A DNA stretch of 39,602 nt from a virus: positions 1 through 39,602 of the IMG/VR virus record IMGVR_UViG_3300037264_002168; one strand, given 5' to 3'. This document shows, piece by piece, positions 1-39,602 of this stretch. The notes beneath the pieces were generated by a model. That model saw nothing but the letters and a program-made list of their open reading frames with translations, had not been told where the DNA came from and searched no databases. The number at the start of each line of letters is the position of its first letter. Within the stretch, counting starts at the first letter, position 1. The translations under genes were made by a program, and so were the position numbers.

Positions 1-78
1 GAATTAAAACCATTTAAATCCTGTTTAGAAGAAGCAATAAAAGATATAGATGAAATTTTGAAAGGGATGAGGAATTAA
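1..78 (+). CDS. C-terminal fragment of small protein (complete copy at 39309-39503)
   Basis: This is the last 25 codons of the gene seen whole at the other end of the window. It is a fragment only because the circular genome was opened here. The stop is TAA at 76-78, and a GAGG Shine-Dalgarno site for the next gene overlaps its end. Confidence 0.85.
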   Translation, partial: ELKPFKSCLEEAIKDIDEILKGMRN

Positions 79-177
79 ATATGGCACTTTATGTAAAATA
101 TCTCGTTGTAGCTGGAGGAGGAGGGGGAGGTGGAAATAGTGGTAACTGGGGAGGTGGTGGTGGAGCAGGTGGACTTG
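1..177. repeat. Contig-end direct repeat (left copy)
   Basis: The first 177 bases are repeated at 39426-39602 with one difference, A at 128 against G at 39553. The difference falls in the third position of a glycine codon. The repeat begins in the middle of one gene and ends in the middle of another, which fits the overlap left by assembling a circular or circularly permuted genome better than a designed element. Confidence 0.9.
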
Positions 178-974
178 TCTATGATTCATCTCACGCTCTC
201 TCTGCTGGAAGTTATGGAGTAACGGTTGGTGACGGAGGGACTTGTTCTGTTGCAAATGTTAGAGGAAACAATGGAGCAGATAGCGTTTTTGACACAATTA
301 CTGCAAAAGGCGGAGGTGGCGGAGGAGGTGCTAGTTCAGATACAAATACTGGTTCACAAGGTGGTTCAGGTGGTGGTTGTGGATATGTATTAGCAGCTTC
401 AGGAGGAGCAAGTGATAGTGGTACTGCAAATGGTGGTACTTTTTATGGAAATGCAGGAGGAGATTCACTTGCAGGTAAATGCGGAAGTGGTGGAGGAGGA
501 GCAAATGAAGTAGGAGGTTCAGCCCCAGATAATGCGTATGGTGGAGTAGGAGGAGATGGATTACCCTATGATATAGTTTTAGACGGAACAAATGTCTATT
601 ACGCAGGCGGAGGTGGCGGAGGAGGATATTTAGAAAATGGAGGAACTGGAGGAGCAGGAGGAGATGGAGGGGGAGGAAGTGGAAGCGCAACAACCACAGG
701 AAATGCGGGAACAGCTAATACGGGAGGGGGAGGCGGTGGAAGCGGAACATCAAGTCCTTATCCTACTGTCGCAGGAGGAAAAGGCGGTTCAGGCATTGTT
801 ATCATTCGTTACCTAACTTCAGACTTTGGTACTTGTACTGGAGGAACGAAAACAACTGATGGAGATTATACTGTTCATAAGTTTGTATTAGCGGATAGTG
901 GGACGAATTTTGTATGTGTTGCGGCAACGGGTGGCGCACCTTGGGAACTTATGATGATAGGAGTAGGGAGATGA
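81..974 (+). CDS. Glycine-rich tail fibre/adhesin-like protein
   Basis: The 297-residue protein begins with a short beta segment (LVVAGGGGGGG) followed by many glycine runs, then a GGKGGSGIVIIRY-type segment near residue 245. This arrangement is typical of the glycine-rich domain family found in phage tail and surface proteins. A non-glycine C-terminal domain of about 50 residues follows and may carry specificity. A GATGAGG site sits 8-14 nt before the ATG. It lies between tail gene 37753-39309 (across the circular join) and the adaptor-like gene at 987. A receptor-binding or particle-surface role is inferred from composition and context. Its TGA stop forms part of the next promoter. Confidence 0.7.
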   Translation: MALYVKYLVVAGGGGGGGNSGNWGGGGGAGGLVYDSSHALSAGSYGVTVGDGGTCSVANVRGNNGADSVFDTITAKGGGGGGGASSDTNTGSQGGSGGGCGYVLAASGGASDSGTANGGTFYGNAGGDSLAGKCGSGGGGANEVGGSAPDNAYGGVGGDGLPYDIVLDGTNVYYAGGGGGGGYLENGGTGGAGGDGGGGSGSATTTGNAGTANTGGGGGGSGTSSPYPTVAGGKGGSGIVIIRYLTSDFGTCTGGTKTTDGDYTVHKFVLADSGTNFVCVAATGGAPWELMMIGVGR

Positions 975-986
975 TATAATAAATAT
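972..986 (+). promoter_or_regulatory. Extended -10 promoter, leaderless type
   Basis: TGATATAAT (972-980) is a perfect extended -10. Six bases (981-986) separate it from the ATG at 987, so the start site should be the A of the ATG. The TGA is also the stop codon of the upstream gene. No good -35 is visible. Confidence 0.75.
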
Positions 987-1940
987 ATGAGGCAAACTTT
1001 CAGTAAATTGATTTCACTATCACAGAATTTAGCAGGAAAAGATACCTCGACTGCATCTCAGACATTTTTCAAACAACGGATCAATGCCCGTTATGAACAG
1101 GTAATGGCTAAATTGCCATCTCATTTATCTGAAATACCTCGTACATTTTCTACAGTAGATACTCAACAGTATTATCACTATCCTCCACAAATTAGAGGAA
1201 TAAAAAGCCTTACAATCACCATAGGTAGCAAAGATTATGAACTTGATTCTGTCGTTTCTCTCAAAGAATGGAACCGGATGAACTCATTAGATATTCAGGC
1301 GGGAGCAATCCCTACTCACTTTTTCAAACGTCAACGGGATTTCGGTATCTATCCCATCCCTCAAGCAGTGTATACAGGGACGATAGTGTATAACATCCGT
1401 GCTGGCGGGCTTACACGAACGGATTACACGACTGGTACAATAACGGCTACGGAGAATAGTCAAACTATTGAAGGGGCAGGAGGGGCATCATGGTCTACCG
1501 CTACCGGAGTAGTACCGGATATGTGGTTTTCTTTGGCTGATACTAATGGAGAATCACGGGGAAGCTGGTATCGGATAGGTTCAATTACTGATACGGATAC
1601 ATTGAATTTAGAAAGCGTCTTTGAAGAAACAACAATAGCTGGATCAAAGTATATCATCGGTGAATGTCCAGAATTACCGGAAGAAGGACATGAATTGTTA
1701 GCCTACGGCGCACTAGCTGATTACTACGCTGGATTCAGACAGGCACTTGATAAAGCGCAAAGTTGGAATAATATGTTTTTTACTGGAGATTTTACAAAGG
1801 AAACCCGCGATCCAAAATTAGTTGAAGGAGGACTTATCGGACTTATCGAATCATATACAGACAGGGATGATTCACAACTTATCAGAAGAAAAATAAACAT
1901 ACCTGAAAATAATAAAATTTGGGCAACCCATATCTCCTGA
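987..1940 (+). CDS. Head-tail adaptor-like virion protein
   Basis: The protein has 317 residues. The N-terminal half is helical, with a predicted beta insert at about residues 150-225 (GTITATENSQTIEGAGG and onward). A helical C-terminal part contains an ADYYAGFRQALDKAQSWNNMF segment. This layout resembles phage adaptor (connector) proteins that sit between the portal and the tail, as I recall them. There is no catalytic motif. It is followed directly by an HNH gene, then the tail-hub gene, which supports a connector or tail role. The adaptor assignment is inference; a structural role is more secure. Confidence 0.5.
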   Translation: MRQTFSKLISLSQNLAGKDTSTASQTFFKQRINARYEQVMAKLPSHLSEIPRTFSTVDTQQYYHYPPQIRGIKSLTITIGSKDYELDSVVSLKEWNRMNSLDIQAGAIPTHFFKRQRDFGIYPIPQAVYTGTIVYNIRAGGLTRTDYTTGTITATENSQTIEGAGGASWSTATGVVPDMWFSLADTNGESRGSWYRIGSITDTDTLNLESVFEETTIAGSKYIIGECPELPEEGHELLAYGALADYYAGFRQALDKAQSWNNMFFTGDFTKETRDPKLVEGGLIGLIESYTDRDDSQLIRRKINIPENNKIWATHIS

Positions 1941-1964
1941 TTGTTCTTCTGATAATCTTTGGGC

Positions 1965-1976
1965 TATAATAAAGAA
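1965..1976 (+). promoter_or_regulatory. -10 promoter before HNH gene
   Basis: TATAAT at 1965-1970 lies exactly 6 nt before the ATG at 1977. Unlike its siblings it lacks the TG of an extended -10. Confidence 0.6.
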
Positions 1977-2450
1977 ATGATCTCCAATTGTGTAATTTGT
2001 GGAAAATTTTTTACATGGAATATAACTCGTAAAGATTTTGAGAGAAAAACTTGTTCAAAAGAATGTCGATATAAATCTTGTAAAATAACTTGGACAAAAA
2101 ATAAGCCAAAAAAAAATAGAATATGTTGTAGATGTGGCAAAATTTTTTATATTCCTTTAGCTTGGTTAAAAAAATCTGGAAATAGAGGAATTTATTGTTC
2201 TCGCAGTTGTAGATGGAAACCTATATATCAATGTACTCCCAAAGAAAAAAACAAATCTAGAAACAAATTGGCTAGAATGATTAAGACAGGAAAGATTAAA
2301 AGACAAATATGTGAAGTTTGTGGAAATCTCAAATCACAAGCTCATCATTATTTGGGTTATAAATTAAAAAATTATTATAAAGTTAAATGGTTATGTAATC
2401 TTCATCATGATTTAGAAGAAGAAAAAATAAGGAGAAATTCAATGATATAA
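1977..2450 (+). CDS. HNH homing endonuclease (free-standing), zinc-finger type
   Basis: The protein has 157 residues with several Cys pairs: CVIC near residue 5, CSKEC near 26, and CCRCG and CSRSC further on. It ends in an HNH nuclease segment (CEVCG...AHH...LCNLHH). The DNA is richer in A than its neighbours. I chose ATG 1977 over an upstream TTG at 1959 because a TATAAT lies 6 nt before it. No intron boundaries are visible, so this looks like a free-standing homing endonuclease wedged between two virion genes. Such enzymes cut alleles lacking the gene and so spread it. Its stop codon lies inside the promoter of the next gene. Confidence 0.8.
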   Translation: MISNCVICGKFFTWNITRKDFERKTCSKECRYKSCKITWTKNKPKKNRICCRCGKIFYIPLAWLKKSGNRGIYCSRSCRWKPIYQCTPKEKNKSRNKLARMIKTGKIKRQICEVCGNLKSQAHHYLGYKLKNYYKVKWLCNLHHDLEEEKIRRNSMI

Positions 2451-2457
2451 TATATAT
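2443..2457 (+). promoter_or_regulatory. Extended -10 promoter, leaderless type
   Basis: TGATATAAT at 2443-2451, then six bases, then ATG 2458. It overlaps the TAA stop of the HNH gene. Confidence 0.75.
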
Positions 2458-3921
2458 ATGGAGAAGACAATTTCTCGTGTTAATTTTTCAGCTGGAATGA
2501 CTACAATTGGGGAAAAAGTAGGGATTGAAAACTCTGCTCGTTTCATCAAAAACCTCAATATCTTCGAAGACCCTTCATACGTCACGCTTTCACGGGTAGC
2601 AACTAAAGTTAGTGGAGATACTGTTGATAGTTTAGTAACTTTTGCATGTGATGGAAGTCCTTGGAATACCAACAGATACTTTTACGCTCTCAATGGAAAA
2701 ATCTTTCAGGAAACTTCGGCAGGAGAATGGAGTAGCCTTCGGACAGTATCAGGAGGATTGGGACAGGGATTATTAGTTTTTGACAATGGACTTTATTATC
2801 CACAAGCGACAGAATTAGGAAAATATGGCCCACTTGATAACTCACCAGCATTTCAGGACTCTTTTAGTGGGTGGTGGATTGCCAGTCAGTTGCAGGACAC
2901 GGGGGGTTCTACAGGAGCAGATGATTACGTCCCTCCTACGTCAATAAGCGAGGCGACAACAGCATTACAAACCTTCACTACCAGTCAAGACCCGATAAAT
3001 TCCATAATTATCAATGTAGACGTTGTGGGTACAGGAGATTGGACTGTTACGCTCCATAATCTAGCAAACAAAACGATTACTTCTAAAACTATTACTAATG
3101 GAAGTATGGCAACGGGAGATATTACATTCACTTTTGCTTTACCTGCCCGTGTAAAAACCGGAGAGAGTTATCATTTCCATGTTACCTCAACCGTTGCAGA
3201 TGGTGGTGTGGATACGGGAACAGCTACGGATTTAGAAAATGCTTATTATCTTATCCAATACGGTACGCTTATTTCAGCAGACTTTCATCCGATGATTGAA
3301 CACTTAAACGGATTCGTCATAGGGAATGAACACTATCTGGGATTTTTCAACAATGCTACATTTGATCCTACACAGATTGAACTTGCCCCTGGATTTCAAG
3401 TACGCTCATTAGCTAAAAAGGGTGAAATGGTTGTTGCGGATTGTTGGCGCGGTCAATCATTTGAACAGGCAGAAGAAGCACGCCGGTATTATTGGGATGG
3501 TGTCGCAACAACATTCAATTATTTTGACCCGCTTAAAATTATATCCAATGCAGTTACGCAATATAAAGGACGGATGATAACAGTCATGGGAAATAGGGGA
3601 AGTCTTTACTCTGATGTAGAGGATGAGGGAGAAATTATTGATGAAGTACCGAAATTAGCACGAGGAAAAAAAGTAGAAGTTTATCCGGGTGCGATTGATG
3701 TATTTGAAGAAAAATTAGTTATCGGTTATGCCGCAGTGACGGATGATGCCACAGGATTAGAACAGGGAGTCTATGAGTATGGTACACAGATAGATCAAAT
3801 ACCAAGAGCGTTTAACTTTCCTTTTACTATCTCCACAGGCACAACTCAAGGAACGACATTGAAAATAGGGTGCGTCAAAAGTTTTGGGAAAGATCTTTAT
3901 TTTTCGTGGCAAGATAGTTGA
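2458..3921 (+). CDS. Tail hub/nozzle-like protein, N-terminal part of split gene
   Basis: The 487-residue protein is rich in beta strands with recurring aromatic/Gly turns, consistent with a beta-propeller tail hub such as those of podoviruses. An extra domain lies at about residues 160-255. The reading frame stops abruptly at FSWQDS, in the middle of a strand pattern, and an HNH gene starts 20 nt later. The protein beginning at 4550 opens with AYGIDKI, a natural continuation of the same strand repeat. I infer that a single gene was cut in two by the HNH insertion, leaving two separately translated chains. The hub assignment itself is inference from fold pattern and position. Confidence 0.6.
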   Translation: MEKTISRVNFSAGMTTIGEKVGIENSARFIKNLNIFEDPSYVTLSRVATKVSGDTVDSLVTFACDGSPWNTNRYFYALNGKIFQETSAGEWSSLRTVSGGLGQGLLVFDNGLYYPQATELGKYGPLDNSPAFQDSFSGWWIASQLQDTGGSTGADDYVPPTSISEATTALQTFTTSQDPINSIIINVDVVGTGDWTVTLHNLANKTITSKTITNGSMATGDITFTFALPARVKTGESYHFHVTSTVADGGVDTGTATDLENAYYLIQYGTLISADFHPMIEHLNGFVIGNEHYLGFFNNATFDPTQIELAPGFQVRSLAKKGEMVVADCWRGQSFEQAEEARRYYWDGVATTFNYFDPLKIISNAVTQYKGRMITVMGNRGSLYSDVEDEGEIIDEVPKLARGKKVEVYPGAIDVFEEKLVIGYAAVTDDATGLEQGVYEYGTQIDQIPRAFNFPFTISTGTTQGTTLKIGCVKSFGKDLYFSWQDS

Positions 3922-3926
3922 AAGTA

Positions 3927-3941
3927 TGATATACTGGATGG
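3927..3941 (+). promoter_or_regulatory. Extended -10 promoter before HNH gene
   Basis: TGATATACT (3927-3935), then six bases, then ATG 3942. It has the same geometry as the virion-gene promoters, with one -10 mismatch. Confidence 0.6.
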
Positions 3942-4550
3942 ATGGAATGTATTTGCAAACAATGTAAAAAAATATTTTTTTATAGAAAACAAGGAAAAAG
4001 AAAAAGACTTTTTTGTTCAAATAAATGTTTTTATAAATTTAATAAAGGTAAAAATGCTTATAATTGGAAGGGTGGAGTATTTATAGATAAATCTGGTTAT
4101 ATTCTTATAAGAAAATTAGATCATCCTAATGTAAATAGTGCTGGATATGTACGGAAACATAGACTAGTAATGGAACAAAGTTTAGGACGGCTACTTAAAA
4201 AAGATGAGATAGTACATCACCTTAACGGAAAAAGAGATGATAATAGGATTGAAAATTTAGAACTTTTAACTACCAATACACATTTTATTAAAGGTCATGT
4301 ATTAAAAGGCAAAAATAATTGGAATTGGAAAGATGGTATTACTTATACAAAGTCTAAATGTATTTTTTGTAGTAAAGAATTTAATGCTTGGACAGGTAAT
4401 ATAAAACAAGGTTATGGAAAATTTTGTTCTAAATCGTGTAAAGGAAAATACTATAAACCAATTACGAATATCTGGAACAAAATAACAAAAAATGAATTTA
4501 AGGAAATGATAAAAAGTAGAAAAAGAAATAATGAAGGGAGGTTCATTTAA
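3942..4550 (+). CDS. HNH homing endonuclease inserted in tail gene
   Basis: The protein has 202 residues. An N-terminal zinc finger (CKQC...CSNKC) precedes an HNH domain at about residues 73-120 with HRLVME, VVHH-like IVHHLNG, an Asn-rich helix and THFIKGH. A second CIFC...CSKSC finger near the C-terminus probably contacts DNA. It has its own promoter-like sequence at the start, and at the end supplies a GGAGG Shine-Dalgarno site for the ATG at 4550, which overlaps its TAA. The cassette therefore provides translation signals for the gene half downstream, so no splicing is needed. Confidence 0.85.
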   Translation: MECICKQCKKIFFYRKQGKRKRLFCSNKCFYKFNKGKNAYNWKGGVFIDKSGYILIRKLDHPNVNSAGYVRKHRLVMEQSLGRLLKKDEIVHHLNGKRDDNRIENLELLTTNTHFIKGHVLKGKNNWNWKDGITYTKSKCIFCSKEFNAWTGNIKQGYGKFCSKSCKGKYYKPITNIWNKITKNEFKEMIKSRKRNNEGRFI

Positions 4551-4912
4551 TGGCATACGGAATAGATAAAATCACTGCTGGAGATGGATCGGTAACATCA
4601 GGAGAATTTCAAGATAGAGTTTTTGATGGCGGCAATCCTAAAAAACTAAAACAGGCTATTAAAGTAGAGATTACCTTTGAGCCTCTTACCTCTGCTCAAT
4701 CCGTTACTCCAAAATATAAATTAGACAGAGCAGCAAGTTTTACCAGCGGAAGCGCGGCAGGAGAAGATGAAACTTCGGTAGAAGTATATATCAATACTCT
4801 TTTTTATGAGGCAGAATGGGGATTTACTGTAGCAAGTACAGATGGTTCATTCCCGAAGATTACTGGACTTAATTTTGTTTATGATACGCTTGAAGAAGAA
4901 AGTGGGGAATAA
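4550..4912 (+). CDS. Tail hub-like protein, C-terminal part of split gene
   Basis: The 120-residue beta-rich protein starts with MAYGIDKI and ends in an acidic tail (EEESGE). It continues the strand pattern of the protein ending at 3921, so the two are probably halves of one hub protein separated by the HNH gene. The GGAGG site inside the HNH gene and the TAATG overlap couple its translation to that gene. The next gene overlaps by TAATG at 4912. Whether the halves assemble into one domain cannot be seen from sequence. Confidence 0.6.
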   Translation: MAYGIDKITAGDGSVTSGEFQDRVFDGGNPKKLKQAIKVEITFEPLTSAQSVTPKYKLDRAASFTSGSAAGEDETSVEVYINTLFYEAEWGFTVASTDGSFPKITGLNFVYDTLEEESGE

Positions 4913-5598
4913 TGACAGATTTTCAGGATTTACAAAAAAAAGAAAGACCAACGGTCAACAGAGAGAGAATTAGCAAACGTGACATTAAGCCTCTTGAGGT
5001 GCAATTTCGCTTACAGACTTTTTATGATCCCACGGATAATACCTATAAATTCAGGGATATTAATGGAAATTCAATTTTTATCATTGATCCAAATACGGGA
5101 ACCTTAACTTTTTCTGCTCCAACAACATTGAGTGGTGCGTTATCATTTACAGGAACGACAACATTTAATTCACTTGTTCGGGGATTATGGCCGGAAATTG
5201 AAATTATATTAGCCGCAGAAACAAATGACGGATTTTATACGGGAAATAATAGTTATGAATTTTGCGGACCAGCGGCAACTCAATATGTAAAAGTACGAAT
5301 GAATAGTACCGAATGGGATATGGATGTCTATGATCTCTATTTTGAAATGATTGCGGGGGGTGATAGCGGAGGTGCATTAACAGCCCAGATTTATAATGTG
5401 ACGGATAGTGCGGCGGTTACGAATACAGAAATTACGGGAGGAACAGCCGATGCTTGGACTCGTGTACGAAGCACAACGCCATTTACCCTCGCAACGGGAG
5501 TAAAAGAATATGCGGTGCAATATAAACGGACAACACCAGACACAGGGTATCCTTCTATGGGTAAGGCAGCAATTATCGCACGACTAAAAGATTTATAA
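4912..5598 (+). CDS. Virion structural protein, tail fibre-like
   Basis: The 228-residue protein has a charged N-terminal 35 residues. A phage-fibre type segment follows (FRDINGNSIFIIDPNTGTL, then repeated TLSGALSFTG strands at 75-95), and then a beta-sandwich-like C-terminal domain. The D-NG-I-I-D-P-TG motif is common near the start of fibre and structural repeats. It is translationally coupled to 4550-4912. The role is inferred as tail or fibre; I do not recognise a specific family. Confidence 0.55.
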   Translation: MTDFQDLQKKERPTVNRERISKRDIKPLEVQFRLQTFYDPTDNTYKFRDINGNSIFIIDPNTGTLTFSAPTTLSGALSFTGTTTFNSLVRGLWPEIEIILAAETNDGFYTGNNSYEFCGPAATQYVKVRMNSTEWDMDVYDLYFEMIAGGDSGGALTAQIYNVTDSAAVTNTEITGGTADAWTRVRSTTPFTLATGVKEYAVQYKRTTPDTGYPSMGKAAIIARLKDL

Positions 5599-5604
5599 GT
5601 AAGA

Positions 5605-5660
5605 TGATATAATAGACTAAGAGGAGAATACCTCACCCATTGTGGTGAGATTTTTTATAT
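5605..5660 (+). promoter_or_regulatory. Composite leader A: promoter, GAGG element, terminator-like hairpin, ATG
   Basis: An extended -10 (TGATATAAT, 5605-5613) is followed by GAGGAG (5621-5626), then a hairpin CTCACC/GGTGAG (5632-5637 with 5644-5649) and six T's (5651-5656), four bases before ATG 5661. GAGG can also pair with CCTC (5631-5634), so anti-terminator-like and terminator-like folds exclude each other. Three more leaders of this design occur at 9277, 31794 and 37701. Confidence 0.75.
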
Positions 5661-6584
5661 ATGGCTGTATCTAAAACTGACATAAATCCTGCGACTGGTA
5701 AAATGTATGCAGTAAATCCAAGCACAGGTAATTGGGATGATAATTACTGGGCGCAAAATGAAGCTAGATTTAATGCCGGTTCTTCTGCTGGATCATCTGG
5801 ATCATATGATATAGCCTCAATTCTTGCAAAACAACAGGCAGAGTCAGAAGCAAAACTTGCTGAACAAGCAACGGCACGAACTGCATTTAATACAAAACTC
5901 CAGGGAGAAGAATCAACATTCTTAAACAAATTTCGTACAGAATATCCCACTGTTTTATCAGGTTTAGAAAGTACATTGGGCATCCCCGGGCTTCGTGAAC
6001 AGGCATTGGGTTCAACTCAGGCATTAGGGGATATATCATCTCTTGTCAGAACCACACCACAACGCACTACACAGGCCGCACGGGGATTTGATGTAGGAGC
6101 GGGTCAACTTGAACGAATGACTGCCGCAGAAGTAGCTAAATTACAACCATCATTTGAAACCGCGACACGGGGAGCTGAAACGACTTCGGCTGCATTGTCT
6201 TCAGCATTAGGTGCTTATTCAACAAAGGCTCAAGAGGCTCTTTTACCCTATTCAACAGAGTTGGATTTGATGAAAGACAGGTTTGCGCGTGAAGCCACAG
6301 GATTTAATACAGACGCAGAGAATGAACTCAACACTTTAATGAAACGTATAGAAACTGAAGGGACATTAGTGGCTCAGGGAATGAAAAACCAAACCGATAT
6401 AACAATAGCAGATATAAATCGGGCAAGTGCTTTAGCGCAGAAAGAAATAGAAAATGAAAAATTTAAGAATGCCATGACTTATCAGGATTTAGGAAATAGA
6501 GTCGCAATATTAGATGTTAATGGAAAAGAAATTGGTTCAATGGCAAAAGGAAAATTGGGGACAATCGGTGATGATGGATTCTAA
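5661..6584 (+). CDS. Internal virion (ejection-like) protein, Ala-rich coiled coil
   Basis: The 307-residue protein begins with a polar region carrying an NPATGKMYAVNPSTGNW repeat-like opening. Long Ala/Gln/Glu-rich helices follow from about residue 50 to 280, predicted as coiled coils. It sits directly before another long helical protein with hydrophobic patches (6588). This pairing, size and composition resemble podovirus internal proteins that leave the capsid with the DNA. The assignment is inference. Expression starts from composite leader A. Confidence 0.45.
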   Translation: MAVSKTDINPATGKMYAVNPSTGNWDDNYWAQNEARFNAGSSAGSSGSYDIASILAKQQAESEAKLAEQATARTAFNTKLQGEESTFLNKFRTEYPTVLSGLESTLGIPGLREQALGSTQALGDISSLVRTTPQRTTQAARGFDVGAGQLERMTAAEVAKLQPSFETATRGAETTSAALSSALGAYSTKAQEALLPYSTELDLMKDRFAREATGFNTDAENELNTLMKRIETEGTLVAQGMKNQTDITIADINRASALAQKEIENEKFKNAMTYQDLGNRVAILDVNGKEIGSMAKGKLGTIGDDGF

Positions 6585-6587
6585 CAT

Positions 6588-8159
6588 ATGCCAATAAGCA
6601 CAATCAATCAAGACGGGACAGTCAATTTTTATAATAAGAAAACCGGAAAGGTATATGAAAAAGTACCTGTTGCGGAACTTGGTAGCTATAGTCCTAATCT
6701 AGTCGCAGAATACCAATCCATGCAAACTCCTGAAAAGACATTGGAAAGAACAAAAGCAGAACAAGAATTGAAAAAAATAGCATCTGGAGCAATAGATTTA
6801 ACGGAAGGAGAAAAAACAAAACGGAATCTTGCAAAAACTGGATTATCAGCTTTGAAAAGTGTCAAACAATTCTATACAGAAGATCCTGAGATAATCAATA
6901 AACAACTCATTCCAGGAAAATTTGAATCCCGTTCTTTTGATGCTTCTTTATTTGGAGCAGTAGATACATTGCTTCGTATTAGAACGGGTGCAACTGCTCC
7001 TGAACAGGAAATTAGGCGATATATGTCTGCTTATGGCCCTAGTTTTGGAGACAAACCGAAAGATGTTGATTTCAAAATAAATCAACTAAAAAGTGCGCTT
7101 ATGAGTGAAGGAAATTTAACACAAGAAGAAGTAGATGAATTATTTCCGCAAAAAACAGAAGAAAAACCAAAATTGGATAAAGAAAAACAGATTGCCGGTA
7201 AAGCATTACAAATGCCTTCTACTGGTTTACCAGAGGGCTTAACTCCTTTATCAACTCCAATAAATCCAGAAGAACAAGTTGCTCAACAGGCTGTAGGTCA
7301 GACACAAAACGAACAACCGCTTATTCAAATGCCTACAGATTTAGCCAGTCGTACATTAGTGGGGCTTTTTCCAGGATTGCAAGCCACAAAAATACCGCTT
7401 ATAAAAAATATATTGGCTCAACGAGGTGCGAATGTGCTTGAAAAAATTGATAAAGGCGAGGAAGTAACCGCTGATGAAGTAATCGGTGCTGGAGGAGAAA
7501 TGTTGCGAAATGCACTTGTGGGTGCAGGTACAATAGGATTAACTACTGGTGGAGTGATTAGCGGATTAACATCACCAGGAAAATCTATAGAACAAAGAGT
7601 GGCAAGTGCGGCAATAGAAGGTGGTACAGGATTAGCATTAGGAGCAGCAGGTAAAGTTTTAGGTAGAGGAAAAAGTATATTAACAGGTTCAGCAAAAAAA
7701 TCAGCGGCTATAGCAAGAAACACAATTGCAGAAGCAACGGAGGTAAAAATGCCAACTGAATTATTGAAAGAAGAAGCAAATAGGATTGCTAAAAATTTAC
7801 CGGCAACAGCTTCTAAAGCAAAACAAGAATTAAGTACATTGAAGAAAAATATTAGTGCGCGTGAATTAGTGGAAAAAATAGATTTTTGGGGTCAAGCATT
7901 TAAGGACGCATCAGGAGCAGTAAAAGATACTGCTGCAGCTAAACTTTATAGTTCATTACAAAGAAAAGCAAAAGATATATTAGCAAAAGAAGCACCAGAA
8001 ATTCTTAAAGCTCATAAAATTCTACAAAAAGAGGCAGCATTACATGGTGCTATAGCAGGAACAGCGAAAAGATTTATTTTTCCTGCGGCAATAGGAGCAG
8101 GAGTAGGTATTCCCTTATCTGCCGCAGTAAATAAGGCACTTGGAAGACAGAATTATTAA
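6588..8159 (+). CDS. Internal virion (ejection-like) protein with hydrophobic helices
   Basis: The 523-residue protein has a helical N-terminal half, a Pro/Gln-rich linker at about 195-245, and then Gly/Ala-rich hydrophobic stretches near 305-360 (LVGAGTIGLTTGGVISGL and GGTGLALGAAGKVLG). A C-terminal hydrophobic segment follows (FPAAIGAGVGIPLSAAV). Such glycine-zipper patches suit membrane insertion during DNA ejection. It starts 3 nt after the previous stop, so the two are co-transcribed. No enzyme motif is apparent. A weak AT-rich stem-loop follows the stop. Confidence 0.45.
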   Translation: MPISTINQDGTVNFYNKKTGKVYEKVPVAELGSYSPNLVAEYQSMQTPEKTLERTKAEQELKKIASGAIDLTEGEKTKRNLAKTGLSALKSVKQFYTEDPEIINKQLIPGKFESRSFDASLFGAVDTLLRIRTGATAPEQEIRRYMSAYGPSFGDKPKDVDFKINQLKSALMSEGNLTQEEVDELFPQKTEEKPKLDKEKQIAGKALQMPSTGLPEGLTPLSTPINPEEQVAQQAVGQTQNEQPLIQMPTDLASRTLVGLFPGLQATKIPLIKNILAQRGANVLEKIDKGEEVTADEVIGAGGEMLRNALVGAGTIGLTTGGVISGLTSPGKSIEQRVASAAIEGGTGLALGAAGKVLGRGKSILTGSAKKSAAIARNTIAEATEVKMPTELLKEEANRIAKNLPATASKAKQELSTLKKNISARELVEKIDFWGQAFKDASGAVKDTAAAKLYSSLQRKAKDILAKEAPEILKAHKILQKEAALHGAIAGTAKRFIFPAAIGAGVGIPLSAAVNKALGRQNY

Positions 8160-8198
8160 AGAAAGTTAAAAAAGAACAAGAAGTATTATAATAAATAG

Positions 8199-8220
8199 AA
8201 TAAGTCCTAAATAACTTATT
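8199..8220. terminator. Possible weak stem-loop between convergent genes
   Basis: AATAAGT (8199-8205) and ACTTATT (8214-8220) form a 7-bp AT-rich stem between the convergent genes ending at 8159 and 8261. There is no clean U-tract, so terminator function is uncertain. The rest of 8160-8260 shows nothing else I can name. Confidence 0.3.
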
Positions 8221-8260
8221 GTTAATTCTAAATTTTCATTTCTATAATCTTCTGGTTCGT

Positions 8261-9217
8261 TCATATAAATAATCCCACGGCAAGTAAGAGATTCCTCGTT
8301 ATTAAAATCCACGGAAACGGTAAAATTCTATCAACAACTGTTTGAGTATATAATCCTAGATACCAGAGAGTAAGAATGGATGCTCCAATAATTATCCACT
8401 GTGTCCGTTTAGACACAAACGCTATCAATGGAGCAATCCATATCAGGTATTGAGGAGAAAGAACTTTATTCGCTACGATAAATGATAAAATCATGTAAAA
8501 ACTGGAAGCGAAGACTGATTTTTGTCGTATAGCTCGAAAGAACCCAAACGCTAGTATTCCTATGGGAAACCATAGCGGAAGTTGAATATCTTTATATTCC
8601 TGCGCATTATGTCCATATACTATTTCAGTTTTAGGATTTTTCAGATAGATTAAAGTTCCATATATACTCTCCGGTTGAACTGGACGTTCTTTATGAAACT
8701 CTATACTAAATGGATTAGAAAAAATGAGGATCATTGAAAGAATACCGGATAGTATAAATGGGATCAGTTTTGTTCTGTCTTTCAATAACCGTAATCCGAA
8801 TATCGGAAACAAAATCAAAGGGTATATTTTCGTTGCTGATGCTAGACATAAAAAGATCGCGCTAAAACCATACTTTTTCTTATGGAATAAGAGTATGGAA
8901 ACAAATGTCAGGAGAGCGACATAGACATCCAAAAGCTCAATCAGTAACCCGAACAATGATAAAAATATAGCAAGGAATGGCAACGGAGAAAGTTTTAGAA
9001 CTTTTTTAAGAAGAAGTGCAATAATACCGGCAAATCCTATCATCTCTATGTGAAATAAAAGGGCATAGATGGGATACGAATCAGTTAATAGCCGAGGTAA
9101 AAGCATTGGCAAGAATGCCAACGTAGGATACTCAAAAGTAAATGGTTGTCCTGCGACGAATGCAGAAGCCCATTGCCAGTAGTGGTAAACATCCCATATT
9201 TTTATAAAGTCGTACAT
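8261..9217 (-). CDS. Polytopic membrane glycosyltransferase, GT-C/GT87 (DUF2029)-like
   Basis: The 318-residue protein is strongly hydrophobic with roughly eight membrane segments. Early motifs include DVYHYWQWA and FEYPTLAFLP, a central ASATKIYPLILFP signature, and SPQYLIWIAP near the end. This order matches DUF2029/GT87-type mannosyl- or arabinosyl-transferases that use lipid-linked sugars on the outer face of the membrane. Start 9217 was chosen because a TTGACA-17-TACATT promoter ends 9 nt upstream; longer readings would include that promoter. It is the only minus-strand gene, is flanked by virion genes, and has its own promoter. It is probably an accessory gene that alters the host surface, for example to block superinfection. 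Confidence 0.7.
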   Translation of the reverse strand: MYDFIKIWDVYHYWQWASAFVAGQPFTFEYPTLAFLPMLLPRLLTDSYPIYALLFHIEMIGFAGIIALLLKKVLKLSPLPFLAIFLSLFGLLIELLDVYVALLTFVSILLFHKKKYGFSAIFLCLASATKIYPLILFPIFGLRLLKDRTKLIPFILSGILSMILIFSNPFSIEFHKERPVQPESIYGTLIYLKNPKTEIVYGHNAQEYKDIQLPLWFPIGILAFGFFRAIRQKSVFASSFYMILSFIVANKVLSPQYLIWIAPLIAFVSKRTQWIIIGASILTLWYLGLYTQTVVDRILPFPWILITRNLLLAVGLFI

Positions 9218-9255
9218 AGGAAGATGAATGTAACACATTGTAAACTCTTTGTCAA
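9218..9255 (-). promoter_or_regulatory. TTGACA/TACATT promoter of glycosyltransferase gene
   Basis: On the minus strand TTGACA (9255-9250), a 17-bp spacer, TACATT (9232-9227), then 9 nt to ATG. Twenty-two bases (CTACTTGACAAAGAGTTTAC plus AA) are identical to the promoter at 17637, beyond what RNA polymerase needs. Confidence 0.75.
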
Positions 9256-9276
9256 GTAGGTAAATAATAAAACCCA

Positions 9277-9331
9277 TGATATAATAAAAGGAAGAGGAGA
9301 ATACCTCGCCAACGGCGGGGATTTTTGTTAT
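9277..9331 (+). promoter_or_regulatory. Composite leader B: promoter, GAGG element, hairpin, ATG
   Basis: TGATATAAT (9277-9285), GAGGAG (9294-9299), then hairpin CCTCGCC/GGCGGGG (9304-9310 with 9314-9320, three-base loop) and five T's (9322-9326), ending 5 nt before ATG 9332. CCTC can pair instead with the upstream GAGG. It is divergent from the minus-strand promoter. Confidence 0.75.
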
Positions 9332-9682
9332 ATGGATCCAAATCAAAATACAGGTAGCTTCGGACAGGGTTTGGGTGGAACTGACGCTTTGAAACAGGCT
9401 CTTTCTCGGAGAGGGATTGATAGTTCCATTCTCGATCAAATCACTCCTGCCTCTGGTGGTGCTTCTCCCGTGGCTCAAGGAATACCCCAAACGAACCCTA
9501 ATATAGGCACCACAGACCAACAGGTGGCCTCACAAGCGGTTCCTGGTATCCCTACGGCAACTATCCCAAAAATACCATTTCGATCAGCAGAGATGGAAAT
9601 AGCCACAAAAGCCATGTCTGGGATCATAAATACAGAAAATGAAATAGTAAAACAAACACTCAAATTACAAGGATTAGGATAA
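9332..9682 (+). CDS. Hypothetical small virion-region protein
   Basis: The 116-residue protein has a Gly/Gln/Pro-rich low-complexity first half (GSFGQGLGG, GIPQTNPNIGTT, VPGIPTATIP) and a short helical C-terminus ending LQGLG. I recognise no family. It is the first gene after composite leader B, as other virion proteins are, and is followed 6 nt later by another small protein. A minor structural role is plausible from position only. Confidence 0.6.
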   Translation: MDPNQNTGSFGQGLGGTDALKQALSRRGIDSSILDQITPASGGASPVAQGIPQTNPNIGTTDQQVASQAVPGIPTATIPKIPFRSAEMEIATKAMSGIINTENEIVKQTLKLQGLG

Positions 9683-9688
9683 TATGCT

Positions 9689-9958
9689 ATGTCTATCAAT
9701 TCAACTAATTTCACAAAATCTACTCAGGTATCCACTGGGTATAAAAACAGAGATATTGCTATAGGTGCGCTTCTTCTTCAAAATGGAGGTTATCTTTTAC
9801 TTCAAAATGGCGGAAAATTACTTCTTGGTGGTCTTGGTGATAAAATTCATAGTACAAATTTTACCAAATCAACAGTCAATTCCATTAACTTTTCAAAACC
9901 TGCGCAAATATCTACGAATTTTGTAAAAGGCACAATCAATTCTACTAATTTTTCTTAA
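9689..9958 (+). CDS. Small repeat protein with NSTNF motifs
   Basis: The 89-residue protein has N- and C-terminal repeats of the type STNFTKST / NSINFSK / STNFVKG / NSTNFS. They flank a central LLLQNGGYLLLQNGGKLLL duplication. Short beta repeats of this sort occur in phage tail-associated proteins. An HNH gene begins two bases after its stop, so the possibility that it once continued into a longer protein should be kept in mind. Function unknown. Confidence 0.6.
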   Translation: MSINSTNFTKSTQVSTGYKNRDIAIGALLLQNGGYLLLQNGGKLLLGGLGDKIHSTNFTKSTVNSINFSKPAQISTNFVKGTINSTNFS

Positions 9959-9959
9959 T

Positions 9960-10553
9960 ATGAGAAACGAAAAAGGTCAATTTATAAAAGGAATGTCTTC
10001 TTGGAATAAGGGGAAAAAAATGACTTATAAACACGGTATGTTTGGGAAAAAACATACACTTGAAACTCGTAAAAAAATGTCAGAATCCCAACAAGGACAT
10101 ATTGCTTGGAATAGTGGAATGGCACTAGGTTTATATGGAACAAGATTCTATAAAATTTGGCAAAATATGAAGACGCGTTGTTATAATTCAAAAACAATAG
10201 ATTATTCACGATATGGAGGTCGTGGAATAATTGTGTGTAAGGAATGGAAAACATTTCAAGGATTTCATAAAGATATGTTTTTTTCATATAAAACAGAATT
10301 AACTCTTGATAGAATTGATAATAATAAAGGTTATTCAAAAGAAAATTGTCGGTGGGCAACCAGAAAAGAACAGGCACAAAATACTAGAAATATAGATGGA
10401 GCAAAAAAGTATACATTTAATGGAATAACAAAAACTATAAGAGAATGGGCAGAAAAAATAGGTATTAAGAGAACAACACTTAGCAATAGATTACAATCAC
10501 ATAATTGGAATATAGAAAAGGCTTTAACTTTTGGAGGTAATTTCTATGAGTGA
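9960..10553 (+). CDS. HNH homing endonuclease, AP2-like type with NUMOD-like motifs
   Basis: The 197-residue protein opens with a GQFIKGMSSWNKGKK motif (NUMOD3-like). A nuclease core follows: YKIWQNMKTRCYN, YGGRGI, CKEW, LDRIDNNKGYSKENCRWAT, the hallmark of phage AP2/HNH endonucleases. A C-terminal helix-turn-helix (IREWAEKIGIKRTTLSNRL) should read the target site. The DNA is markedly AT-rich. The gene supplies a GGAGG site within its end for the next gene's ATG at 10546. It is free-standing, with no intron signals seen. Confidence 0.85.
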   Translation: MRNEKGQFIKGMSSWNKGKKMTYKHGMFGKKHTLETRKKMSESQQGHIAWNSGMALGLYGTRFYKIWQNMKTRCYNSKTIDYSRYGGRGIIVCKEWKTFQGFHKDMFFSYKTELTLDRIDNNKGYSKENCRWATRKEQAQNTRNIDGAKKYTFNGITKTIREWAEKIGIKRTTLSNRLQSHNWNIEKALTFGGNFYE

Positions 10554-11466
10554 CAGCAAAGTTCCTGATTTAACAGGTTTACCAATACCGGCAAGTGGAG
10601 ATAAAATCTATATTTTAGATATTTCTGATACTACGGATAGCGCGGATGGTTCATCCCGGTCTACTACCCTTGGTGCACTTTCAACAGGAATAGTTGTAAC
10701 CTCTCTTGACATTACCGGTCTTACTGCATCAGAACTTATACGCCTCAATAGTGGTGGAACCGCATTAGAAAGTGCGGGGTTAGCGGTGGCAAGTATCGTG
10801 ACATTAACAGGAGTTCAGACATTGACTCAAAAAACATTAACGGCTCCAATAATTACCGGACCAACCATTTCAGGTACGGTGGCAGGTGGAGCTACTTATA
10901 CCTCTCCAGTTTTTACTGCTCCCACATTAGGGGCAGCTACTGCTACTTCAATTAACAAGATAACAATTACTGCCCCTGCCGCGAGTGCTACACTTACCCT
11001 TGTTACAGGGTCATCCCTCATCACAGCGGGCGCATATGCAATAACTTTAACTTCAACAAACACAACAAATGCGACTTTACCCGCAGGAACGGTAACATTG
11101 GTCGGGACTACATCAACCGATACCCTGACTAATAAACGAATAACAAAACGAGTAACGACGATTACGAGTTCAGCTACGCCGACAATAAATTCTGACGATT
11201 GCGATTGTGTTACTATCACCGCATTGGCTACAGCAATCACTTCAATGACATCAGGACTTTCAGGTACACCGACAAACTTTCAAACACTTCTCTTTAGAAT
11301 TTTAGACGACGCAACCGCACACGCGATTACTTGGGGTGCAAAATTTGAGGCGAGAGGAGTAGATTTACCGACGACAACAACTATATCTAAACTTCTCACA
11401 GTAGGTTTTGTCTACGATACAGTTGACAATATCTGGGGCTGTGTATTTGTATCGGAGGAAGCATAA
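10546..11466 (+). CDS. Tail fibre/receptor-binding-like protein
   Basis: Start ATG 10546 was chosen for the GGAGGT site 8-13 nt upstream. The 306-residue protein has a short N-terminal anchor-like part (YILDISDTTDSADGSS...TTL), then Thr/Ala/Ser-rich beta repeats with LTQKTLTAPIITGPTISG and TDTLTNKRITKRV. Its C-terminal domain contains TINSDDCDCVTITALA and TNFQTLLFRILDDATAHAITW. These elements are widespread in phage tail fibres. The C-terminal domain probably trimerises or binds receptor. It overlaps the HNH gene by 8 nt. Confidence 0.7.
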   Translation: MSDSKVPDLTGLPIPASGDKIYILDISDTTDSADGSSRSTTLGALSTGIVVTSLDITGLTASELIRLNSGGTALESAGLAVASIVTLTGVQTLTQKTLTAPIITGPTISGTVAGGATYTSPVFTAPTLGAATATSINKITITAPAASATLTLVTGSSLITAGAYAITLTSTNTTNATLPAGTVTLVGTTSTDTLTNKRITKRVTTITSSATPTINSDDCDCVTITALATAITSMTSGLSGTPTNFQTLLFRILDDATAHAITWGAKFEARGVDLPTTTTISKLLTVGFVYDTVDNIWGCVFVSEEA

Positions 11467-11467
11467 T

Positions 11468-12598
11468 ATGGCTCAACTCCAATTTGCTAGTGGTGACACA
11501 ATAAAATGGTCTGAAAAATATGGCGATAAATCTGATGGCGTAGGGTCAATCAATACTTCAACCTTCGCAGAAGCCAATGAAACATTTTTGGGAACTATAA
11601 CTGAATATACGGGTACTGCCGGAGGAACATCTCTTCAAAATAACGATTGTGTTTGGATTTGGCAAACACAGGGTACAGGAACAGGAAACCATCAATTGAA
11701 TAAAGTAGTTTCAGGTGGTGGAACCACCTCACTTACCTTCAAATATCCCTTAACTAATATCTACGCAACAGGAGCGCAGATACTTAAATTAAAACGGTAT
11801 TCTTCTTTAGCCGTTAATACAGGTCAAACGTGGACATCTTCAGCGTGGGATGGTTCTAAGGGTGGAATAATCGCATGTTTAGTAAATGGAGATATAACAG
11901 TAACAGGAAATATATTGCTTACAGGAAGGGGATTTAGAGGAGGTCCACAATCTGGACAAGGAGAAAATCCTGGATATGCAGGAGATGGTTCAGTTGGAAA
12001 TTATACTAGACAAAATGCGGCTAATGGAAATGGTGGAGGAGGTTCTGCCGGAGATACTGGTAGTGTGGGAGGAGGAGGAGGAGGAGGATATGCTGTTGCA
12101 GGAACTGATGGTCAAACACTAAATGGTACTGGTGGAAAAGGAGGATTACAAGTTGGAATAGCCTCTTTAATAACTTTGTTTCCTGGAGGAGGAGGGGGAG
12201 GAGCGTGTGCTAAGAATGAAGCAGGGATGTATGGAGGAGCAGGAGGAAATGGAGGAGGAATTTTATTTCTTATAGGTAAAACAATTACGGTTACTGGTTC
12301 TATTCTTTGTAATGGAAATGTCGGATCAAACGGTCCTAGTACTGGAGGATCAGGTGGTGGAGGTGCAGGAGGTTCAATTTTTCTTAAAGGTCAAACAATA
12401 GTATTAGGAACAAATCTATTAACATCAAGTGCTGGTAGTGGGGGGACAAGTGGAGGAGGAAATGGTGGGGCTGGGGCAGTAGGTAGAATCCATGCTGATT
12501 ACTTAACTTCTATTACGGGTACTACTACTCCTACATTAGATAGTACACAGGATTCAACATTAGCAACGGGCGGTGGAACTTTCCTCCCATTTTTATAA
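11468..12598 (+). CDS. Glycine-rich tail fibre/adhesin-like protein
   Basis: The protein has 376 residues from ATG 11468. The N-terminal 150 residues form a beta-rich domain. From about residue 155 polyglycine runs (GGGGGGGYAVAG, PGGGGGGACAK, GGSGGGGAGGS) alternate with short beta strands such as ILFLIGKTITVTGSI. A C-terminal stretch ends GGGTFLPFL. The design parallels 81-974, but the two are not obviously paralogous outside the glycine runs. It is the last fibre gene before the lysis cassette. An adhesin role is inferred. Confidence 0.65.
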   Translation: MAQLQFASGDTIKWSEKYGDKSDGVGSINTSTFAEANETFLGTITEYTGTAGGTSLQNNDCVWIWQTQGTGTGNHQLNKVVSGGGTTSLTFKYPLTNIYATGAQILKLKRYSSLAVNTGQTWTSSAWDGSKGGIIACLVNGDITVTGNILLTGRGFRGGPQSGQGENPGYAGDGSVGNYTRQNAANGNGGGGSAGDTGSVGGGGGGGYAVAGTDGQTLNGTGGKGGLQVGIASLITLFPGGGGGGACAKNEAGMYGGAGGNGGGILFLIGKTITVTGSILCNGNVGSNGPSTGGSGGGGAGGSIFLKGQTIVLGTNLLTSSAGSGGTSGGGNGGAGAVGRIHADYLTSITGTTTPTLDSTQDSTLATGGGTFLPFL

Positions 12599-12603
12599 CC
12601 AGA

Positions 12604-12629
12604 TGATATAATAATATATAGAGGAGAAT
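12604..12629 (+). promoter_or_regulatory. Extended -10 promoter with ordinary leader and Shine-Dalgarno
   Basis: TGATATAAT (12604-12612), then GAGGAG (12621-12626) three bases before ATG 12630. This is the only extended -10 promoter here whose GAGGAG directly serves a start codon. The composite leaders look like this one with ACC and a hairpin in place of the ATG. Confidence 0.75.
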
Positions 12630-12833
12630 ATGGCAAAAGTGACACTAAAAGATATTTACGAAATTACAAATAGGATCGAAGATAAACTCGATAAAATCGA
12701 GGGTCGTGTTTCTGTTCTTGAAATATGGAAAGCTGAATTGATTGGAAAAATGACGGTTATTGGTGGTATATTACTTCTCGGATTTAATCTTACATGGGAT
12801 TTTCTGAAAGCTAAACTTTTTAAGGATATATAG
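12630..12833 (+). CDS. Coiled-coil membrane protein, XhlA/holin-accessory-like
   Basis: The 67-residue protein has a helical coiled-coil N-terminus (residues 5-38, ITNRIEDKLDKIEGRVSVLE). One membrane segment follows (about 40-58, MTVIGGILLLGFNLTW) and then a basic tail. Its size and topology match haemolysin XhlA-like lysis accessory proteins. It directly precedes the peptidase gene, supporting a lysis role. It is driven by the extended -10 promoter at 12604. Confidence 0.65.
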   Translation: MAKVTLKDIYEITNRIEDKLDKIEGRVSVLEIWKAELIGKMTVIGGILLLGFNLTWDFLKAKLFKDI

Positions 12834-12841
12834 GAGAACAT

Positions 12842-13792
12842 ATAAAAATTGCCGATACATTCATCCAACCAATACGATTTACAGGAACTCCTAATACTTC
12901 TTCTTGGGCTGGATATGACTACCTTCAATGGACTGGTGATACATTTCATCCGGGGTTAGATTATAACTACGGCGCAGGAGAAGAAGATAAAGGATTGCCG
13001 GTTCATTGTATTGCAAATGGGTTTGTAGAGAAAATTATCAAATGGAATGGGGTCACAAAAGGATTTGGGAATCATATTTTTGTCAAACACACACTTCCCG
13101 ATGGAACTATTGTTTATTCTCATTATTGTCATTTAGATAGTATCTCTTGTTCAGAGGGAGTAGACATTGATAAAAGTGCTGAAATAGGAAAATGTGGTGG
13201 ATCCGGTGGGTGGCCTTCACATCTCCACATGGAAATACGAAAACCTTTAGGGAAAGGATATGACTTCTGGCCGAAAGGAATGAGCGAGGGGTGGGTAGCT
13301 TCAAATTATTACGATCCCTATGGATTCATAGAAAAACGGTTATCTCCTCAAGAGGATACGCTTCAAGTGAAATATGACAAATGTAGTATTCAGAAAGATA
13401 CTTTTTTTGGCTTACTTCTGAAAATACGCGACTGGTTGAAGTTGTCCGGCGAACCAAGTGAGTCACTTTTTGAGAAAGAAATCAAAGGATTTATTGACCT
13501 TGAAGATAAAGTAAGAACATTGGAAAGACTAAGCGGTGAAAAAGACCAACAGATCATAGACGTTCAAAATGAAGCCAAAAGACTTCAAAAACAAGTAAAA
13601 GAATTATTGGCACAAACAAAAGATGATGGGATTCTAATAGACGATCTACAAACGAGAAATAAACAATATGACACACAACTTACTCAAGTAAGTCAAAAAT
13701 TAGAAGAATATAAAGATATTATTCCCATTGACAGATATTCTCCTATTGAACTTATAAAAATTGCCCTTAGCAAGTGGTTAAAAAGAGAATGA
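12842..13792 (+). CDS. M23-family peptidase (endolysin) with non-AUG start
   Basis: The 316-residue protein carries an M23 zinc peptidase domain in residues 10-135: HPGLD (H36, D40) and HLHME (H127, H129) are the metal-binding motifs, with YSHYCHL between. Residues 165-300 are coiled coil. It probably cuts peptidoglycan cross-links at lysis. No ATG, GTG or TTG occurs in frame between the upstream stop and H36. The first TTG (12995) would remove HPGLD. An AGGAG at 12832-12836 is spaced 5 nt from ATA 12842, so I propose AUA initiation. AUU 12848 is the alternative. A rare start would keep a lethal enzyme scarce. Confidence 0.75.
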   Translation: MKIADTFIQPIRFTGTPNTSSWAGYDYLQWTGDTFHPGLDYNYGAGEEDKGLPVHCIANGFVEKIIKWNGVTKGFGNHIFVKHTLPDGTIVYSHYCHLDSISCSEGVDIDKSAEIGKCGGSGGWPSHLHMEIRKPLGKGYDFWPKGMSEGWVASNYYDPYGFIEKRLSPQEDTLQVKYDKCSIQKDTFFGLLLKIRDWLKLSGEPSESLFEKEIKGFIDLEDKVRTLERLSGEKDQQIIDVQNEAKRLQKQVKELLAQTKDDGILIDDLQTRNKQYDTQLTQVSQKLEEYKDIIPIDRYSPIELIKIALSKWLKRE

Positions 13793-13983
13793 TCCATGAA
13801 TTTGAACCAACCTTATCACGAAAAGAAAAACAGGATGCTGAAAAATATGGTGGGTTCGATCTCCAAGATTGGATCATACAAACGGAAACTATCGGGGCTG
13901 ATAAATATGACCATCGTGAAAGGTCTATTGCGCATCAAAAGAACCATCTCAACCATTGGAAAAAAATAGAAAGGGGTGAATAA
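13789..13983 (+). CDS. Hypothetical small protein in lysis cassette
   Basis: The 64-residue hydrophilic protein from ATG 13789 overlaps the peptidase stop by ATGA. It contains WIIQTETIGADKYDHRERS and a His-rich LNHWKKI end. No membrane segment or known family is seen. Its position between endolysin and holin candidate suggests a lysis accessory or a passenger. Confidence 0.6.
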   Translation: MIHEFEPTLSRKEKQDAEKYGGFDLQDWIIQTETIGADKYDHRERSIAHQKNHLNHWKKIERGE

Positions 13984-13984
13984 T

Positions 13985-14143
13985 ATGTCAGGAACAGCAA
14001 AGGGTACATTATTAACTGCCGGTATTGCATTTATGAGTGCAGGATCAACTCTTATTCTTACTGAAAAGTGGTGGATTGGCGTTATTATGGCGGTTTTGGG
14101 AGCTGGATTTATATTTCTACGGGAAGTTTTGAAAGAACAATAA
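13985..14143 (+). CDS. Small two-helix membrane protein, holin candidate
   Basis: The 52-residue protein (MSGTAKGTLLTAG...) has two hydrophobic segments, about residues 8-25 and 30-46, joined by a short EKWW turn, and a charged C-terminus (REVLKEQ). Topology, size and position one gene after the endolysin fit a class II holin. Holins are too diverse to assign by sequence alone. It ends 8 nt before the tRNA-like element. Confidence 0.6.
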   Translation: MSGTAKGTLLTAGIAFMSAGSTLILTEKWWIGVIMAVLGAGFIFLREVLKEQ

Positions 14144-14151
14144 TAAGAATT

Positions 14152-14225
14152 GGGGATGTTCTGGTAGACCAAACCATGAGTAATCATGCAAGGTAACGCG
14201 GGTTCGATTCCTGCCATCTCCACCA
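14152..14225 (+). tRNA. tRNA-like element with abnormal anticodon arm
   Basis: The 74-nt element has a 7-bp acceptor stem (GGGGATG with CATCTCC, one G-U pair) and an encoded ACCA end. Its T arm is textbook: GCGGG, loop TTCGATT, CCTGC. The D arm is short (CTGGTAGACCA). The only anticodon-like stem, CATGA/TCATG (14175-14188), closes a four-base loop GTAA instead of seven, so no anticodon can be read. It may be a degenerate tRNA, a decoy, or an integration-site relic. No amber-reading CTA anticodon is present. Confidence 0.45.
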
Positions 14226-14226
14226 C

Positions 14227-14255
14227 TTGACAAACTCTTTTTATTGAGTTATTGT
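14227..14255 (+). promoter_or_regulatory. TTGACA/TATTGT early promoter
   Basis: TTGACA (14227-14232), 17-bp spacer, TATTGT (14250-14255). It lies one base after the tRNA-like element and drives the early operon. It leaves a leader of about 15-22 nt before ATG 14278, unlike the other promoters. Confidence 0.55.
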
Positions 14256-14277
14256 TTTTATATAGATCAAAATTAGT

Positions 14278-14514
14278 ATGGATAATTACTCAACATCAGA
14301 CCTCGCACTCGCAACCACACTTTCTCTTTTTTATCCCATTGAAGATATTGATAGAACTAATCCGCGTCGTGCTTTATTTGTTTTTCAAAAATCACCCGCA
14401 CTTGAAAAAACAATTGAGGAATTTTACCACAATGAAATTAAAGTTTCTCCACAACTCTTTTTTGGCCAATTACGCGTAATAAAAGCGAGGCTTTATGAAA
14501 ACGAGAATCATTGA
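14278..14514 (+). CDS. DUF5659-like protein
   Basis: The 78-residue protein contains the segments STSDLALATTLSLFYPI, NPRRALFVFQ and LRVIKARLYE. I recall these as the DUF5659 pattern, found in small proteins of uncultured (Patescibacteria-like) bacteria and their viruses. The function of that family is unknown. It is the first early gene and overlaps the next by 20 nt. Confidence 0.6.
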   Translation: MDNYSTSDLALATTLSLFYPIEDIDRTNPRRALFVFQKSPALEKTIEEFYHNEIKVSPQLFFGQLRVIKARLYENENH

Positions 14515-14968
14515 AACAAAGTTTTGGAAAGATCCCTATATTATTAGTCTTTCAGTTGAAGAACGATTATTGTTTTTATATCTTCTCACGAATGAGCGCG
14601 TTAATATAATTCATTGTTACGAAATTACTGATAGAGAAATCATGTTTGATACAGGGCTTCAAGGGGGCTTGTTGGGGGCTTCAAGGGGTAAATTTGAAAA
14701 GGATAAAAAGATGTGTTTCTATAAAAACTACGTTTATCTTCTTAATGCAGAAAAGTATGAAAACTTTAGTGGAGTGTTAAGTGAGAAAGGGAAGGTACGA
14801 TTGCTCCAACAATTTTCCCCCGATGTCCTAAAATGGTATCAATCTATAAGCCCCCTTGAAGCCCCCTTGAAGGGGACAATAAGTAATAAACAAGAAATAA
14901 TAAGTAAGAAACAAGAAATAGGAAAGAGAGAGTTTGATGAAAAAAGACAAGTTTATATTGAAACATGA
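14495..14968 (+). CDS. Replication-initiator-like protein (phage replisome organiser N-domain-like)
   Basis: The 157-residue protein starts with a pattern I associate with phage replication proteins carrying a winged-helix N-domain: TKFWKDPYI, LSVEERLLFLYLLTNE, CYEITDREIMFDTGL and NYVYLLNAEKY. The C-terminal 40 residues are polar (SNKQEIISKKQE). A helicase-loader or origin-binding role is inferred. It is the only replication-like gene in the genome. An inverted run, TTCAAGGGGGCTT (14659-) against AAGCCCCCTTGAA (14850-), lies within the gene and could fold in mRNA. Confidence 0.5.
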   Translation: MKTRIIETKFWKDPYIISLSVEERLLFLYLLTNERVNIIHCYEITDREIMFDTGLQGGLLGASRGKFEKDKKMCFYKNYVYLLNAEKYENFSGVLSEKGKVRLLQQFSPDVLKWYQSISPLEAPLKGTISNKQEIISKKQEIGKREFDEKRQVYIET

Positions 14969-15135
14969 AGATTAGAGAACCATTAACAATAGAAGAAGCA
15001 AAACAACGCATACTAGAATTACGTGAACAATGGAAAACCGCAAGTAATACCGATCGGAAGATTTTAGAAAAACGGGGGGTCATGTTAAAAATTGCACTAG
15101 AGGGGAAATTGAAACGCGTCGGTCTGATGCCTTAA
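14965..15135 (+). CDS. Small helical hypothetical protein
   Basis: The 56-residue basic protein (MKIREPLTIEEAKQ...) overlaps the previous gene by ATGA, so it is translationally coupled to the replication-like protein. It is predicted all-helical and could be a partner of it. No family recognised. Confidence 0.65.
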   Translation: MKIREPLTIEEAKQRILELREQWKTASNTDRKILEKRGVMLKIALEGKLKRVGLMP

Positions 15136-15143
15136 TTTGCTAC

Positions 15144-15178
15144 TTGACAAACAGTTTACAAAGGTTTATGATAAAAAT
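15144..15178 (+). promoter_or_regulatory. TTGACA/TATGAT promoter, leaderless type
   Basis: TTGACA (15144-15149), 17-bp spacer, TATGAT (15167-15172), six bases, ATG 15179. CTACTTGACAAACAGTTTAC differs at one base from the promoters at 17637 and 9255(-), suggesting a shared operator. Confidence 0.85.
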
Positions 15179-15430
15179 ATGAATGAACCAAACCGTTTCC
15201 TTTTTTCAATAGAAGTATATGATAACAAGACGAAAAAGAAAATTGCCTATGATTCCGGCAATTGTTCCGAAATAACCTATGCGAAAAAAGTCCTGAATGA
15301 GGCAATTGAGGCACTTGATAAATTTGAACTTCGGGAGCTAGATATGTGTCCTGAATGTGCAACGCCACTTCGGGAAGATGAAAACGGGAAAATGATAACG
15401 TGTGACGGATGCGGATATTTAGAGTCTTGA
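15179..15430 (+). CDS. Small protein with C-terminal zinc ribbon
   Basis: Start 15179 is set by the promoter, whose -10 ends 6 nt upstream. The 83-residue protein has a beta-alpha N-terminal part (FLFSIEVYDNKTKKKIAYDSG). A CPEC...CDGCG zinc ribbon occupies residues 57-79. It may bind nucleic acid. A promoter for the next gene starts inside its last codons. Confidence 0.65.
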   Translation: MNEPNRFLFSIEVYDNKTKKKIAYDSGNCSEITYAKKVLNEAIEALDKFELRELDMCPECATPLREDENGKMITCDGCGYLES

Positions 15431-15463
15431 CAAATACTTGATAAAGATTTAGAATAAGAATAT
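15427..15463 (+). promoter_or_regulatory. TTGACA/TAGAAT promoter
   Basis: TTGACA (15427-15432) overlaps the stop of the upstream gene. A 17-bp spacer, TAGAAT (15450-15455) and 8 nt lead to ATG 15464. Confidence 0.8.
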
Positions 15464-15652
15464 ATGGAAATAAAATATCAACATCAAAAGCTCCGGCAGA
15501 AACGTAATCATGATATATGGGTTCGCATGGCAACGGATTATAACGGAGGCATGACCGTAGAGGAAATCCGCGAACGGTATAAAAAGCTGGATGGGAAAAA
15601 ATATACCCGCACATGGATTTACATGATATTCAAAAAACTTATAAACGAATAA
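15464..15652 (+). CDS. Small helix-turn-helix protein, putative regulator
   Basis: The 62-residue basic protein has a likely helix-turn-helix in residues 25-58 (MTVEEIRERYKKLDGKKYTRTWIY). It has its own promoter. It may be a repressor or activator of early promoters that share the extended TTGACA region, but that is inference. Confidence 0.55.
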   Translation: MEIKYQHQKLRQKRNHDIWVRMATDYNGGMTVEEIRERYKKLDGKKYTRTWIYMIFKKLINE

Positions 15653-15668
15653 CTAGAAAGGGGAAAAT

Positions 15669-16307
15669 ATGGGAAAAATAAAACAGTCAAAACAAGCACT
15701 CACGCTATATGAAAAAATAGGAATAGCTAAAAAGGTTCAACCCATTTCTTCTGAACAGATACTCTTCATAATGCAGAAAACCCCAAAAGAGCATATCTAT
15801 ACCCGCCCGGCAAAAGGTGGTGGATCCTGGGATTATGTAACCGGAGTCTATATTGAAAAAGTCCTCAATTATGTTTTTGGATTTGATTGGGATTTTGAGA
15901 TAAAGAATCATGGCGCAGAAGGAAACCAGATATGGGTGTTGGGACGACTTACTGTTAGAACACTAAACGACAAGACTATCATAAAAGAACAATTTGGCCG
16001 GGCTGATCTGAAACAAAAAAGAGATAAAACTGGCTATCTCGATTATGGTAATGATCTGAAAGCGGCAGCCACCGATGCACTCAAAAAATGTGCAAGCAAA
16101 TTAGGGATTGCCAGTGACGTGTATGGAAAGAATGAATTTAAGGAAATAAAGACAGTTGAGATTGAAGAACTACCAACACCGGAAAAGACAGATGCGAAGA
16201 AAATGACGGATTCAAAACCAAAAACAGAAGCATCACTAAAGAAACATGAGATAAAAGATCCGACAGTTATACGCGGTGAACTTTTGAAGAAAGAGGGGAA
16301 ACTATGA
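15669..16307 (+). CDS. Rad52-like single-strand annealing protein
   Basis: The 212-residue protein has a conserved core with YVTGVYIEKVLNYVFGFDW, IWVLGRLTVR, KEQFG and DLKAAATDALKKCASKLGI (about residues 50-150). It is the phage Rad52/Sak-type recombinase pattern. A charged, Lys/Pro-rich tail follows. Such proteins coat and anneal single-stranded DNA in phage recombination. GAAAGGGG precedes the ATG by 6-13 nt. A nuclease gene lies two genes downstream, giving an exonuclease/annealase pair comparable in logic to lambda Red. Confidence 0.8.
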   Translation: MGKIKQSKQALTLYEKIGIAKKVQPISSEQILFIMQKTPKEHIYTRPAKGGGSWDYVTGVYIEKVLNYVFGFDWDFEIKNHGAEGNQIWVLGRLTVRTLNDKTIIKEQFGRADLKQKRDKTGYLDYGNDLKAAATDALKKCASKLGIASDVYGKNEFKEIKTVEIEELPTPEKTDAKKMTDSKPKTEASLKKHEIKDPTVIRGELLKKEGKL

Positions 16308-16750
16308 AAATAACTATTGAATTAGATAATCTCAGTGAACTTGTATCAAAGGCAGACCTTATATTCCTAGAACCCAGGGCAGAAAAAATCTTATTGAAAC
16401 TCATTGATATTCGGGAGCAAGTGGAAAATGCCATAGATCAAGCAGAGAAGAAATTAGAGGATGCGGCTTTGAAAATAAACCCGAATTTCAAGAGTATCCG
16501 GTCCGATAAGATAAAAGTATTCTATCGAGCCTATGGTGCACGGTATCTTCTCGATGAAAGCATTATTGCCCTGATTCCGACAGAACTCTATACCGCAGAA
16601 AAAAAGACAATCTATAAAGTAAACGCTGACGCGGTAGAAAACTGGACTTCAATAAATAAAGGGATGCCGGTAGGAATCAGTGAGCGCGAACGGACAAAAA
16701 GTCTCAAATTTGATAAAAAAGAGAAAGATGAGGTGGAAAATGGAAAATAA
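16304..16750 (+). CDS. Hypothetical protein between annealase and nuclease
   Basis: The 148-residue protein is largely helical in the first 60 residues (LLKLIDIREQVENAIDQAEKKLEDA). A mixed segment follows (KVFYRAYGARYLLDE...LIPTELYTAEKKTIYKV) and the tail is charged. It overlaps both neighbours (ATGA at its start, 11 nt at its end), so it is tightly coupled to the recombination genes and may act with them. Family not recognised. Confidence 0.6.
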   Translation: MKITIELDNLSELVSKADLIFLEPRAEKILLKLIDIREQVENAIDQAEKKLEDAALKINPNFKSIRSDKIKVFYRAYGARYLLDESIIALIPTELYTAEKKTIYKVNADAVENWTSINKGMPVGISERERTKSLKFDKKEKDEVENGK

Positions 16751-17351
16751 ACTTCGCGCATCATTTACTGTAATGAACGTGTGGGCACAGGGAAAATGGG
16801 AAGATGCGATCAAATATTATTTCAAGTTAGATCGTGTAGTCACTCCCGCCATGGAGGAAGGGTTACGATTTCATAAGGAATGGGAGAATGAAATAAAAAG
16901 GACATCAAACATACCGGCGATCTTCGGAGAAAAGAAATTAGAACGTCCCGAAACTGAATTACATCTGAACACAGAACTTTCTGATTGGCTTATACTTACC
17001 GGAAAAATTGACCTTCTTGACCAACCCACAGTCTATGAATGGAAAACAGGCAAAAGTGAAAGTGATTTTTACGCACGAACCTATCAATTGCCGGTCTATG
17101 CTTTGCTTTGTACTTATAACAATAAATTAGTTACAAAAGGAGAAGTGCATCACTACGATCAATACACGAAAAAAGCAGACATGAGCATCGTATGGATTAC
17201 CGATAAAATGCTGAAAGACGCCCTGAATTGGGTTGAGACACTTGGAAGCGAAATGGCAGATTATTTTACTAAAAATGATTTGTTCCAAAAATATGGAAAT
17301 TATCAAACCGATGAAAACGGAATAACAAAATTTATACCGGCAATTGTATGA
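16740..17351 (+). CDS. PD-(D/E)XK nuclease, Cas4/RecB-like exonuclease
   Basis: From ATG 16740, preceded by GAGGTGG, the 203-residue protein carries the nuclease core: FHKEWENE near 44, GKIDLLD with D91, VYEWKTGK with E100 and K102, then YQLPVYALL with Q116. This is the RecB/Cas4-like arrangement of the PD-(D/E)XK superfamily. No four-cysteine iron-sulphur cluster of Cas4 is visible. It probably resects DNA ends for the Rad52-like annealing protein upstream. Confidence 0.75.
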   Translation: MENKLRASFTVMNVWAQGKWEDAIKYYFKLDRVVTPAMEEGLRFHKEWENEIKRTSNIPAIFGEKKLERPETELHLNTELSDWLILTGKIDLLDQPTVYEWKTGKSESDFYARTYQLPVYALLCTYNNKLVTKGEVHHYDQYTKKADMSIVWITDKMLKDALNWVETLGSEMADYFTKNDLFQKYGNYQTDENGITKFIPAIV

Positions 17352-17632
17352 AAACCAAAGTACGAAATACATCCATTCAAGCATTTCGGAGTATAGACAA
17401 CCTGTCCCACCGTCAAGAAGACGTTCTATCGGCATTAGGAGGGCTAGGAACGGCTTGCAATTTAGAGGTTGCCTCCTCACTTCATTTACCCATAAATAGT
17501 ATCACCCCCCGGATGAATGAATTAGTCAAAATGGGAGAAGTTATAGAGTCTCACCGAGCAGTTAATCCTATAACACATAAACGGGTTATTTACTGGATGA
17601 TAAAACAAACACAAGAGAAGTTATTATTTTGA
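17348..17632 (+). CDS. Winged-helix DNA-binding protein
   Basis: The 94-residue protein overlaps the nuclease gene by ATGA. Residues 20-90 fit a winged helix: LSHRQEDVLSAL, ACNLEVASSLHLPINSITPRMNELVKMGEV, then a beta wing with HKRVIYWMI. This resembles MarR-like or phage replication/regulatory wHTH domains. A regulatory role is inferred. Confidence 0.65.
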   Translation: MKTKVRNTSIQAFRSIDNLSHRQEDVLSALGGLGTACNLEVASSLHLPINSITPRMNELVKMGEVIESHRAVNPITHKRVIYWMIKQTQEKLLF

Positions 17633-17636
17633 CTAC

Positions 17637-17673
17637 TTGACAAAGAGTTTACAACCATTTATACCTAGACTAT
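17637..17673 (+). promoter_or_regulatory. TTGACA/TATACC promoter
   Basis: TTGACA (17637-17642), 17-bp spacer, TATACC (17660-17665), 8 nt, ATG 17674. The upstream half is identical over 22 bases to the glycosyltransferase promoter at 9255(-). Confidence 0.8.
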
Positions 17674-17835
17674 ATGAAAAATATCATAATATTCTCACTT
17701 TTCAGTTTTGGAGTTATTGTCTTTTTCACTCTCGCTTCTCCTCATCTTAAAGCATACAATAAATACGTTTGTGCAACCTACGGATTTTATGAAGATTGCC
17801 GGACAAAGTTACCAGAAGAATTGAGGTTAAAATGA
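17674..17835 (+). CDS. Small single-span membrane protein
   Basis: The 53-residue protein (MKNIIIFSLF...) has one hydrophobic segment at residues 3-22 that could be a signal anchor, followed by a polar domain with two cysteines (C33, C42). Promoter and ATGA overlap with the next gene support it. Function unknown. Confidence 0.6.
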   Translation: MKNIIIFSLFSFGVIVFFTLASPHLKAYNKYVCATYGFYEDCRTKLPEELRLK

Positions 17836-18215
17836 AACCAAGAACCAAAAGACAAAAAGGAAATTCTTTTGAATTAGAAATAGCGAAAAGTTTGCGTGAT
17901 GCTGGATTAGATAAAGAGGGAAAACGTATGCCACTCTCCGGCGCGATGTACGGATTTGAAAGTGATGTATTTACCCGACTTCCTATTTCTATCGAATGTA
18001 AACGGCAAGAAACAACAAAATTTTCAGAATGGTATAGACAAGCGGAAAGTGAAGTAAGTAGTTCAAAAATGCCCGTTGTTGTTTGGAGAGAAAATAATGG
18101 GCAACCCTTCGCGTTTTTGAAATGGAGTTCTTTATTAGAAATAATGGCGTATGCTTTACAAGGAGGTTGGATTGATAAACTACCATTTGGAAAACCCAAA
18201 AAATATGAGAGATAA
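17832..18215 (+). CDS. PD-(D/E)XK nuclease, Holliday-junction-resolvase-like
   Basis: The 127-residue basic protein has the core of small archaeal/phage Hjc-like nucleases: SFELEIAKSL with E14, FESDVFTR with D45, SIECKRQE with E55 and K57, and FSEWYRQAE. It probably resolves branched DNA before packaging or during recombination. ATG 17832 overlaps the previous stop. A diverged second copy of its C-terminal codons follows at 18221-18289, pointing to a past duplication or recombination. Confidence 0.7.
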   Translation: MKPRTKRQKGNSFELEIAKSLRDAGLDKEGKRMPLSGAMYGFESDVFTRLPISIECKRQETTKFSEWYRQAESEVSSSKMPVVVWRENNGQPFAFLKWSSLLEIMAYALQGGWIDKLPFGKPKKYER

Positions 18216-18220
18216 ATTGG

Positions 18221-18289
18221 GAAGATATACAAAAAGGATGGATAGACCGATTAACATTTCCTAAACCTAAAAAATATGAAAAAACTTGA
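18221..18289 (+). pseudogene. Relic of a second nuclease C-terminus
   Basis: An open frame here reads KGWIDRLTFPKPKKYEKT and stops at 18289. It closely copies the end of the preceding nuclease (GGWIDKLPFGKPKKYER). No start codon precedes it. It is the leftover of a duplicated or exchanged nuclease gene. It overlaps the start of 18276-18458. Confidence 0.7.
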
Positions 18290-18458
18290 TTCGTTTAATG
18301 ATGACATTGTACGGTTTGGGGTAGGATGGCCGGAAATGGAATACAAAAGACGCTCAATAAGTCTATGGAGTGTCTATAAATTCTTTATCCGGGTAATAGA
18401 AATTTTATTTGTCCTGTTAATTGTCAGTATAATTGTTATTATTGTTTTTGATTTATAA
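18276..18458 (+). CDS. Small single-span membrane protein
   Basis: The 60-residue protein has a polar N-terminus and one strong membrane segment at about residues 37-58 (VIEILFVLLIVSIIVIIVF). It begins within the nuclease relic. No Shine-Dalgarno site is obvious. Function unknown. Confidence 0.5.
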   Translation: MKKLDSFNDDIVRFGVGWPEMEYKRRSISLWSVYKFFIRVIEILFVLLIVSIIVIIVFDL

Positions 18459-18473
18459 AAACATAGTACCTTG

Positions 18474-18538
18474 AAGCGGATTGGGAATGAAATTTATAAC
18501 TGAAAAGTTCTGCGCAGGCTAACTTTCCCAATCCACTT
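18474..18538 (+). ncRNA. Structured leader element before 18566
   Basis: GGATTGGGAA (18478-18487) pairs perfectly with TTCCCAATCC (18525-18534), extended by AAG/CTT across one mismatch. Inside, AAGTT/AACTT encloses CTGCGCAG. The element sits in an otherwise gene-free 107-nt gap, upstream of a purine-rich ribosome site for ATG 18566. It is probably a folded mRNA leader; its class is not known to me. Confidence 0.5.
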
Positions 18539-18565
18539 GAGGGTAGCAAGAAAGAGAGGGGGTAT

Positions 18566-18913
18566 ATGAGTTATTTTCACGATGAAAATGAAATAACAGT
18601 ATGTGGTTGTCACGATACAGATGTTCAACTTATATGGACATTTGCATTTCCATATCACGAGTTTTGGTGTCCTGCGTGTGGTGCTCATTACGGAATGGTG
18701 GGTGCAGGACGAAACGCAAAATGGAATTGGCGAATACACAATCAATATGTAAAAGATTTAGAACAGTCACGAAGGTTTTTAACCGCAAATGGGATACTTT
18801 GCTGTGCAATGTTTAAGTATAAAGGCACATATATTAAACCATTAGAAATGCCAGAAAAATTACGAAAATATTATGAACGTGAAAGTAAAAAATGGAAATA
18901 TAGAATAGTTTAG
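18566..18913 (+). CDS. Zinc-binding hypothetical protein
   Basis: The 115-residue protein has a possible zinc site in residues 13-40 (VCGCHD and WCPACGAHYG), a central aromatic region, and a basic C-terminus. GAGAGGGGG precedes ATG 18566. Its stop is TAG, rare in this genome. No family recognised. It precedes the rtcB leader RNA and probably shares its transcript. Confidence 0.6.
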   Translation: MSYFHDENEITVCGCHDTDVQLIWTFAFPYHEFWCPACGAHYGMVGAGRNAKWNWRIHNQYVKDLEQSRRFLTANGILCCAMFKYKGTYIKPLEMPEKLRKYYERESKKWKYRIV

Positions 18914-18915
18914 CA

Positions 18916-19123
18916 CCTTTCTCATCTGTAGAAAGCTGGAAGTGACTGACAAGGATAGGTTAGGTTTGCCAGCCGAAGTGTCCCGATTTGTGGCAACAGA
19001 ACGGGGATTAGATAAAAAATTATCTAAATGTAGGGTGACTATACGAGTTATAGAACTATGGCTTACATGGGTCTATCTTGTCAAATCCCTACCTTCCAGC
19101 TTTGTGGAGAGGAGAAGAGGAAT
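18916..19123 (+). ncRNA. Candidate structured RNA with pseudoknot, leader of rtcB
   Basis: A 210-nt gene-free gap. AAAGCTGGAAG (18932-18942) pairs with CTTCCAGCTTT (19093-19103). GACAA-GATAG (18948-18958) pairs with CTATC-TTGTC (19073-19082). TTGCCA (18966-18971) pairs with TGGCAA (18991-18996), and CCCG in its loop (18982-18985) pairs with CGGG (19002-19005), a pseudoknot. There are hairpins at 19008-19027 (8 bp) and 19039-19053. CTTTCT (18917-18922) can compete for AGAAAG, and CCTTTCTC may cover the GAGAAGAGG ribosome site. This suggests a riboswitch-like or substrate RNA. Confidence 0.6.
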
Positions 19124-20320
19124 ATGCAAGTAAATACAGAAGGAAATATACCAGTTAAATTATGGCTTGATGATATTGAAGATAATGCGATGGAACAAGT
19201 AAAACATCTATCTATACTTCCATTTGCATATCATCATATTGCCATCATGTCTGATGCTCATCAAGGATATGGTATGCCTATTGGTGGAGTTTTAGCTACT
19301 ACTGATGTGGTAATTCCCAATGCAGTAGGTGTGGATATTGGGTGTGGTATGTGTGCGGTTAAAACTTCACTGACTGAACTTCCAGTAGAAAGATTAAAGG
19401 AAATCATGGGTAAAATTAGACAAACTATCCCTGTTGGGTTTGCTCATCATAAAGACAGACAAGATATGAAGTTAATGCCAGAATTGGATAGAGAAAAAAA
19501 TTATATAACAGACGCATTCAACCATGGTTCTGGAATTGTATCAAGAGAATATGATAAGGCATTGTATCAAATAGGTACTCTTGGTGGAGGAAATCATTTT
19601 ATTGAAATCCAAAAAGGGTCAGATGGTCATATTTGGATAATGATACATTCAGGTTCTCGGAACTTTGGATTGCAAATTGCAGATTATTACAATAAAAAGG
19701 CAGTTGAATTAAACGAAAAATGGCACTCAAAAATTCCAGAAGAATGGGAGTTAGCATTTTTACCAATAGATAGCGATGAAGGGCAAGCATATATCAAGGA
19801 AATGCAATACTGTGTAGAGTTTGCTTTGGCAAATAGAAAATTAATGATGGAACGAATTGCTGATATTTTTGACAAAAATACTTCCGCTCCATTTATTGAT
19901 ATGAATGAAATGATAAATATTGCTCATAACTATGCTTCCCTAGAACATCACTTTGGAAAAGATGTATGGGTTCACAGGAAAGGAGCAACTCTGGCACAAG
20001 TAGATACCATAGGCATTATTCCTGGGTCGCAGGGAACACATAGTTATATTGTAAAAGGAAAAGGCAATCCAGACAGTTTTGAATCCTGTTCTCATGGTGC
20101 TGGTCGGAAAATGGGAAGGAAACAAGCACAACGGACATTAAACCTTGAAGAAGAAAAAAAACGACTGGATGATTTAGGGATTGTGCATGCGATACGGGGA
20201 GTACAGGATTTAGATGAAGCACCAGGGTCGTATAAAGATATTGATATAGTAATGAAAAACCAACAGGATTTAGTAGATGTTCTCGTTGAATTGACACCAA
20301 TGGGAGTTATAAAAGGATAA
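19124..20320 (+). CDS. rtcB: RNA ligase RtcB
   Basis: The 398-residue protein joins RNA ends bearing 2',3'-cyclic or 3'-phosphate to 5'-OH ends with GTP and Mn2+. Family signatures are present: SDAHQGYGMPIGG near 43, VDIGCGM with D71 and C74, GGGNHFIE 154-161, HSGSRN 175-180, HRKGAT 284-289, and SHGAGR with the guanylylated His at 324. The length matches cellular RtcB. ATG 19124 was chosen for the GAGGAGAAGAGG site; earlier starts lie in the structured leader. In phages RtcB is thought to repair tRNAs cut by host anticodon nucleases. The abnormal tRNA-like element in this genome makes that context interesting. Confidence 0.93.
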   Translation: MQVNTEGNIPVKLWLDDIEDNAMEQVKHLSILPFAYHHIAIMSDAHQGYGMPIGGVLATTDVVIPNAVGVDIGCGMCAVKTSLTELPVERLKEIMGKIRQTIPVGFAHHKDRQDMKLMPELDREKNYITDAFNHGSGIVSREYDKALYQIGTLGGGNHFIEIQKGSDGHIWIMIHSGSRNFGLQIADYYNKKAVELNEKWHSKIPEEWELAFLPIDSDEGQAYIKEMQYCVEFALANRKLMMERIADIFDKNTSAPFIDMNEMINIAHNYASLEHHFGKDVWVHRKGATLAQVDTIGIIPGSQGTHSYIVKGKGNPDSFESCSHGAGRKMGRKQAQRTLNLEEEKKRLDDLGIVHAIRGVQDLDEAPGSYKDIDIVMKNQQDLVDVLVELTPMGVIKG

Positions 20321-20322
20321 CT

Positions 20323-20394
20323 ATGAAATACGCTCTTATCGCTCTCATCTTTTATACGCTTGGTTTAGTAACTATTTTGTACTTTGCTTTATAA
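20323..20394 (+). CDS. 23-residue membrane peptide
   Basis: MKYALIALIFYTLGLVTILY... is a single hydrophobic helix starting 2 nt after the rtcB stop, with AAAGGATAACT upstream as ribosome site. It is probably real given spacing, signal and composition, but too short for family assignment. Confidence 0.45.
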   Translation: MKYALIALIFYTLGLVTILYFAL

Positions 20395-20420
20395 ACGCAG
20401 TATCCATGAAAGGAGTTTTT

Positions 20421-21290
20421 ATGTGCAACTTTTACTCTTGTATTGTTGATAAAAAATTGAGAATTTTAGATGCCATAGACATAAATGACAGCCATGAGGC
20501 AACTATTGATAAATACAAACTCAACGATAATAAATTAGAAGAACGGGATATTGTGAGGCTTGAAGTAAATCCAGATATTGAGAAATTGACCAAAACATTT
20601 GATAAAAAGTTTTGGACATATAAAGTAGACGAACAAAAAACACTCCCCTCATGGTACACGGAAAATGAGAAGAAGATACAGAAGTTAGTCTTTGATAAAC
20701 TCCATGATGATATATGGCAGAAATACATTTTAGTAGATAAGAAAATAGAACAATCTACTCACAGAATTAGTGTTTGTAAAAATTCTCATATAGAAAAACT
20801 TATACACGATATTGGTTGGATGGAAGGCTCCAGTACAGTGGAAGTGATGAGAGACTCCAGTACAGTGGAAGTGATGAGAGACTCCAGTACAGTGAAATGG
20901 ATGAGAGGCTCCAGTACAGTGAAATGGATGAGAGGCTCCAGTACAGTGAAAGCGATGGAAGACTCCAGTACAGTGGAAGTGATGAGAGACTCCAGTACAG
21001 TGAAAGCGATGGAAGACTCCAGTACAGTGGAAGTGATGAGAGACTCCAGTACAGTGAAATGGATGAGAGACTCCAGTACAGTGAAAGCGATGGAAGACTC
21101 CAGTACAGTGGAAGTGATGAGAGACTCCAGTACAGTGAAATGGATGAGAGACTCCAGTACAGTGGAATGGATGGAAGACTCCACACAAGCCATTACCTAT
21201 AACGGAATGAAATTTATTAAAAAACAAGAAGGGGGTAAAACCGTCATTATTGACCGAAGCGGAGAAAAAGTAAAAGTAAAGATTGGATAA
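20421..21290 (+). CDS. 27-bp tandem-repeat protein (SSTV nonapeptide repeats)
   Basis: ATG 20421 has AAAGGAG spaced 5 nt upstream and is preferred to ATG 20406. The 289-residue protein has a charged N-domain of about 135 residues (EVNPDIEKLTKTFDKKFWTYKV, LPSWYTENEKKIQK). Thirteen nonapeptides of the form (D/G)SSTV(E/K)(V/W/A)M(R/E) follow, then a 38-residue C-domain (AITYNGMKFIKKQEGGKTVIIDRSGEKVKVKIG). The regular repeat suggests a beta-solenoid. Function unknown. The gene's C-domain resembles short beta domains that follow such repeats in other phage proteins, as far as I recall. Confidence 0.75.
   Translation: MCNFYSCIVDKKLRILDAIDINDSHEATIDKYKLNDNKLEERDIVRLEVNPDIEKLTKTFDKKFWTYKVDEQKTLPSWYTENEKKIQKLVFDKLHDDIWQKYILVDKKIEQSTHRISVCKNSHIEKLIHDIGWMEGSSTVEVMRDSSTVEVMRDSSTVKWMRGSSTVKWMRGSSTVKAMEDSSTVEVMRDSSTVKAMEDSSTVEVMRDSSTVKWMRDSSTVKAMEDSSTVEVMRDSSTVKWMRDSSTVEWMEDSTQAITYNGMKFIKKQEGGKTVIIDRSGEKVKVKIG
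20826..21176 (+). repeat. 13 tandem copies of a 27-bp unit
   Basis: Each unit begins GRCTCCAGTACAGTG. Twelve bases (TCCAGTACAGTG) are invariant in all 13 copies, while four codons vary: GAA/AAA, GTG/TGG/GCG, AGA/GAA, GGC/GAC. Variant order shows a higher-order 81-bp period. The array has no stop in several frames on either strand, producing long spurious frames. Confidence 0.95.
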
Positions 21291-21307
21291 GTATGAAAGG
21301 ATAACCT

Positions 21308-21481
21308 ATGACTAATAAGAAAAAGAAATGGAAACAAACGTGGGTAAATAATGAGTTGAAAATGGCCCGACTAATAGGAAAAGACTCTATTGAAGTTCGT
21401 GATTTATACTGGACAGAAGGATGGAGAGGATTACTTTATGGATTTCGTAAGCCATCTGCAAAAAAGAAAGGAGTTCTATGA
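21308..21481 (+). CDS. Small basic hypothetical protein
   Basis: The 57-residue Lys/Trp-rich protein (MTNKKKKWKQTW...) follows the repeat gene, with AAAGGATAACCT upstream, and overlaps the next gene by ATGA. It may bind nucleic acid by charge; no family recognised. Confidence 0.55.
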   Translation: MTNKKKKWKQTWVNNELKMARLIGKDSIEVRDLYWTEGWRGLLYGFRKPSAKKKGVL

Positions 21482-21831
21482 CGGATACTATTGAAAAAGG
21501 GAAAAACGATTGGAGTATTTTAGATATTTTACAAGCAATTCACGTTCATGGATTTGATGGTGATTTTCAAGATAGTGATGATTTAGAAAAAGAAATACCA
21601 TCTATGTCAGTACGAACAGCATTAGAGAAAATAAACTCTCTCCTCGCTGAAACAAGGAAAGAGGAAGTAGAGAAAATAAAAGAAATTATAGCTAAAGATA
21701 GACCTATGTTCATAAAAAATAATATCGTTTCTCTTTTAAAAATTGAGGAAGTCAAAAAAATTCGTTCACAATTACGGAAAGAAATACTTGATGATCTTTC
21801 TTCTCTCTCATCAGAACAGGAGGGAAAATGA
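21478..21831 (+). CDS. Hypothetical helical protein
   Basis: The 117-residue protein is acidic and helical, with a coiled-coil-like C-terminal half (INSLLAETRKEEVEKIKEIIAKD...IRSQLRKEILDDL). GAAAGGAG overlaps the upstream gene and gives a good ribosome site. Function unknown. Confidence 0.65.
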   Translation: MTDTIEKGKNDWSILDILQAIHVHGFDGDFQDSDDLEKEIPSMSVRTALEKINSLLAETRKEEVEKIKEIIAKDRPMFIKNNIVSLLKIEEVKKIRSQLRKEILDDLSSLSSEQEGK

Positions 21832-21832
21832 T

Positions 21833-22009
21833 ATGGGATTAGGAACGGGTATTGAATGTGAACGATGTGGTGAACAAGTTTATAATGACGGTCACGTTAA
21901 CCTTAAAGAGCAAGGAGACGACCACAATTTATGTAGTGTGTGTATTAAGGAAATGAAAAAAGCAGATTGGGATAATAATAACCCTGACTATGAACAGGAG
22001 GAAAAATGA
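21833..22009 (+). CDS. Small zinc-ribbon protein
   Basis: The 58-residue acidic protein has CERCG (residues 9-13) and CSVC (about 34-37), a likely four-cysteine zinc site. AGGAGGGAAAATGAT precedes ATG 21833. It overlaps the next gene by ATGA. It is one of a cluster of small zinc-binding early proteins. Confidence 0.65.
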   Translation: MGLGTGIECERCGEQVYNDGHVNLKEQGDDHNLCSVCIKEMKKADWDNNNPDYEQEEK

Positions 22010-22221
22010 ACCATCCATGTTTATGCGATATTTGTTTGAAAGCACGAGATAGCGAATTAAGACGTTTTGAAGAGGCAATGGATAAGCTAGAGAGAGAAAA
22101 TCGGTGTATGTGGTGCGGGAGAAAAATGCACAATGTCAAAGATTCTATCACTGGGAAAATAAGTCCATATCTTTGGAAATGTGATTGTTTTTCAAAAAAT
22201 ATAGTTTTTTCTAAAGGATAA
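22006..22221 (+). CDS. Small zinc-binding protein
   Basis: The 71-residue protein has CLCDIC at residues 5-10, a helical linker, CMWCG at about 34-38, and CDC near 58. AGGAGG lies 5 nt before the ATG. Possible nucleic-acid binding; no family recognised. Confidence 0.65.
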   Translation: MNHPCLCDICLKARDSELRRFEEAMDKLERENRCMWCGRKMHNVKDSITGKISPYLWKCDCFSKNIVFSKG

Positions 22222-22222
22222 T

Positions 22223-22312
22223 ATGTCTACACTATACACGTTGTATACATGTTGTATACATGAGGAATATACCAAGAATGCCAGTAGAATAAAACAACTA
22301 CCGAGAATCTAG
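22223..22312 (+). CDS. 29-residue peptide over operator-like repeats
   Basis: MSTLYTLYTCCIHEEY... starts after AAAGGATAAT and ends with TAG. Its early codons coincide with two tandem TTGTATACATG repeats, so the frame may be incidental to a regulatory site. Confidence 0.3.
   Translation: MSTLYTLYTCCIHEEYTKNASRIKQLPRI
22241..22262 (+). promoter_or_regulatory. Tandem 11-bp palindromic operator-like repeat
   Basis: TTGTATACATG occurs twice in tandem (22241-22251 and 22252-22262), each holding the perfect palindrome TGTATACA. Centres are 11 bp apart, one helical turn. A third degenerate copy precedes at 22230-22240 (7 of 11 bases). It is probably a protein-binding site. Confidence 0.5.
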
Positions 22313-22318
22313 GGAAAT

Positions 22319-22585
22319 ATGGATAATAAAGAATGCTGTTTTTATTGTGAGTCTGCAACAAGAAAAAATTGCGATAACTTAACTAATCCATATCGTGAGA
22401 GTGTGTGTCAAACTATTGAAAAGAAACGTGAAGAACAACCGAAAACTACTTTTTGGCTTGGATGTCCCGAACACGGAACCCTTGCCACAGATATGCTTTT
22501 AACCGACGTTTCAGTAATATTTGACAATCATAGGGAAGTATGTGGGGAATACCTTACCATTCTTCCTCAAAGCGCTAAAAAGTGA
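22319..22585 (+). CDS. Cysteine-rich hypothetical protein
   Basis: The 88-residue protein has an N-terminal Cys cluster (ECCFYCES, NCDN, SVCQT; residues 5-31) and a later CPEHG. It is likely metal-binding. AGGGAAAT precedes ATG 22319. It lies between the operator-like repeats and the chaperonin promoter. Function unknown. Confidence 0.6.
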   Translation: MDNKECCFYCESATRKNCDNLTNPYRESVCQTIEKKREEQPKTTFWLGCPEHGTLATDMLLTDVSVIFDNHREVCGEYLTILPQSAKK

Positions 22586-22592
22586 AAGATTA

Positions 22593-22628
22593 TTGACAAG
22601 AATTATAATATATTTATATAATTAAATT
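22593..22628 (+). promoter_or_regulatory. TTGACA/TATAAT promoter of chaperonin operon
   Basis: TTGACA (22593-22598), 18-bp spacer, TATAAT (22617-22622), six bases, ATG 22629. The predicted transcript is leaderless. Both hexamers are perfect consensus. Confidence 0.85.
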
Positions 22629-22928
22629 ATGAGAAAAAATATCTCGAAAATTCAACCATCCCCAGGCTATGTACTTCTTGAAATCTTAGAGAATGAAAAA
22701 CCATCCTCTTTCATAATTGCAGATAAAGACGCGACTCCACAAAGAGGAAAAGTATTGTCAATTGGTGATTTTACATTTCATGAAGGGGTAGATGAGGAAT
22801 TTCATGCCCCCTGTAAAGTAGGAGATGCTGTTATTCACAGCGGGTACGGATACGAGAATATTCGTGTTGAAGGAGAACAATACCGGCTATGTCCATTTAG
22901 TAAAATATTGGCAGTTATAAAAAAATGA
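22629..22928 (+). CDS. groES: GroES-like co-chaperonin
   Basis: The 99-residue protein matches the Cpn10 barrel: IQPSPGYVLLEIL at the start, a mobile-loop-like stretch around 24-37 (EKPSSFIIADKDATPQ), RGKVLSIGD, then CKVGDAVIHSGYGYE and a final SKILAVIKK strand. Length is normal for GroES. It caps the GroEL ring during folding. A groEL gene follows after one small gene, and a strong consensus promoter precedes it, so the phage carries a complete chaperonin operon, presumably for its own virion proteins. Confidence 0.8.
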   Translation: MRKNISKIQPSPGYVLLEILENEKPSSFIIADKDATPQRGKVLSIGDFTFHEGVDEEFHAPCKVGDAVIHSGYGYENIRVEGEQYRLCPFSKILAVIKK

Positions 22929-23119
22929 AATCTATTGCTATTGTCTGTTGTTGGCGCTGTAAAAATAAGAAAAGTCAATTATTCCGTTGTGTTGATAAGG
23001 AAGGAAGTATGACTGATGATTATATATGTAAAGACTGCAAAGATTATTCTGGATTGAAAGCACCAGAGATAGGAAATCAGTCAAGAATATATTTCAAAAA
23101 GGAGACCCATGACAAATAA
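22925..23119 (+). CDS. Small zinc-ribbon protein between groES and groEL
   Basis: The 64-residue protein has CCWRC (residues 8-12) and CKDC (about 35-38), a zinc ribbon. It overlaps groES by ATGA and groEL by 11 nt, so all three are translationally coupled. The overlap suggests a chaperonin-linked task, but nothing in the sequence identifies it. Confidence 0.65.
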   Translation: MKSIAIVCCWRCKNKKSQLFRCVDKEGSMTDDYICKDCKDYSGLKAPEIGNQSRIYFKKETHDK

Positions 23120-24692
23120 ATACTCTCTCACAAAATTCAACGAACAAGCGCGAAAATCCCTTCTTGATGGCGCAAAAGAAGTTTATACTGCCGTTTCCAC
23201 TACTCTTGGAGCGCGGGGAAGAAATATCACTATTCATAATCATTATCAGACAAAATCAATTCACGACGGAGTTAAAGTTTCCCAGTCTATCAATCCAAAA
23301 GACGACTTTGAAAATGCCGGTGCTGAAATGTTGAAAGAGTCAGCGCAACGACAAGTTTCTGTCGCCGGTGATGGTACAACGCTTGCTATTATCTTAGGTT
23401 ATGCAATCGCCTCAGAAGCGGAAAAAATGGTCAATGCCGGTGTCAACCCTATGGCACTTCGGGCAGGACTTGAAAAAGGATGCGATCTTCTTGTTAAAGA
23501 GATTAAAAAACTTTCCACACCTGTTACTTCTAAGGAACAAAAAGTACAGATCGCTACTATCGCCAGTCAAAATAAGGAATTAGGTGAACTTATAGGCGAC
23601 ACTCTTCATAGGGCAGGAGTTGAAGGAGTCATTACTATTGAGGAAGCAATCGGATCAGAAACCTTTGTCGAACATAAAGAAGGAGTACAAATAGATTCAG
23701 GATTTAAGACGGATTATTTTATTACCAACCCTCACTCAATGACCGCGACGGTTTCAAAAGCGAAAATACTTGTCACTGATTATAAACTCAATGACATTCA
23801 TGAACTTGTGCCATTATTCAAAAACGTCATTGAAACAAACGGGGTACATAATATCGTCATTATCTCCGAAGACATAGAAGGGACAGTATTGGCGACCTTG
23901 GCTCAAAACAAAATTCAGGGGAAACTCAACACATTGGCTATCAAAGCCCCTACATTCCAACAGGAACAGGTCTTGCGTGATATTGCCACAATTGTCGGAG
24001 CTAAATTTATCTCCCAAGAGATGACGATAGATTTGAAGGAATTGACCATTGATGACCTGGGCTATGCAGACCAAGTTACCTCATCCCGCACCGCTACGGT
24101 CATCGTAGGGGGTGGAGGAAAGGATACCGCAGTCAAGGAGAGGATCGACTCAATCAAATCACAGCTAGAAGAAGAGGAAAACGAATTTAACAAACAAAAG
24201 TTACGAGAACGGTTAGCGAAACTTACTGGCGGGGTCTATGTCGTCTATGTCGGCGGGCAGACCGAGGTTGAAATGGTAGACCGAAAAGAGAGAATAGATG
24301 ATGCAATCCAAGCCACCCGCGCGGCAATGAAAGAAGGCATTATCCCTGGCGGTGAGATTGTCTTTTTAGGGATTGATAAAGTGTTAAAACCCAAGAATGA
24401 CGATGAAGATTATGCGTTTCGGATATTGAAGAATGCACTCAAAAAACCATTTGAAAAGTTAGTTGAAAACGCTGGATTTAATGCCGGACAATTACAAGAA
24501 CGATTATCAAAAGAACTTAAAGGAATGGGTATTGATGTTACCACAGGGGAAATAGTCAACATGGTAGAAAAAGGTATTATTGACCCTACTCTTGTCGCAA
24601 CCGAGGCGATTAGAAATGGAGTGAGTGTAGCAATCTCAATCATTTTGAGTGGCGGGACAGTATGTGAGATTGAAGAAGAAAAAGGAAAATAA
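23109..24692 (+). CDS. groEL: Chaperonin GroEL
   Basis: The 527-residue protein covers the full Cpn60 architecture. Equatorial motifs are TTLGARGRNI and AGDGTT with the catalytic Asp near 88; the apical domain spans about 190-375; RIDDAIQATRAAMKEG carries the second catalytic Asp. The C-terminal DPTLVATEAIRNGVSVA segment ends at EEEKGK without the Gly-Gly-Met tail of bacterial GroEL. The loop after GRN reads HNHYQTKSIHDG rather than the usual ...TITKDG. It is probably an active folding chamber specialised for phage proteins. GGAGACC lies before ATG 23109. Confidence 0.93.
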   Translation: MTNKYSLTKFNEQARKSLLDGAKEVYTAVSTTLGARGRNITIHNHYQTKSIHDGVKVSQSINPKDDFENAGAEMLKESAQRQVSVAGDGTTLAIILGYAIASEAEKMVNAGVNPMALRAGLEKGCDLLVKEIKKLSTPVTSKEQKVQIATIASQNKELGELIGDTLHRAGVEGVITIEEAIGSETFVEHKEGVQIDSGFKTDYFITNPHSMTATVSKAKILVTDYKLNDIHELVPLFKNVIETNGVHNIVIISEDIEGTVLATLAQNKIQGKLNTLAIKAPTFQQEQVLRDIATIVGAKFISQEMTIDLKELTIDDLGYADQVTSSRTATVIVGGGGKDTAVKERIDSIKSQLEEEENEFNKQKLRERLAKLTGGVYVVYVGGQTEVEMVDRKERIDDAIQATRAAMKEGIIPGGEIVFLGIDKVLKPKNDDEDYAFRILKNALKKPFEKLVENAGFNAGQLQERLSKELKGMGIDVTTGEIVNMVEKGIIDPTLVATEAIRNGVSVAISIILSGGTVCEIEEEKGK

Positions 24693-24693
24693 T

Positions 24694-24846
24694 ATGAAAA
24701 AACCTACTGAAGAAGAAATTCGACGAGATGAAGATATAAAAGTAATGGAACGCATGAAACGAAACATAGAAAACGTATCTAATCCAAAACTGGCATTGGC
24801 AATTATTTGGAATTGTATAAATCACGCATTAAAGAAGAAAAAATAA
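24694..24846 (+). CDS. Small charged helical protein
   Basis: The 50-residue protein (MKKPTEEEIRRDEDIKVMER...) begins one base after the groEL stop, with AAAGGAAAAT upstream. It is helical with a lysine-rich end. No family recognised. Confidence 0.55.
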   Translation: MKKPTEEEIRRDEDIKVMERMKRNIENVSNPKLALAIIWNCINHALKKKK

Positions 24847-24847
24847 T

Positions 24848-25006
24848 ATGATAAAAATAACACCAAGACAATTGATGAAAGAGATCAAAGAATTAGAACC
24901 TAAAAATATAATTGATTATATTTTCAAAGGTTCTGGATTATATCAATGGGGAATAAAGAATAAACTAATTTCAAAACAATCTATTTTCAAGAGACATATA
25001 AAATGA
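24848..25006 (+). CDS. Small basic hypothetical protein
   Basis: The 52-residue basic protein (MIKITPRQLMKEIKELEPKN...) begins right after the previous stop and overlaps the next gene by ATGA. The tight packing supports it. Function unknown. Confidence 0.5.
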   Translation: MIKITPRQLMKEIKELEPKNIIDYIFKGSGLYQWGIKNKLISKQSIFKRHIK

Positions 25007-25203
25007 AATGCTCATACGATTTACATGATCCAGAAGAAAAATGTGAGAATGATGTAGTGTACTTTACAGTCACCCTTGGTTCTTATTATTTTCCAAGCTC
25101 CAGACTATGCATTATCCATTTGAAGAAACTCTATGAACAATTTGTTATTTTTATCAAAAATGAAGAAATGTCCAAACTGTCAGAAAAACCCAGCAATAAT
25201 TGA
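25003..25203 (+). CDS. Small cysteine-containing hypothetical protein
   Basis: The 66-residue protein has CSYDLHD...KCEND (residues 3-15) and a later CIIHL, perhaps a metal site of C-C-C-H type. It overlaps both neighbours. Function unknown. Confidence 0.5.
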   Translation: MKCSYDLHDPEEKCENDVVYFTVTLGSYYFPSSRLCIIHLKKLYEQFVIFIKNEEMSKLSEKPSNN

Positions 25204-25528
25204 TGATACCTATGGTGTGACGGAATGTGAAGAATGCAGAAATAAAAAGGTTACATTCAATCGAACATCTGAATTTACAACAGAAAGTATTCAAGAAGGT
25301 CGAAGAGAATATGGAAAAGATAGATTGCAACCATTCAGAGATGGTGTTGTCAGTAAAGAATACTTAGAACAATACGGACGAACTGGAATTAACGTCACCG
25401 ATGAACAGATAAAAAATGCGAAGTATGTTTGGAAGGATACGAAAGGCTGGTGGAATAGAGAGAAAACAAAAGGTGGACGAACTAAAGCATGGAAGGATAA
25501 AAATGTTGACAAAGCATTTCAAAAGTGA
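25160..25528 (+). CDS. Zinc-ribbon hypothetical protein
   Basis: From ATG 25160 the 122-residue protein opens with CPNCQKN and CEECRN (residues 4-26), a zinc ribbon. A polar domain follows, with YGKDRLQPFRDGVVSKEYLEQYG and a Trp/Lys-rich end. The domain after the ribbon occurs, as I recall, in small phage proteins of unknown role. It overlaps the upstream gene by 44 nt in another frame. Confidence 0.6.
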   Translation: MKKCPNCQKNPAIIDDTYGVTECEECRNKKVTFNRTSEFTTESIQEGRREYGKDRLQPFRDGVVSKEYLEQYGRTGINVTDEQIKNAKYVWKDTKGWWNREKTKGGRTKAWKDKNVDKAFQK

Positions 25529-25540
25529 AATAACAAAAGT

Positions 25541-25795
25541 ATGAATGATAAGGTCTATGATTTGATCGTCAAGATTTTAGATAGCGATTTATCAAAAGAA
25601 TCGAAAGATGAAATAGTCCGTTTCTATACCCTTCCCCGTAATACCCCTGTTCAACCTATGATAGAACTTCCCGAAGACGATGAGGGATTAGGAACCATCC
25701 ATAGACCGACAGCAAAAGACGAACAGAGAAAACTCAATCCAAGAAAAGCACAAGAAGAAGATGCGATGAGCGACACATTAAAAGGACGTGTATGA
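25541..25795 (+). CDS. Hypothetical acidic protein
   Basis: The 84-residue hydrophilic protein has a helical N-terminus (VYDLIVKILDSDLSKESKDEIVRFY) and a disordered charged tail. It is the last early gene. A 20-codon frame overlaps its stop by ATGA (25792), which I do not consider supported. Confidence 0.6.
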   Translation: MNDKVYDLIVKILDSDLSKESKDEIVRFYTLPRNTPVQPMIELPEDDEGLGTIHRPTAKDEQRKLNPRKAQEEDAMSDTLKGRV

Positions 25796-25955
25796 TTTTA
25801 TCCTGCTATAACAATCCAACTCTTGCTCTAACCCATTATGGACCGACAAGATAAGTTGCGATTGTTTTACCGTGGGCGTTGTCTATTGAGTTGAAGGAAT
25901 GTCTGAACCCATATATTTCTTCATTAGTCTGCGATAGGCGAGGCTCACGTTTGCG
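25796..25955 (+). other. Gene-free stretch before terminase; possible packaging site
   Basis: About 160 nt without a convincing gene lies just upstream of terS, where cos or pac sites are often found. CACG-TTTG-CGTG (25946-25957) is a small hairpin/dyad touching the terS promoter. No other repeat is evident to me. A packaging role is inferred only from position. Confidence 0.3.
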
Positions 25956-25970
25956 TGTTATAATAAAGTA
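25956..25970 (+). promoter_or_regulatory. Extended -10 promoter of terS
   Basis: TGTTATAAT (25956-25964), six bases, ATG 25971. A CACG/CGTG dyad overlaps its upstream edge and could be an operator. Confidence 0.75.
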
Positions 25971-26411
25971 ATGGCAAAAAAGTCAAATAAAAACGGTAGA
26001 CCTTCTAAATATGTATCAAAATATTGTAAAGAAGTCATCACATTCTTTGATATAGAACCTCATACCGTATCTTCAAAAGTAACGACCTATAAAAATGGAA
26101 CGACAATAGAAGAAGAAGTGGAAATAGCAAATGATCTCCCAACGCTTGCCTCATTTGCATCGAAGATAGGTATTCATAGAGATACACTTAATCAATGGAC
26201 AAAAAATCATAAAGAGTTTTCCGACGCTATAAAAAAGGCAAAGGAACTCCAAGAGAAGATTTTGGTCACTAATGGACTGAAAGGATTGTATAATCCGGCA
26301 TTCGCAATTTTCACTGCAAAAAATATTATTGGATGGAAAGATAGACAAGATATAACGAGTGATGACTCAAAATTAACAGGGCCTTATATATACATCCCAA
26401 AAAAAGAATGA
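25971..26411 (+). CDS. terS: Terminase small subunit
   Basis: The 146-residue protein has a GRPSKY start and a helix-turn-helix-like region (LPTLASFASKIGIHRDTLNQW, about 56-77). The FSDAIKKAKELQEKILVTNGLKGLYNPAFAIFTAKNIIGWKDR segment is typical of phage small terminases and DNA-packaging proteins. It recognises the packaging site and recruits the large subunit. It has a leaderless-type promoter. Its stop overlaps the HNH gene that separates it from terL. Confidence 0.8.
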   Translation: MAKKSNKNGRPSKYVSKYCKEVITFFDIEPHTVSSKVTTYKNGTTIEEEVEIANDLPTLASFASKIGIHRDTLNQWTKNHKEFSDAIKKAKELQEKILVTNGLKGLYNPAFAIFTAKNIIGWKDRQDITSDDSKLTGPYIYIPKKE

Positions 26412-26833
26412 ATAAAATAAATTCAAAAGGCCAATTTATTAAAAATCATATTCCTTGGAATAAGGGAATGAAAGTCGTAAGCAATACTGGTCGAACTCAC
26501 TTCAAAAAAGGACAAATACCATGGAATAAAGGAAAACCATATATAAAAATACGAGGAAAAAATCATTATAGATGGAAAGGGGGTTTTTGGATAGATAAAG
26601 ATGGATATAAAGTCATTGATATTAAAAGAGGTAAGAAAAAAATACGATACTTTGAGCATCGTAAAATAATGGAGGATCATGTCGGAAGAAAGTTAAATCC
26701 CAACGAGGACGTTCATCATGTCGATGGCAATAAACTGAATAATTCAATCAAAAACTTGTTATTATTAGGAAAATCAGAACATACAAAAATTCATTATTTA
26801 CAGAAAGGCGGTGGTGTCCAATTCAACCCCTAG
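26408..26833 (+). CDS. HNH homing endonuclease between terS and terL
   Basis: The 141-residue protein contains two NUMOD3-like motifs (GQFIKNHIPWNKG, KKGQIPWNKGK). A WKGGFWIDKDGYKVI strand pair and an HNH core follow: EHRKIMEDHVGR, VHHVDGNKLNNSIKNL and SEHTKIH. It overlaps terS by ATGA, and its last codons overlap the first terL codons in another frame. Its insertion here coincides with loss of a normal start codon for terL, so the end of the cassette may have replaced the original terL start. Confidence 0.85.
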   Translation: MNKINSKGQFIKNHIPWNKGMKVVSNTGRTHFKKGQIPWNKGKPYIKIRGKNHYRWKGGFWIDKDGYKVIDIKRGKKKIRYFEHRKIMEDHVGRKLNPNEDVHHVDGNKLNNSIKNLLLLGKSEHTKIHYLQKGGGVQFNP

Positions 26834-28251
26834 ACCCGCAAGAAATATGGCGACCCTTTCCAAAGCAGGAACGAGCATTAACAATTTCTCCTCAAGAAGC
26901 GTTTGAGATACTTTTTGGCGGAGCTAGGGGTCCTTAGCTAGGCAAGACAGATGCGGGCGTTATATGGCTTCTTGGTCCACCAGATAAAAATAATAAACTC
27001 TACATAGATCATTCCCGTTATCGTGCCTTGGTTCTTCGGCGTGATTATGATGATCTCTCTGATTGGATTGATAGAGCCTCCTATATGTATAAGCGCTACG
27101 GAGCAAAAATTGTAGGTCAACCTGCAGTTGTGAAGTGGCCCAGTGGCGCGAAGTTCCGGTTAGGTCATCTCAAGAACCGACAATCATACGAAAAATATCT
27201 CGGTCACGAATATCAACGTATCCTCATTGAAGAACTTACACAGATTTCAGAGGAAAAACATTATGATAATATCCTTGGATCATGCCGAAGCACCATTACT
27301 GAACTCCAACCTCAAGTATTTAATACAAGTAATCCTCCTGGTGTTGGCCATCTGTGGGTAAAAGAACGATTTGTAGACCCTGCACCGTTCAATACTATTT
27401 TTCAAGGTGAGGATAAGCGGGGAAGAATTTACATTCCTGGCACCGTAGAAGACAACCCGATCTGGTTAGCTAAGAACCCTGGCTACATAGATTATCTTGA
27501 GAGTTTGAAAGACAAAGACCCTGATCTCTATCGTGCATGGCGGCATGGTGACTGGGATGTGATGGCTGGACAATACTTCAAAACATTCCGACGAAATACT
27601 CATGTTGTCCCTCCATTTCAACCGAAAGATAATTTGGTTAAGTTTGGCGGCTTTGATTGGGGAAGGGCAAAACCATTTTGTTTTTTAGCTGGTGCATTGG
27701 AAAAAGTGGTGTATATTGATGATGATTTGAATGAGTATAAGTTTAACCGCATATGGATTTATCGCGAACTCTATGATGTCGAGAAAGAACCGAAAGAATG
27801 GGCTGAATTGATAAAAAGGGCTGTTCATTTAGAACAATTTGATAGAATAAGTGCTGATCCTAGTATATTTCACAAAAAGGATGACGGATCGCGTTCTATT
27901 GCTGACCAGTTTAAAGAGAATGATGTTCTTTTATTACCAGCAAATAATGATCGCATCGGCGGGTGGGAGGTAGTGAAGAACTGGATGAGTATCGCTCCTG
28001 ACGGATTACCCTATCTCCTCATTAGTGAAATGTGTACAAATTTAATTAGAACAATTCCAGCGCAAATACATGATGAGAATAACCCAGAGGATTTGGATAC
28101 AAACGCGGAAGATCATAGTGAGGATGCTTTAAGATACCTTTTGATGCACATTGTATGGATTGATGCTATTTTAGGTGGTATCAAACGAAAGCAACAACAA
28201 CGACTTATCCCCAAACACGTCAATCTAGTTGATCCAACAAAGTTTAAGTAG
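26821..28251 (+). CDS. terL: Terminase large subunit, interrupted by an in-frame TAG in Walker A
   Basis: Frame 26821-28251 encodes a DNA-packaging ATPase/nuclease. It shows FGGARGP-stop-LGKTDAG (Walker A), RILIEELTQ (Walker B), FNTSNPPGVGHLW (coupling motif), FGGFDWGRAKP, ISADPS and EDHSEDALRYLL (nuclease acids). The TAG is 26935-26937. Removing the six bases TAGCTA would restore GGARGPGKT exactly. No ATG, GTG or TTG lies in frame between the upstream stop (26740) and the TAG; ATT 26821 is a possible start. The uninterrupted frame from 26938 lacks most of Walker A if begun at TTG 27028. Either a rare variant or error, or expression by an unusual route. Confidence 0.8.
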
Positions 28252-28252
28252 A

Positions 28253-28268
28253 TGGTATAATAGAAGTA
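28253..28268 (+). promoter_or_regulatory. Extended -10 promoter
   Basis: TGGTATAAT (28253-28261), seven bases, ATG 28269. It begins one base after the terL stop. Confidence 0.7.
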
Positions 28269-28676
28269 ATGGCAAAACCTGAACCTGGACAAAAAAAAGT
28301 TGAAACAATTTGGTTAGATGCTGAAATTTCTACTAATGGAGAACCAAAAACTAAACTTTTTCGTTGTCCTAATTGTGGTCTTCCTATTGTTGAATATACT
28401 GGAGAAATAGTAAGAATAATACCAGGATTACATTTATATAATCCATCAATAATTATTAAATGTAAGGGATCAGTACCAGTAAACATAAAATATAAAGAGT
28501 ATTTTATTGTAAAATCTTTACAAGAAAAGGGAATAATGCAAAAAGAAGATTTATCACAACTATCAAAACAGGCAGCAACTTATTCATCTGATGAAGATAT
28601 AGATAGGTGGGAAGAATGTGGATGTTATTATTCATTTGTAGCAAGTGTTTACACAGAAAATTCACAATCAACATAA
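28269..28676 (+). CDS. Zinc-ribbon hypothetical protein between terminase and portal
   Basis: The 135-residue protein has CPNCG (residues 33-37) in a beta context and a later pair of Cys (CGCYYS near 118). The N-terminal half may be a zinc ribbon, and the rest is mixed. The DNA is AT-richer than terL and portal, as for the HNH cassettes, which hints at later acquisition. No nuclease motif is seen. Function unknown. Confidence 0.6.
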   Translation: MAKPEPGQKKVETIWLDAEISTNGEPKTKLFRCPNCGLPIVEYTGEIVRIIPGLHLYNPSIIIKCKGSVPVNIKYKEYFIVKSLQEKGIMQKEDLSQLSKQAATYSSDEDIDRWEECGCYYSFVASVYTENSQST

Positions 28677-28677
28677 T

Positions 28678-30708
28678 ATGGAAAACGATAAAGATCTAGT
28701 TCGTGATGCACCACCAGCACTCTCTCTTGATGTAGAGGATGGAGATCTTGTCACATTCATTACTGCCTACATGAAAAAGGCAGAGGCGTATTTTGATGGA
28801 ACGAAAAAAATAAAAACACGGAGAGAAACAAACGAACGTTTTTACTTCGGCAGACAGATTGACCCCGAAACGCGAACCTATAAAGGTCTTACAGGAACAC
28901 GCAACCTCAAAACTTATGAGAAACCTTATTCTGATAACGTCCTCAAAGAAGGAGAAGACATCTTGCGTCCGATGATTCTCTCACGGCTTCCTGATCTTAT
29001 CGTAAAACCCGGAACGGAAGGAAACGATATATCCCGTCAATCCGCAGAACAAATTACAAAAGTAGTTAATAATGTATTAAGCTCACGCGAAATAAAAAAG
29101 GTGCTTACAAAAGCATTCCGTCATCATTCCCTTTATTTTACCGGCGTTATCAAATACCGTTGGGATCCGACAGCAGGAAAGAATGGTGATGTAGTCTTTG
29201 AGGCAATTCACCCCAAGAATATCCTCATGGATCATACCGCAACAGAAAATAATGAACGGGGAATGAAGATTATCGTGCATTATGTTGAAAAGAGCATCAA
29301 AGAATGGATTTTACTGTTCCCTAAAAAAGAAGATGTGATTATTAACTATGCTAAATCAAAAGGTGCGTTTTCAGAAGATTTAGATGAAAAGAGCATGGCA
29401 GTCAATCTCAAATTATTCGAGGTATGGTTTGACTGGTTTGAAAAAGAAAAAGAGTGCGATCCTGAAAATCCAAAATTCAAGTTTTTGAGTGGTGTATGTT
29501 GGATGGCAGGAACGAAAAAAGAAGGACTTTTAGATAAACGCATGAATCCTAACTGGGATTGGGACGGGACAGAAAAACTCTTCTTTAATGGTCAGCCGAT
29601 TCCCGATGAGCAAATTCCTCAAATAGCTATGTTAGGTATGGATGTACCAGGACTACAACGGGAAAAAACATACAAAAACTTCTTCGGTAAACCACGAAAA
29701 CCCTTTATCTTTCTAGGATATGAACAATGGGGAGAACAACCGTTGGATGAAACAACCCGCATAGAAGAAAACATCTTACTTCAAGAGAATTATGACATTC
29801 GCGGAATGCAGATTGTCAAAATGATTGATGATGCACGAGGTAAAAACGTCTGGTCAAGTCTTTCCGGTCTAAAACGGGCAACAATACAGGATCAGGACTT
29901 TGATGATCCTGATGTGGATATGTTTATTAACGGCGAAGTGCCAAAAGTTCACGGATTTATCTCACGAGAGCAACCTTCGACTCAAATGTTTAATGATTTA
30001 ACACGAACCCGCGATAGAATCTTAGCAAAAATCCACATCAGTGCACCAAGCAGGGGTGAAATTCAATCCGATGTTGCTACAACCAATCAAATAGCCCGTG
30101 AATCTGATTTCACCGTAGCCGATGACATTTCAAATGACACGGTAAACGAAGTAGCAACTCAAATGGCTGAGGCATTGCTCCACATGATGAAACTTCGCTA
30201 TACTCCCGATCATTTCAAGGCAGTTTTGGGAGAAAAAGGCGAAACAACCTTCTTACGCTTCCAAAATGACATGATTGAAGATGGCATGGAGGTAGATATT
30301 TTCGCATCCGGCACGGATAAGCTCAAAGCAGAACGTCAGGCTAAGGATGAGGCACAACTAGGGCTTATTGATCCGATTACTTATTATAAAGATACCGGCC
30401 GAAGTGACCCGGAGGGGCGGGCTGAAAAGTTGTTCTTATTCCAGCAAAATCCTGAACTCTATTACAAAAAATTCGTCAAAGGAGAAGATTTACCTGATAT
30501 AGCGGAGCAAATCATGCTGATGAACCAACAAAAACTACAAATGGCCAGTCAAGACGGGCAAGGAGCAGGACAACCAGCTCAAGCCACTACAATGCCCATG
30601 AAGCCATCTGTAGGGAATACATCGAACATTCCCACCACTCCTCAAGGAAGCCCGCGAAATCTTATGCAGAGGGCAGGAGGAGCGATAGCGGGAATGTTTG
30701 GGAGATGA
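28678..30708 (+). CDS. Portal protein
   Basis: The 676-residue protein starts at ATG 28678, one base after the previous stop. Size, gene order (after terL, before scaffold) and sequence character match podovirus-type portals. It has a helical N-terminal wing with TRRETNERFYFGRQID, a central VFEAIHPKNILMDHTA strand region, long stem/crown helices (ENILLQENYDIRGMQIVKMIDD), and a Gln/Pro-rich C-terminal tail. It forms the ring through which DNA enters. Its TGA stop is part of the next extended -10 promoter. Confidence 0.8.
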   Translation: MENDKDLVRDAPPALSLDVEDGDLVTFITAYMKKAEAYFDGTKKIKTRRETNERFYFGRQIDPETRTYKGLTGTRNLKTYEKPYSDNVLKEGEDILRPMILSRLPDLIVKPGTEGNDISRQSAEQITKVVNNVLSSREIKKVLTKAFRHHSLYFTGVIKYRWDPTAGKNGDVVFEAIHPKNILMDHTATENNERGMKIIVHYVEKSIKEWILLFPKKEDVIINYAKSKGAFSEDLDEKSMAVNLKLFEVWFDWFEKEKECDPENPKFKFLSGVCWMAGTKKEGLLDKRMNPNWDWDGTEKLFFNGQPIPDEQIPQIAMLGMDVPGLQREKTYKNFFGKPRKPFIFLGYEQWGEQPLDETTRIEENILLQENYDIRGMQIVKMIDDARGKNVWSSLSGLKRATIQDQDFDDPDVDMFINGEVPKVHGFISREQPSTQMFNDLTRTRDRILAKIHISAPSRGEIQSDVATTNQIARESDFTVADDISNDTVNEVATQMAEALLHMMKLRYTPDHFKAVLGEKGETTFLRFQNDMIEDGMEVDIFASGTDKLKAERQAKDEAQLGLIDPITYYKDTGRSDPEGRAEKLFLFQQNPELYYKKFVKGEDLPDIAEQIMLMNQQKLQMASQDGQGAGQPAQATTMPMKPSVGNTSNIPTTPQGSPRNLMQRAGGAIAGMFGR

Positions 30709-30723
30709 TATAATAAAAACAAT
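30706..30723 (+). promoter_or_regulatory. Extended -10 promoter overlapping portal stop
   Basis: TGATATAAT (30706-30714), nine bases, ATG 30724. The TGA ends the portal gene. The 18 bases around it nearly match those at 964-985. Confidence 0.7.
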
Positions 30724-30891
30724 ATGCCACTTCCCGCCAGTTCATCAATCGGAAAAATAATGCACTTCCTGAAAAAGGATAAACCTGGTATGAGTCATGA
30801 TCAGAAAATTGCGATTTCATTGAGCCAAGCACGAAAACACGGTGCTGATATTCCACTTGCAAAGGAAGCGGTTGCCAAAGCGACTACATGA
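30724..30891 (+). CDS. Small conserved phage protein, DUF6496-like
   Basis: The 55-residue basic protein has SHDQKIAISLSQARKHG, close to the QAIAIGLSEARKKG pattern I recall for DUF6496 proteins near phage head genes. Its role is unknown. It overlaps the next frame by ATGA. Confidence 0.6.
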   Translation: MPLPASSSIGKIMHFLKKDKPGMSHDQKIAISLSQARKHGADIPLAKEAVAKATT

Positions 30892-31028
30892 AGCGGAAAA
30901 TTTATATCCATTTGCCAAAAACAAAGAATTCAAAGAAATTTAGAAGTTTATTTCTAGGAAAATTTACATCTTTTAATTCATTTCCAATAGATAAAACTAT
31001 ATTAAAAGAATTTATTTTTAAGAGATAA
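30888..31028 (+). CDS. Small basic hypothetical protein
   Basis: The 46-residue protein ([18 protein letters not shown]...) is Lys/Phe-rich and overlaps the previous stop by ATGA. Codons are very AT-rich. Support is limited to the overlap and open frame. Confidence 0.4.
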
Positions 31029-31030
31029 TG

Positions 31031-31045
31031 TGATATAATATATTT
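31031..31045 (+). promoter_or_regulatory. Extended -10 promoter, leaderless type
   Basis: TGATATAAT (31031-31039), six bases, ATG 31046, the scaffold gene. Confidence 0.75.
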
Positions 31046-31786
31046 ATGGACGAAATTACGCCAACCACACCAGTAACCCCAGTAACTCCTACAACTCCAG
31101 TAACTCCAACTGAACCTGTAACGCCGACTACTCCAACCACACCTACTACTCCTACGACTCCAGTCGCACCAACATTATCAGAAGAACAATCGGCAGTATT
31201 AAAAGAAAGCATCACAAAAGATGTATCCGAAAAAGTAAGCGGAGAGGTAAGTAAATCCGTCATTCAGAAAATCGCTGATGCATTGGGTTTAACGAAGAAA
31301 CAAGAAGATGCATTGCCTACAAATGCTGAACAGTTACAAGCAATTATAGACAAGAAAGTAGAAGAACGATTTACTAAATTAACAGAAGAGGCACAAAAAG
31401 ACGAAAACCTTACTGAAGAGCAACGACAGGAAAAAATTGACTCTATCGTTACCGGATGGCATGGTCAATATAGTCAAATGGCTCGATTAGGAAAAGTGCC
31501 AGAAATTGTAAAAGCGGATGATCCGAATGATAAAGGAGTAGAAGCGAGGAAAAAAATAATCCTGAAAATCGGTGCAATGATTGAAGAAAACAAAAAGAAC
31601 GGTATTGATTATGTCCCTACTATCGCTGATGTTCTTGTTGCATATCCGAATATATTACGGGGCGTTCCAGGGGATGATTTGCCAATTTCAGGAAATACAC
31701 AGGTAAGACAAAGTGAAGACGCATTTACCAATAAAGAGATAAAAGGAAAGTCATTTGAACAGATAGCGCGTGAGGGTGCAATATAA
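31046..31786 (+). CDS. Scaffolding protein
   Basis: The 246-residue acidic, mostly helical protein lies directly before the capsid gene. An unusual N-terminal stretch (residues 5-42) is almost only Pro, Thr and Val with Glu/Ala, in PTTPVTPT-like repeats. Charged helices follow ([44 protein letters not shown]), and a C-terminal part with DNTQ-like polar residues. Composition and position fit an internal scaffold. The Pro/Thr arm is uncommon and may be flexible. Confidence 0.7.
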
Positions 31787-31793
31787 ATAGTTC

Positions 31794-31881
31794 TTGACAC
31801 GACCTATCAATGATGTGATATAATAAAACCATAGGAGAAATAACTCCACCAAACGGTGGGGTTTTTTTATACAAAAAATAT
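31794..31881 (+). promoter_or_regulatory. Composite leader C of the major capsid gene
   Basis: TTGACA (31794-31799), 19-bp spacer, extended -10 TGATATAAT (31816-31824), GGAG (31834-31837), hairpin CTCCACC/GGTGGGG (31844-31850 with 31855-31861), seven T's (31862-31868), 13 bases, ATG 31882. GGAG can pair with CTCC instead. This is the strongest-looking promoter in the head module. Confidence 0.8.
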
Positions 31882-32979
31882 ATGGCTGCAGATGGAATAG
31901 CAATTTCAAACAGATTAGACGGAACCACAGAACGAAAACTTCACGGGAAGGTCGTTGATAATATCCTTGAGGGTCCAACGTATATGTCCCGCATGATGGG
32001 GAAAGCACAACCATTTGAGGGAAAAATAAAAGATTGGACCATAGATATTACAGAATCCACACAATTTGAATGGTTCACAGGACTTGAAGATTTGAATGCC
32101 TCAGCAGAAGATACCACAATTACTCTTTCTTATGCCCACACCGCAGGTACACAGCCGAAAGTCGGCATCATGCTTGAAAGTTTTGCAAATGCCGGAGCAT
32201 CAGGAACGATCCCATTGGATGCGTTCAAATATGCAAAAGCCGCGCAGGAATGTTTGAGAAATGTCGCAACAGCTGCCTATGCAACTGGTGCCGGAGATAT
32301 GCCAAATGGTTTACAGGCAATCGTTGATGATGGTACGAACGCAGGAACCATTGGTGGACAATCCAGAACGACCTATTCAGCCCTTAATTGCGGAGCGCAT
32401 ACCGCCATCGGAACAATGACGCTTGCAAAACTTGGAACAATGGATGATGCAGCCGCAATCGGCGGGGAAGTTGCAGGTATCCCGAACATCAACGTAACCA
32501 CATTTGCAGACTGGTCTTTATACGAACAACTTCTTGATCCTCAAATGAGAGCAAATTATGAAGCAGGTGGGTGGCCGGTCATGTCAATCCGAGGCGATGG
32601 AGCTTCACCGAAAGCACAGCTTGGCGGGGTGGCTGGATTAGTCGTTACCTTCCACAGAGGCCGACCTGTCATGAAAGACAAATTCTGTACGTCAGCAGTA
32701 TGGTACAAACTCAATGAAGACTCATTCGGATGGTTTGGGAGAACAGTCGTACCGGATGAATATAGAGGGAAACTTGAAAAAGTAAACATTGGATCAATGG
32801 AAGGCTATGAGTCAGTCGCGGCAAAGGAAGCACCATCAGAATTCAACGGATGGTTCTATCAAAGCCCGCAGATGATGCCGAATAACGCAGGAACAATTGC
32901 ACGGTTCTATGTCATCGGACAGATGATGACATGGGAGCCGAGAAAGAATGCACAGGGTCATGATATTACAGGAGTTTAA
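31882..32979 (+). CDS. Major capsid protein
   Basis: The 365-residue protein follows the scaffold, has the best promoter of the late region, and reads as a soluble alpha/beta capsid subunit. Features include TYMSRMMGKAQPFEGKIKDW near the N-terminus, FKYAKAAQECLRNVATAAYA as a spine-like helix, and a C-terminal MMTWEPRKNAQGHD segment. I assign it by position, size, expression and fold character, not by a diagnostic motif. A HK97-type fold is expected for tailed phages. The next gene starts 2 nt after its stop. Confidence 0.75.
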   Translation: MAADGIAISNRLDGTTERKLHGKVVDNILEGPTYMSRMMGKAQPFEGKIKDWTIDITESTQFEWFTGLEDLNASAEDTTITLSYAHTAGTQPKVGIMLESFANAGASGTIPLDAFKYAKAAQECLRNVATAAYATGAGDMPNGLQAIVDDGTNAGTIGGQSRTTYSALNCGAHTAIGTMTLAKLGTMDDAAAIGGEVAGIPNINVTTFADWSLYEQLLDPQMRANYEAGGWPVMSIRGDGASPKAQLGGVAGLVVTFHRGRPVMKDKFCTSAVWYKLNEDSFGWFGRTVVPDEYRGKLEKVNIGSMEGYESVAAKEAPSEFNGWFYQSPQMMPNNAGTIARFYVIGQMMTWEPRKNAQGHDITGV

Positions 32980-32981
32980 TT

Positions 32982-33713
32982 ATGAGTACATTCGCACCAA
33001 TCAATCCATCTGAACAAGGACAATCAACAAAGCACGTTCGTCTTGGATCTCGCTTTGAGGATATGTTCGGACGGGTCTTCTATTATGGCTATGCCGCAAC
33101 TGCAGTAGGTCGGGGAAAGGTAGCCCGTGCAGCCGCAACGATTACTTATCACAACAGCATGAATTTTCAGACTGCACCGGCAGTCGGGGATAAAGTAGTC
33201 AAAGTTACTCTTTTAGGGACAGCACTTACCGCAGATCAATATCAAGACGGATGGTTGACAGTGAATGACGGTACAGGAGAAGGACGCACCTATCCGGTTG
33301 AAGGAAATAATGCAATGGCTACCACGACAGGAACGGGTGTTATCTATCTTAGCGAGCCGATTGATACCGCAGGAGCAGTATCTGAGTTGAATGTTGATTT
33401 GAACTATAACTTTTATGATGAATTATTGCCGCCAGCAGACAATGGACAAGCATATATTCCGGTCGGAGTACCAATCTGTGTCGGAGGTCTTGGAGCCGCA
33501 GAATATGGGTATGTCCAGACATGGGGACCATGTGCAGTATGGAGAGATGAAACTGATGGTGGACTTGGATACGAATTCACATGGGGTGTCGGTACAGGAA
33601 CAGGAATGATTGAAGATGCAGATAACGTCGCAGAACCGAGATTTGGTATCTTAGGACCAGCCGCAGGAGTTGATACAGAGTACCAGATGGTAACTTTGAG
33701 AATAAGCAGATAA
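32982..33713 (+). CDS. Head decoration/accessory structural protein
   Basis: The 243-residue beta-rich protein has many short Gly/Thr turns (VGDKVVKVTLLGTALTADQYQDGWLTVNDGTGEGRTY). It is coupled to the capsid gene, with TAATTATG between. A strong intrinsic terminator follows. These features suggest a highly expressed head decoration or minor capsid protein, by inference. Confidence 0.6.
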   Translation: MSTFAPINPSEQGQSTKHVRLGSRFEDMFGRVFYYGYAATAVGRGKVARAAATITYHNSMNFQTAPAVGDKVVKVTLLGTALTADQYQDGWLTVNDGTGEGRTYPVEGNNAMATTTGTGVIYLSEPIDTAGAVSELNVDLNYNFYDELLPPADNGQAYIPVGVPICVGGLGAAEYGYVQTWGPCAVWRDETDGGLGYEFTWGVGTGTGMIEDADNVAEPRFGILGPAAGVDTEYQMVTLRISR

Positions 33714-33734
33714 AAAAACGTTAGTAGAAATTAG

Positions 33735-33773
33735 CCTCGCCTTATTTTAGAGAGAGTTGAGGCGAGGTTTTTT
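33735..33773 (+). terminator. Intrinsic terminator after capsid operon
   Basis: CCTCGCC (33735-33741) pairs perfectly with GGCGAGG (33761-33767), loop 19 nt, followed by six T's (33768-33773). It should end or weaken the capsid transcript. Confidence 0.85.
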
Positions 33774-33780
33774 AGAAAAT

Positions 33781-33888
33781 ATGGATAAAAACAAGAAAAA
33801 GGAAGAAAAGGTAGTAGAAGCAGAAGTATCCTGTAATGACTACAGTGACTACCTAAAGGCAAAAAAAGAAAAAAAGCCAAAAAAATAA
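33781..33888 (+). CDS. Small lysine-rich peptide
   Basis: The 35-residue peptide (MDKNKKKEEKVVEAEV...) has a Lys-rich tail and lies 8 nt after the terminator U-tract. The next gene starts one base after its stop. Support comes from spacing and continuity only. Confidence 0.45.
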   Translation: MDKNKKKEEKVVEAEVSCNDYSDYLKAKKEKKPKK

Positions 33889-33889
33889 T

Positions 33890-34816
33890 ATGATACTAGC
33901 AAGAAATTACAATCCAGCAATAGCACACGGAGCAAAATGGCTTCCCAGCGACATTGCGGGGATACCCCTTAACCTCCCAGGTAATACCTATTACGTTTCA
34001 AGGAACGTAACTTCTTCTGGTGACGGATTGTCTTGGGATAATGCTTTTAAGACTATTGGTGAGGCAATTGCGGTTGTAAACGCTAATTACACAGCAGCGG
34101 CAATCCCCAGTAAAGGACGTAATCAAGTTATCTATATCGGGGAAGGTTGGTATTCGGAAGTTCCACTTACTTTAACCGCAAGCGATACTTATATTATCGG
34201 GGTAGCACCAGGCAACCACGATTCAACCGTTCTTTATGGTTCGGCAACAGCAGGTGGCTATGATTCAGGTTCAGGTGCAGCGGCACTCAAAATCACAGGT
34301 AGTAATAACACATTGGCAAATTTCGGAGTATTTAATTATGATAGTTCCTATGCAGCTATTCAGAATGGAGCATTGGCAGGAGCTAATTATGGTAACAGAT
34401 TTGTCGGTTTAAGTTTTGTCCGAGACGTGGCAGACGGCGAGAAATATGGAATCCTTGATTACGGAGCAGACGGAACACGAATTGACGGTTGTTTCTTCTC
34501 AACTTCCTGTAAAGACGCAGGAATTTGGAGTGCTTCTGACGGAGTGGTTAATCCAGTCAATTTAGAAGTATTCAATAACAGATTTGTCGGAACTCCTATC
34601 GGGGTTCAAATCAACGCAGGACATAACGCTGACATTGAGAGCAATTCCTTCTTTGACGACACATCAGACCGACCAGACGTGGTTGATTACCCAATTGTGG
34701 TTAGCGGAACAGCATTTTGTTTTATGAACAGGGCTATGACAACCAAAGCCAATTTGATAACTGGTGGCGGAACAATAAATGATATAGGAAATTATGGTTC
34801 TGATTCCTCAACCTAA
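33890..34816 (+). CDS. Parallel beta-helix protein (pectate-lyase-like fold)
   Basis: The 308-residue protein shows the right-handed beta-helix pattern. An N-terminal segment NTYYVSRNVTSSGDGLSWDNAFKTIGEAI is followed by IYIGEGWYSEVPLTL and rungs with Asn ladders (LKITGSNNTLANFGVFNY, NRFVGLSFV, LEVFNNRFVG). Such proteins in phages are capsid fibres or sugar-cleaving or -binding appendages. Catalytic residues cannot be named. Placed among head genes, so a capsid-surface attachment is possible. Confidence 0.65.
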   Translation: MILARNYNPAIAHGAKWLPSDIAGIPLNLPGNTYYVSRNVTSSGDGLSWDNAFKTIGEAIAVVNANYTAAAIPSKGRNQVIYIGEGWYSEVPLTLTASDTYIIGVAPGNHDSTVLYGSATAGGYDSGSGAAALKITGSNNTLANFGVFNYDSSYAAIQNGALAGANYGNRFVGLSFVRDVADGEKYGILDYGADGTRIDGCFFSTSCKDAGIWSASDGVVNPVNLEVFNNRFVGTPIGVQINAGHNADIESNSFFDDTSDRPDVVDYPIVVSGTAFCFMNRAMTTKANLITGGGTINDIGNYGSDSST

Positions 34817-34824
34817 TAACTAAT

Positions 34825-34962
34825 ATGGCAGACAAAAAGAAACAACCAAAAGAAGAAAAGAAAAAAGTTTGTCCTGAATGTCACGGAGGGAAGCTGGACG
34901 TAAGAGTTCCTGCGGAGGACAACAAACCTTGTCCTAACTGTGGCGGAACAGGCAAAGTTTAA
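34825..34962 (+). CDS. Small DnaJ-type zinc-finger protein
   Basis: The 45-residue protein has a Lys-rich start, then CPECHGG (residues 16-22) and CPNCGGTG (36-43): two CxxCxG-type modules, as in the DnaJ cysteine-rich domain. One pair of modules makes one zinc site. Role unknown; possible chaperone-like helper of virion assembly. Confidence 0.65.
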   Translation: MADKKKQPKEEKKKVCPECHGGKLDVRVPAEDNKPCPNCGGTGKV

Positions 34963-34995
34963 CCCTCCCCTAACTCCTCTCCAACTTCAGTTAAT

Positions 34996-35238
34996 ATGTC
35001 AGATATGTATAAAACCTACGATGAATGTATAGCGTGTGGCGGTTCTGGCGTTTATAGGTATCCACAAATAGACGCACAGGGTAATGTAATAGAGGTTGTT
35101 CAAGATCCCTGTCAGAAATGTGGCGGAACAGGCAATATTAAAACTGGCACTCTTGACGGTGCAGAAGAAATTGACTGGATAAAGAAGAAAATTAAAAAAA
35201 TTCTTAATAAACTAGATATTCCTGAAGAAGAATCGTGA
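34996..35238 (+). CDS. Small DnaJ-type zinc-finger protein
   Basis: The 80-residue protein has CIACGGSG (residues 11-18) and CQKCGGTG (38-45), a single DnaJ-type zinc module, then a helical basic C-terminus (WIKKKIKKILNKLDI). It shares the module with 34825-34962. Its TGA stop is the TGA of the next extended -10 promoter. Confidence 0.7.
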   Translation: MSDMYKTYDECIACGGSGVYRYPQIDAQGNVIEVVQDPCQKCGGTGNIKTGTLDGAEEIDWIKKKIKKILNKLDIPEEES

Positions 35239-35250
35239 TATAATTAAACT
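35236..35250 (+). promoter_or_regulatory. Extended -10 promoter overlapping upstream stop
   Basis: TGATATAAT (35236-35244), six bases, ATG 35251. Its TGA ends the upstream gene. Confidence 0.75.
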
Positions 35251-35721
35251 ATGAGTGCTTATGATGCTTCACAAGACAGAGATGCAAATAGTCAGGTAAT
35301 TTCTTCTAACGAGGCGTTTAAGTTGGAATCCACATGGACGTTTGTTGCCGGAACTACAGGAGCCACGGGTTCGCATACACTATTTACTGTTACGGGTAAT
35401 GTTTTACTAACCATATTTGGTGTATGCACTACCAATATGGCGGGATCAGGCGCAGACTTTGAAGTAGGAGTTACAGGTAATACAGCGGGTTTAATAGCAC
35501 AAATAGCAGATGTTGAAGATTTAGATGCAGGAGATGTGTATATTGATGCAACTCCCGAAGTAGGGGTAGCGGCAATACCAGCGATGCAGGTAGTGAATGG
35601 CGGATTGGATGTATTGTTAAAAATAACTGGAACCGCGGTTACAGGAGGGGTGGTAACTTTCTATTGCCTCTGGAGACCGTTATCATCTGATGGACTTATT
35701 ACCGTCACAACTCCAGCATAA
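35251..35721 (+). CDS. Small beta-rich virion protein
   Basis: The 156-residue protein looks like a beta-sandwich (FVAGTTGATGSHTLFTVTGNVLLTIFGVC...GGLDVLLKITGTAVTGGVVTFYCLWRPL). This pattern is common in small capsid decoration and tail proteins. It has its own leaderless-type promoter. The assignment as structural is inference. Confidence 0.6.
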   Translation: MSAYDASQDRDANSQVISSNEAFKLESTWTFVAGTTGATGSHTLFTVTGNVLLTIFGVCTTNMAGSGADFEVGVTGNTAGLIAQIADVEDLDAGDVYIDATPEVGVAAIPAMQVVNGGLDVLLKITGTAVTGGVVTFYCLWRPLSSDGLITVTTPA

Positions 35722-35738
35722 TTATAACTATGCTACTT

Positions 35739-35782
35739 GATTCCGAGTAAGATTTTATTCCCATATTTTCCTGCTCGGAGTC
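35739..35782 (+). other. Stem-loop in intergenic gap
   Basis: GATTCCGAG (35739-35747) pairs with CTCGGAGTC (35774-35782), 9 bp with one G-U pair and a 26-nt loop. No U-tract follows. It lies between 35721 and the next promoter and may stabilise the 3' end of the upstream mRNA. Confidence 0.4.
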
Positions 35783-35805
35783 AGATACCATCGTTAGAAG
35801 AGATA

Positions 35806-35820
35806 TGATATAATAAATTC
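35806..35820 (+). promoter_or_regulatory. Extended -10 promoter, leaderless type
   Basis: TGATATAAT (35806-35814), six bases, ATG 35821. Confidence 0.75.
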
Positions 35821-36042
35821 ATGAGCGAAAATACGCCAACTCCACCCGCCACCCGGAAACCTGCAAATCAAGTCCTCATGGATTTCCTCAAAGAGAAAGA
35901 TATAACTTTTCTTGTCCGTCGTCAGGAAGTACGGTTTTTAGAAGATAATGGTATGGTGATTGAACCTCCTAAAATTATTGTTTTCTATCAGGATGAGATA
36001 CCTAAAAATAATAAAGTAGACCTTCCAGAGGTAAAGAAATAA
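35821..36042 (+). CDS. Hypothetical small protein
   Basis: The 73-residue protein has a Pro/Thr-rich start (TPTPPATRKPANQ), then a small alpha/beta domain (VLMDFLKEKDITFLVRRQEVRFLEDN, IIVFYQDEIP). It is followed 2 nt later by the zinc-finger protein. I recognise no family. Confidence 0.6.
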   Translation: MSENTPTPPATRKPANQVLMDFLKEKDITFLVRRQEVRFLEDNGMVIEPPKIIVFYQDEIPKNNKVDLPEVKK

Positions 36043-36044
36043 CT

Positions 36045-36758
36045 ATGGCCGAAGAAAAACCTAAATCAGTCTTCATTCAGGAAATGGAACGGAGAACGAA
36101 TGATCTTCTTCGAGTCTATAACCCTATAGAGAAAGATTTTGTCGTAAAATGGGATAAGAAGAATGGCACTAAACTCTTCCGAGTGCCAGCCAAAACAGAA
36201 TCCGTCCATATCCGCTATATCGCAGAAAAATATGTCCGTGAAATGTATCAACAGATTATTACCGAACGCACGGATAAAGCAGTTATAGAAGAAAATGAAC
36301 GGAGAGTAGCAAAAGGATTTGCTGAAATGTTGAAATATAAGGAACAACAACCCTTTGAGAGCAGATTTTATAACCCAACCGATGAAGATGCCAAGAAAAT
36401 CATTTCCATCCTCTATGTCGGCATTGAGAATGAGTTTGGTGTCGACAGGGAAGCCCCGCCGGATGAATCAGGAGTGAGGGAAGAAAAGCCGGTCTTTAAT
36501 CGCGCGTTAGAGAGCGTCATGGAAGAGAAAAAAACATCTGTTCCAACGCCTCAAGAACCTACAACACCTCCATTAACTGAAGTACCGGACCGGCAAAAAA
36601 CAGAAGATGGATTTAAGTGCGACCATCCTGGGTGTGATTTTACGACGAAAACAAGAGTGGCCCTATTCGGTCACAAGCGATCCCATCAGAAAGAAATTGA
36701 TACTTTAGAAGAGAAAAAACAATCAGCAGTATCAGGCATATCCGCATCAACTGTATGA
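36045..36758 (+). CDS. Hypothetical protein with C2H2 zinc finger
   Basis: The 237-residue protein has a mixed N-terminal domain (VKWDKKNGTKLFRVPAK, helical 55-100) and a Pro/Thr linker. A canonical C2H2 finger has C192, C197, H210, H214 (spacing 4-12-3) with the aromatic F199 and L208. A second gene with VKF...FTVPG-like strands (36925) resembles its first domain. Role unknown; a DNA or protein contact in the virion is possible. Confidence 0.65.
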   Translation: MAEEKPKSVFIQEMERRTNDLLRVYNPIEKDFVVKWDKKNGTKLFRVPAKTESVHIRYIAEKYVREMYQQIITERTDKAVIEENERRVAKGFAEMLKYKEQQPFESRFYNPTDEDAKKIISILYVGIENEFGVDREAPPDESGVREEKPVFNRALESVMEEKKTSVPTPQEPTTPPLTEVPDRQKTEDGFKCDHPGCDFTTKTRVALFGHKRSHQKEIDTLEEKKQSAVSGISASTV

Positions 36759-36925
36759 CATTGCGTCAAGAGGTTTCAAAAATACTAGGCTTTACCATTC
36801 CGACAGGAGCATGGCGATCATCTTTTGATTTATTGCAAAAAGAGGCGCGGATACTTCCCAAGCACCTCATTCAAATCATCCTGCTCCTTTGTGAACGCGA
36901 GGAGCAAAGAGAAAAGGAGGAATAA
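36755..36925 (+). CDS. Small helical hypothetical protein
   Basis: The 56-residue protein (MTLRQEVSKILGF...) overlaps the upstream stop by ATGA and the next start by TAATG, and its end provides GGAGG for that start. It is helical with an acidic end. Function unknown. Confidence 0.6.
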   Translation: MTLRQEVSKILGFTIPTGAWRSSFDLLQKEARILPKHLIQIILLLCEREEQREKEE

Positions 36926-37173
36926 TGGATTCTGGTGTATTTAATCCCGACATCAAAGATTTTTCCGTACAATTTGACGTTACTGGCGATAGAAAACCTG
37001 TACTCTTTACTGTACCTGGACGAGAAATAGCCTATTTCCCCAAAGGAGTGGCAAATAAAATAAAAAGTGATTTAGCGGATCATTTGCTTCATAAACGTGG
37101 AACATCACAAGGAGGCGTATCCCGCCCCCCAAGCGAGGTTAAAAAGGAGATTATTCAAGAAATCAGCGTATGA
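36925..37173 (+). CDS. Small beta protein, related to N-domain of 36045-36758
   Basis: The 82-residue protein reads FNPDIKDFSVQFDVTGDRKPVLFTVPGREIAYFPKGVANKI. It parallels YNPIEKDFVVKWDKKNGTKLFRVPAKTESVHIRYIAEKY of 36045, suggesting a shared domain. GGAGG lies before the ATG. It may be a structural or assembly protein; function unknown. Confidence 0.6.
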   Translation: MDSGVFNPDIKDFSVQFDVTGDRKPVLFTVPGREIAYFPKGVANKIKSDLADHLLHKRGTSQGGVSRPPSEVKKEIIQEISV

Positions 37174-37703
37174 ATACGGATACTATCAAACACCATGCAG
37201 AGGAACTTATCAAAGAGCTTCCTATTTATGCTTCCGAAATAACAAAAATTGATAGTGAATGGCAGAGGATAGAAACGGAGAATAAAAAACTTCATGTATT
37301 GAATGAGCAATTAGGGGAAAAAGACTTACTATTGAAGACGCGGGAAGAACAAGTTAAAGGCATTCTTTTGGAAGCCAAAAGTGAGCGAGATAAAAATACT
37401 ATTCTCTATCAGAAAATCCAAACCATGCAGATAAATCTAGCCAAGAAAGAACTGGATATGTCTCAACGGGAAGATTCGGTTACAAAATTGGAAAAAATTA
37501 AAAGTGAGTTAAATGAGAGGGAAGAAGCAATAAAAGTAAAAGAAACTTCTTTTATAGAACGGGAACAGATTATTCTAAAAGATAAAGAGATATTAGAACA
37601 AGGAAAAAAAGCAATACAAGAAAAACAACAACTTCTTGAGATGAAAGAACAAAAATTAGACACAAAATTAAAGAAAGTACAGGAAATCCAAACGCTCACC
37701 TGA
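37170..37703 (+). CDS. Long coiled-coil protein
   Basis: The 177-residue protein is almost entirely heptad-like coiled coil (residues 25-170; ENKKLHVLNEQLGEKDLLLKTREEQ, LEKIKSELNEREEAIKVKE). It overlaps the upstream gene by ATGA. It could be a structural rod, spacer or assembly factor. Its TGA stop is the TGA of composite leader D. Confidence 0.65.
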   Translation: MNTDTIKHHAEELIKELPIYASEITKIDSEWQRIETENKKLHVLNEQLGEKDLLLKTREEQVKGILLEAKSERDKNTILYQKIQTMQINLAKKELDMSQREDSVTKLEKIKSELNEREEAIKVKETSFIEREQIILKDKEILEQGKKAIQEKQQLLEMKEQKLDTKLKKVQEIQTLT

Positions 37704-37752
37704 TATAATATAACTATGAGGAGTATACCTCGCTGAAAAGTGAGGTTTTTTT
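37701..37752 (+). promoter_or_regulatory. Composite leader D: promoter, GAGG element, hairpin, ATG
   Basis: TGATATAAT (37701-37709) reuses the upstream stop. GAGGAG (37718-37723), hairpin CCTCGCT/AGTGAGG (37728-37734 with 37739-37745, GAAA loop) and seven T's (37746-37752) lead directly to ATG 37753 with no gap. GAGG can pair with CCTC instead. Confidence 0.8.
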
Positions 37753-39309
37753 ATGGCTAGATCACCGATTGATGAAAATTCTGTGCATGGAATCGTTTTA
37801 GAGGGCGATCCCTCTGGTACTGCCCTACCATGGAAAGGAAATGATACTAATGGAGCTGCCTATGTTGAACTCATCAGTCCCAACGGGGATTCGGTCATTG
37901 ATGACACAAATGATGCCGTCAAAGTCAATATAGTGGCTGGTTCATCAAGCGGAATACAATATACTGACGGAGGTGTACCTCCTGCCCACCCGGTAGGAAA
38001 TACGGTTGAATGGTCAGATGGCTCAAATTGGCAAACCGTATCAACAGCAAAACCGCTTCCCGTTACCGCATCTATAGATACCACAGGATTAGCTACTTCA
38101 ACAGGTCAAACAACAGGTAATAATTCATTAAGTAGTATTGATACAAAAACTCCTGCTTTGGGACAAGCTCTATCGGCCTCATCTGTTCCTATTGTTCTTA
38201 CTGCCGCACAAATAATTACATTAACTCCACCTGCCGCTATTACTGGATTTGCTACTTCTGCCAACCAGTTACCCGATGGTCATAATGTCACAATAGATAA
38301 TTCTAATGGAGCTTCGGCGGTAAATATTCAAGATGGAGGAAATACAATAACCGTTGATGGAACGGTAACTGCTAATATCTCAGGATCAATTTCAAACACT
38401 TCTTTTGCTTCAACCATTGCAGATGGTGCAGATGTAACACTCGGAGCAAAGGCAGATGCCAAAAATACTGCAACCGATAATACTGCTATAACAATAATGC
38501 AGGTTTTGAAAGAAATCTCCTATATGGAGCAGACACCAGCTTCACGGGCTGTAACTAATGCGGATATAACCTCATGTAAAACCGCTTTGGAACTTCTTGA
38601 CAATTCCGTTGATGGAAATTATCTGAATACCAACATGAATATCGCTGGTACTGATGTTGTCGGAGGTGCTGGTGCAGTGGCGGCTGGAGTACAACGGGTT
38701 ACACTTGCCTCAGATGATCCAGCGGTCATTGCACTTCAACTTATTGATAATGCTGTTTCTGGTGCTGGATTTAATATTACTCAGGTAAATGGAGAAACAA
38801 TAGATGTCGGTGCAGGAAGCGAAGCGGCAGCGATTCGGGTGACATTACCTACTGATGGTACAGGAGTGGTTAAATTAGGAGCTGGAACGAGTGAAATTGG
38901 AAAATTGGCAACTGGAACCGCAAACATAGGGGATGTAGATGTTTTGAGTATAACAAACGCCTCAATCAATGGCCCTGGAGTACCTGTTATTGACTCCTAT
39001 TCCAAAGTAGCAATCAATCTCGCTGCGGGAGCAAATCAAGTATTGGTTTCCAGTGCTGCCAATAAACAAATTTGGGTCTATGGATTTGGATTTACCGTAA
39101 ACGTAGCAGGGACAATTTCATTTCAGGATGAAGATGATACTACTATTACAGGAATTATGCCAATTGCTACCAATGGAGGTATGGTGAATGCTCCTTCTGG
39201 CAATTTCGCTATGCCAATATGGAAATTAGCAACAGATAAAGATTTAGAGGTTGACATAGTTACGTCTGAAATGGATGGATGGCTTTGTTACGCTCTAGTA
39301 AGTGTTTAA
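37753..39309 (+). CDS. Tail/virion structural protein
   Basis: The 518-residue protein has an N-terminal domain with GTALPWKGNDTNGAAYVELISPNGDSVIDDTNDAVKVNIV, a long Thr/Ala/Gly-rich beta-repeat middle (TANISGSISNTSF, VNIQDGGNTITVDG, ITQVNGETIDVGAG), and a compact C-terminal beta domain from about 420 (KVAINLAAGANQVLVSS...KQIWVYGFGFTVNVAGTISF). The pattern is typical of large phage tail or baseplate-like fibres. It has composite leader D and heads the tail operon across the join. The next gene overlaps by TAATG. Confidence 0.6.
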   Translation: MARSPIDENSVHGIVLEGDPSGTALPWKGNDTNGAAYVELISPNGDSVIDDTNDAVKVNIVAGSSSGIQYTDGGVPPAHPVGNTVEWSDGSNWQTVSTAKPLPVTASIDTTGLATSTGQTTGNNSLSSIDTKTPALGQALSASSVPIVLTAAQIITLTPPAAITGFATSANQLPDGHNVTIDNSNGASAVNIQDGGNTITVDGTVTANISGSISNTSFASTIADGADVTLGAKADAKNTATDNTAITIMQVLKEISYMEQTPASRAVTNADITSCKTALELLDNSVDGNYLNTNMNIAGTDVVGGAGAVAAGVQRVTLASDDPAVIALQLIDNAVSGAGFNITQVNGETIDVGAGSEAAAIRVTLPTDGTGVVKLGAGTSEIGKLATGTANIGDVDVLSITNASINGPGVPVIDSYSKVAINLAAGANQVLVSSAANKQIWVYGFGFTVNVAGTISFQDEDDTTITGIMPIATNGGMVNAPSGNFAMPIWKLATDKDLEVDIVTSEMDGWLCYALVSV

Positions 39310-39503
39310 TGAAATTGATATGTATGAAAGACTCTCTCACCAAACTCATTATAGACCGTAAAGACTTCTCTTATATTAAAGGACCATCAAGCCTAAAGTT
39401 CAATCTTCGTATTGATAATTCTTCAGAATTAAAACCATTTAAATCCTGTTTAGAAGAAGCAATAAAAGATATAGATGAAATTTTGAAAGGGATGAGGAAT
39501 TAA
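39309..39503 (+). CDS. Small helical hypothetical protein
   Basis: The 64-residue protein (MKLICMKDSLTKLIIDRKDF...) is chosen to start at ATG 39309, which overlaps the upstream TAA. Earlier starts lie inside the previous gene. It has a short beta start and a helical acidic C-terminus (SCLEEAIKDIDEILKGM). It sits between two tail genes and shares their operon. Function unknown. Confidence 0.6.
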   Translation: MKLICMKDSLTKLIIDRKDFSYIKGPSSLKFNLRIDNSSELKPFKSCLEEAIKDIDEILKGMRN

Positions 39504-39602
39504 ATATGGCACTTTATGTAAAATATCTCGTTGTAGCTGGAGGAGGAGGGGGGGGTGGAAATAGTGGTAACTGGGGAGGTGGTGGTGGAGCAGGTGGACT
39601 TG
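39426..39602. repeat. Contig-end direct repeat (right copy)
   Basis: This copy of 1-177 has G at 39553 where the left copy has A at 128. It joins the two ends of the circular genome. Confidence 0.9.
39506..39602 (+). CDS. N-terminal fragment of glycine-rich protein (complete copy at 81-974)
   Basis: The start of the glycine-rich fibre gene reappears here and runs off the window end. It is the same gene as 81-974, with one synonymous difference. Confidence 0.85.
   Translation, partial: MALYVKYLVVAGGGGGGGNSGNWGGGGGAGGL

Follow-up and report, generated by a model that had tools for sequence, protein, structure and literature searches.

In Deinococcus radiodurans about one third of genes carry a -10 motif about 6-7 bp before the open reading frame (PMC12340547; for a wider survey see Zheng et al., 2011, PMC3160421), and in the Thermus phage phiYS40 most middle and late mRNA is leaderless, with changes in IF2/IF3 reported (review PMC3594737). 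This grammar, a -10 box adjacent to the start codon, is already known from Deinococcus-Thermus and Actinobacteria. The window analysed here is the whole stretch of virus contig IMGVR_UViG_3300037264_002168 (39,602 bases, G+C 38%). It resembles Deinococcus-Thermus in having genes that lack a Shine-Dalgarno (SD) sequence and carry a -10 box some 6-7 bp ahead of the start codon, beside genes that are SD-led. It differs in that the box is an almost perfect TATAAT preceded by TGN, in place of TANNNT, and in belonging to phages whose kin point to Patescibacteria. Like phiYS40, the window phage is a tailed phage with many leaderless mRNAs (predicted in our case); unlike it, phiYS40 has no TATAAT peak at 6 nt in its first 45 kb, and no kinship between the two surfaced in the searches made. 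Keyword searches of open-licence papers on leaderless, promoter or SD usage in Patescibacteria found no study that reports leaderless initiation there.

The late region of phage lambda offers a second comparison. At lambda pR'-tR', with Q antitermination, a late promoter is followed by a short untranslated leader, a terminator and then the structural genes, and leaders in the window show the same succession. The clade of the window differs from lambda in having up to five such operons per contig and a covarying hairpin, one strand of which is also part of the terminator; lambda has Q, whereas no antiterminator protein was identified for the window leaders.

The explanation that we favour, and consider highly probable as a whole, combines leaderless extended -10 promoters, SD sites at operon genes and a third set of genes led by an attenuator. 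RNA polymerase would recognise promoters of the extended -10 type (TGN-TATAAT), most of which lack a -35 box, with TTGACA at 17-18 nt in a few early ones. It would start at the A of the ATG or no more than one or two nucleotides away, and the leaderless mRNAs would be expressed by the RNA polymerase and ribosomes of the host. Genes internal to operons would use SD sites, and where genes are tightly packed the promoter TG would be supplied by the TGA that ends the preceding gene. The third set (including major capsid, portal and tail-like genes) would have the same promoters and an RNA with a 5' hairpin sharing a strand with a terminator-like hairpin before the gene. This leader would most likely act as an attenuator of late expression, in which stabilising the first hairpin would permit read-through.

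The earlier note on this DNA listed ten -10 boxes ending exactly 6 nt before an ATG, and all ten were confirmed by position (Table 1). Eight are exact TATAAT (987, 1977, 2458, 22629, 25971, 31046, 35251, 35821) and the remaining two are TATACT (3942) and TATGAT (15179). The five further boxes that it placed at 7-9 nt are also present, with TATAAT at 28269 (7 nt) and 30724 (9 nt), TAGAAT at 15464 (8 nt) and weak hexamers at 9217(-) (TACATT, 9 nt) and 17674 (TATACC, 8 nt, final T absent); some of the boxes at 7-9 nt would give a leader of 1-3 nt. No SD sequence lies between box and start at 987, 1977, 2458, 3942, 22629, 25971, 28269, 31046, 35251 and 35821. Since a -10 box usually lies 6-7 nt from the start site, this spacing would place transcription initiation at the A of the ATG and make the message leaderless.

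Table 1. Promoters, leader elements and other features located in the window and its relatives.
Feature	Position	Strand	Associated start or remark
TATAAT	975..980	+	6 nt before ATG 987; extended -10 TGN supplied by the TGA stop (972-974) of the upstream ORF
TATAAT	1965..1970	+	6 nt before ATG 1977
TGA-TATAAT	2446..2451	+	6 nt before ATG 2458
TATACT, one mismatch	3930..3935	+	6 nt before ATG 3942
TACATT with -35 TTGACA	9227..9232	-	9 nt before ATG 9217(-)
Early-region promoter TTGACA-17-TATGAT	15144..15172	+	6 nt before ATG 15179
TTGACA-17-TAGAAT	15427..15455	+	8 nt before ATG 15464
TATACC, weak box	17660..17665	+	8 nt before ATG 17674
TTGACA-18-TATAAT	22593..22622	+	6 nt before ATG 22629
TATAAT	25959..25964	+	6 nt before ATG 25971 (terminase small subunit)
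TGG-TATAAT	28256..28261	+	7 nt before ATG 28269
TATAAT	30709..30714	+	9 nt before ATG 30724; fused to TGA stop of portal gene
TGA-TATAAT	31034..31039	+	6 nt before ATG 31046
TATAAT	35239..35244	+	6 nt before ATG 35251; fused to upstream TGA stop
TGA-TATAAT	35809..35814	+	6 nt before ATG 35821
TGA-TATAAT, short leader with AGAGGAG (SD)	12607..12629	+	ATG 12630; conventional alternative
Leadered promoter TGA-TATAAT	5608..5656	+	element 5621-5656; gene ATG 5661
Leadered promoter	9280..9326	+	element 9294-9326; gene ATG 9332
Leadered promoter, major capsid gene	31819..31868	+	element 31834-31868; gene ATG 31882
Leadered promoter fused to upstream TGA stop	37704..37752	+	element 37718-37752; T-run abuts gene ATG 37753
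RtcB-like gene	19124-20320
GroEL-like gene	23109-24692
Second-half sites	window 15144, 15427, 9255(-); L018 3881, L022 2937, L023 9888, L025 7621		early promoters (window), capsid promoters (relatives)
Contigs with leader element besides the window	L018, L020-L025, L027, L028, L030-L032, L056, L058

On the + strand of the window, exact TATAAT lies 6 nt before an ATG in nine cases, 7 nt in one and 9 nt in one, with none at 0-5, 8 or 10-15 nt; the ninth 6-nt case belongs to the box at 37704, which is followed by an ATG with a frame of only six codons. Counting both strands, 9 of 49 exact TATAAT stand 5-7 nt before an ATG that opens 40 codons or more, eight of them at exactly 6 nt. When the six letters are put in the 19 other possible orders, the count is 9 of 839 (Fisher P = 7.5e-8). 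The box was found at 10 of 66 called gene starts and at none of 174 in-frame internal Met codons. The 66 starts were called mechanically, and because the motif itself played a part in choosing them, cleaner evidence comes from the permuted-hexamer test and from the relatives. The observation of the earlier note is confirmed and exceeds chance by a wide margin. The arrangement is limited to about 10-14 of the 66 called genes. When one mismatch was allowed in the box, the 6-nt peak was lost in the window, and the looser boxes listed are therefore less supported, except where a -35 TTGACA stands at 17 nt, as it does for the looser boxes at 15144, 15427 and 9255(-).

Relatives were collected via capsid-protein searches of IMG/VR (capsid identity 53-75%) and pooled into 12 non-redundant contigs, eleven from IMG/VR and one from a metagenome-assembled genome (MAG). 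In these, 46 of 187 TATAAT were 5-7 nt before an ATG, 31 of them at exactly 6, compared to 95 of 3893 permuted hexamers (P = 9e-29). Seven contigs fetched later with a different capsid query, and not used in forming the idea, served as a held-out set and gave 20/109 compared to 29/2151 (P = 7e-15). At the orthologous starts of genes 987, 28269, 30724, 31046 and 35251 the box was retained 5-7 nt from the ATG; the proteins at these starts are 30-66% identical and the upstream DNA is unlike that of the window. For gene 28269 a clear box was present at the orthologous starts of six relatives (L018, L020, L021, L023, L025, L030). This recurrence, in a related tailed-phage clade and at diverged orthologous genes, indicates that box placement is under selection. 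The exact-TATAAT peak was absent in Lactococcus phage sk1 and in the Thermus phages P23-45 and YS40 (45 kb each; for YS40 the first 45 kb), as well as in the more distant contigs L049, L005 and L006. YS40 and P23-45, taken as positive controls, gave no peak, so searching for exact TATAAT favours specificity over sensitivity.

A genome with a G+C of 38% could place TATAAT beside ATG by composition alone. This is next to impossible given that no peak appears with permuted hexamers, at internal Met codons or in the control phages, and that relative L018, with a G+C of 49%, has 6 of 11 TATAAT so placed. It is also very unlikely that these are ordinary promoters with transcripts starting further downstream, the listed ATGs being mis-called and the true starts being later SD-led codons. 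Gene calling was indeed mechanical, and the boxes of 17674 and 9217 lie at 8-9 nt with weak hexamers. However, a fixed 6-nt spacing to the ATG makes sense only if the ATG matters, several orthologues of 987, 28269, 30724 and 35251 match from their first residue, at the corresponding ATG, and SD sequences are absent at the listed starts. Leaderless mRNA is the best reading because the peak stands above chance, recurs in relatives and persists at diverged orthologous starts, and leaderless initiation at the boxed genes is well supported by sequence, the fixed spacing and the extended -10 context included.

A TGN of the extended -10 type precedes most boxes, and 27 of 62 TGN-TATAAT sites in the relatives are exactly 6 nt before an ATG. 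Early-region promoters differ in carrying TTGACA at 17-18 nt. At 972, 30706, 35236 and 37701 the TGA in TGATATAAT also serves as the stop codon of the gene upstream, and the intergenic region at these overlaps is hardly more than the promoter. Across the clade, 7 of 41 TGATATAAT sites have a TGA that terminates a frame of 100 or more codons, compared to 64 of 4386 (1.5%) for all TGA. TGN-TATAAT-N6-ATG would provide a fixed, testable promoter rule for start calling in such phages. SD-like sites were found at 25 of 66 starts compared to 17 of 174 internal Met codons, chiefly in the early block and inside operons. The proposal that genes inside operons have SD sites instead holds as a tendency, and the dual mode drawn from it in the earlier note is right in recognising leaderless and SD genes and incomplete in missing a third class with a structured leader: several structural genes have neither arrangement and are preceded instead by a conserved hairpin/terminator leader.

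In the window this leader element follows four promoters of the same type as the leaderless ones (5608, 9280, 31819, 37704). It is 33-36 nt long and starts 7-9 nt after the -10 box; its first hairpin, about 7-10 nt from the -10, stands at the predicted 5' end of the RNA. In order, the element comprises arm X of 4 nt, a loop of about 6 nt rich in A/T, arm X', a small stem-loop, arm X'' and, immediately ahead of the gene, a T-run. Only about 45 nt separate the promoter from the terminator. X' can pair either with X, in a 4-bp hairpin, or with X'', in a terminator-like hairpin. The same architecture stands ahead of the capsid gene in most relatives and also ahead of portal and tail-like genes, with up to five copies per contig and tandem copies in L028 and L031. 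In the seven later contigs the finder detected it before the capsid gene in two; in L057 and L059 it was recognised there by eye with a weaker overlap or stem, the capsid genes of L060 and L061 have a strong SD and no terminator, and L062 has no clear copy before its capsid gene.

The X:X' scores of the real elements add up to 161, compared to 22.8 (sd 10.1) in a control that kept the terminator in place and shuffled the 24 nt upstream of it. X and X' of the same element pair fully in 23 of 25 elements, compared to 32 of 548 combinations of X with the X' of another element. In a gapless alignment of 16 copies, 64 of 64 cells pair and all four pairs change on both sides, with a covariation score of 1.133 compared to 0.294 shuffled and at most 0.181 when slid. 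The finder requires pairing and the 16 copies were selected for a common loop length, and for this reason the shuffles and the later contigs matter. Arm sequences vary freely among copies while the structure is retained. When growing transcripts were folded computationally, each of the 24 elements tested passed from the X:X' hairpin to the terminator shortly before the T-run. A search of Rfam at gathering and relaxed thresholds returned no match above the gathering score of any family. A DNA operator as the cause of the inverted repeat at +1 is disfavoured, as the arms differ between copies in one genome with the pairing kept. A leader peptide was likewise rejected: an ATG 6 nt after the box occurs only at 37704, where it opens 6 codons, and is absent from the other three window copies.

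The element has mutually exclusive hairpins, one of which is by its sequence an intrinsic terminator, as an attenuator should, and we infer this function from that arrangement. The main alternative, somewhat unlikely in our judgement, is a stabilising or translation-enabling leader, in which the 5' hairpin would shield the mRNA end while the terminator-like stem and T-run would keep the start codon open for SD-less initiation. The position of the hairpin at the predicted 5' end would suit such a role, and most of these genes lack an SD whereas L060 and L061, without a capsid terminator, have a strong one. A stabiliser needs no shared 3' arm, yet almost every copy retains the overlap, and the predicted folding switches between the two hairpins. 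A quite improbable reading is that each leader is a small-RNA gene, a promoter with an RNA of about 40 nt and its own terminator, the downstream genes being read from elsewhere. The short distance from promoter to terminator and the number of copies per contig would fit, but the arm sequence is free to vary where only structure is kept, and the element closely precedes a gene, repeatedly capsid, portal or tail-like. As a putative attenuator the leader element would be a compact candidate RNA switch that is testable with purified RNA polymerase.

A terminal direct repeat (1-177 and 39426-39602; 177 bases, 99% identity, one difference in a G-run) stands at both ends of the contig, so the genome is probably complete (about 39.4 kb). 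Gene families in the window include terminase small and large subunits, portal, major capsid, baseplate-like and SU10-type adaptor proteins, as well as HNH endonucleases, an RtcB ligase and GroEL. Searches of the public phage collection with the portal and capsid proteins matched only MG269973, the TM7 (Saccharibacteria) phage DolZOral124_53_65, and MW202566, Caudoviricetes sp. cthkR962, an uncultured spring phage, at 22-28% identity, and these two were also the top two terminase matches. MW202566 is nearer than the TM7 phage for the core proteins (portal, capsid, terminase). Both resemble the window phage in size and in carrying a GroEL-like gene, but they are distant and the leader element is recognisable in neither. 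The TM7 phage has only 2-3 sites of the leaderless type (2 of 17 TATAAT qualify; P = 0.07) and MW202566, from Manatee Spring (L049), has none.

Kinship to a TM7 phage makes a host among the Patescibacteria, which are ultra-small parasitic bacteria, likely, and it is plausible that the predicted host initiates well on leaderless mRNA, as the earlier note had supposed. If the host is a Patescibacterium, the window provides sequence evidence that leaderless initiation exists in that uncultured radiation. A fuller reading, quite possible and put forward tentatively, is that these are probable Patescibacteria phages in which one promoter type yields both leaderless messages and messages with an undescribed RNA switch serving as a late-gene attenuator. 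One scan of genome contigs gave as its sole match the phage contig L027 (JAIQGC010000145.1), inside a Terriglobia MAG of 4 Mb. Terriglobia were rejected as host and the bin assignment is probably wrong, as 4 of the 15 motif matches in the MAG are concentrated in this one 22.8-kb phage contig and the others are scattered. GroEL is common to the window phage, the TM7 phage, the Manatee Spring phage and several relatives. It was set aside as a host marker, its nearest public matches (about 38% identity) being phages of several unrelated hosts, and a GroEL-based viral scan found no relative.

A second half resembling TTGACA or TTTACA was observed about 10-13 nt after the -35 box at some promoters (e.g., TTGACAAACAGTTTACAA; Table 1), and this is possibly a regulator site.

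Follow-up and report, generated by a model that had tools for sequence, protein, structure and literature searches.

The DNA analysed here, referred to as the window, is a 39.6-kb phage contig (39,602 nucleotides) that carries genes for a portal protein, a terminase, a major capsid protein (MCP), GroEL/GroES and RtcB. Judged by capsid and portal, its nearest named relatives are a TM7 (Saccharibacteria) phage and a spring phage, at 22-28% identity, and since a TM7 phage is among them we infer that the host is a TM7-like or other Patescibacteria bacterium. GroES and GroEL are encoded at 22629-24692, and GroEL was found in most long relatives; the RtcB RNA ligase lies at 19058-20320. A tRNA-like element at 14152-14225 has an acceptor stem, a T-arm and an encoded CCA, with a 5-bp anticodon stem and a loop of just 4 nt. 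It was not called by ARAGORN, and a degenerate similar one occurs in two relatives (G009 and G010). Positions 36045-36758 encode a conserved protein ending in a segment that resembles a C2H2 zinc finger, seen only in the window and its closer relatives.

Four genes of the window are preceded by a composite leader, always on the plus strand and always in the same 5'-to-3' order: an extended -10 element (TGATATAAT in all four), a short arm A, a 6-nt A/T-rich loop, arm B, arm C, a U-tract and the ATG. The leaders span 5608-5660, 9280-9331, 31819-31881 and 37704-37752. Leader 1 has the -10 TATAAT at 5608-5613 (the extended element begins at 5605), followed by an A:B hairpin at 5621-5634, made of GAGG (5621-5624), the loop AGAATA and CCTC (5631-5634), with which arm B starts. 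Its terminator-like hairpin B:C (5631-5649) and T-run (5651-5656) together occupy 5631-5656, and the ATG of a conserved gene follows at 5661. Leader 2 repeats this design with its -10 at 9280-9285, an A:B hairpin of the same letters (GAGG, AGAATA, CCTC) at 9294-9307, and B:C at 9304-9320 with a T-run at 9322-9326 (9304-9326 overall), before the ATG at 9332. In leader 3, the -10 at 31819-31824 is followed by GGAG, AAATAA and CTCC at 31834-31847 and by B:C at 31844-31861 with a T-run at 31862-31868 (31844-31868 overall); the ATG at 31882 opens the MCP gene (31882-32979, phrog_9953). Leader 4 has its -10 at 37704-37709, GAGG, AGTATA and CCTC at 37718-37731, and B:C at 37728-37745 with a T-run at 37746-37752 (37728-37752 overall) that touches the ATG at 37753. 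Arm A is thus GAGG, GAGG, GGAG and GAGG in leaders 1-4 and arm B begins CCTC or CTCC; the T-runs are 5-7 T long and end 4, 5, 13 and 0 nt before the ATG. Because arm B is common to both hairpins, the A:B and B:C folds are mutually exclusive. A preliminary description of this DNA had proposed just such a four-copy leader, and every part of it was found where described. That description had also called the downstream genes virion operons, which holds for the major capsid gene; the other three encode conserved phage proteins without an assigned function, for which a virion role is only likely.

Other promoters and terminators of the window depart from this design. A hairpin-free related promoter at 12607-12632 (plus strand) has GAGGAG at 12621-12626 and an ATG; as had been claimed for this element, cited there as 12604, the promoter is identical to that of the leaders and an ATG takes the place of the hairpin. 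About eight further promoters (972, 2443, 25956, 28253, 30706, 31031, 35236 and 35806) are of the leaderless type, with the -10 a few bases before the ATG. Across the clade, 113 conserved genes look leaderless by a crude test for a -10 near the ATG. On the plus strand at 33735-33773 there is a terminator-like hairpin with a 17-nt loop and a T-run and without an arm A.

We collected relatives through capsid searches that returned 9, then 14, then 15 viral loci, as overlapping sets, and one contig from a genome collection. That contig (L030, JAIQGC010000145.1) belongs to the clade but comes from a Terriglobia MAG, where it is perhaps mis-binned, given that it is absent from five relatives of the MAG genome. 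Upstream of the capsid gene the relatives have a leader of the same build in different letters, with A-loop-B segments such as GAC-AAAATA-GTC, GAGA-AAAATA-TCTC, GGCT-AATATA-AGCC, GGTT-AATTA-AACC and CGG-ACATA-CCG. A promoter-free search of the window and 14 relatives for the succession A-B-C-U gave 36 matches, compared with 1.7 in dinucleotide shuffles, and nearly all 36 lie 7-10 nt 3' of a -10 and directly 5' of an ATG. We also scanned 27 contigs (668 kb) for a -10, a hairpin, a T-run and an ATG while ignoring arm A. This yielded 61 hits, five of which we discarded manually because they were accidental matches in coding regions or nearly duplicated another hit, leaving 56 credible leaders. 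A script found an A:B stem in 54 of them; the remaining two are both from one relative (G005), where GGAGC can pair with GCCC if one A bulges. The same pairing with one bulged A is possible in a listed leader of another relative (G016) whose stem is doubtful. These results give strong support, over 27 contigs, to the two exclusive folds proposed in the preliminary description.

The leader recurs in 26 further contigs of the clade, before the same genes as in the window and mainly before the MCP gene. Catalogued leadered orthologues comprise 16 cases of the capsid gene, five of the portal gene and three of the SU10-adaptor-like 987 family. The family of the gene at 5661 is present in 12/12 long contigs and leadered in 10/12 genomes; that of the gene at 9332 is leadered in 8/10 genomes, and that of the gene at 37753 accounts for eight catalogued leaders. 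In two distinct phages the capsid leader is a tandem of two complete units, the second without a -10 of its own. Strong hairpin-plus-U sites on the coding strand are leaders in 4/5 cases in the window and in 3/3, 5/5 and 3/4 in three relatives (G006, G013 and G026), and the leaders make up nearly all intrinsic terminators on this strand in most of the long contigs; one long contig, G020, is an exception and has the capsid leader only.

At the sensitivity of the present scans, the element appears to be confined to one phage clade. Of 70 loci matched in IMG/VR by a pattern scan that ignored proteins, four are assigned to the clade by protein similarity: L148, a known member, and the new L105, L112 and L142. 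The automatic A-blind leader test was passed by L112 and L148 alone; reading by eye gave the capsid leaders of L112 and L105 and the L142 leader, which carry an A.C mismatch. No leader with an A:B stem was found in 24 other viral loci, unrelated or remote and including two remote relatives. Of the generic IMG/VR pattern scans, one gave chance matches and another two matches without a leader, and a scan based on the portal protein gave no matches.

Next, we asked how specifically arm A matches arm B. RNAalifold predicted no consensus pairing from a MAFFT alignment, apparently a result of misaligned C arms, and for this reason we relied on permutation and named-structure tests. The pairing energies of each leader's own A and B sum to -107 kcal/mol, compared with -28 +/- 7 when A regions are permuted among leaders; the lowest of 2000 permutations reached -56. 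In an MCP-like subset of 19 leaders, picked by ORF size and including a few other genes, the own sum is -41 against -11 +/- 4 permuted. Across 25 aligned leaders, the covariation of A with B is 0.822 versus 0.245 +/- 0.046, and 32 cells are changed on both sides versus 8.9, with 0/500 shuffles as high in either measure; when the pairing is slid, covariation collapses to at most 0.21. The 25 rows were preselected for A:B stems, a selection of which the permutation test on all leaders is free, and the alignment undercounts four G013 rows, so that in this respect the covariation count is conservative. There are more than 15 distinct A:B pairs. Covariation had been claimed from the window, where two arm types make a thin case by themselves; it became strong once relatives were added. 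Judged from sequence, this is a real, conserved and covarying family of leaders of RNA switch-like design within one phage clade.

Pairing arms could also be read as DNA, with A:B a palindromic operator that lies just 3' of the promoter, beside an ordinary terminator, and binds a dimeric repressor co-evolving with it in each phage. Palindrome arms would then covary between genomes and be alike within one, as observed. Moreover, mismatches in A:B are of both the A.C and the G.U type, about equally frequent, so that mismatches alone do not prove RNA pairing or separate it from DNA pairing; G.U enrichment in the segment of B:C that overlaps A was not significant (p = 0.08). We nevertheless consider an operator very unlikely: the spacer is not dyad-symmetric (its end bases are complementary in 5/54 leaders and are A...A in 38), its length varies from 4 to 7 even within genomes, the right half-site nearly always lies inside the terminator stem, and the promoter is absent from tandem and promoterless (class II, below) copies.

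The sequence of arm A bears on a further proposal of the preliminary description, that the hairpin bridges a distant Shine-Dalgarno (SD) element, namely arm A, to the start codon. GAGG or GGAG serves as arm A in the window and in close relatives, and the 12604 site uses GAGGAG as a plain SD. Most other leaders have the same architecture with arms unlike an SD (AGTC, GGCT, CGAC, GGTT, CGG, GACT), and arm A is SD-like (GAGG, GGAG, AGGA) in only ~15/54. As a general role, SD bridging is refuted, and we give the idea almost no credence, although it could still be an additional function in the subclade to which the window belongs.

A role in translation or mRNA stability was considered as well, in which a 5'-terminal hairpin would protect the message, the U-rich stretch would aid ribosomes and termination would be incidental; a stabilising 5' cap had been among the mechanisms first offered. 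It would account for the 47/56 leadered genes without an SD near the AUG, for the many ATGs near the U-tract and for the placement of the A:B hairpin at the predicted 5' end. It leaves unexplained why B is shared by A:B and the terminator in nearly all copies, which stability does not need, and it fits poorly with the promoterless class II elements and second tandem units, which are not 5'-terminal, and with a hairpin-to-AUG distance that ranges from 5 to >40 nt. This makes it, in our view, rather unlikely.

Class II elements are found in relatives at a terminator before a small gene inside the head operon. Here an upstream arm of 6-8 bases (CGTAAGG and variants) is able to pair with both the 5' arm and the loop of the terminator. 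Scanning found them in six relatives (G001, G003, G004, G005, G016 and, with a shorter stem, G014) and reading by eye in a seventh (G002). No -10 is evident next to them, which we take as a sign that the competing arm is part of the terminator rather than of the promoter. The window hairpin at 33735 has about the position of the class II site of relatives, suggesting kinship to class II.

The A:B hairpin itself is small. Arm A starts mostly 7-11 nt 3' of the -10, at or just after the predicted transcription start, and the stem has 3-5 bp with no internal loops. Its loop follows a conserved, asymmetric motif, A-N2-3-U-A: hexaloops (n=25) have A1 in 22/25, U5 in 22/25, A6 in 25/25 and G4 in 1/25, and pentaloops (n=19) have A1 in 16/19, U4 in 15/19 and A5 in 17/19. 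Arm A plus loop is more similar within genomes (0.70) than between them (0.45; z 12), compared with a z of 4 for the remaining terminator, and such sameness within a genome would be expected of a shared trans-acting reader. The A:B stem is weak, with energies of about -0.6 to -5 against about -6.5 to -18 for B:C. When folding of the nascent chain was followed with 9-12 nt hidden, A:B was the best fold in 37/38 leaders; its phase lasts, in the median, from 4-7 nt before the first U to ~+8, after which B:C takes over. Since A:B is so much weaker than B:C, the terminator may dominate without a helper, or A:B may act only kinetically.

The main rival to a regulated switch is that these elements are constitutive punctuation: the terminator would end transcription of the preceding operon, with arm A weakening it by a fixed degree that lets the nested promoter and part of the read-through pass, with no regulator and with arm strength setting gene dosage. 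Such a role suits the three of four window leaders that sit at operon joints, directly after or overlapping the preceding stop codon, as well as the presence of an arm A on nearly all terminators of these phages, the class II elements inside an operon with no evident promoter, and the finding that unaided A:B forms in time during nascent-chain folding. It requires neither the sameness of arm A and loop within a genome nor a clade-wide loop motif, and a promoter placed 5' of its own terminator would be wasteful unless the stop could be lifted. For these reasons we regard fixed punctuation as unlikely, if less so than the alternatives above.

We propose instead that each leader is a miniature transcription attenuator for virion genes, with read-through most likely depending on a factor that acts via the A:B hairpin; we think this reading is probably correct, with considerable room for doubt. 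An attenuator or antitermination target is thereby favoured among the four mechanisms first offered. Consistent with it, the leaders have an intrinsic terminator hairpin with a U-tract and an upstream arm that pairs, with covariation, with the terminator's 5' arm. RNA polymerase would start a few bases 5' of arm A, if the start site follows from the -10. As it nears the U-tract, the A:B hairpin would form, with 3-5 bp and the loop A-N2-3-U-A, and arm B would double as the base-proximal 5' arm of the intrinsic terminator B:C. While A holds B, the terminator stem would be shortened and separated from the U-tract, and the virion gene would be transcribed; if B shifts to C, transcription would end after about 35-45 nt. 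Because A:B alone is much weaker than B:C, a helper is most likely required, and a reader that stabilises A:B is suggested by the energy gap between the two stems, by the conservation of the loop and by the likeness of arm A and loop within a genome. Such a factor, encoded by phage or host, would enable read-through by binding the A:B hairpin and would coordinate the capsid gene with other virion genes. Termination in vivo, the trans-acting factor and the timing are what we infer from this arrangement. Many virion-region promoters in these phages are leaderless, so the switch would not cover all late genes.

More tentatively, the reader might be a phage-encoded RNA-binding antiterminator of a new kind, co-evolving in each phage with its target, a lone mini-hairpin near the 5' end with the loop A-N2-3-U-A. 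By recognising this hairpin it would switch on the capsid and other virion operons, freeing them from their built-in terminators. No antiterminator protein was identified by domain search: the ANTAR domain was found in 0/12 phage contigs at E<=1, and CAT_RBD (BglG-type) domains in none of the 12. A core protein encoded at 25133-25528, present in 12/12 long contigs, has a zinc-ribbon-like CxxC...CxxC start; it is possibly a nucleic-acid binder and as such a candidate reader. Another small protein conserved in these phages is encoded at 25541-25795. If the proposal is true, a compact (~40 nt) antitermination switch is reused at many virion genes in a phage clade without a cultured member, probably infecting TM7/Patescibacteria-type hosts, whose gene control is almost unknown. 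The 50-60 natural variants would be available for studying competition between terminator and antiterminator and for finding the reading factor.

The preliminary description knew of no family of this design. This stands for Rfam 15, where no family matched at gathering score, and for the open-access papers searched, in which we found no described family; it needs qualifying in that the logic is near that of ANTAR P2 antiterminators. A phage promoter followed by an early terminator that has to be overcome is familiar from lambdoid late control (Q protein, pR' and tR') and from the HK022 put RNA. In those systems the polymerase undergoes processive modification and a single late site suffices for the entire late region, unlike the many local sites found here, each with its own competing arm. 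The SAS/ESAS elements of cluster K mycobacteriophages, a 13-bp GGGATAGGAGCCC and 17-bp repeats at start codons that are thought to be translational, are likewise recurrent before many start codons, partly inverted repeats and kept at orthologous genes (PMC3203893). The 13-bp GGGATAGGAGCCC has no match in the window with up to two mismatches allowed. The ribonucleic antiterminator (RAT) of BglG/SacY/LicT consists of a stem interrupted by two asymmetric internal loops (PMC3369936). It resembles the phage leaders in that an antiterminator, there stabilised by a protein, excludes a terminator, but the phage A:B stem has 3-5 bp and no internal loops.

Closest are the ANTAR antiterminator leaders (EutV, NasR, AmiR), which combine a P1 and a P2 hairpin, each with A1 and G4 in its loop (PMC3369931, PMC3369936). 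Like P2, the phage A:B element is a short-stemmed mini-hairpin with a hexaloop that starts with A and a 3' stem that overlaps the proximal terminator arm, and as in ANTAR systems the same hairpin stands before several genes of one regulon, its stems changing by compensation (PMC3369931, PMC3369936). Unlike ANTAR leaders, the promoter-bearing (class I) phage leader has just one such hairpin, located at the predicted 5' end, and no room for a P1 between the -10 and the terminator, and the signature of its hexaloops is A1, U5 and A6, with G4 in just 1/25. In logic, then, the leaders come close to ANTAR P2 hairpins, with P1 and G4 missing, and they look like a hitherto undescribed means of turning on virion production through an either/or RNA fold.

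Follow-up and report, generated by a model that had tools for sequence, protein, structure and literature searches.

Organization of the rtcB locus

The window, by which we mean the whole 39,602-nucleotide stretch of viral DNA analysed here (IMG/VR record IMGVR_UViG_3300037264_002168), encodes a full-length RtcB RNA ligase, preceded by a gap without convincing genes that extends from the stop of the upstream reading frame at 18913 to the rtcB start at 19124. The sequence-only reading of this DNA had described the gap as gene-free and filled by a structured RNA, and both points are borne out. A 63-aa open reading frame at 18942–19133 has no obvious ribosome site, and a coding function was rejected because the lengths of the homologous regions show no 3-nt period (60/51/51). 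The region 18900–19140 (+ strand) folds at -79 kcal/mol, as compared to -56.3 ± 4.5 kcal/mol for dinucleotide shuffles (z = -5.0), with none of 200 shuffles matching it, and relatives described below show strong covariation. A promoter search ahead of the element gave nothing significant.

A structure scan across the whole window places the rtcB gap among the more structured sites, but it is not unique. The gap at 25800–25970, before a gene at 25971, is also structured (z = -3.7, 0/200 shuffles as good) and has no match in Rfam or to the tRNA-like models described below, and an inverted repeat at 18467–18545 (21-nt arms, 86% complementary, z = -2.4) lies before a DUF169-like gene at 18566. The reading frame directly after rtcB (20406–21290) contains 13 copies of a 27-bp repeat encoding an SSTVKWMRD-like peptide and has weak, uninformative Pfam hits; further rightwards, 23109–24692 codes for a chaperonin of the Cpn60/TCP-1 family, which MW202566 (a related phage) and MG269973 (a TM7 phage) also encode.

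The predicted fold contains the 11-bp closing helix (18932–18942 with 19093–19103), the second long-range helix (19030–19035 with 19087–19092) and the two hairpins proposed earlier, all with base-pair probabilities mostly above 0.9. The proposed pseudoknot, pairing UUGCCA (18966–18971) with UGGCAA (18991–18996), is permitted by the sequence but finds no support: it competes with the inner pairs of the 18987–19000 stem, and the region is conserved in no relative. The tRNA-like architecture that organizes these helices had escaped the sequence-only reading and became apparent here when relatives were compared. The parts of the element, with tRNA numbering for individual residues, are as follows.

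18913–18935, + strand: 5' strand of an extended helix, with CCUUUCUC opposite the rtcB Shine-Dalgarno sequence and GCA opposite the start codon region (base-pair probabilities)
18936–18942, + strand: 5' strand of the 7-bp acceptor stem, CUGGAAG (model R3; acceptor covariation in 154 relatives)
18943–18960, + strand: U8, G9 and D-arm, with stem ACU/GGU, loop GACAAGGAUA and G18-G19 at 18953–18954 (R3 alignment)
18961–19007, + strand: extra domain replacing the anticodon arm, with a hairpin at 18981–19006 and the putative pseudoknot (fold; no conservation among relatives)
19008–19027, + strand: hairpin UUAGAUAAAAAAUUAUCUAA next to residue 48, where a class II tRNA has its variable arm (fold)
19030–19092, + strand: T-arm with a 6-bp T-stem, 19030–19035/19087–19092 (base-pair probabilities, B-type alignment, R3)
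19036–19037 and 19082–19086, + strand: T-loop residues U54 G55 and C56 A57 A58 A59 U60, respectively
19038–19081, + strand: hairpin between G55 and C56 of the T-loop (ACUAUAC...GU), stem 19043–19047/19077–19081, which defines the B-type
19093–19099, + strand: 3' strand of the acceptor stem, CUUCCAG (acceptor covariation, R3)
19100–19127, + strand: 3' strand of the extended helix, with the rtcB ribosome site GGAGAGGAGAAGAGG and AUG (base-pair probabilities)
19124–20320, + strand: rtcB, RNA ligase, 398 aa (PF01139, E 2e-114, full length)

Identification of a family of related RNAs

Searches by blastn and nhmmer with the window element itself found no relatives. Weak matches in Lactobacillus plasmids were dismissed as AT-rich chance similarity beside parA, and a pattern based on the pseudoknot matched only protein-coding sequences by chance. 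A single-sequence covariance model yielded one distant relative, L013, that shares a common core, GUAGGGUGAC...GUCAAAUCCCUA, and a pattern built from this core matched 30 stretches in viral contigs, about two-thirds of which are true family members. The pattern-matched stretches have a common architecture: a stem is followed by GUGGCGGAAUAGGUAGACGC (a tRNA-Leu D-arm), then by a variable stretch and finally by a T-arm with a hairpin interrupting its loop. In the version carried by named phages the loop is uninterrupted and reads UGCAAAU. Two further T-arm patterns matched at least 120 and 66 stretches, giving at least 163 members in which a D-arm and a T-arm are both present, 107 of them with a plain loop (A-type) and 56 with the inserted hairpin (B-type). 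As recovery relied on exact T-arm patterns, 163 is a lower bound.

The window element belongs to this family. Covariance model R3, whose 32 B-type source sequences include neither the window nor L013, scores 68.7 bits (E 1.2e-15) at 18933–19104 of the window, as compared to 31.4 bits for L013. Genes for tRNA-Leu score weakly with the family models, at about 23–29 bits (23–28 bits with R3), the distant likeness to be expected for the family. The window copy has the 7-bp acceptor stem, a D-arm with G18-G19, the 6-bp T-stem and the T-loop residues by which members are recognized, and it also retains U8, A14, U48 and the T-loop insert. It has diverged in the D-stem (ACU/GGU), at position 15 (C) and in the base after the acceptor stem, and differs by an extra hairpin at the site of the anticodon arm and by the outward extension of its acceptor stem. 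The discriminator-like A, which is common in the family but not defining, is missing; in its place is a C at 19100, inside the extended stem.

A covariance search upstream of phage rtcB genes had been suggested earlier, and its outcome is divided: covarying relatives exist, but none of the 43 phage rtcB loci compared has a similar element directly upstream of rtcB. The earlier statement that the element matches no riboswitch or ribozyme class agrees with our scans, as Rfam 15 returned nothing at either gathering or relaxed thresholds. Rfam 15 likewise has no family matching the tRNA-like RNA, ARAGORN detects neither the window element nor its relatives, and searches of the open-licence literature turned up no description of the family, although one may exist beyond open-licence papers.

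Fold and covariation

The acceptor, D-stem, T-stem and T-loop-insert helices are all backed by covariation in relatives. The scan patterns fixed only T-arm letters, and the choice of members never involved the acceptor stem; the invariance of the T-loop and part of that of the D-arm are set by member selection and are left out of the evidence. Among 154 members, the acceptor stem pairs in 88–100% at each of its seven steps, every pair type being represented, and pairing falls to 64% at step 8; the base 3' of the stem is A in 62%. In the A-type alignment 97.6% of cells are paired and covariation is 0.61, as compared to 0.18 when shuffled and at most 0.14 when slid, with two-sided changes at 11 of 16 pairs. 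The corresponding B-type values are 96.6% of cells paired and a covariation of 0.54 (0.15 shuffled), and the T-loop-insert helix has 95.8% of cells paired with compensatory changes at three of its five pairs. A tRNA-Leu-like D-arm lies upstream, at a variable distance, in most of the A-type matches, and because the patterns held T-arm letters only, it turned up independently of the search.

There is no anticodon arm between the D-arm and T-stem, and variable hairpins occupy its place. In 38% of members (11% of shuffles), residue 48 is immediately preceded by the end of a stem of at least 7 bp, typically 9–21 nt after the D-arm, which is where the variable arm of a class II tRNA would lie. The variable domains otherwise differ widely and have no common structure, and members range from about 80 to 260 nt around the tRNA body. 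The 5' and 3' ends of the acceptor stem are free, and CCA is not encoded after it. We conclude, with near certainty, that the window element belongs to a widespread phage RNA family, absent from Rfam, with a class II (leucine-type) tRNA-like fold that lacks an anticodon arm.

Some variable domains contain other tRNA parts. In L170 the tRNA-like RNA at 4899–5107 has a complete tRNA-Lys(TTT) gene (4968–5040) within its variable domain, and lone canonical T-arms are present in the variable domains of L070, L150, L160, L233 and L289.

Comparison with known RNAs

The family shares with bacterial tRNA-Leu (RF00005) the 7-bp acceptor stem, U8, A14, G18-G19, T-loop residues C56 A57 A58, a 3-bp D-stem GCG/CGC with loop GAAUAGGUAGA, and an arm immediately before the T-stem. 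It differs from tRNA-Leu in the absence of an anticodon arm, in its 6-bp T-stem, in having G55 rather than U55, in its large variable domain and, in one subtype, in the T-loop hairpin; neither ARAGORN nor the Rfam tRNA model calls the window element or its relatives as tRNAs. The tRNA-like domain of tmRNA also lacks an anticodon arm and has variable helices instead, and the family resembles it in this respect; the D-arm, however, is tRNA-Leu-like and not tmRNA-like, and neither a tag reading frame (ARAGORN) nor an Rfam tmRNA match was found in the window or in relatives. Rfam ribozyme models have no match to the window that would indicate a self-cleaving RNA.

GOLLD and ROOL are ornate RNAs known from phages of Lactobacillales and from lake samples, and have been linked with tRNAs (PMC12286853). 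Members of the family described here are distinguished by their length of about 80–260 nt and their tRNA body, and the 16 loci scanned with Rfam have no GOLLD or ROOL match. In Listeria phage B025 (L098, 1255–1828) the Rfam motif mcrA lies downstream of the tRNA-like RNA in the same gap, and matches to the Listeria sRNAs rliG and rli62 that fall just short of the cut-offs lie upstream; all of these flank the tRNA-like RNA without overlapping it.

Distribution and genomic neighbourhood

Carriers include Listeria phages PSA and B025, Lactobacillus phages phiJL-1 and LP65, and Leuconostoc phage Ln-9, in which the copies are mostly unannotated; eight of 148 Lactobacillales genomes carry an A-type copy. 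The A-type copies are often located between a regulator-like gene and genes for HNH, TerS and TerL. The regulator-like gene is conserved and has no Pfam match; by our own reading only, it is ArpU/RinA-like. The B-type copies come mainly from environmental phages and from a few metagenome bins, and some are near ERF and SSB genes. Several genomes have multiple copies, including three in L160, two in a Brocadia bin, and seven in one 148-kb phage. A terminator-like hairpin follows 24 of the 107 A-type and three of the 56 B-type copies, and a conserved sigma-70 promoter upstream is no more frequent than in controls.

Relationship to rtcB

The earlier reading had proposed that the element may be a regulator sensing RNA damage, an RtcB substrate or a self-processing RNA. 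Its description as a structured RNA whose pairings could mask the ribosome site stands, but a specific tie to rtcB is not supported. A clear copy is present in only two of 36 other rtcB-phage records, about 1 kb (L013) and 15 kb (L031) from rtcB, and RtcB is encoded in only two of 49 B-type phage records; on these counts, adjacency to rtcB is particular to the window phage.

RtcB has a known role on tRNAs. A true tRNA gene lies within about 60 nt of rtcB in seven of 38 phage loci (a raw count in which two are duplicates of one phage), and such abutting tRNA genes are consistent with that role. They occur in the unrelated phages L006, L010, L014, L028, L030 and L038, often as tRNA-Pro(TGG), and L006 has an array of 20 tRNA genes near rtcB.

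In the window the closing helix runs outward, with 18913–18930 pairing to 19105–19127 and covering the Shine-Dalgarno sequence and AUG. The masking suggested earlier is thus predicted by base-pair probabilities and also by duplex comparison: the extended-helix duplex has a predicted energy of -19.0 kcal/mol (p ~0.02 relative to shuffles, 0.0005 relative to genomic 23-mers), although almost any run of pyrimidines will readily pair with a ribosome site rich in purines, and we therefore treat an rtcB switch as a hypothesis. In silico removal of 18913–18935 frees much of the ribosome site. The outward helix is seen only in the window and is not a family trait. Under such a switch, folding of the acceptor helix into the ribosome site and AUG would hold rtcB translation low, and a cut on the 5' side, by RNase P or by a nuclease that attacks tRNAs, would expose the site and turn on the RNA-repair ligase. 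That the tRNA-like RNA doubles as an rtcB translational switch, in the window phage only, is a possibility that we rate well below an even chance.

Possible functions and alternative explanations

The tRNA-like RNA cannot decode, and we infer that its body works as a mimic of tRNA and as a scaffold. Host RNase P, 3' processing and CCA addition may trim and stabilise the RNA, and the body could then engage tRNA-binding proteins or nucleases, or display the variable domain; we put forward this combination of host processing and mimic or scaffold action only tentatively. Charging is putative, as no CCA is encoded and A follows the stem in only about 62% of members.

A serious rival for the A-type copies, if on balance an unlikely one, is that they act in cis in the late or packaging region, for example as a processing site, antiterminator or packaging RNA, and not as mimics in trans. 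Their clustering directly behind the regulator-like gene, with the HNH, TerS and TerL genes following on the same strand, fits this well, as do the copies at genome ends in phiJL-1, Ln-9, B025 and PSA, but it does not readily account for the insert-bearing copies near recombination genes or elsewhere, for arrays of several copies, or for the terminator-like hairpins behind some copies. The same late-region location of most plain-loop copies speaks against an rtcB-specific leader, riboswitch-like or acting in RtcB autoregulation, to which the tRNA likeness would be secondary. The element does lie directly before rtcB, its predicted pairing masks the ribosome site and AUG, and tRNA genes sit beside rtcB in several other phages; nonetheless, with no adjacent copies at the other rtcB loci compared and rare co-occurrence, we rejected a family of rtcB leaders, and find the leader explanation improbable even here.

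Two further explanations address the tRNA likeness itself. YrlA-like Y RNAs are Ro60-binding tRNA mimics of rsr-yrl-rtcBA operons, and the window element resembles them in joining a tRNA mimic to a second domain and in having rtcB as its neighbour, as Y RNAs do in some bacteria. The existence of phage Y RNAs has also been proposed (PMC12282133, which cites Chen 2014). That the family consists of Y RNAs is nevertheless very unlikely: Rfam gives no match even at relaxed thresholds, the acceptor ends are free, and a search of 48 family-carrying records including the window found no phage-encoded Ro60/TROVE protein (the control genome was detected; the host might still encode a Ro60). We consider it scarcely credible that the element is a decayed tRNA-Leu gene or a functionless integration-site remnant, even though prophages frequently integrate into tRNA genes and the D-arm resembles that of tRNA-Leu. 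Strong compensatory change in the acceptor and T stems, the conserved hairpin in the T-loop, multiple copies per phage, and members in the lytic phages LP65, phiJL-1 and, with a weak score, P70 all argue otherwise.

Taken as a whole, the explanation that we favour, and think probable, is the family with its anticodon-less fold, acting as mimic or scaffold, together with a switch for rtcB in the window phage. A bolder version, plausible but short of an even chance, is that uncatalogued non-decoding tRNA mimics are common in phages, often in arrays, are matured and perhaps charged by the host, and act as decoys or scaffolds, with the window copy serving as a damage- or processing-sensitive rtcB switch.

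Many phage genomes may hold an unannotated tRNA mimic of this kind, and the family is probably far larger than the members recovered here. An anticodon-less tRNA mimic spread across phages would bear on the ways in which phages exploit or deflect host tRNA enzymes and tRNA-targeting defences, and as well-studied named phages carry it, mostly unannotated, the family is testable in cultured phage-host pairs.
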